Positions 1 through 41,641 of a DNA stretch of 41,641 nt are shown here, one piece after another. The notes under the pieces were generated by a model that was not told the origin of the DNA, made no database searches, and worked only from the letters and a program-made list of their open reading frames with translations. Source of the DNA: Cruorifilaria tuberocauda (Eukaryota; Nematoda; Chromadorea; Rhabditida; Onchocercidae); assembly GCA_013365365.1 (NCBI GenBank), contig JABVXU010000470.1, positions 1 through 41,641 on the forward strand, given 5' to 3'. Made by a program: the position numbers and the translations under genes. Position 1 is the stretch's first letter, and every line of letters begins with the position of its first letter.

Positions 1-366
1 AAAAGGCATACGATGACTCATATCGTTGAGAATCCCCGTAGCTGCTCGGTATGCGGAAAAATTTTCGCTCGTTCATCATATTTAAATATTCATAAGTTAT
101 CTCATACTGGTGAAAAGCCACATGATTGCCCGGTATGCGGGAGAAGTTTTTCTTACGCATCGAATTTAAGAAGGCATGTGATAAATGTTCATGGTAAAAA
201 GCCGTACAGTTGTATGATGTGTGGAAAAATTTTCCTTCATTCATGGCTTCTCGAAAAACACTTAAGCTCTCATGGTGCTATAAATTCGTATGATTACTCA
301 GAACATGAAAAAAATTCCTCTCAACCATGGAATACGAAAATTTACATGCATTATTTTAAAATTTAA
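1..366 (+). CDS. C2H2 zinc-finger protein, C-terminal part (enters from the left edge)
   Basis: The frame is open from base 1 to a TAA at 364-366, so this is the last exon, or part of it, of a gene that starts outside the window. The first residues (H-x3-H) complete a finger whose cysteines are off the edge. Three full C2H2 fingers follow: CSVC...H-x3-H, CPVC...H-x4-H and CMMC...H-x3-H. They are joined by a canonical TGEKP linker and a variant GKKP linker. A 35-residue tail without fingers follows. Such tandem fingers bind DNA in the nucleus in most family members. Two overlapping AATAAA signals at 527-537 could end the transcript. Which zinc-finger gene it is cannot be told from this fragment. 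Confidence 0.9.
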   Translation, partial: KRHTMTHIVENPRSCSVCGKIFARSSYLNIHKLSHTGEKPHDCPVCGRSFSYASNLRRHVINVHGKKPYSCMMCGKIFLHSWLLEKHLSSHGAINSYDYSEHEKNSSQPWNTKIYMHYFKI

Positions 367-526
367 AAAAGATCGTTTAATTGTTTGATAATGTAAGAAA
401 AGATTTTTCCGAGGAAAAAAAAATCACAGTAATGAGCTTATGAATTGTAAAAATATTGATGAAATGCATGATCGAGAATTTTCCACTCAGCTATTGTTCG
501 ATTTATTTACATTTAATGTTTTTGTA

Positions 527-537
527 AATAAAATAAA
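527..537 (+). terminator. Poly(A) signals of the zinc-finger gene
   Basis: Two overlapping AATAAA hexamers lie 160 bases after the stop codon of the leading zinc-finger gene, a normal distance for a 3' UTR. Confidence 0.5.
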
Positions 538-3219
538 TTGATATAAATTGTTGTGAATGCATCGAACGAATGAAGAAACGTTATGGTTAATTTACATACT
601 ATATCTTTATTGTTTGAATACGTGAAGCGAAACTTTCAACAAATTTCAACGATCTTCATCGATTGTGAATTATGATAAATTATTAAGAATCATAATCAAA
701 TACTTCGAATTTTTTCCGCATATGTTTACTATTCGTAGAACAAGAAAAAAAAAATTATCGGAATTCCTGGACGAAAAAAAGAATCGGAATTCCTGAGCGC
801 AACAGGTAAACGCCTAGGGAATTACGATGAAGACAAAGAAATAAGAAGGAAGAAGTGAAAGTAAAGACTAAAACATTAACGTGAAATAAAATTACTTCAT
901 TTCCGGAACGACTGATTATATGACGCGATGATAATCAACGTCTTTATCCTAGTAATAATGAAATATCTTCATTCATTGATACTTCATTACCTGGTCGATT
1001 CATTCGAAAGGGATAATTAGGGATAATTTTAGAATTGTTTTGAAATGATTCTTATAATCTCTCAACTCCCAGCACTATTTTCCTATCCTTCTTATCCATT
1101 TTTATCGTTATCACTACATTTCAACTTACTGCCAAAATATATTTGCACAAAATGCACCGATCTGTAACTTTCAAGCCAAAAAACAAAAAAGTAGAGGACA
1201 GTTAATAAGCTATGCTTAATTCAAAACTGTAAAACGATAATTTATGAATTAAAAATTTTCATTTATAATCTTTTATTCCTAACAGGTTTATTTCAAAGAA
1301 TTATACGAATTATCAGCGAATTATCAGAAAGAATTATAGGAATCCTGATTATGGCATCAATATTCTAAATCATTAAAAAAATCGTTGAGACTATAATTCC
1401 AGAAAGTATTCCCTCTTTTTTCAGTTTCGTTCATTTTCCATAATTCTCGTTCAGTCTATGAATAAAATTAAACTGTTAAGATCAGAAATACTGAAATAAC
1501 ATTAATAGGTTGTAAAGATATTTTACATTAAAAGTACAATGATAAGCTGAAAACTGAAATCACTGCTAAATTATCTCGACAAAATAAGTATGAATAAGTA
1601 AACGATATAAAGACATTTAATAAAATGCAATAATTGGAAAGTTCTGAACTCAAAAAATTAAATACTATATGAGAAAATTCATTGATTGAATAGTAAGACA
1701 GGTTGAATAATCCAATTAAAACTTCGATAAAACTTCAATACGAATTTTCAGTAAAAAACTATTGTATTAAATTAAATTAAAAAAAACCTGTCTTTTGTTG
1801 AAGGACAAAGTATCAGACTTGACAAATTCTACAAATACCATATTTTTCTTACCTTACCATAGCATGCACATTTCCGATAAGGAAATATCAGAAAACGCAA
1901 ATTTGACTTAATTGTCCCAGGTAGCTGATAATGCCTTTCTCTTATTGCATATTATTCAACGTTTATATTTGCTTTTGTTTTTTACATACTGTACGACAAT
2001 ATTATGTTATTGTAATTTTATTGGTTTATTTTTTTATTCAATGTTGTTCATAAAATGAAATAAAAAGTACTACATATCTATACATGACGAAAATTTGGGA
2101 TTTTAAGTATTTCGCAGCTCTAGTAAATCATCACTTTAGGTAAAATTAAAATAGTTCCCCCTTTGTCTTATAATGTAATTTTTAAATTCATTCAATTTTT
2201 ACAATCACATATTGAATAGTCTTTCTAATGGTTGACGATCTTAATTTACAATACAATCGTAAACCAATGTCTCGAATGGCCAAATTTTAATAAGAAACCA
2301 ATTTATTTCGACTACTTTTTATCAAAAATTAAACTTTCTCTGTTATTATTTAGCTGATAGTTACTTCTCGATTTTCAATTCTTTTTTCAAATTCTGAGTC
2401 TCAAACTAGAATTTTCAATATAGTTCTATATTTTTTATTTTAGCAAATTTCTGAATTCAATCAAATTATCATTAAATTTTCTTAACAGATCATTGTCCTA
2501 ATTTTAACCGAATTGTTCATGCACATTTCCAGATTCAATTTGCAGCAGCTATTATTCACAAAGGATCTGATCTTAAGTTCGAATCTCCTCAAAATACATG
2601 ATATCACTACATTTTTGGATCATGTAGGCATACTACAGCATTGGAATTAGTGGAATCAAGGCTTAATGAAACGAGTCAAGAAAAGATTTTTATAAGACCA
2701 ACATGGTGAAAAATCATAATATTAAAATTTATTTTTCTGCTGACAAAACTCGTCGACTGAAATGTTGACAATTAGTTTTGCTAATCAAACGGTCAATGAC
2801 AGTTCTATGAATTTCCATAAAGTCGGTACTGGAAATGTAAATAAGAAATGTCAGCTTGATAAACGAAAAAACCAATTTATTAAACCGTCACGAAACTGAT
2901 AAAAAAAGAAAAAGATAACAATTAAGTAGAAAAAATGCAAATGAAAATAACCAAATTAAAAAACTGAAAACAGGGAAGAGTTACTTCTAATTAAGTTCAT
3001 TATTTTTTATATCCCAAATTATTATCGTCTTTTTCTCCTAGTTATAATAAATTGGCCGAAATACCAACATTTGTGGAATTTTATAAGCTATTGAATTAGA
3101 GATTTCATATTTTCACTAAGGAAACATAATATTCTTGAATAAGACATTTTTGAACGGAAAATAAAAATTTCCCAAATACATTTCGCACCATAAAGCTGCG
3201 AATCGAAAATTCATTTTTA
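538..3219. other. Intergenic, AT-rich
   Basis: No exon with coding character was found on either strand. The stretch separates two convergent genes (zinc finger +, p53 -). It holds a 13-base direct repeat (atcggaattcctg at 757-769 and 783-795) and many short A/T runs. An open frame continuing through the p53 stop to about 3116 is read here as downstream sequence of that gene. Confidence 0.6.
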
Positions 3220-6200
3220 CTACTTTGAATGTGGTACTCCAAGAGAACCACTTACACGAGTTCTTTGTACTCGAACTGTAGAACCTTCGGATGATAAACT
3301 GCTCAGTCTCTGAGAGTTGAAAATATTGAACCAAGCCAAATATGAGTTTAACATCTTTATCGCATCTTTTTCCGCAACACCTATCGACAGTAGATACTAA
3401 AATTTTAAGAAATTTAATTTGCTTACTAGACAAAGAGTAATGTAACTGTTTTTTCATGTTTCTTTCACAAAATCAACTACATTTTTTTTTCATTTTACAT
3501 AAATGCAGACTAAAAAGTATAAAAGAACCATTTTATTGATGATCCCCTCCAGATCAGCAATTACATAAAATGACCGATCAGCAAATAAATGCTTATATTT
3601 CGACAATTTCAAAGTATTGAGCCAGCTGCAATAACATAGAATAAGCTTTTTTGAAGCAAAATGATTTATTTCTTCATCTGAAAATTGGGAAGCACAGAAT
3701 TCAGCAAAATGTTCAAAAATAGAAGGGAAAAATACCGAATTACAACTTACGAATCAATAGGAGTATTTTGTGATAGCGAGCTGAAACTGCTGCTTACCGT
3801 CAACATTTCCTTATCACTTCCTTCATTTTTATTTTTCAGCAAATTTCTTGTTAACTCAAAATTACCGACAATAGCACAAACTATTTTATACAAATGCCTT
3901 CCACGAATCTAAAAACGAATTCAATTTTCATTTTTCATTTTGTTCAATATTAAGTAATAATAGATTCTACCTCTAATGAATAAATTGTGTCATCGTCTTC
4001 CCAATCTTGTTTCGGTGGATCTTTTGTTGAAACGGAAACAACTTCTGCAACTGCTGGATAGTGCTTGGCAGGTGGTCGTTTGTTACCTGTAGACAAGCTT
4101 TTGATTTAAATCAACACCGAAACAGTAGAACTGTGTTTTCTTTGATCATACTACTATATGAATATTACAATTCGAGTTTTTTTTAATGATACACTCTTAT
4201 CAATTGATAAACATTACTGTAAATGCACTATCATTTACTTTCAAAATGCTTGCCAAATCAATGAGATAGTAAAAAAAACCACTCCAGTTTTCATATATAA
4301 AAACTGATGGATGAAATCTTTTTATCATTTGGAGCTGCTCTATTTGAAAATTTCTATAATTGCATTTATTTTCTATTCATCAAATACTTCTCATTATGAA
4401 AGGACTCAGCCGTCTTCTAAACATCTTTTGGACACGGAATATACATTCTATGCATATAGAAAAAGGAAAAATAAAAACTGAAAAAAGTTTCAAATTAAGC
4501 AATGGTTATTTTGCTTACTAGATTCACAAGTTAATTAAAACTCAGATAAATTATACCGAGATTTAACGATTAAAGTTTTACATGCAGCGTCCTTAGAGAG
4601 TATAGTGTCCAGAGCAGCTCCAAATGATAAAAATACCAATTCTTTGGGAGGCATTGTTTATTCACAAATCTTGAAAAGAAAAGCATAACACCGTCTTTAC
4701 TTACTAAATCTTCCCTAACACTTTCTTTTACTCCAAAAAATCAAGCAGAATTAGCTTTACGGAGGTAAAAAGCGCTATAATTCATATATAAGTATTAAAT
4801 TTCAGTATGAGAACATTTGTAATGCTTCGTAAGTCGGCAAGTCGGCAGTTGAAAAAGTACTAGAAAGTACTAGAAAAGAAGAGCTATTAATTAATAAATC
4901 TTGAAAAGATTAAATTAATGAAAACATTTTCGAATTAATGAAAAAAAAATTTTGTTTTAACATTAAGAAATCTGACAATGTAATTTAAGAAAACAGTTAT
5001 TTGCTAAGCATCTAAATTAAAATGAGCAGTATCCACAATAATCGCATCAATTTCTTTCCCAATCAAAGCTTCACAATCGTCGGCGGTCAAAGCTAATATT
5101 TCTCCCCAGTGCAACAACTAAATCAATCATATATGAGAATATTTCTATTTCCCGCTTTTATTTTCTTCTAAATTAAAATTGAAATTTTTTCAAAATATTG
5201 AAAACGAAAGCATACGTGGCAAATTAGTAACATCCATATTTGCATCCCGACTTGGAAGTGAACACACTTTCAGGTACATCTTACTGTCTCCAAGTAAATG
5301 ATCACTATAAATTTTGATGCATTAATATTTAAATTTTATTTTAACATTAAGAAATCTGACAATGTAATTTAAGAAAACAAAACAGTTATTTGCCAAGCAT
5401 CTAAATTAAAAATAAAAATCTACCCATTTTCCAAAGAAAAACACAATTCCACTTGCCGCCGATTAATACCACCAGCACAAGATGAATAGCACCTGAACTG
5501 CAGCATTAAGCATCGATTAGCATGAAGTGCGTCGAAAGGCACAATTGCAAATGAACGGGAACCTTCTTCTCCTTCTACTTTTTCTGTCAGATGTTGCGCT
5601 TTGGAATTATTGGTCACAATAAGGAAGTGCTCTTCGTGATTTCCTGTAAAGAATCATAAAAGTTTCCCGAAATGATAATATACATGAGTAAAACTGCAAT
5701 TGTTTCAAAAAATTTAATTGGTGAAGTTGTACAACTATTATGATCAATTGTCAGTTTGGAACGTTATCCAAGACATAAACTTAAATCCGCGCTTTTATGA
5801 TTTAGTTGAAAGTTCCTAAAGAAAATCACTCACTGTCCCGTGAACGATGATAATCGCACCGACGAACTGGAATATGAGCATAAACGTCATCCGAATAAAC
5901 AGCACAAATCCGGATGAACGATTTTGGGGGAGGAGGAATAGGACATTTCACTGCAAATATGACATTGGTATTCATCTTCGAAAAAAGCGAGCGACCTTTG
6001 AACTAAAAGCAAACATTTCTGAGAGAAAACGGAAGAAAAATTACTCCCGATTTGAGAACCAAACTGCTCATTCCTTTTTTATTTGTAAGTAAATTGAAAA
6101 TGCAAATTCCTGTTAATGAAGGGAAAATTTCTTCATTTTTCGAGTGCTGAAGCTATGAAAGCAAATTAGCCATTTCCTAACAATTTAGTTAAAGAACAGA

Positions 6201-7346
6201 CTATGGTAAACAATAAGATTTGTGGTGAAGTAAGCCTTGCCCTGCAACCAAATATATCCAGCTTACATTTGCAGAACTTCACAGCACTGAACAATCAAAT
6301 AACATTAGTTTCAGAACGATGAAAATATTTCAAATGAAAGATTTCAATAAGTGAGAAAAGTAAAGAAAAAAATTTGAATACATACGATGTAGGAAGTTTG
6401 GCGTCCATCTTCCACAGTCACATCAAATTCCAGTTTAAATTCATCAGCTTCTGGTCTAAATAACGATTGATTTCACTTTGTTACAAGTTTAGAAAATTTA
6501 TACAAAATATTTGCGGTACATGAAAGGGAAAAAGAACAAAAACCTGATAGCAGAAACTGATACTGATTTCAGTGGACCAATATTTATTTCGTTTGATGAA
6601 TCAACGAAGAGATCTTTCTAAATTAAAATCCAATTATATAAAAAGACACGTAAATATATGACGGTAACTGATATAAAGCACACAACTCACCGTAAATAAA
6701 CATAAGACATTACAGATGACAAGATGTAACAACTAAATACATACATTTCGACTATCAAGTTGTGATAATACAATATCGGCGAAATTCTCATTTGTCGTCC
6801 GCTCAAAATCCATTGGCGGTATGTTTAACTAAATGTAACTTTTTATAAGTTAAATTAAACATGTTTTGGAAAAAGAAACTTTGAAGTTAGAACAATTATT
6901 AAGAACTTACTGAACTGTCTTTCCTCACAAGATTCCTAGAAACACAGATCTTTTGGAACCATTTGCTGATTACTTGTTGAAATCCTCTATTATCTTTTAA
7001 TCAAAGATTCAGTGATTTAAATTTCACAGGCTATTTACAAGTAGAAATAAATTTGTAATTTGTAATAAATAGATATACATACCGTCAGTATATCATCATT
7101 CACATCGATGAGGGCATTTTCAGTACTGGCATTATAGGTGATACTAAAATAGTAATCATTGTATACTTTTGAAATAATAGTTCTTGAATAATAATTCTTA
7201 TTTCTTGCAAAACCGAACTTATCCCATATCCCGTGATCAGTTGATTGCTGTAAGCCAATCAAAGACGGAGTTCCAAGGGGCTGTTCCAATGCATCACTGA
7301 CCACTGATAATGATTCGAATGTTGTACGTCGCTCTTCGTTGTCCAT
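3220..7346 (-). CDS. cep-1: p53-family transcription factor (CEP-1/p63/p73-like) with DNA-binding, tetramerisation and SAM domains
   Basis: Twelve exons with consistent phases: 7219-7346, 7083-7143, 6745-6828, 6544-6617, 6386-6455, 5834-6002, 5424-5643, 5216-5304, 3971-4086, 3751-3908, 3529-3625, 3220-3396; about 480 aa. Residues ~115-298 match the p53 DNA-binding domain. VRRCDYH carries the equivalents of human R175, C176 and H179. CYSSCAGGINRR carries C238, C242, G245, R248 and R249. KVCSLPSRD carries C275 and R280, with Lys at the R273 position. Residues ~333-360 (YSLEIRGRHLYKIV) match the tetramerisation domain (human YFTLQIRGRERF). Residues ~390-450 (SWLNTLKLSKYKHLF ... LLSIGVAEKDAIKML) look like a SAM domain, and a Ser/Arg-rich tail follows. 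The family consists of nuclear regulators of DNA-damage and germline apoptosis. The start ATG lies 6 bases after an acceptor-like AG. Least certain: the first intron and the 3' end, where a possible donor at the RTR codons could extend the protein. Confidence 0.92.
4319..4633. repeat. Candidate MITE-like element with 23-bp perfect inverted ends
   Basis: Bases 4319-4341 and 4611-4633 are perfect reverse complements (tttttatcatttggagctgc continuing to tct), separated by 269 bases of AT-rich sequence with no long open frame. It lies in the p53 intron between the DNA-binding and tetramerisation exons. No clear target-site duplication is visible, so this may be a hairpin rather than a transposon relic. 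Confidence 0.45.
4949..5022. repeat. Direct repeat, copy 1 (about 75 bp)
   Basis: This is nearly identical to 5333-5411. The copies differ by a 4-base aaac gap and a few substitutions. On the minus strand, copy 1 contains the TAG that closes the orphan frame at 5004-5117. Confidence 0.85.
5004..5117 (-). other. Orphan coding-like frame inside the p53 gene
   Basis: After an acceptor-like atttag, 37 codons run open to a TAG. They read well as protein (LLHWGEILALTADDCEAL, then GKEIDAIIVD). The frame needs a phase-0 join, but the neighbouring p53 exon ends in phase 1. It therefore does not fit the main transcript, which joins 5216 to 4086 cleanly. It could be an alternative last exon in another frame, a remnant of another gene, or chance. 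No family was recognised. Confidence 0.3.
5333..5411. repeat. Direct repeat, copy 2 (about 79 bp)
   Basis: Second copy of the 4949-5022 sequence. It ends 12 bases from the donor of the p53 exon 5424-5643, so it lies inside the following intron. The pair indicates a local duplication within the p53 gene. Confidence 0.85.
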
Positions 7347-7565
7347 ATCAACCACTTTAAAATAAGATATTTTCATTTTGGATATCGAAAATATGGATAG
7401 ATTTCCATTGGTCATTGTTGTATGCCCTTATCATTTCCCTCGTCCAATACAGGTAAGTTTGAGCAAGTATAAATAACTATAAGACTACTGAAAAGCAGCC
7501 AAGATAAAAAACTTTTATCCTGAAAGAAAGCTTTTACTCAGACATAAATTACCAGCAAATAGACA

Positions 7566-8190
7566 TCAATTCCTATTATCTTGTCCAGTAAAAAATGATG
7601 TTTCATATAGGTTTAACAGATCACAAATAATGTCCACAGGTTGTTCAATGTCATTGATCATCAATATTGAGACTAACTCGTTGATTTCAAATGTAAAAAA
7701 AAAAACCAACGGGACAGTGTTGGAAATTCTGTGCTGAATAACGTAAAGTAATTTCACAATTTACATGCTGTAAAGGAAAAAAAGAACATGAAGTGTGAAA
7801 CAGAACGCAAATTCATCTCAAACAAACTCTCTTAAAAATTACAATTTGAATTTTTGTAGCTAAAATGTTGTCACAGAAAATCATAACTTCACAAGTCATA
7901 TATTTCAGAAGAAAATCCTAAACGAAACTGAAACATATTTAATATTAATGTTTTCTTCAAAATTAAGAGCTTAAAAATCAGATTCCAAATTATGCACAAA
8001 ACTTATTTAAATATCATGTCGCAACATGAAGATAATATTTGCGGTTTGGTTACTCGGACTTGTTCCATTTATAGCTTATTTCTCCTCATTTATCTGGGAA
8101 TTATTTTCATCTCTGTATTCTTCACAAGCATTCGTTTTCAATTTCTCCCTTCTTACGCAAAAATTTGATACAATACAGCAAAGAAGCCAT
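7566..8190 (-). CDS. Small unidentified gene, frameshifted at a T run (partial model)
   Basis: Two pieces are supported. (a) An ATG at 8190 lies 15 bases after an acceptor-like AG and opens 21 codons (MASLLYCIKFLRKKGEIENEC) to a possible donor at 8126. (b) A last exon runs from 7767 to a TGA at 7566-7568. It begins HVNCEITLRYSAQ and ends ...LLNLYETSFFTGQDNRN, but changes frame across an 11-base T run near 7695. One T fewer would make it one frame of about 66 codons, suggesting a base-calling error or a real lesion. I could not find the exon or exons linking the two pieces. No family was recognised. It lies between MND1 and p53 on the same strand and ends about 220 bases before the p53 start, as in an operon. 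Confidence 0.35.
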
Positions 8191-8824
8191 GAAAATTTAG
8201 GCTTGCTGGAAATGTATTTTTATAACTTGATAAAATAAGCCTATCGCTTTAGCTTGACTTAGAACAGATCTAAGAAAAGTTAGAGGATACTCCGGTGTAT
8301 TCAAGCTATGACGGTATTTCAAAATATATAATTCCCGAATGCTGTAGCAAGAGCGCTAAAGACTAACTAATTCCAGTAATTTTAATGGATTTAGCATAAA
8401 AATGAATAAAATATTCAGATAGCACAAAAAAACATTCTTTTCGCCGCTTAAAATTTCTGTACTAATCGACATTTCGTTTCTACAACGTTGCCGTTCTTTT
8501 TTGCATGGAAACACTCGTCAAATCAAATAGGATTAAAATATAATTGATAAAAATTAAGTGTAATTTACGAAAGAAAATTTATAAAAGATGGATTAAACTT
8601 CGTTCAGCATCAAACTAATATTAAAATCCTTTTATGAAGACTAGAATCAAATGTATAATGAAATTGCGTAATGAATAATGAATAATGAAATTTATCTAGA
8701 GAGATAACAATAGGAGAGAGCAGAGAAGGGAAAAAAGTACCATTTGTAAATTTTGATCCGAAAAAAATCATGATACTCTCCAGATAGATAACCACCGTTA
8801 ATACACATGAAGAATGCTGATATT
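8191..8824. other. Spacer between MND1 and the small gene
   Basis: Apart from the acceptor just above 8190, no exon with coding character was found. It probably holds the MND1 3' UTR and, if the cluster is an operon, the intercistronic region. Confidence 0.5.
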
Positions 8825-11374
8825 TCATTCTACGTAATCAAGTTCTGGAGGTATTTCAAACTGCGCATTCAATATTTTTTCTTCTATATTGTAATTTCTT
8901 TTGCACCATTTTTTCGCCGCAAATATGTTATCTGAAATGGTAAGAAACTGGGCTTTTTAAATGGTTCCAAAAAGAGAAAATTTGCCATTGATGAAAATGT
9001 CGTTCAAAAACTTGACAAAACGATTCATCTAATACACCAAAAATTTCATTTCAATTTTTATGTGTTTCAATACGGATTTATGAAAACTTCATTTTCCTTA
9101 TGCTAAGAAGCCCGAGAAAATCCGAAAAGTCACCAGCTGAAGAGGTAAGAAGGAGGATCTTACCAGTCCAACGATTTGCATTATCACGAGTCTTCGCCGT
9201 CTCAGTTTCAAGTTTAGCAATAGCTTCAGGGCCTTCCTCACTTATTTTTTCCAATTTTTTTGTCAGTGCTTCATGCTTTGCTTGCAATTCATTAATCTGT
9301 AACTGCAACTTCTCGCGCTCTTCAGTTGCCTGCAGAAAGTGCCTATTTAAGAGAATGGAATAGAGGAATTATTTACAGAAACCTTTTCTTACTACCAACA
9401 TAACAGTTTTGTGCAAACTCTTAACCTTCGAAATAAGAGTTTGCACACAACAATTTAGTCAGCATTTTATGTCTGGATAAGATTATTCGTCAATTTCCAA
9501 GAATAAACGTATTACGCTAACTAATAAGTCTTATTAAAGTGTGATTGCAGACAGGTAACTAGTACATGAAAACTAACTTCCTTTCCTTTCTTTGCCGCCG
9601 CAACTTCAACTCTCACTTCTTCTAATTTTGCTTCCAAATTCAAAATTTTTTCATCTAATTCCTGCAGCTGCTTTTTGCGCTGAAAGATAAAGGGAAAAAT
9701 TCCACCATGATACAGTTGATATTTCGTTTGCCAATAAGAATATCGTAAATATCTTCTAAGGAACCAGACGAAAATCGACAAATGCATAACTCTAATAAAA
9801 CATGGCCTCTGATACACAAACTCATTAAATGACATTCCAACATCGGCCTTTTTTTCCCAGCAATTTCTCATCTTCTGCCATTTCCCTATTTCAATTTAAA
9901 TTATCAATCAAGAATTGTGTCATCTCTGCTATAATATCTAAAGTAACTACATATCTTGAGATATTTTCTATAGATTTTAGGATACTCTGAATTTTTAGAT
10001 ATTTACGGATATGGATTTATTATTTTCAATGATTCAGTTCGAAATGAAGCCATCAATCAAAGGTTTGAAGAGAATAAAAAACAATGTTCCTATTCTATTT
10101 GGAAAAGAAAGAGAAAAGGAAAGCAAAAGAATCTTACTAAAATTGTTGCTTGTGACGGAAATGCCCAGTAACAAACGAAAGTACCAATCTTTTCGCACTC
10201 AACCAAACCTTCATCAACAAGCAATTGTGTTATTTCTTTCACTGACTGCGGAACGATCCCTTTCTGTTTTGGAGCAATTTTTTCGAGATCTTTCATCTGA
10301 ACTTTCCAAAAATTTCAAATAGTTCCGTATCAGTTTATTGACAACATATTATTCTAATAACCGGAATAACATAGTTTGGAGCATTTTAAAATAGCATGCA
10401 TCTTTCTAAATTTTCTTTCACCCAAATTAAGACATCCTCCATTACGGTATAAACAAGCGCATGAAATCATTGCTTCTATAGTCTTTTCTCTTTAAAAAAC
10501 ATCAAAATAACAGATACGCTTTTCCTATTCCTTGTGACCGACCAATCTTTTAGCGAAAGAAAAATCACCTGAAAAAATTCGTTACTTTCGTAAAATAGCT
10601 CAAGCATTCGGGATCGCTTTTCTTCAGCTGTTAAGCCCTTCTTTTTGGATGTCTAAATATGAATTACTTTACATATGACAGTAGAATTTATGAAAAATAA
10701 TTTCTACTTTCTAAGTAAGTTTGTAATCTTAAATTATCATATGGAATCTACGAATTCCGACTTGAAAATGTGATAAACTGCAAAGGGCAGGAGATAACAA
10801 AGACAGATATATTAAATATTAGGTTTTACCATGAATGTTCGATAAATAAAAAAAATAGGAAATATATCCGAAAATTTTCTGATAAGATCTGTGCTGCGAA
10901 GCATATCTAGTCAGAATTTGTTTCTTACCGCTCTAAATGACGTTATTCGTTAGATAAAATAACAAAAATACAAACTGAAATCAGCGAATAGGATACAGTC
11001 ATTTAAAAACAGTAATGATAAAGATATACAAGTGAAACTTGCCATTATCGTTTAATATCGTTATCTGATAAAAAATTTATCAACTCTCGAAATCTTAAGT
11101 AAGAGTAGCGCTTTACTCCCTGGAAAAAAAATCTCTTAAAGGATTTAAGTTCAAAAAAGAAAAAGATCAGCGATGTTTCGATGAGAATTGCACACTATTT
11201 CCTGCCGTTATTCCACATTAGCATTATACTTAAATTGACAAATATCATATCTATCACTTTTTCCAAAACTAAAATCATCAAAAATTATCGGTAATTTCTC
11301 ACCGAAACACACCACTATAATAACTCTCTACAGTGATCAATACATTTTAAACTTACCTTCATCATCATCATCAT
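8825..11374 (-). CDS. MND1: Meiotic nuclear division protein 1 homologue (MND1)
   Basis: Six exons join in frame: 11357-11374 (five in-frame ATGs then AAG), 10569-10652, 10138-10296, 9578-9679, 9164-9329, 8825-8931. The product is 207-211 aa, against about 205 in vertebrates. The N-terminal winged-helix region is very close to MND1: SKKKGLTAEEKRSRMLELF, then KDLEKIAPKQKGIVPQSVKE and YWAFPSQA. A coiled coil of about 80 residues follows. The conserved C-terminus reads NRWTDNIFAAKKWCKR ... FEIPPELDYVE. In other eukaryotes MND1 pairs with HOP2 and stimulates DMC1/RAD51 strand invasion in meiotic nuclei. The first exon is short and rests on its donor and phase-0 join across a 704-base intron; all other exons are firm. 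The five tandem ATGs leave the exact start open. Confidence 0.95.
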
Positions 11375-12912
11375 CAGTATCATTCAAATGCAGTTTTACT
11401 AAATGAATGAAACATTCCTTATCACTTGGCAACAGATTTCATTAAAATCATAAAACTGCAAAGAGATATGGGAGTAGAAGAACAATAGATGAAAAACCCT
11501 CTGATGAGACAAACCACTCAACACATTCACTCCTCAGAGAATCACCTCCCCTCTTCCATAGCTCTTTCCCACGCATTCCTTTTTACAGTTCATAAAAAGT
11601 ACTATAGTACAATAAAATACAGAACAATGTATTACATGGATTTCAGAATAAAACAAAATCAATCAACCTGGATGCAATCTTCTAAAGAATGCAAAAGATC
11701 AGTGCGCATACAAATGTGTAAACCCAATTTTTTGAAGTTATTTGCTTCATTAGCACGAATATTGCTAACTTTCACTAAATCCATCATACTTATGTGTTTA
11801 TGTGTTTGTGCAGAAACTGCCATACTTCTGACATATGTTATACTTGATAAGAGTTTTAGCCAGTTAAACTATTTTTGTTCAAGTGTTAAGCTGTTTATGC
11901 TTATGAGTTCTTAAATTATGGCATATACACCTCATGTCAAAAATTTTTAAAAATTTGCTATCAAATAATCTCACGTTTCATATCTAATTGTCTTCTTGAT
12001 ATTATACCTTTAAGAATAATATTTAGTATGTAGAAGGTATTCTAGAACTTTGCAGAAAGTCATATCCCAAAACAGATCCATCCCAATAAGTTTCTGCAAC
12101 CCGAAGAGATATTTTACCTTTCATAAATTTACTCTGCAATGAATGAAAATATCAATCAAAAAATTTACTACTATACAATCCAGAAAATTTAAACAAATGT
12201 TACAGACACTTATCCCATCTGTATAAAATACATAAAGATGTCAAATATAAGGCAAGGTAATTAAAAATCTAAATCAAAAAATACTTTCAAGTTTCAAACA
12301 AGACATGACGAAGGAAAATTAATAATAGATTTTTACAGATCTGAATTTAATATTTGTAGATTCCATGTAAAACAGTTTTAAATTCCTGCAAGAACAGAAC
12401 AACTGCGGATAAACTAAGAAAATTGTGACTAGGAACTTGACTATCCAAATTCATTTACAGTATGAAAAATATGAAAAATCAAAATTCCATTACAGTATGA
12501 AAATATGAGGCATCATAATATGAAAAATTAAAATTCTCTGTGAAAATGTACAGATGGTACATACCAAATTCTTCTTATACTAAAAAAAATCAGAATAAAC
12601 AAAAGTAAAGAAACAATACAATAGAATATTACGCTAAGAAAGTAAAGAAAGAAGATGAAACAAATAAATGAGGAATAACGAAAAATTAAAAAACATCAGA
12701 ATTATATGGATGAATCAATTGGAACAAAAGAAGATCAGCAGATAAAAGTAAAGTACCATGAAGTAATGCATCAAAATGAGAAGTGAAAGGAGAGAATTAC
12801 AGACCTAAATATATACTGCAATTCTTTCCGTTCTGCATGATATACTGTTAGCATTACTCACTGATTCCAGATTGGAATTAACCCAAACATACTTTTCATT
12901 CCATGTTTCTTC
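11375..12912. other. Intergenic, upstream of MND1
   Basis: This is AT-rich sequence between the MND1 start and the end of the next minus-strand gene. A plus-strand open frame at 11489-11914 has biased, low-information composition, with no splice context or family match, and is not called as a gene. Confidence 0.5.
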
Positions 12913-15900
12913 TTATTCGATTCGTTTTGAACGAACCCGACGATTTCGATAAGAATTTTCTCCACTTCGTTTGCAACGTAGAGATGACCTGACTGGTTTC
13001 CTACGATACTCTGTAGAAGGACTTCGGTATTCGTATCGATTCCTACAACTATCTATTGCTTTATGCTGATTTTCCTGATCTGTCACTTTGCGACTTGACG
13101 TCGGCGTGGTGCATTTAGTGGCTGTAGTGCCCCGACGTGAACTATAGGAACTGCTCGACGTGGAGGAGCTGAAACGTCGTCCTTGATCACGGTCAAATGA
13201 TTTATTTGATTTCGACATGATACCATGACGCGCTTGCTTTTCGTATTTACCCGATTCATTAGATCGTTTTATACAACATAATCGCTTTTTTCGTTTATTA
13301 TTATAAGCAGTGCTTGCACTGGATCTCTCTTGCAGCTTTTCATTTTCATGATTTAGCTTCTCATACTGCTTCATAGAATATTCTGAAATAAATTAATCTG
13401 TTCGTTATTTGAAAAGCCGTTTAATATTTAAAATTTTTTTCCTAATACAAGAAATTAAAATCCCATACTGATTCTTTAAATTTAAAAGAAAAATTTCGAT
13501 TGAATTCCGAAAAAATCACTTTTGAACAATAACTCACCATTATAATTGTTAACAGCTTTGGCTGATTGTATATTTTCTCTCTTTGCTACTGGATATGTTG
13601 ACGAAATCTGACTGACTTTATCCGGGTTTTGATGAATACTACGAACTGAGTTCTGAAATATTCGAATTTAGAAGAAAAATAGCAAAATCGTTATCCAAAT
13701 TTTCAGAAAGTGAAATAATATTTGTCCATGTTTTTTATCATTATATTTTAAGTGCTTTGTTTCAGGTCCAACATCACCAAAATTTTGGATTCTTTCGAGA
13801 CAAAAAGTCAGAATCTATTAATTGCTGACATAACCCTCTATGCTTATTAAAACATTACAACATTTATTTCAATATCTTCAGTGCGCAACATACAATTTTG
13901 GGGGCAAGAAGACTGTTTGTAGAAGTAAGCGTTGGCTTCTGCGGTACCTCCAGTACTACTGGTAATCCATCTGGATTAATATCTAGATAATTTGCTGCAA
14001 GCCACTCCTCCATTTTTTCTAAATTATCAAACGACATTTCGATTACGCAGCGTCCCCTCAATACTTTAATATATTTCGGCTTCAGCGAATTATTTCTTAA
14101 GCATATCTGATGTTTGCATTTAGGACAATTCATCGTGCAGTTTCCTTGCAATCTGTAAATAATCATTTCAACTAATATGTTCCCTTTTTTCCTGCAAAAA
14201 ACAACAAATAAACTTTTAAAGATAACGATAGAGCAATACATATAGTATTATATGCTTTGTGAAACAAGCGTGAGATGAGCCAATATAAAACAAGCTAATA
14301 ACTAGCATTATCATTACACCCAATGTCTTTGCAAGAGAAATTTATGAAGAAATAAGAGTTAAATCCTCATTTGTGATAGTTTGTCTCATTAACGCAATAC
14401 GTTTTTCCATTTTCAAATAAACTCGGCATATTCAGCACTGATGTGAATAAAAAATATTTTCACTACTTCCAATATCTTTTTACAGAAGTAAGTAACGAAA
14501 CACAATTTATGAAAGTCGAAAAGTTCTAAATATATTCATATCAATGTGATGTGTAACAATAAAATTGAAGTTATTAGAAAAAGATAAAACCATGATTTTC
14601 AAAAGCATAGTGTTTTCAAAACAGAGATTCAAACGAACAGTTAAATCGTGAAAAATACTAGCAACAGCAGATCATATGCTATGCATGAAAACTAACTATC
14701 AAATAAAATCATCATTATTTCCAAGAATAGAAAGAAATTTCCATTTCGAAAACTTTCTTGCTACTACATATTTCCTTTCCAACCAAATGAAAAAATTACT
14801 TCATTTCAAGCTTCGTAATTTCCTTTTTGAGAGCTGAAATTTGTGCACGCGCTGTTACCAGCAGAGAATACATATTGCGCACATAATTTTCTTTCTCCTC
14901 AGCAAATTTCTTTTCTAATTCAATAATTTGTTTTGCTTGACTATTTCCTTCATGAATCTGCTTCTCATCCGTGACACTGACTGGTTTAGTATCACTACCT
15001 GCAAGCTGTACAAAATGAAATGAAATGCTAAAAAAAATCACGCGATATGCAACAAAGAGGAAAGAAAAGAATGGAAAAGAAAATGAATCATCAAATCCAG
15101 TTGTAGATAAATGAGTGAACCGACTTGGATGCTGACATCATTTTCGATAAAACCTACAATTTAGATATCCAGATACTGTTACATCAATCATAACTTCGAA
15201 TTTGGAAAGATCCATTTCTGTTAGCTGCTCTTTTATATTTCCTTCTGATTCTGGTAGCATACATAAGTCCATTGTCTCATTACCTTGCACAACTATCCTT
15301 GAAGGTTCATCTAAACCGTAAAATCCCTCACCAAATTTTTATACAGTTATACGTAATGAGAATTGTTAGCTTCACAAAAAATTTTAACTGATAAGATAGC
15401 AAGTAACAAGAATTCTCCTAAATTATCTCCAGGAAATCACTTTAAGTTCTAAGTTATTCCTTAAAGTGAATATCGGCAAGTAGATCTATGCTGAAATATC
15501 TAAATAAATGAGCTGATGAGGAACTGGTTGAAGTGAAAAGAAAAATTTCCAAGTTATCTATTATCATAAAATAAAAACAAACCTAATGATTTGAAAATCC
15601 AGCTATCATCAACTGGTATCTCTTCTATTAGATCTGTCTGCATTTCATCTTCATTTGTTACTGAATTCTTATTTGTTTTTTGTTCTGTATCCATAGTTAG
15701 TGCTGCCATCTTCGAGTGAAATTCGTTTGCTGCAATAATTCCTTCATTGTAAACAATTTCGTCCGAAAATCTGCTATTATCATTATCATCATCAGATTCG
15801 CCGTCTAAATTGGAGTGGTACTCCACCAATTCATCTGAAATTCATAAATTTCCGTAAAATTATCACGTAATTCGTAGCACATAAAAATTTTTGCTGAAAT

Positions 15901-18591
15901 AATATAATACGGTAATCTGAAAGAAGTAAACATCATTTAGGAAATTTGACTGCTTTTCATGATATGCGTAGTAATCTCGATAATTAAAACGTGAAATGCG
16001 AAGGGATAAATAAAACACAAAGATAAAAAGAAATGAGAACTGATGTGTCTTTCCTATATTTTTGTAAAACAGATCATGTAAATTTCTGATATTTTCAGAT
16101 GATAGCACTATCACATTAAAAGAAAAGTGGTACTACGAAGTAATATTATATAATATTAGGCATATAACATTACTCAATAAAGGCTTGAAATAAATGAAAT
16201 GAAATATCAAACTTCAAGTTCCACTATAATCATTATAATTGTAATTTCATATTTAAAATTGCTTATTATTGTTGCATGCATTTTTAATATCCAAATATTC
16301 TATTATATTCATATTCAATGAAAAAAAATTCCATTATACCTTGAAAATTTGAAACTTTCGATTCGTCATCCGACTGATCCTCATCCATCATCCTCTGATT
16401 CATAAAAAATTTTCCATCATCCACTTCATAATTATGGAAGTTTTCCAATTCATTTTCTAGATCGTTATTTAATGCAGGAAACACAGTTGATTGATAAGGA
16501 ATTTCGGAATTATTTGAATGAAGTGATTTATTATTAGCATGATTTAAGGATTGGAAACACTCTGTTGTTAAATTTGTTCGTTCCCTGATTACTACGTCAG
16601 AAGATTTGGTAATATTGGATTGCTCAATATTAAATTCCTCATTATCGTCACATATTTCGCCTTCTTCCAGGTTATCGTTTAACCCTTCCGGCATTTTTTC
16701 TGAAATATTGTAATATTTCTAATTTACGAAAAAATAATCAGTGATAGTTGGGAACTACGCAAATAATTCAAGGATAGTTGTAGAGATCGAGGAACTATGT
16801 GAATGATTTCAAAATAATATGCAGCAGAAGAAGCGAAGGATGAACGACAGGATTAATTTAATAAGGGAAGAGGAAGTGGTGGAAATACTTCAAAACAATG
16901 AAAGCAGGAAACAAGAAAAGAGATAAGGGAGAACTGGGAGATAAATTTTGCTAGAAAAGCGGAAAATTATAGCAAAATGACAGCCATGGAAACCAACTCG
17001 TAAGATTAAATTAAATCTGAAAATTCAGCTTTGTGTCACATAAACATTAGCATCCTATGTGAAGGTCATAATGAATAAATCTACTTTTAACGATAAACTA
17101 TGACAGTGAAAATGATGCCTAACTAACTGATTAATTCTAAATTATTATTAAAACGTTAAAGTAAGGAAAATGCAATATGAATCGTCCTCTTTAGTATACT
17201 TTCCGTAATGATGTTTTTTCAGCAAATCCTAAACCAGCATTTTTAGTTTATGATACTACCAACTATTTGGAGTTGCAAATACTTTCCGAACTAATCCATA
17301 CAGGTTGCTCATTTTTTCCTTAAATGAATTTATCAATTTAGGACAAATTTTATAGAAGTTTTTACGAATTTTTAATTCAATTATAGGACAAAACTAAATT
17401 ACACTTTTGCGTTATCCACGGGGGAACTGGGAAGCACTTTCCAGGATATGAATATATGACGAATACTTGTTGATATCACTGACGGAAAAAAGAAATAGGA
17501 ATGTTTCTGATCATTGTGTCAAAGAAAAATTTGGGAATATTTTAAGCATTATGAATAATTCGATAAAATTTAAAAATACAACAATTCAATATACAGAAAT
17601 GAGAAAATGAAACCATAGTTGCAGATGAATAAGCTTGCATTTCAACAGGATAGGATCGTTAATTTTGATATTTCGAAAATGCATAATTTAAAATACAGTA
17701 ATAAATACAGAGCAGATGATCATTAATGGGCTATAATAAATGCAGCAACAAGAGATTAATATAAGGGATATGATGTTACGCCGATAAATTATCAACAACT
17801 GATAGAATATCTAGTATTATTAATTGGTAACAAATTATGAGTTGCACGTGAAATGCTGATTATCAATAGGATTAATAAATGACAAGATCTAGCTGAGCAA
17901 TTGCGGATATACCATAAATAACTGATAACTGAGTTAATGAGCGAGTGATAAGAATTAAATAATACTCAGCCAGCATCAGTTATCAAAGCTATTAACGATA
18001 ATTATATTTGCAAACATACAGTAAAATTATAAGTGTAGTCCGCAACTTTTATGAATTCATTTACCATCTTTAATCTTTGACCTTATAAAGAAGTTAAGAA
18101 CGGAGACAGGTAAGTTCTCACGTTTTGCATTCCTCTTTAATCCGGAATATGTATATTGGTCGTGATCTCCCACAAGGTAAATACAAGAGATGAAGGAGTA
18201 AGAGAGAAAGCATCTTACCAGCAAAAATATTACTGCTATCCTTCCACTTTTCTCCTTCGTAGCAGTCGGTATTCGATGACCTAAGATTTTTTTCTAAATT
18301 ACTGTTCTTCCGGGAGGAGTCTAAAATATTTCCAAGATATTCCAAAAAAAAAAAATATCCATTTCGTTAAAAGACAGGGTTATACCTCGATAGAATCATG
18401 ATATTTCACGAGCTATCAGTGAATCGAGAACACTACTGCATGCTAATGAATAATGAATAGCTGATGAATTCGTTGCTAGATCATAACTAAGACTTATCAA
18501 ATCGTTAAATAAGCTCAATCGTTTTTGTACGTCAACTCACCAATCGCTATTATTTCAGCAGCAAAAATATCATCATCAAAATTTTTGGTTA
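12913..18591 (-). CDS. Acidic/coiled-coil/Arg-Ser-rich nuclear protein, possibly FLASH (CASP8AP2)/ICE1-like
   Basis: Exons with matching phases: 18541-18591 (tentative; start codon not found), 18219-18320, 16340-16699, 15583-15834, 15183-15310, 14800-15005, 13894-14191, 13538-13652, 12913-13382; at least 640 aa. The N-terminal half is acidic (LEEGEICDDNEEF; DGESDDDNDNSRFSDE). A coiled coil then carries NMYSLLVTARAQIS, resembling the N-x-x-x-L-x-x-TAR-x-x-I motif near the N-terminus of FLASH and ICE1. A cysteine cluster (CTMNCPKCKHQIC) follows, then a Ser/Arg-rich basic tail ending RVRSKRIE. FLASH acts in histone pre-mRNA processing and ICE1 in snRNA transcription. The assignment rests on one short motif and is weak. 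The 1.5-kb intron at 16700-18218 holds nothing recognised. It shares a promoter region with the plus-strand gene at 19145. Confidence 0.6.
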
Positions 18592-19144
18592 CTAATTAAT
18601 TTTTGAAAATATTGTCATTAATTTTCAGTTTGGATGAGTTTTGGATTTCAAAATCTATTAATTTTGTCTGGGTTATTTTTACATTTATCATTAAGCATTT
18701 TATCATTTAAAATTTGAAATTATATGAAATTCCTGAGTCAGGAATTCTATTCCTCCTCTCTGTTATATCATTTAAAATTAACAAATTATCAGATATAGAG
18801 ATTGAGAAAATAGCCAGTAAGCTAACAAAAGGCTTTATTCATTACCATTCAAAATTAGTAGGACTAGAGTATTTCGAGAAAAAAGAAAAGAGCTAAAATT
18901 CAAATAACCCCTCTCAAAATTGCAAATAAAATATAATAGAGCTGCAAAATGTCATTAAATGTCAAAGATTCCGCCAAGAAGCGAATTCAAAATTCCCCCC
19001 GCCTTGATCTTCAAATTATCACGTATCATCTATGATTTATTGCTATCCAAATTTTGATTGTAATTTGATTTAGAGTATAAGGTGATAGATTATTCGATCA
19101 GTAATTTGATTTTGAATATAAATTAATATATTATTCAGCTAGCA
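18592..19144. promoter_or_regulatory. Shared upstream region of two divergent genes
   Basis: About 550 bases separate the first supported exon of the minus-strand gene from the ATG of the plus-strand gene. No TATA box stands out. It contains a palindrome centred on an AP-1-type TGAGTCA (18728-18746). The missing first exon of the minus-strand gene should also lie here. Confidence 0.45.
18728..18746. promoter_or_regulatory. Perfect palindrome with AP-1-like core
   Basis: aattcctga-g-tcaggaatt is a 9-bp perfect inverted repeat around one base. Its centre spells TGAGTCA, the consensus bound by Fos/Jun-type bZIP dimers. Its place between divergent genes makes a regulatory role possible, but a chance match cannot be excluded. 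Confidence 0.35.
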
Positions 19145-22100
19145 ATGTGTGATGATGATAGTTTTAACGTTGCGACAGTGCCTCGTCATGCTGTATTTGG
19201 AACACAGGCTGGTAAAGATGATGATGATGGCGACGATGAAAGTACATTGGGTGATCGATTCTTTGTATGTTTTTATTATAATTTAATTGTTGTTATTATT
19301 ATTATTTTTTTCATCATAATAAGAAATTCATTCATGAAACGATCCGTTTTGCTCCCTGAAATTTAATTAAATTTAATTCATGGTAAACCTATTTATTATA
19401 TGTCTAAATTTCACATACCTATTAATTTACTTAGGTTACTTTTCGATAAGCGCTTTATGTGATTAGAATCTAGTTAAAAAAAAATTTGGTTAGATCCTTG
19501 TTCAATCAATGTCTGATTTTCCAAATTGCGAGTAGTGAATTTCATATTTGACACATTGGAATGATCTGATAGTATAATGTTGCAATACTCTTGAATCTAA
19601 CTCCTCCTTAAAGATGTTTAGGTGGAAAATATACTTACGAGTTCATCATTCCAGAAAAAAAGAAACCGCTACGTTCCACAAATCATTTTCACTTAGCATT
19701 CTTGTCATTTCTTTTTTCTTTTCAGGATTTATTGCCTTTGCAAACAAAATCCGCAGCAAAGACGGACTTGAGTCATCGTATGTCCTTACGTGATAGATCT
19801 AAGCTTGTACCACCCAACACCCAGCAGCATTTTGAGCAAAGGCCAACAGTTGCAGTTATGGCTACAGCTATAACTACAATAACAGATACTGCCAAAGTTA
19901 CAGCAGCAGGTGCAAATGATGCATCGGAAGAAAATATTAACGGTAATGTCGTTTTCGAATATCAGAAGGACATGAATATTTGGAAATCCATAATCAACTA
20001 GCTAGTTTCAATCCATAGGAGTAATATAAAGCTTTGAAAGTAATGCAAAAATTATTCTTTAAATCTCTCAAAAATCAAGAGTGATATTAATTTGGTTTCA
20101 GACGATGTACCATTTGAGCTTAATCGTCTAGCAATGTTCCGTCCACCATCACGTGTACGTTTGTCGGGATGTCGATCCAATACAGTTTTACGGGAAGGTA
20201 TATTTCAGATTTTTATATTACTGCAGACACAGCATGTATGCAACCCCTGTTTGAAGAGTTGAGACTTTCTGTTCATAATTTTTTTATTTTGAAGTTCCAA
20301 ATAGATGATTTATTACTAAAAAAGTTGAAAATTTCGTTCAGTATTTTTAGTTTTTATAGAAAATAGAGTACACTTATCAGCGTGCGCTGTGGAATTGAGT
20401 AACCATGAAAATTTGGACACAAATACTTATGTGGAAAAGGAAACGGCTAATCATACTTCGAAAATCCCTCCCAGTGATTCACATCAATCAGCGAAGACAT
20501 TACGTTGCAGCGTTTCTCGTTCATCTTTTCCAACTCAGGTAAACCCTGTTCAGTCCGTTCAAATGAAACAAAGAAAGGGATCAGTGATGTGTCGACCGAC
20601 AAACAAGCTTCGAGCAGTAAGCGCTGAACCCAGATCACGAAGACTCGCATTAGGTTTAACGCATACAAATGGTCCAGCAATAAGGAAATCAAGAGAAACG
20701 GGTGTTCGAATTCAACCACATGGGCCTTTACGTGTTCGCTCGGCCAGTACGGGTGGTACTGCAAACAGAAATATTGGGGCGAAAGCTGAAAATGCTGTAA
20801 AGACAAACGAAATAACAATGGCTCAACGTCAGAATAGGACAAATTTAATTACCAAACTCGTTGTAAGAGAAAAGATGGTTTCCAAACCAGAAGCAACAAG
20901 AAAATCGCTGTATGGAGGACCTGAAACTAGGGCAAGAGCTAGAATGAAGCAAAGGTATTTTGTTAATAATTTCAAAAATTGTTTCATCATTATTAGTAAC
21001 ACCTGATCTATTTTCACTAATTAATATTCTGCTTAACAAGTTTTCCTAGTGAAATTGCATATGCTTTGTATAAATAATTTTTACCACTAATCCTGTAAAG
21101 TTTTAAGCGGTAAGTCGATAAGTCGAACATGAGAGAACAGATTTCAAAGAAAAAAGAAAAAACTGTAAAAAATCTTATTTTAGCAACGAAAACTCGGGAG
21201 TGGTTAAAATCAACTCAGCTGCAAGTACTCCAAAACGGTCCCTGCTTACAAAATCAGTACACTCTCGTCCATTGTCACAAATGAATCCAAATATTCCTAA
21301 AAACGCTGTTAAAAATGGTATTGGACCAACATGTAATACTAAGGTTGGCAATAACAATGTCCTTTCATCGATTAATCTATTACTGTATATCAGTGTCGTT
21401 TGATAAATAGAAATTTTAGTGGTGAGATTGAGGGATTACTTAATATCATATGGAGTTCTTAAGAAATAAAGTTATTCTTTGGGAATAGAATTATTTTTAT
21501 TTTCATTAGGTATTTTTGTGGTCTTACTTTAGTTCTTAAGTCATCGAAACATGTGGAGACAATAGAAGAATTATTATTTGAGAATATAGAAGTGGATATT
21601 AAAGCGATCCCGTTAGATTAAGAAAATTCGAGTTTTAGCTATAAATTACTTATCCAGCTTCGTATTACGAAAGTATAATGAACTCTGAAAAAAGAGATTC
21701 GGAAGATATGTGTTTATTATTTTGGTTTTTCAAAATTTATTTATTTTCCTACATATTTAGAATGCTGGAAATGGTCACGTACCACGTTCGCGAACTCGTG
21801 TAGCTCATGGACCTGTTCGCGTTCAAGGCACTCAAGGTTTATCGTTTTCTCGCGTTTATCGAGTCGAAAGAAACAGACATTACGTCACACTAATTTTTGT
21901 CGAAACTTTGGGCCCAAATTTTGCTTAAAAATGGCTTGTATAAATTTTAAGCGCAAACATTATAACTTTAATCATTACAAGTGCAAGCATATTACATATT
22001 TGATTTCCTTATGCCTTATTTGTATTAGCTATGTCTGGATTTTAGCAGGCTTATGCAACAAACATTTCACATCACTTTTAGGAAAAGTTAAGGAAGGGGA

Positions 22101-23223
22101 TGGTCTTCCACCAGTCGAAAGCGAAAGTCGTTTTCGGCAGTCATTGACTCGACGTCCAAAAGGAGGTGATTCATTAGATCGAGATGTAACCAATGCAGAA
22201 GGGGAAGAAAATGGTGAGTTTACTGAACTTAATCGTATTTTTCTTTATTTTCCGTCGGGATCTTATAGACAGAATAACACTCGAACTTTCTTTTCTCATA
22301 CTTTTGAAAAGTAATAAATTTGTAGGAGATGAAATTTGGACAGTAGTTGCGAAAAAACCGGAGCCCGTGCTTGAGTTTGCACCGTGTTTGCGAAGTCGTG
22401 TTATAGCAAAAGTAAGAATTATTTATCAAAAAAGGTTAACATAATTCAGTGAAGTGATTAAAGAATGATTTTAGTAAAAACTAGTTATTTGTTCTTTTCC
22501 TTTCCAGTTTTTTTTTTTTTTGAATTTTATGCTTTTCATGAGTGTCAAACGTTGAACGATTAGGTTCATATATATCGTTAAAATGATGGGCGAAGCTAAA
22601 AGGCAGGTGGAAAGATTTTCGTGAAAAGATGGCGAATGTCATTCTTGGTACTCAGAATGAAAAAGCATTTGTCCAACTAAGTATATAATTAGCTGCCTTC
22701 AATGAATTGATGGGACAGATAATGGACTGAGGCAATAAACATTTAGTGTCCAGCAGCAACCAGAAGGATACCGTTGTAGATTTTTTTGAGGGGACTTTTT
22801 CATACCCAAGTTATTTACATGCTAAACATCAAAAAATCTATCTGAGCTGTCCCAGTATTATATTCAACAGGTATGGGCTTTGGTTTATTGTTCAGTAAAT
22901 ATTGGATTATCCCTCGTAGGAAATGTTGTGTAACTCATTATCCGATTTCAGCGGTTTTAAATACTTTTAAGTTCAAATTTAAGGATTAGCAATTGGACTT
23001 TGTGATTTGAAGGCTAACTTCTTATGCTTTTCAGAAAATGCAGTCTACACCTACTACATCTACTACTAATGTCACAAAGCCTCCAAAAACAGGACAGTCA
23101 AGATATAGTGGAAGTGATGCTCCTGTAGCTGCACGTCGACGAACTGAGGCAGAAAGAGAAGCATTTTTCAGACGTCTAAGCACACCGAAGACTCTTGCTA
23201 CGATCAAAAAATGCCCCAAATAA
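19145..23223 (+). CDS. Unidentified basic, low-complexity protein (about 556 aa)
   Basis: Nine exons with consistent phases: 19145-19264, 19726-19942, 20102-20197, 20360-20954, 21184-21343, 21761-21836, 22082-22213, 22326-22411, 23035-23223. The ATG follows an acceptor-like attattcag by 5 bases, as for a trans-spliced leader. The N-terminus is acidic (KDDDDGDDES). The rest is Ser/Thr/Arg/Lys-rich with no predicted membrane span, for example RAVSAEPRSRR, RVRSASTGG and TRRPKGGDSLDRD. The C-terminus has a helix-like patch, RRRTEAEREAFFRRLSTPKT, before a short basic end. The composition suits an intrinsically disordered scaffold or a microtubule- or nucleic-acid-binding protein, but no family was recognised. 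An AATAAA lies at 23479-23484. The donor of exon 5 could be 15 bases further on. Confidence 0.75.
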
Positions 23224-23478
23224 GATTGATTACCATCCATCGTTTGGTGCATTTCAAGTGGAACAGAAGTAAAAGCTGGCACAGTCCATAGAAGTAGAAC
23301 TTAACATCTTTAGATATTTGTTTTACGACGGATTGCTTACGTTGTGTTGTTTTTTCCCTTCACTGTATATCATTTTTTCTTAAATCTTATTTCCTCTTGT
23401 AGTAATTATATTCCTAATTTAGGTAGCACTAACGAACTGTAGTGTTTTACACATGGATTTTGCATACCTGAATTTTTG

Positions 23479-23484
23479 AATAAA
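23479..23484 (+). terminator. Poly(A) signal of the 19.1-23.2 kb gene
   Basis: An AATAAA hexamer lies about 255 bases after the TAA of the preceding plus-strand gene. Confidence 0.5.
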
Positions 23485-25064
23485 TTAATCGATGTTTATC
23501 TCTTATCAGCCTACGGGATAGTATTTTGTCTGTTCTTTTCCGCTTCTGATATTCATCTCAAATATCCAGGTAGGAATTGTTAAAGCATAGTTAGTTTTAA
23601 CCGCATGCGCTGACTCTATGTGCTAAATTGGTTTATTCAGCATGTATCTCATTCAGGGATTATCATAATAGGTCAGAAATTTTTTTGAGCCAATCTTTTA
23701 ACAAAAAATTAACGTTTGATTAAGTAAAAAAGTTGTCATGAAATTGATTTTTTACTGTTTAATGAGAAATTCTCAGTAATTGTTTTTTAAAGTACTCCTG
23801 AAATTTCGTAATTCCTGAATATGTTGTGAAAACTTCCTTATGCTCCAATAATTATTCTTAAAAATCAGGTTCTTAAACTGTTCAGACGAAAAAGTTGTGA
23901 TTTAACAATTTAGACTACATTTTTTTTTGTTCCATTGTACATCTCGCTAATATCCTGCTGCATTTGGCCAAGCTTTTATTTCTAACTTTAGTGCTTACAA
24001 TCTATAATGAATGGAACATATTTTGTTTTATATCTCTTGCTGTTTTATATATATAAGAAATAGTAGTAAATTTCACACTGTGAAAAGTTCACAATCAGCG
24101 AAGCACACAGCATTCATGCATATTAGTATGAAACTATTCCGATTTACATTGGCTATTGATTCGGAATTTACAAGAAGGCGTGTCATGTTATACTTATTGC
24201 TTCTAAGAGTTTCATATTTGCTTCATTTATATTTTTATCTCTTCATTTAGTAACTCGAAGCTGCTAGCAATAGAAAAATTTTTGAGTAAAATTAAATGAG
24301 TAAAATCATCTATATGTCTATCAGTCCTTCCGTCTGCTACTATTGTGAATGTCCCTTCACTATCATCACTCCTTCTTCACTCTTTGGTCAAAGGTTATAG
24401 GCGAGTCTTTTCAAATCCTCCATCTAAATTTACTCTCCCTCCAAATTCTGCGTTCTTTACCTCAAGAAAAAATCCCACTGCACTAATGATACTACTCCTA
24501 CTATCACAACGTGCAACTAAATTGATTTTCAACTTTGTTGTCTAACAGTCTATGTCCTGCAACCACTCTATCGACTGAATCACAACGATTATATGTCGTG
24601 ATAGGGGTAGTTATTTCGTCATGCCATTCGATCCGTAGAACATACGTTTAAATCAATACCGATTTTTTGCATAGATTTCGTATATATGAGGTTTAATTCA
24701 TTAAGCATTACCAATAATCGGTAAAATTCAGTCTTAAATATTCTCAGTAATGGATAGATGGATGGAATTAAGCCTCAGAAATATGGAATATGAAGTTTCA
24801 ATAGAAGAAAGGAGTTTAGATCATTAGATCTTATCATTTCATGATAAGATGATTAATCATTTCATCATATGACATATATTTAGCTCACAGCCTATTGGAG
24901 TTTTTTGTTTCTATCTTTTATTTTTATTGCTTTTATTTTTAGTTATATATCCTATTGAATGTATAGTAATAATGAAACGTACAATTCCATGTAAATGACT
25001 ATAAGTTATATATTGTTTTAATCTTTTTTATAACAAAAAGAGGAATTAAGAAATTTTAGCATAG
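23485..25064. other. Intergenic, upstream of cyclophilin
   Basis: No coding signal was recognised. Two plus-strand open frames (24011-24250 and 24345-24545) have T-rich composition and no splice partners. A perfect hairpin lies at 24828-24850. The end of the region (aaattttag just before the cyclophilin ATG) looks like a spliced-leader acceptor. Confidence 0.5.
24828..24850. repeat. Perfect 10-bp inverted repeat, 3-base loop
   Basis: atcttatcat-ttc-atgataagat forms a complete hairpin about 215 bases upstream of the cyclophilin start. GATAA-type motifs occur in both arms, so it could also be a pair of GATA-factor sites. Function unknown. Confidence 0.5.
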
Positions 25065-26896
<1,832 letters not shown>

Positions 26897-26985
26897 TGAG
26901 CCAATCGGAAACATTTGCATATTGTTGATCGTATTAGTATTTACGATGTGATTGCGTTTACATCATTTTTTGTTATAATACCTTT

Positions 26986-26991
26986 AATAAA
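26986..26991 (+). terminator. Poly(A) signal of the cyclophilin gene
   Basis: AATAAA lies 90 bases after the cyclophilin stop codon, in an otherwise AT-rich 3' UTR. Confidence 0.65.
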
Positions 26992-29054
26992 ATATTTTAA
27001 TTTAAAGTCCATTTCACTAAATAATTTCCTTAATTAGTATAATCATAATTGCGGTTTTTCGGATTTTTCATTTATAAATTTCACAAAATTGATAAGTCCA
27101 ATAACACGTATATTTCCTTTCAACATGTAAAACACATGGACGTATAGAAAGAAAGATATAACTAACGATCGTAAGGCAATATTCAAAATTGTTGCGAAAT
27201 GTAGATTATCCATTAAATAATAGAATAGGGGAAAAGAAATTAATACATTTTCATATGAAAAATTAGATTAATTTAAAACTGCCAAGGGAAGTGTCCATAT
27301 ATTTATCAAAATTGGTATGATTGACATATACACACAAGTATTAATATTATTATTATATTATTAATTATGTTATTAATATTATATTATATTATTTTATTAT
27401 TATTATTAATATTAGTATTAGTATTAGTAACATGTTATTAATATGTAAGATGTGTTTGGATTAAGATAATAATAATGCATTAAATAAACGCTGTCTCTAG
27501 TTCTAATGATATCAAATTGCATATTGAGATTTAATAGTAGTTAAGTTGAAAACATTTTAGGAAACAATTATTGAGATTGTCAAAATTAGTTTGTTATTGA
27601 TGTTGAAAACAAAATTGAATGATGCTCTCAATTTAAAGATTTTTCCTTTTGTCATCCAGTATCCATAATAAAATTTCTCATCTCTTCTCTTTGATTTATT
27701 TAAGGTAAAAGACGAAAATGAAATTTCAAATAGATCGTATTAAGATGAAATTCAAAATAAAATAATACTATCCATAGTTACAAACATAATTGTTTTTGAG
27801 AAATCTTTTGCAATTATTGTTTCACTTGCCTGAACAAATTAACATCTTGTACTGTTATTGATTCTTAATTATGCTATTATCCATTTGATTAATTCACACT
27901 GATAACAATGACATAATGCTTTTGCCCTGCTCATTTTTATAACTAAATTGGAGAATTATGTATCACCAATTGTCTTACCATTTATCATTAATCTTTCATT
28001 TCTTTCAATACATTACTTTCGTACCCTGGATCCAATTAAATCTTTCTTATTATGACATTTCTGACTTTAGAACATGAAAAAATTACTGAAGATTTCCAAC
28101 TTAAAGTTGGAATTATAACCAATAAGTGATGTTCAACGAAATAAATGAGAAGCGATTAGGCTTCCAATAAAAATTACAGATTCCTGATGCAATCACACTA
28201 GCTTCTCGCTATATAACATAGTCTGATGTCAGAAATCTTCCTGTATCAAACATTGTTGGATGCATATGATAGCACGTATTACTACCACTATTGACTGTGT
28301 TTACCGAAAACTCACCCAGCCTGAATGAATCAAATAAATTCTCCAAATACAGACCCTTGTGCATCTGAGCTCGAACCTATGTTCCAACGTACACTTTAAT
28401 ACTTGCCAAACTTTAAACCAATGTTAATGATATTTGTATCGAGAGAATTACATTAAAATAATAGGTATTCCAGTACTGATAATCATTACTATTCAACCAA
28501 TGCAGTGATCATACAAATATTTCTCAAATATACATGATAAAATGCAAGAAAAGACCCAGCCAACTCTTTCCAGTTACAATCGTTCCTCCTTTAAATTCAC
28601 TTTTAATTTAAATCACTCAAATCCTTATTTGTTCCCTCAATTCTATTATTTTCAATCAATGAAACTTCAAATAGTTACCGACATTTAGTGACATTCTTCT
28701 ACATTACAGCTATCGCATGCATTGCTATTCAATTCAGTATCGCAAGAAAAACAGTGACCGGAACTATTTATCTTACTTTTTGAAACTCATGCCAATACGT
28801 CACTCCTCTTACCTCATATCAAACAATAAATTGGCCCTACTTACCCAATTGATGGACATCCAATCATCAAACTTAACATCGTTAAACCTTCTACGAATCC
28901 CATTTGCACAGAAATCACTCATTTTTCATACATACAATTATCCAAGTCAATACGTGAATTCCGTTGTTTTTGCAACTGCAGAACTGCACATAATAAAGTC
29001 AAACAAAACACAAAGATTCCCAAACTGTTCCCCTGAAACAGAACAATCAGATGA
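26992..29054. other. Intergenic, AT-rich with ATT-type microsatellite
   Basis: Nothing coding was recognised. Bases about 27338-27440 are an imperfect att/ata/agt microsatellite. A plus-strand open frame at 28717-29118 overlaps the minus-strand coding-like exons at its end and has no support of its own. Confidence 0.5.
27338..27440. repeat. Imperfect (ATT)n microsatellite
   Basis: Runs of att/tta with interruptions, followed by three agtatt units. This is a simple-sequence repeat. Confidence 0.8.
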
Positions 29055-30065
29055 CTACCCTAAAATTTCTTCTCCATCCAGAGAGAAGCCGCCGATTTCG
29101 AATCGTATCGTTTCCTAAAACAATTCACCATACTCACCACAGTTTCCTTCTGATGAAACACGATGAAAACGAATTCACCGATTACTGCCTGATAAGCTTC
29201 GCTCAGTCTTGCTAATATATTGGCCTTCTGATTTGCCGAATATATCACTTTCGTTACAGTATGACCTCGCAAATTTACCACTTATTTTTTATTTGGTTTA
29301 GTATTTCGAGCTTTACCAGCAGATCTTGCAACTTTGATTTCACAGTATAACAATATAACCAGCAAGAAAACAATGAACACCACAGCATACATTTTGAAAC
29401 ACTAAAAAAATACATTCCGAACGGGATGATAAAATGCGACAAATATCCATTATTTTCCTCTGAAGACATGATGAATACACTTAAGTACACATAATTTTAA
29501 ACCTACCCCACCACGTGCAAATGAAAAATGAAAAATGAAGTGTGTTGATTCAGGTACGTATATCTTTTCCATAGAAAGGAATATGGCATAAACATACGTG
29601 ATGAGCATGTTACCAATTCAAAGAAACATGTTCAATTATGATGCGATGGTAAAGTTAGGTGTCTCACAGGGACTTTGTGCAAAAGATATGTTCATATAAA
29701 CAAATAAAAAAAACTTCCGAGTATCTAAACAAATTTAATTCTAAAAGATAAGCAGATTTATCCCGGCCGCGGCAAGTGCCAAAGTGAAATCGACAGGATA
29801 CAAGCAAACCTTACATATTGACATTGACGTTCCCAAATTCTGACTTGTTAAATTCAAGAAAATGATGACGGCGTATATAAACGTAACAACAATAACACAA
29901 TAAGCATATGAGGAAGTATGTCTGAAATTATAATCTGTAAAAAATTAAGCCGATGTGGCTTACGTGAAGGTTGACCCAGCTTATCACTTTTGAGCTGGCG
30001 TTTCAATTCCCAGCGTTTTTATTCGCCCTTATACATGACCCACACACGTGGGCTATCGATGTAAC
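29055..30065 (-). CDS. Coding-like exons of a small membrane protein gene (unresolved model)
   Basis: Several minus-strand segments have good splice edges and protein-like sequence: 30048-30065, 29964-29994, 29815-29921 (hydrophobic), 29317-29401 (hydrophobic), 29138-29227 (KANILARLSEAYQAVIGEFV...) and 29055-29114 (ETIRFEIGGFSLDGEEILG, then stop). The last four can be joined in phase, but the final join needs an intron of only 23 bases (29115-29137). A competing start at 29317-29401 gives a signal-anchor-like MYAVVFIVFLLVILLYCEIK, which either stops after 36 codons or is spliced. I could not decide between these and did not recognise a family. Confidence applies to there being a gene here, not to the exon list. 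Confidence 0.35.
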
Positions 30066-30594
30066 CTGAAAGGCTTAATTAATGTCCAAAAACGGAAAAT
30101 AACTTGAAGGAAGCAATACGAAAAAGCAATATCAGGTGGAGCGCCAATATGCCAATTAAATACCAATAAACAAACCAAACATCATGATACCAATCTTTTA
30201 TTTACTTTCATAGAAAGAATATATCACACTGTAAATTGATATGTGAGGGGCAGTACACATTCAGGTAAATTTTTTCATCTGCTGCAATCACCGTATAGGA
30301 AATTTTTAATAGCTTATTCTATTTGTTTGTGTGTATATGTTTGTGTGTATTTGCCTCTTCACAGTCAAACTTTTTTGAAATCCAGCTTTAAATTTATAAA
30401 AATTCTACTGGAATTTTTCAACTTTATGACTAAGAATAAGAATAAATTCGCCTTTTCTTTGATTTTTAAAAAACTTCACTAGAGATCCTGAATAAATGGA
30501 AATCTTTATGCTTCGATGTGTTCACTTTTTTCGAGAGGACTTTTTTAAGACAACTATTATACTATTTTCATCAGTCCACATTCGCAAAATATGT
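30066..30594. other. Spacer downstream of the eight-finger gene
   Basis: No exon was recognised. A plus-strand open frame at 30243-30482 is T-rich with gtgtgtat repeats and unlikely to be coding. Confidence 0.45.
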
Positions 30595-33500
30595 TTAAAA
30601 ATGTTTGGAACAGCAACGTAATTGTGTAAATTGAAGCTACAATAAAAATAGAAAAGAAAACCGGAGGTGAAATTTCTTCCTTGTGTCGGGTTGCTACCAT
30701 CGTGATTACCACTTGAGCTACATCGCAAAAAATGCAACAAAATTATAAAAAATGAAAAGAATGTCAAACCTGCATTCGACTCACTGGTCAAATAACCACC
30801 ATGCTCCTGCAATGTATGGTCTTTAAGAGCACCCCATTCGGCACATTTATGCTGGCATACGGAACAAATATAACCGTGTTCTTCTTTTTGATGCTCTTCC
30901 ATCCACACAAAACGATTACATTTGAAGTCACAAATCCGACATTCGAATTTGATTATACCCGTGTGAATACGTTCGTGTGTTGTTACCTTTAATTTACAGC
31001 TACACATTTGAATAGTTGTACTTGAATCAGTTGAAGAAACAAAGCTGTTACCTCTTTTCGAATTGAGAAATATTAAATTTCAAACCTGATCTATCCCTTT
31101 TTTTCCAAATGAAATTTTGCAGAAAAAAGGAAACTGACCGAACATTCGCTTGTGAACAACTCGTCACAAAAGTGGCAAGGGAAAGTTTTCGTGAAAACAT
31201 GAGCCATTTTCTTGTGCTTCCTGAGTTTTCGTGGTGTAAGAAATTTCAACGCACACATGTTGCATTTGAAACCTGAATTCGCACCACGATGAAACTTTGC
31301 TCGGTGATTGAGCAATCTTTGTTGAGTGCAGAGATTCCTCAGTGGTGTACATTCAAAGCAGATAAATGTCTGAAAGTAAAAGATCTAATCTATTCAGCAG
31401 CTCAGTCCTTCTACTGATTTGAAATTTGGATAAAATAAGCAATAAATTGCCTCTCTACGATCACTTCTTCATCTCTCTTACATTGGAACAATGTCATTTT
31501 CTCTACTTCTCATATATTTCCGCTTATCAAAATCTTTTAGTATGATATCAGTCTTTATGCTTTTTTTGATCAAAAGATTAAAATAAAACAGAAAATTCTC
31601 CGCTAATTTATGAAATCCATAACTTTCTACAAGTTTGTCATTCTCCAGAAGTATAAAATTACCAAGTCGCATTCATGCGCTGACAATTCGTTTTTCGTCT
31701 TCACTGCTTTAAAACAACGTAAACATTGAACAAAATCAACGGTTTCTGGATGCTTCTTCACAAAATGCTTCTTTAAAGAAACCTCATTCCTAAACCGCTT
31801 GTCACAAAAAGGACATTGTGGGGAGACCTGAAAAACGAATTTGCTAATTAATATGAACTTGGCTGCTTTGGACAGTTCTGAAAATCAGTAACAAGACAAT
31901 ACAACTTAAACGATATCTTACTTTTTTCTTATAGGAACGTTTTGGCTGACGTAAGAAACCGTGTCGATCAAAACGAGCTGGAATACCACCACTTAATTCA
32001 CCAGGCAACGGAATTCTGAAAGAATTACGAAAATATAGGAGATACAGAAAACGAGAAAAAATTTAGTGACAAAGAAGAAAAATAAAAAGTCTTTTTAACT
32101 GATTAACTCCGAAGGTATAACTTGAAATAAATATCTTACTTGTCAACTTCAACTTCATAAGATTCAGCATCTATCTCGTGTTCTGGTGGAATATAACCCC
32201 CTGTTGCAAGTTCCTCAATTCGATTTGCTTCAAGTTCAGCCTGCCTGAAGTTTTCAACGGAATTAAAAATTCTCTATAGGTTTCTATTTACATCTTCAGT
32301 TAATCAGATCTAACATAATTTAACCAGATATTCTCAAATTTAAAAACCTTTGTTCAGCAATCTCCTCTTCTTGTTGTATCAAATACGCCAAATATTCGGT
32401 ATAATGCCGATCCCTCAGATGTCGTTCATACAGATTCTTTTCAATAAAACGATTTTTACAAATTTTGCATCGTACCATTTTAGCGCGTACGGCTTTTCGT
32501 ATCTGAAAGGATTACTTCATTCTATGGACTAAGGGAAACCAACATAATCCTTAAATTTTACAAATCTAAATGCAAAATCATCGAACCTCATCTGGGACTG
32601 TAGGATGAGGTGGAGGAGGTGGAAGTTCACTAAGAAGTACACCATCTTGAAGCCGTATTGGAAATGTTGTTGTATCTGATGAAGCTGAAATTACAGACCT
32701 ATTTTGTTAATTCAATAAATTATTTGAAATATTAGTCATAAGTTTTCAACTATCGACTTATTTGAAACTGAAAAAATAGCAGTTAATTGACAAAATTAAT
32801 TCATAAAGAACATTACCATTTGCGCGAACGATTTCTGGATGATATACCCACTTCCTCGGTTGATTTTCTTTCCTATTGGTTTCTACTTTTCGTCCATAGC
32901 GATCAAGCACTACCCTTTCCTTTTTTCCGCTTTCTGCTGATGTATTTATGGAGAATAATTTTGAAATTAGCCAACCAACGCCAGACATATGGGATCGTTT
33001 CTGCAGTAAAAACGTCTGATGGGAAAAAATTAAAAATTTAGACAATAGAAAAATGTTTCTTCAAGTCTATAAAAGGTCACAATTTGTAATTGCGATTATT
33101 TACCATAGTTTGAAAACAGAACTATTACTTTTGACAGATAAATATCCTAAATATTACCCACCATTCTATATCCAATTTCTCCAATAAAAGTAATAATAAA
33201 TAATAAAATAATAAAGTTCTTTATAATAAGTTAAATTTCAGAACGCTGAAATAAAAATAAATGCGTTAATACCTTCCTAAGTTCTCGAGCCTGCTTTTCC
33301 TGCCGTACAGCAATAGCGAGCATATTTCGGAGTTCATCACAATCTGGTCCAAATGAATTGTACGGACGACGTCGCACTTCATTTTCACTTCCTCCAGTGA
33401 GTTGTTCAATTAAAACATTAGCTATAATATCTTCCAAACCTTCATCGTCTACTTCGATTTCGTCTCCCACAACTCTTTCATTTTCTTCGATCTCCTGAAA

Positions 33501-33892
33501 TATCACAGAATTCAAATAAAATTTTAATTTTTATATTCAAATTCGATTTCTAACAAGAAATTTCGACTTCTTAGCAAAGGCTGATCTCATTTCCATATTT
33601 CAACATAAAATACCGTAGTTTGCAACGAAGCTTTAAAGCTCGGTGAATCACTACGGGATGAATTATCATCACCACCATCATCTCCATCGATAATAACACT
33701 TGATGACGTTGAAAGTTTGCGATCAATTTTTCCATCCAGTTGTATTTCGGTAGCACTTGATGTGGCAGTGACGGTAGTGTAATGCTCCACTGGTGATGGC
33801 GTATAAGTTGAGGTGTCCATTTCGTTACCATGTTCCAAAGACTCTGGTGAGTATGGCTTATTGTAATCGCAATCATATGAATTAACCGCCAT
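30595..33892 (-). CDS. Multi-zinc-finger C2H2 protein (about 620 aa, eight fingers)
   Basis: Twelve exons with matching phases: 33614-33892 (ATG at 33892), 33273-33494, 32817-33015, 32587-32684, 32348-32502, 32140-32244, 31922-32015, 31663-31827, 31139-31369, 30770-30986, 30662-30717, 30595-30636. The N-terminal ~265 residues are acidic and Ser/Pro-rich (ESLEHGNEMDTS; SELPPPPPHPTVPDE). One finger (CKICKNRF...HLRDRH) sits at ~275-300. Seven more fill ~390-580, including CPFC, CLRC (ending in H-x-C), CFEC, CNMC, CHFC, CRIC and CSVC pairs. One finger is split by an intron between its Cys and His halves; using acceptor 30987 restores the standard 12-residue spacing. It is likely a nuclear DNA- or RNA-binding regulator. 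No orthologue was recognised. The last two exons are the least certain. Confidence 0.85.
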
Positions 33893-35033
33893 AGTACAAT
33901 CATCATATATATCTGAAATTAATTTTATCAAAACTTTATTATTAAAAATATGAGCCAAAAAAAAGAAGCTACGATGAACTATCAAAATGAGAATACAAAC
34001 AATAAAAATGAAATTCTCCTTTTTCAAATTACTTAACAGTAGTTAATAGCGTGGAAACTAGAACCAGATGATTGTTTCTCCTAGCCACTAGGAAAGTTAA
34101 ACGAATAATTTTTGCGAATATGGAACATACGTTTCCATGGAACTTTTATAACGTAAACAGTAGTAGTGTAAAGCATACTAACAATTTTGAAAATTGAGGT
34201 TTAGGGAAATATAATTCTCTTCATGGAAAAGCCAGTGATGTCAATCGAGATACTCAATAAAGTATTGAATGGTTCTAAATAAAATCTGTGATTCTTAGAA
34301 CTTTCCTCACCTCGAGCTGGATGTTTGGATAAAGTTACATGGTTTTTGAAACCGTTGTATGCTGACATCAGTATTCTTTTTGTTTTCTCTACAGTAATCC
34401 TTTTATAATTTTATTTCAATACCAGTACTGATTTACTCCATTCATCACTGCAATAAACATAGATCTGCAATAAATCCCATTTCTTGACTCGCTCAGCAAA
34501 ATTCCAAATAAATCAGCGATGAGAACCACTAGATATCGATATGGGAATTCCAGCAAAAACAATCTAAAATTCATTGTGAAGTTTGGGCAATCTTACTCTT
34601 TGATATTAATAGCAAAAAAACTGTTACTAATTACCCTTCTTCTCATAATATATTTATTGAAAAATTGACATAATTCCATTATCCAGTTAATGCCTCTTAC
34701 TTATAATCGAAAGTCAATCTATGCCGGTTGAAAGATTTCACCTCTCTAAAAAAACTTGCTCATATTTCATAACTATCTTAACTTATCCTACATCCCAAAC
34801 ATCCAAACTAGAATTTATTTTCTAACTTTCAATTTTTAATTGCAAAAATACTGAATTTATCTCGATATAAAAGCAACATTTACGTATTCATGCACAACTA
34901 ATCGCTTTCATGCACCACAATTATCATAACACGTCTCACCTACGCATGAAATGCATTCATTGCCTCAAGCGAAATCCAGCTTGAAACCAAACCTACCCCC
35001 TCGCGTTAACCACTTCAGCTTACTAGTTCCGTA
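33893..35033. promoter_or_regulatory. Divergent upstream region of the eight-finger gene and the two-span membrane gene
   Basis: The first 20 bases are the 5' end of the eight-finger transcript, with an acceptor-like tttcag ending at 33913. The rest is AT-rich with no coding signal. Head-to-head gene order implies promoters for both genes lie here. Confidence 0.45.
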
Positions 35034-36820
35034 ATGTCGCTAACAAGAATTGGCAGAAAGCCAAAGGCGCTTACAGGTTTCGCTGTAAGTATTTATTCGT
35101 ATTTTGCAACGAAAATCGGAACACGAAGGAAATTTTACATTTAATTTAATTTGTCAATTTCTTCCTACTTACTTCTAAATCGAACTTAATTCCTAATCAA
35201 AGTTTGTTTTCAAGTTTTATTAAATTTCATTTAAAGATGTAATTTATTATGATTTTAATTGAATTAAATCTAATTAGTTAATTTTGATCTGGTTTTGCAC
35301 TGTTTAATCTCAATAGTTCAAAACTTCAGTGTTATGCAAATTTGATTGAATTTTTAGTTGTTCGATATATCCGTACTTTATTTGAAAATTCATACCATAT
35401 CTATGTGTGATGAAAAGATAATTTTTATAATTACTCGAATAGACGTATAATTCCGATCAGTATTTTTTATATTGGCTAGTTAGCTATTATAATCATTCAA
35501 AAATTAATTAAATTAAACCTGAAGAAATTAATCGATTTGTTTTGACCTTTGTGATAATTTTAAGACAAATCTGAAAATTCGATTCTTTATGCAGTTTTGA
35601 TGACGTGCTTTGGCTCCTTGGCGATAAAGATGGAAATCCATTAGATTCTGTTGAGTGCCATCTTCCTTGACGTGCTATTTCTTTTACATTCTGCATTCCT
35701 ATTATCGTTCATCTTCTCGACGAAGATTAAGAATGTCGATGATTCACCACTGTAGGTATTAACTGTTTCTCCAGTGGATTTTTGTTTCTTCGATGGCATT
35801 TGAAACGCACCGACTAAAATGAGACTTTGTAAATACAATCGACCATTCATCTTCATAGGATTTATGGAATTTTCTGAAAAATTTTATTTTCAAGCATATT
35901 TCTGTCGTCAACATTAATGAAATAACGGCGGAGGCGCCAAGTGTCGGAAATTTCGAAAGCCTATGCGATAAAATCATTTAAATGATTAAGGTAAATTGTA
36001 GCGCTAGAACAATTTTTATTAATTATTTTTGCCAATGTTAAATTCAAATTTCTTTGTCATATGAATCACCTTTTTGCTACGTAAGAATATTTTACAGTAA
36101 TTTTATTCGTCGCAGTTTTGATATTACAGTAGACTGATTTGCTTCCTTTAATGTATAAATTTCCTTCCGCTATTGATTTACAAATCTACATGACTAACAT
36201 TCGATCAATCCATGTTACCATCAACTTCATTCAAATGTATTTATAGGCAATTTTTTACTTACTATCAATTATGTGCAATAATGAACTTACCGGAAATCAA
36301 GAAAGGACTAATCGACCTTTCTCACAAACACAATTTCCCATAGACGCAATTAAACTTCAATAATCAAAATTTGGCTGATTTTCAAATAAAATATTTCTCC
36401 TTCGCCATGTACAGTACTAGTAGCATCAGACGAAAATTGAATAATTCACTCTCTTTTAATGATAAGTATTCATAGCTGTTCTATTTATATATTCTTCAAA
36501 TAGTTTTAACAAATTCATTTTTTTTTGATTATTCAATCTTTCCGATTAATTTCCACATATTCTTTTTATTTCAGTTGACTAGCTCTTTATTAGCATCATC
36601 TCTTACTTTATATGCAAAAGCCTTATTCTTTCACGAAGGATTATTTTGGTTTATAACAATACTTGAAATCATTTTCGCGATCGCTTTTGGATACAGAATT
36701 CCTAAAGTAAATAAGATTTACGTGAACTGCCGCGATCTTGGATCGATTTCAAATCAGAATTGTTTTTCACTTGGTTCCGGATTATCTCGTACATTTTCCG
36801 GTATTGATTTTCACTACTGA
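35034..36820 (+). CDS. Small protein with two membrane spans (98 aa), unidentified
   Basis: Exon 1, 35034-35084, encodes MSLTRIGRKPKALTGFA and ends in a strong gtaagt donor. Exon 2, 36575-36820, follows a tttatttcag acceptor in the same phase and runs to TGA. The basic start precedes a hydrophobic stretch (about residues 13-37, LTGFALTSSLLASSLTLY) and a second span (about 43-62, FWFITILEIIFAIAFGY), then a hydrophilic tail (RIPKVNKIYVNCRDLGS...). No family was recognised. Support comes from the matched phases and from a diverged copy of exon 2 at 41.2-41.6 kb whose best-preserved part is the same tail. The 1.5-kb intron contains a small minus-strand open frame. Confidence 0.6.
35641..35856 (-). 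CDS. Small open frame nested in an intron (doubtful)
   Basis: A 71-codon frame (MKMNGRLYLQSLILVGAFQM...) starts about 20 bases after an acceptor-like atttttcag. Its N-terminus is weakly signal-peptide-like and the rest is polar. It overlaps another frame of similar length (35508-35696), which suggests either a spliced gene or noise. It lies in the intron of the plus-strand two-span gene, on the opposite strand. No family match. Confidence 0.2.
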   Translation of the reverse strand: MKMNGRLYLQSLILVGAFQMPSKKQKSTGETVNTYSGESSTFLIFVEKMNDNRNAECKRNSTSRKMALNRI

Positions 36821-37079
36821 AAAAGAAAGACAAACCACAATTCTTAATGTTTAAATACAATGGATGCAGCAAAATTATATTGTTTTAATAAATTCGAAAA
36901 GTGAAATTGTTTGAGAGTTCAACGTTGCACCTAAAAACGCGCTTTGAGGTTTTACAGAAATTTCATTGAGTTGAACACGTTCGTGCAAACAAGACAGTGT
37001 AAATAAGAGAACTGATGATATCACTAAGAGGGAGTGATTCGTTGTCATCGATCAGTTTCGTTATGTTGGTTTTATTTTC
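36821..37079. other. 3' flank of the two-span gene, part of a duplicated segment
   Basis: Bases up to about 36915 are clearly similar to 41541-41641, so the duplication includes the 3' flank as well as the last exon. Confidence 0.6.
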
Positions 37080-37320
37080 CTCCTTTTACACCGCCAAGTC
37101 CTTAAACACGTTCTTCTCCTTTATCTCCTATATCTTCTTGCAGTCCTGGTTTCCCATGAATCCCAGGTAGTTCAGTTTCACCTTTAGCTCCTTCTGCTCC
37201 CTTCAGCTTCTCGTGGTTCTTTCTCTCCTTGTCTTCCAACCCATCCATTTTGTCCTGGTTGTTCTGGTGGTCCTTTTATTTTTTGTATTGGTCCTTTGTC
37301 TGCTATTCCGCGTGCTGTTA
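37080..37320 (-). pseudogene. Collagen (Gly-X-Y) relic
   Basis: Read on the minus strand this is a decayed collagen repeat. One frame gives GPIQKIKGPPEQPGQNGW... and then breaks. A second continues KGAEGAKGETELPGIHGKPG... to a stop at EERV*, followed by GLGGVKGGK*. Glycines are replaced by Glu at several triplet positions, as expected from GGA-to-GAA changes. With a frameshift and in-frame stops it cannot make a collagen chain. It probably descends from a cuticle-type collagen gene. The intact collagen-like gene nearby is on the opposite strand. Confidence 0.75.
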
Positions 37321-38755
37321 TCATTAAATATAACATTTTTTAATGTAAAAACAGTCTATTCGAGAATTCACTCGGACCAACAAAAAACTGCGTAGATGAC
37401 CAAAATGGAAATACCGAAAAGGTGCACCGGTATCGCCGAAAACTGGAAATTTTCAATTCTTTCCAAATATTTAATTTTTCAGTCTTTTAGATATTTAGCC
37501 TTCTTTGGAAGATCACTTGCCAAAACTTATCAACGCATGGAACCGTTCTCTTGTTTTTACTTTTCATTATCTTAAGGTAAATGATTATACCTAATTTTTA
37601 CATTCTATCTATATTATATAGTAAAGCTGAAATTTAATTTAATCTAATTTAATCGATCTAACTAGACTGAAGTAAACGAATTCAATATTGATATCTAATA
37701 TGAATTATTTTGAATTTTATAAAACAAAAAAAAACATTTCAAGAATTCTTTGTGGAATGGTTATATGGAATGCAATAAAATGTAACATTTAGCGATTTTT
37801 GACGGTATCCATAAGTGTTAAATGAATCTTCCTTTTTACGTGGTAATTTAAAGGGACGAAAGAATAATTCGTTAAACGGTGTAAGATTGATAAAGAGGCG
37901 GGTGATGGATGGAACAGTGGCAGTAATGATTTGAAAATTTGATCTTGTCAATTGTTTATAGATTAGTTGTTTGAATTCTTAGAGTTACTTGATCTAATTT
38001 CAGTTTAGCTGACTGACAAAAGAGAAATATATGAAAACAAAGTTGAAGAACTGAACCGCTGGGAAAAATGAAATTTTTGTTAAAACTGTAAGAAAACAAA
38101 CGTGAGAAAACGTAATATCATATGGGTTACGTTGGATGAATAATGAAATACTAATGTCACTTGGTCGTAAAAATGATAATCTCCATTAGTCATTTTGATA
38201 AGAACGCTAGCAGATTAACCAATATGATCGAAATTCAAATAGTTAAAGATAAAAGTAGTTTGTCGATAGAAACAACATGCTTATATTGAGAATAATAAGT
38301 TGAATTGAACGAGATTAGAAATCAATGAAAGAACAACGCCTTGCAAAAATTGATATTATAAAAATATTTTATTGAACAGAAAGTAAAATGATATCGGTAT
38401 GGATTGGAAATTTTTAAAAAAGTGACAAAATTTTGAAGTCTTAGTGCGTTACCTAAAGATGGAGAAAAACATGTTGGAAAAGTCGCAACAACTTTGAGTG
38501 AAGTTTTAAAAAAATTAAAAATGCCGCAGTCTTATCCCATTATAAAGTCGAAATACTATATGCCAAGTAAAATCAATAATACAACCAAAGATGCGGATAA
38601 TTGTATTAATTAAATTTCCTCAAATATTTTTATAAAAAAATTAACTTGATGTAACTAGCATGCTCAAATTATCAACTCAATTCTGTTGCTTTAGGATTTA
38701 AAACTTTCCCTTCCATCATCCTTCGGGATTTTTCTGCAACCGAGCCTTATTCATC

Positions 38756-38779
38756 CGTTAAACTTCATTGATTTTAAAC
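38756..38779. repeat. 24-bp direct repeat, copy 1
   Basis: cgttaaacttcattgatttt followed by aaac is repeated exactly at 38973-38996, 217 bases downstream and about 250 bases before the collagen-like start codon. Confidence 0.8.
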
Positions 38780-38972
38780 GTTTTTTATTCTAATTCACTT
38801 CAAATCATTGCCTAAAAAGATCCTTTAGCTCTCATATGTTCGTCCATAATCGTTCAAATGCTGCATTTTGCTGCGTTCTATGTAAGAAATTCTTGAAATG
38901 TTTCATTGTGTTCCGAATCCCGGAAAGATTTATATCGGACATGCAACTTCTTAATATAAGTAGAAAATTTCT

Positions 38973-38996
38973 CGTTAAACTTCATTGATTTTAAAC
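38973..38996. repeat. 24-bp direct repeat, copy 2
   Basis: Exact second copy of 38756-38779. The sequence around the two copies is otherwise different. Confidence 0.8.
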
Positions 38997-39247
38997 TTAG
39001 ACACTAAGAGTTTTTGTCCATTACCGACGATATAACAAATTTTCAACAGGCTTTTAAGCTATGACATGTCAGTTAGAGCTCTTTCAAGCATACAAGGACT
39101 ATAAACAAGAAAAACGTTTCATTTATGAAGCATTTTCATTTAAAGTTTGGATATTTTTCTTCCCATCTTCTGCAGAATTTCCAAGTATCGAGCGTTCAAG
39201 AAGAAATTTGCACGTAATACATACAATCAATTTCAGATTGTAATACC

Positions 39248-39653
39248 ATGCTGCATCTTTTCAACATTTTCCTTTTGGTTGTTTGTGCCACTATTGTGGT
39301 CCAAGTAAGTGCTTTATTAAATTGTTTCCGAAGTTATGCTTTTAATTACTGGCAAATTTTAATTTCAGGCTTGTGCCCCACAACCGGCAGGAGAAGATGA
39401 AGAAGATGGAGGTGATGGAGATGGAGATGGGGGGGAAGAATCACAAGGACCGCAAGGACCACCAGGTCGAGATGGTCGGGAAGGACCTCAAGGAAAACCA
39501 GGACCACCAGGGGAGGTTGGTCTACCAGGAGTACAAGGATTGCCAGGTCCACCAGGACCGCAAGGTGGGCCAGGTCTTAAGGGACCAAGAGGACCAAAAG
39601 GATTGAAAGGTCAGCGAGGAATAAGAGGTACCAGTGGTATGATGGGAGGATAA
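39248..39653 (+). CDS. Short secreted collagen-like protein (113 aa)
   Basis: Exon 1, 39248-39304, encodes a typical signal peptide ([19 protein letters not shown]). Exon 2, 39369-39653, starts ACAPQPAG after a tttcag acceptor in phase 0. An acidic linker of about 20 residues ([16 protein letters not shown]) leads into 22 uninterrupted Gly-X-Y triplets rich in Pro and Lys/Arg ([20 protein letters not shown]...), and the protein ends at GMMGG. It should be exported and may form a short triple helix. It lacks the N-terminal homology boxes and the cysteine-flanked Gly-X-Y blocks of normal nematode cuticle collagens and is much shorter than them (usually about 300 aa). The ATG follows an acceptor-like tttcag by 10 bases. 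AATAAA lies at 39861-39866. Confidence 0.85.
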
Positions 39654-39860
39654 AAATAGGGAATGTAAAATTTCGGATACAATCCCTCCCATAGACAATT
39701 TTCTTATTTTTGTTTTTCTCGCTTGTTTGTTGATGTACTTCCAGTTGTATCTCAAAATTCATAGATCTGAAATCACCGTTGGTACTTTGAAGAAATTCAA
39801 TTGTAAATATAAAATATGAGCTTAATGAAACGAAATCATAGTTTCATTAATGCATAAAAT

Positions 39861-39866
39861 AATAAA
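39861..39866 (+). terminator. Poly(A) signal of the collagen-like gene
   Basis: AATAAA lies about 207 bases after the collagen-like stop codon. Confidence 0.5.
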
Positions 39867-41209
39867 AGATTTTAAAATTAATTAATTTCCAAATTAGACG
39901 AAAGACAAAATGAAACATTTATCATACGGTATTACAGTTAAGATGAGACTGTTTGTGATAAGATGTAAATCAAAACAAAATACATCAATCTTAGAAACAG
40001 AACGTAAAAAAGAAAATTAAAGAATAAAGCAGAATGAGTGGGGTTAGTTTAGAGTGATAAGAAAGATGAAATATTAACATGTGATTGCGACATTTCCGAT
40101 ACATTAAGTCAATATGAAAGGTAACTATAATGCAATCTGGTTATCTTTTTGATCACTTGCATGTTATCATGATAACAATTTCTGCATGGCGGAGTGATAA
40201 TAACAGTGTTTAATCTCTTAATCGATTTATAATATATTCATCATATATAATCTTTCATTGTCTCTATTAATCAGTTAATTTACACTCTTCAATTTATCCA
40301 TTATATTAATCAGTCTCCCCACAAGTGATAACAAAACGTCGTTCGTGTTGCCATTCTTGTGAGCAAACGAGCAAATAACATCTGCTATTAGCTAACAATT
40401 ATTCAATTTATCGGTTTGACATAATCCATTAAGTATGAATTTCGATCAGTTCTCTCTCAAAGTTTTCAAAGTTTGAAAATTCGTTCTTCCTTCAATTTAT
40501 CGATTTCATTTTCATGCATTTCTTCTTAATTCCAATCAATCAATACTTCCTTCATCGATTCGAAATTCATCCTTTACTTAATTTTTCCTCAGTAAACTTC
40601 ATTTAAAATAAACCTAACATCTCGACCTCATTGATCATTTATCATTCAAATCATTTAAAAATGAATATTTCTAGCAGTGCTAGATCTGAAGGATTAAATT
40701 TTCTCAATTTTTAGTTTTCAAATTCTCTCCTTGTAACGACGTAAAGCTTTATACTGCGATAACTGTAATCTCAATCGTCCTCCTACCACCGTAATCTTTA
40801 TTTTAAACTTTTATTTCTTAAATTATAGCAAACTTCATTATCCATTGTATCTGTTAGCTAATAACAGTAATTCAATTAAATTTCGCTTAAAGTTTTGATC
40901 ATGGAAGTTTTTTATTGCTTTTGTAATATTGAATTAAAATAGTCAGGTGTGATGAGATGTGATAAGCAAATATTGTATAGTTTACTCTGCCTATACTTTA
41001 AAATTCGAGAAAAAGTAAATACGAATTCGAAGATGATAAAAAGGATGAAATAATAAAAAAGGTGTCAAACTAAGTTAATGAAATAATCATAGCTTCCAAA
41101 TATTCATAACTATTCAAACTTTCAGACTTGTGACTTGACAAAATATTGAAGTAGTCATTCAAAATCATTTTCGCTTACCTTTCCACTCTTCAAATTATAT
41201 TCCCCTTTT
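39867..41209. other. Intergenic, AT-rich
   Basis: I see no coding exon, RNA gene or clear repeat here on either strand. Confidence 0.5.
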
Positions 41210-41641
41210 TCAATTTACTTAATTAACTCTTCGTCTCTCCTTTATTAACATCATATCTTACATTAAATGCAATAGCTTCAATTCTTTCTCAAAGGATTTG
41301 CTTAAGTTAAAACCCTAAGGTCAATATTACTGGTTATCATTCCTTGTTAGCTTCCTTTGGTTTATTACAATATTTCAAATCAGTTTAGCCGTCACTATTA
41401 GATATAAGATTTCTAAAGTGATTAAAATTTACGTGAATTGCCGCGATTTTGGATCGATTTCAAATCACGTCATGCATTTCGGAATTACTTTTCACTCGGT
41501 CCCGGATTATGGAATTTTCCGGTATTGATTTTCAGCACTGAAAGGGAAAAAGACAAAACAAAATTCTTAATATTTGAGTACAATAGGTGCAGCAAAACCG
41601 TATAATTTTCATAAATTCAAAAGATAAAATCGTTTGAGATG
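41210..41641 (+). pseudogene. Decayed copy of the two-span gene's last exon and 3' flank
   Basis: It aligns along its length with 36558-36915. The best-kept part is aaaatttacgtgaattgccg and the following gattttggatcgatttcaaat. Relative to the intact copy it has an insertion of about 60 bases in the region encoding the second span, a small indel after the conserved tail, and broken frames. The similarity continues to the window edge, so the copy probably extends further right. Confidence 0.7.

Follow-up and report, generated by a model that had tools for sequence, protein, structure and literature searches.

The systems closest to the gene reported here are Brugia malayi Bm9825 and the p53 proteins of other filarial nematodes, C. 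elegans CEP-1, TAp63alpha and p73alpha, and Drosophila p53. Levels of a Brugia transcript named Cep-1 are reported to drop after treatment with DNA or bacterial material (PMC4826884). CEP-1 is described as dimer-only, with M340, A347 and L348 changed to K, R and E (PMC9091270). Whether its oligomerisation domain is a divergent form of the common p53 domain or had a separate origin is treated as an open point in one published account (PMC4155161). A review of p63 presents its activation mechanism as apparently conserved in vertebrates only (PMC7730327), and a 2022 review lists p63 autoinhibition in invertebrate p53s as open (PMC9091270).

The window analyzed here is a whole contig of 41,641 bases from a filarial-group nematode, and it carries the single p53 locus that we found in an assembly of 71.7 Mb. 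Its protein shares with CEP-1 a p53-family DNA-binding domain, an oligomerisation domain and a SAM domain that lie close together, and a likeness, below the cut-off in the window protein, to the SAM_CEP-1_C model. It differs from CEP-1 in the DNA-binding domain (158 bits for P53 as against 20 for the CEP-1 model), in an interface that lacks the charged block, and in a tail that extends beyond the SAM domain, whereas the CEP-1 chain 2rp5 (136 aa) ends two residues past the SAM match. The comparison with TAp63alpha and p73alpha reveals the same order of a tetramerisation domain (TD), a SAM fold and a C-terminal element in which a run of serines precedes a strand. While the SAM domain of these proteins lies 90-100 residues after the TD, the distance in the window protein is about 20; closer spacing is also described in Trichoplax and a choanoflagellate (PMC4155161). 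They also have a second TD helix, which is not predicted in the clade III proteins. In Drosophila p53 an extra strand joins the oligomerisation sheet (PMC9091270), as we propose below for clade III, but that strand is N-terminal in the fly and far C-terminal in our proposal. The gene is real, and as a p53 ortholog it is ordinary; the parts that merit further work are the tail and the uncharged interface.

Gene structure and orthologs

The gene runs on the minus strand from 7346 to 3220. The twelve small exons that the first-pass annotation had placed between these coordinates are borne out: the interval is exactly the stop-to-ATG span of the predicted gene, all borders are GT..AG with consistent phase, and the joined frame encodes 480 residues with no interruption (Table 1). 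The introns measure 62 to 1129 nt. A thirteenth exon of 39 nt (6949-6911) would fit in phase, yet it is missing from all eight relatives that cover the site (nine were aligned), and thus the count of twelve is right. A short extra exon within intron 5, judged by eye, was also rejected, as the orthologs run YI straight into the F that opens exon 6.

Table 1 Features of the p53-family locus, in window coordinates
Feature	Position	Strand	Remarks
Exon 1	7219..7346	(-)	ATG at 7346; residues 1-43; N-terminus aligned with orthologs
Exon 2	7083..7143	(-)	GT..AG, phase consistent
Exon 3	6745..6828	(-)	Holds weak transactivation-like ENFADIVLSQL
Exon 4	6544..6617	(-)	Joined-frame model
Exon 5	6386..6455	(-)	DNA-binding domain begins at ~6433
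Exon 6	5834..6002	(-)	DNA-binding domain; equivalents of R175, C176, H179
Exon 7	5424..5643	(-)	DNA-binding domain; equivalents of C238, C242, G245, R248, R249
Exon 8	5216..5304	(-)	DNA-binding domain ends at ~5241; K at 273, R280, D281, A at 282
Exon 9	3971..4086	(-)	Linker; first part of tetramerisation motif, DDDTIYSLE (3971-3997)
Exon 10	3751..3908	(-)	Remainder of tetramerisation domain, IRGRHLYK... (3828-3908); linker; SAM start
Exon 11	3529..3625	(-)	SAM domain
Exon 12	3220..3396	(-)	SAM end, conserved tail, stop codon
Conserved tail core SQRLSSLSSEGSTVRVQRTR	3256..3315	(-)	Residues 450-469; predicted strand TVRVQRTR
Wolbachia guaB fragment, 54 nt	5022..5075	(-)	Intron 8, non-coding

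The best protein matches are from filarial nematodes, with identities over the alignment of 84% for Acanthocheilonema viteae, 82% for Cercopithifilaria johnstoni and 77% for Brugia malayi. Bm9825 and the other filarial p53 records represent the same gene (collinear, 483-488 aa) and present no essential difference from the window protein; the six full-length records are 71-84% identical to it. This agreement with full-length single proteins from six relatives, together with the unbroken frame and the canonical borders, makes it highly improbable that the exons derive from more than one transcript or from a decayed gene, even though the 1129-nt intron, which bears inserted foreign DNA, would fit such an account.

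The gene had been presented as hidden in twelve small exons. It is not hidden, as databases already contain orthologs from 14 named species of clade III (Spirurina), many of them annotated as p53. They come from Cercopithifilaria, Acanthocheilonema, Brugia, Wuchereria, Litomosoides, Elaeophora, Setaria, Dirofilaria and Onchocerca ochengi, and from Syphacia, Ascaris, Toxocara, Dracunculus and Anisakis. That gene finders easily miss it holds in part: all 14 species have a deposited protein, but the Dirofilaria record is mis-built, with p53 fused to a carboxyltransferase, and in O. ochengi the gene is split in two.

The DNA-binding domain

The 480-aa protein matches the Pfam P53 model (PF00870) at 158.5 bits (cut-off 27; E 2.4e-46), which confirms the p53 domain read from the letters by the first-pass annotation. 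The CEP-1 DNA-binding model reaches 19.7 bits on the same protein (E 7e-4), under its cut-off. In a sequence search of the PDB the closest entries are 7pc6, which we take to be the annelid (Alvinella) p53 domain, and vertebrate p53 family members.

The zinc ligands C176, H179, C238 and C242 (human numbering) had been noted as present, and all four are kept, in the window as in the other nematode rows (9/9; besides the window, 8 nematode proteins out of the 16 collected were aligned). The same is true of the hot spots listed earlier. R175, G245, R248, R249 and R280 are kept in the window protein, with R175, R248, R249 and R280 identical in 9/9 rows, and R273 is Lys throughout (9/9). One hot spot had been omitted: R282 is Ala in the window protein and in eight of the nine rows overall, and Cys in the remaining one. 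The filarial rows have a shortened L1 loop in the region of K120.

Beyond these positions the domain departs from its relatives. With one mammal-like p53 as the vertebrate yardstick, its identity to mammalian p53 is 24%, against 26-32% for the other nematode rows, and 28% to the annelid domain, while the annelid and mammalian domains are 50% identical to each other. The published values of 24% for human-Drosophila and 17% for human-CEP-1 (PMC4323202, Table 1) come from another alignment method and are roughly comparable only; on that footing CEP-1 (17% to human) is further away than the window protein (24% to the mammalian yardstick). As judged from the alignment, then, the landmark residues of this p53 are canonical and the remainder of the domain is not.

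These figures bear on the proposal that the lineage preserves a slow-evolving, near-ancestral p53. The key residues are retained and the protein matches the P53 model rather than the CEP-1 model, as that proposal would have it. But overall identity does not bear out slow evolution: the window protein stands at 24% to mammalian p53 where the annelid stands at 50%, and R273K, R282A and the shortened filarial L1 loop are departures as well. We consider a near-ancestral p53 quite improbable. The three-domain layout does not set the protein apart either, as CEP-1 is likewise described with an oligomerisation domain and a SAM domain (PMC9091270). What stands is that a filarial-group nematode has a gene of the p53 family whose product combines a DNA-binding, a tetramerisation and a SAM domain.

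The oligomerisation and SAM domains

The SLEIRGR motif that had been likened to the human tetramerisation domain is present in the window protein, although the Pfam P53_tetramer model (PF07710) does not recognize it at threshold (14.5 bits against a cut-off of 20.7). The score is under the cut-off wherever it is reported among the relatives, and for two of them none is reported. A profile of 15 clade III rows compared with one of mammalian p53, p63 and p73 gives E 1.3e-5 (probability 81%) in local mode and E 2.8e-4 (probability 18%) in global mode. The motif DDDTIYSLEIRGRHLYK resembles those of p73 and p63, and the strand of Toxocara, DEDTVYEVQVRGR, has DEDT-Y and VRGR in common with p73, DEDTYYLQVRGR. 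A single-sequence search of the PDB with the motif is weak (best E 0.28). The AlphaFold model of the C-terminal part, made with the sequence of a relative, predicts a strand-helix oligomerisation domain and no second helix, though residues 36-51 of the model are at pLDDT <50.

The SAM domain follows the tetramerisation domain, as in the p63/p73 subfamily, with a gap of about 20 residues. Its assignment to a profile is divided: the window protein scores 21.1 bits with SAM_CEP-1_C, under the cut-off of 26, and two of the eight relatives scanned exceed it (36.3 and 32.6 bits).

The interface residues that make CEP-1 a dimer offer a direct comparison. Counting gap-free from the RGR motif, we find position 340 to be I or L, 347 to be N or S and 348 to be F or Y, uncharged in 15/15 clade III records; the charges of CEP-1 occur in none of them. 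(Fifteen of the 17 records were counted; the N-terminal O. ochengi record and one further record, which lack the domain, were left out.) For this reason we class the window protein as a p53-family relative only and not as a dimer of the CEP-1 type. The lack of CEP-1's dimer-forcing charges argues that tetramers are likely. Other positions temper this reading, as does the lack of a predicted second helix. Position 337, R337 in the human protein, is Leu in 15/15 records, so the human R337-D352 salt bridge is lost; position 352 is R or K where the human residue is D352; and the human A347 is replaced by N or S. Stable tetramers are not assured with these changes, and the clade III p53 proteins may tetramerise.

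A constitutive dimer like CEP-1, in which the SAM and oligomerisation domains form one structural unit and tetramers do not arise, is the other reading of these data. The SAM domain lies about 20 residues past the oligomerisation helix, as described for CEP-1 (PMC9091270), the SAM domain of the family is related to the CEP-1 SAM model, and the salt bridge has been lost along with the small residue at 347. Against it, positions 340, 347 and 348 are uncharged in all 15 records, and the strand and RGR motif are like those of p73 and p63, weak as the single-search scores are. We view such a dimer as a real possibility, somewhat short of an even chance. A clade III domain with strand, RGR and helix beside a CEP-1-type SAM domain makes the origin of the CEP-1 domain testable.

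A conserved tail after the SAM domain

The core of the tail, 20 residues whose borders were picked by eye, has a conservation of 0.83, equal to that of the DNA-contact core (0.83). The conservation runs used 10 of the 17 records. Among 461 windows of 20 residues scanned with ten sequences, the tail core ranks third (0.827), and the best window is the zinc and DNA-contact loop (0.828). In two sets weighted to distant species it ranks fifth of 461, and the top windows there span the end of the SAM domain and the start of the tail. The sliding-window scan thus rules out the tail as the single most conserved stretch; it ties with the DNA-contact core. The entire stretch after the SAM domain (450-480) has conservation of 0.66, 0.51 and 0.54 in the three sets. 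The tail is found in 14 of the 17 records, which comprise 16 nematode proteins besides that of the window, the records without it being Ascaris, which stops inside the SAM domain, the N-terminal O. ochengi record and one further record. These tails are not independent, as ten of the 14 come from filarial worms and close kin.

Structure prediction, which the first-pass annotation had proposed as a check, was of use for the C-terminal part. The full-length AlphaFold model (pLDDT 29) was not used. The C-terminal model, built with a relative's sequence and 12 sequences, is modest: the best of five has a mean pLDDT of 69 and pTM of 0.49, and the remaining models range from 66 to 48. Part of the tail core is a strand in this model, and on the DSSP assignment the predicted strand would likely pair with the tetramerisation strand. 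A Foldseek search with the model gave 128 matches at E<=10 and none at E<=0.001, with CEP-1 2rp5 at rank 26 (E 0.65); in VIA-align, 2rp5 is absent among the 50 rows listed.

Could the tail be a brake of the kind known from oocyte p63, its strand shielding the oligomerisation domain as long as damage kinases have yet to phosphorylate the serines that precede it? We compared the tails with the p63 phosphorylation sites and CK1 spacing as described (PMC10542812, PMC7730327, PMC9091270). The order of elements in TAp63alpha (SAM, R-x-x-S, serines 6 and 9 residues past the R, strand) recurs in 12/14 tails, and the tail core is conserved to the same degree as the DNA-contact core. However, the tail is rich in serine and this pattern of R and S arises in 9% of its shuffles, which is not significant; the pattern occurs once elsewhere, in the Syphacia protein, and it is broken in two tails, those of Syphacia and Dracunculus. 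Arginines abound in the tail strand, while the inhibitory strand of p63 is described as having one hydrophobic face (PMC4876613), and the apparent restriction of p63 activation to vertebrates (PMC7730327) weighs in the same direction. The likeness between tail and p63 is one of order and spacing and not demonstrated homology to the inhibitory domain. We regard a brake as unlikely and prefer a structural role for the tail.

A more specific form of the brake can be stated. The clade III tail strand would dock on the oligomerisation strand and hold a closed dimer until CHK2- and CK1-type kinases open this dimer to a tetramer, and CEP-1 would have lost both the tail and tetramerisation. We give this scheme little credence, but if it were true, worms would possess a germline switch that is spring-loaded like that of p63. 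The conserved tail offers a concrete candidate for p63-like autoinhibition in an invertebrate, and in the openly licensed literature that we searched we found no account of it or of the clade III oligomerisation domains.

Working model

The exons, the domain matches, the zinc ligands and most DNA-contact residues, and their conservation are observed. The sole p53-family gene found in the assembly, with its DNA-binding domain, tetramerisation motif, SAM domain and conserved tail, likely encodes a DNA-damage-activated transcription factor like CEP-1. In the model that we propose, zinc-held loops would place R248, K273 and R280 on DNA. A strand-helix oligomerisation domain, free of the charges that block the tetramer in CEP-1, would likely form a dimer of dimers, with the SAM domain following after about 20 residues. 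The tail strand would be placed alongside the oligomerisation strand, and there it would widen and stabilize the sheet, as we prefer, or else restrain it. By kinship with CEP-1 and p63, the protein would likely act in germ cells, and the removal of damaged germ cells is the role that it may share by analogy with both.

The N-terminus, MDM2 and intron 8

No Pfam match to P53_TAD is seen in the window protein at E<=1. The exon 3 segment ENFADIVLSQL resembles the mammalian TFxDLWxLL, and its conservation is 0.27 in the distant set; we rejected it as a transactivation motif and treat it as a look-alike only. The assembly has four SWIB/MDM2 domain matches in two loci. One locus also carries a DEK_C domain, and the other we take to be a SMARCD/BAF60-like gene. 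MDM2 was not found among these four matches of the 71.7-Mb assembly, and it is likewise reported to be lacking in C. elegans (PMC4155161).

Intron 8 holds an inverted repeat (4319-4341/4611-4633) with the appearance of a small transposon; the assembly contains this stretch only once, and we rejected this assignment. The same intron contains the guaB fragment, which is adjoined by a duplicate, about 76 nt long, of part of intron 7. The insertion looks like break-repair filler DNA that captured a piece of the symbiont, or it may be an assembly error. The assembly includes a co-assembled Wolbachia contig, to which the fragment is identical at 52/54 bases, compared with 47/54 for the Wolbachia symbionts of Dirofilaria immitis and Onchocerca ochengi.

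A Wolbachia guaB fragment in intron 8 of the p53-family gene

Comparison of the guaB (IMP dehydrogenase) fragment in intron 8 with symbiont sequences gives 52 of 54 identical positions for C145, a Wolbachia contig in the worm's own assembly, and 47 of 54 for the Wolbachia of both Dirofilaria immitis and Onchocerca ochengi. C145 (132,537 bases) is of bacterial density and carries an intact guaB, whose top match among 20 loci (92%) is that of the Wolbachia of D. immitis. Wolbachia is present in the sequenced worm, and the fragment within the p53 gene likely represents a transfer of DNA from symbiont to worm.

The fragment adjoins a copy of intron 7 sequence (91% identity), which looks like filler DNA from a repaired break. 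The inverted repeat in the same intron looks transposon-like; no second copy of this stretch was found in the assembly. Exons located elsewhere in the window are included in the table.

Features located in the window
Feature	Position	Strand	Remarks
Wolbachia guaB fragment, 54 nt	5022-5075	-	p53 gene intron 8
Duplicated intron stretch, ~76 nt	4947-5022 and 5331-5411		intron 7 sequence repeated in intron 8
Inverted repeat, 23 nt, perfect	4319-4341 / 4611-4633		intron 8; arms separated by 269 nt
Cyclophilin-type isomerase exons	25386-25754	+	
C2H2 zinc finger exons	30522-31884	-	
Collagen exons	39363-39653	+	

Public p53 gene models in relatives

The public p53 models of D. immitis and O. ochengi look wrong. 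The former (P0008) joins p53 to methylmalonyl-CoA carboxyltransferase in one model, and the latter is divided between two records (P0009 and P0011).
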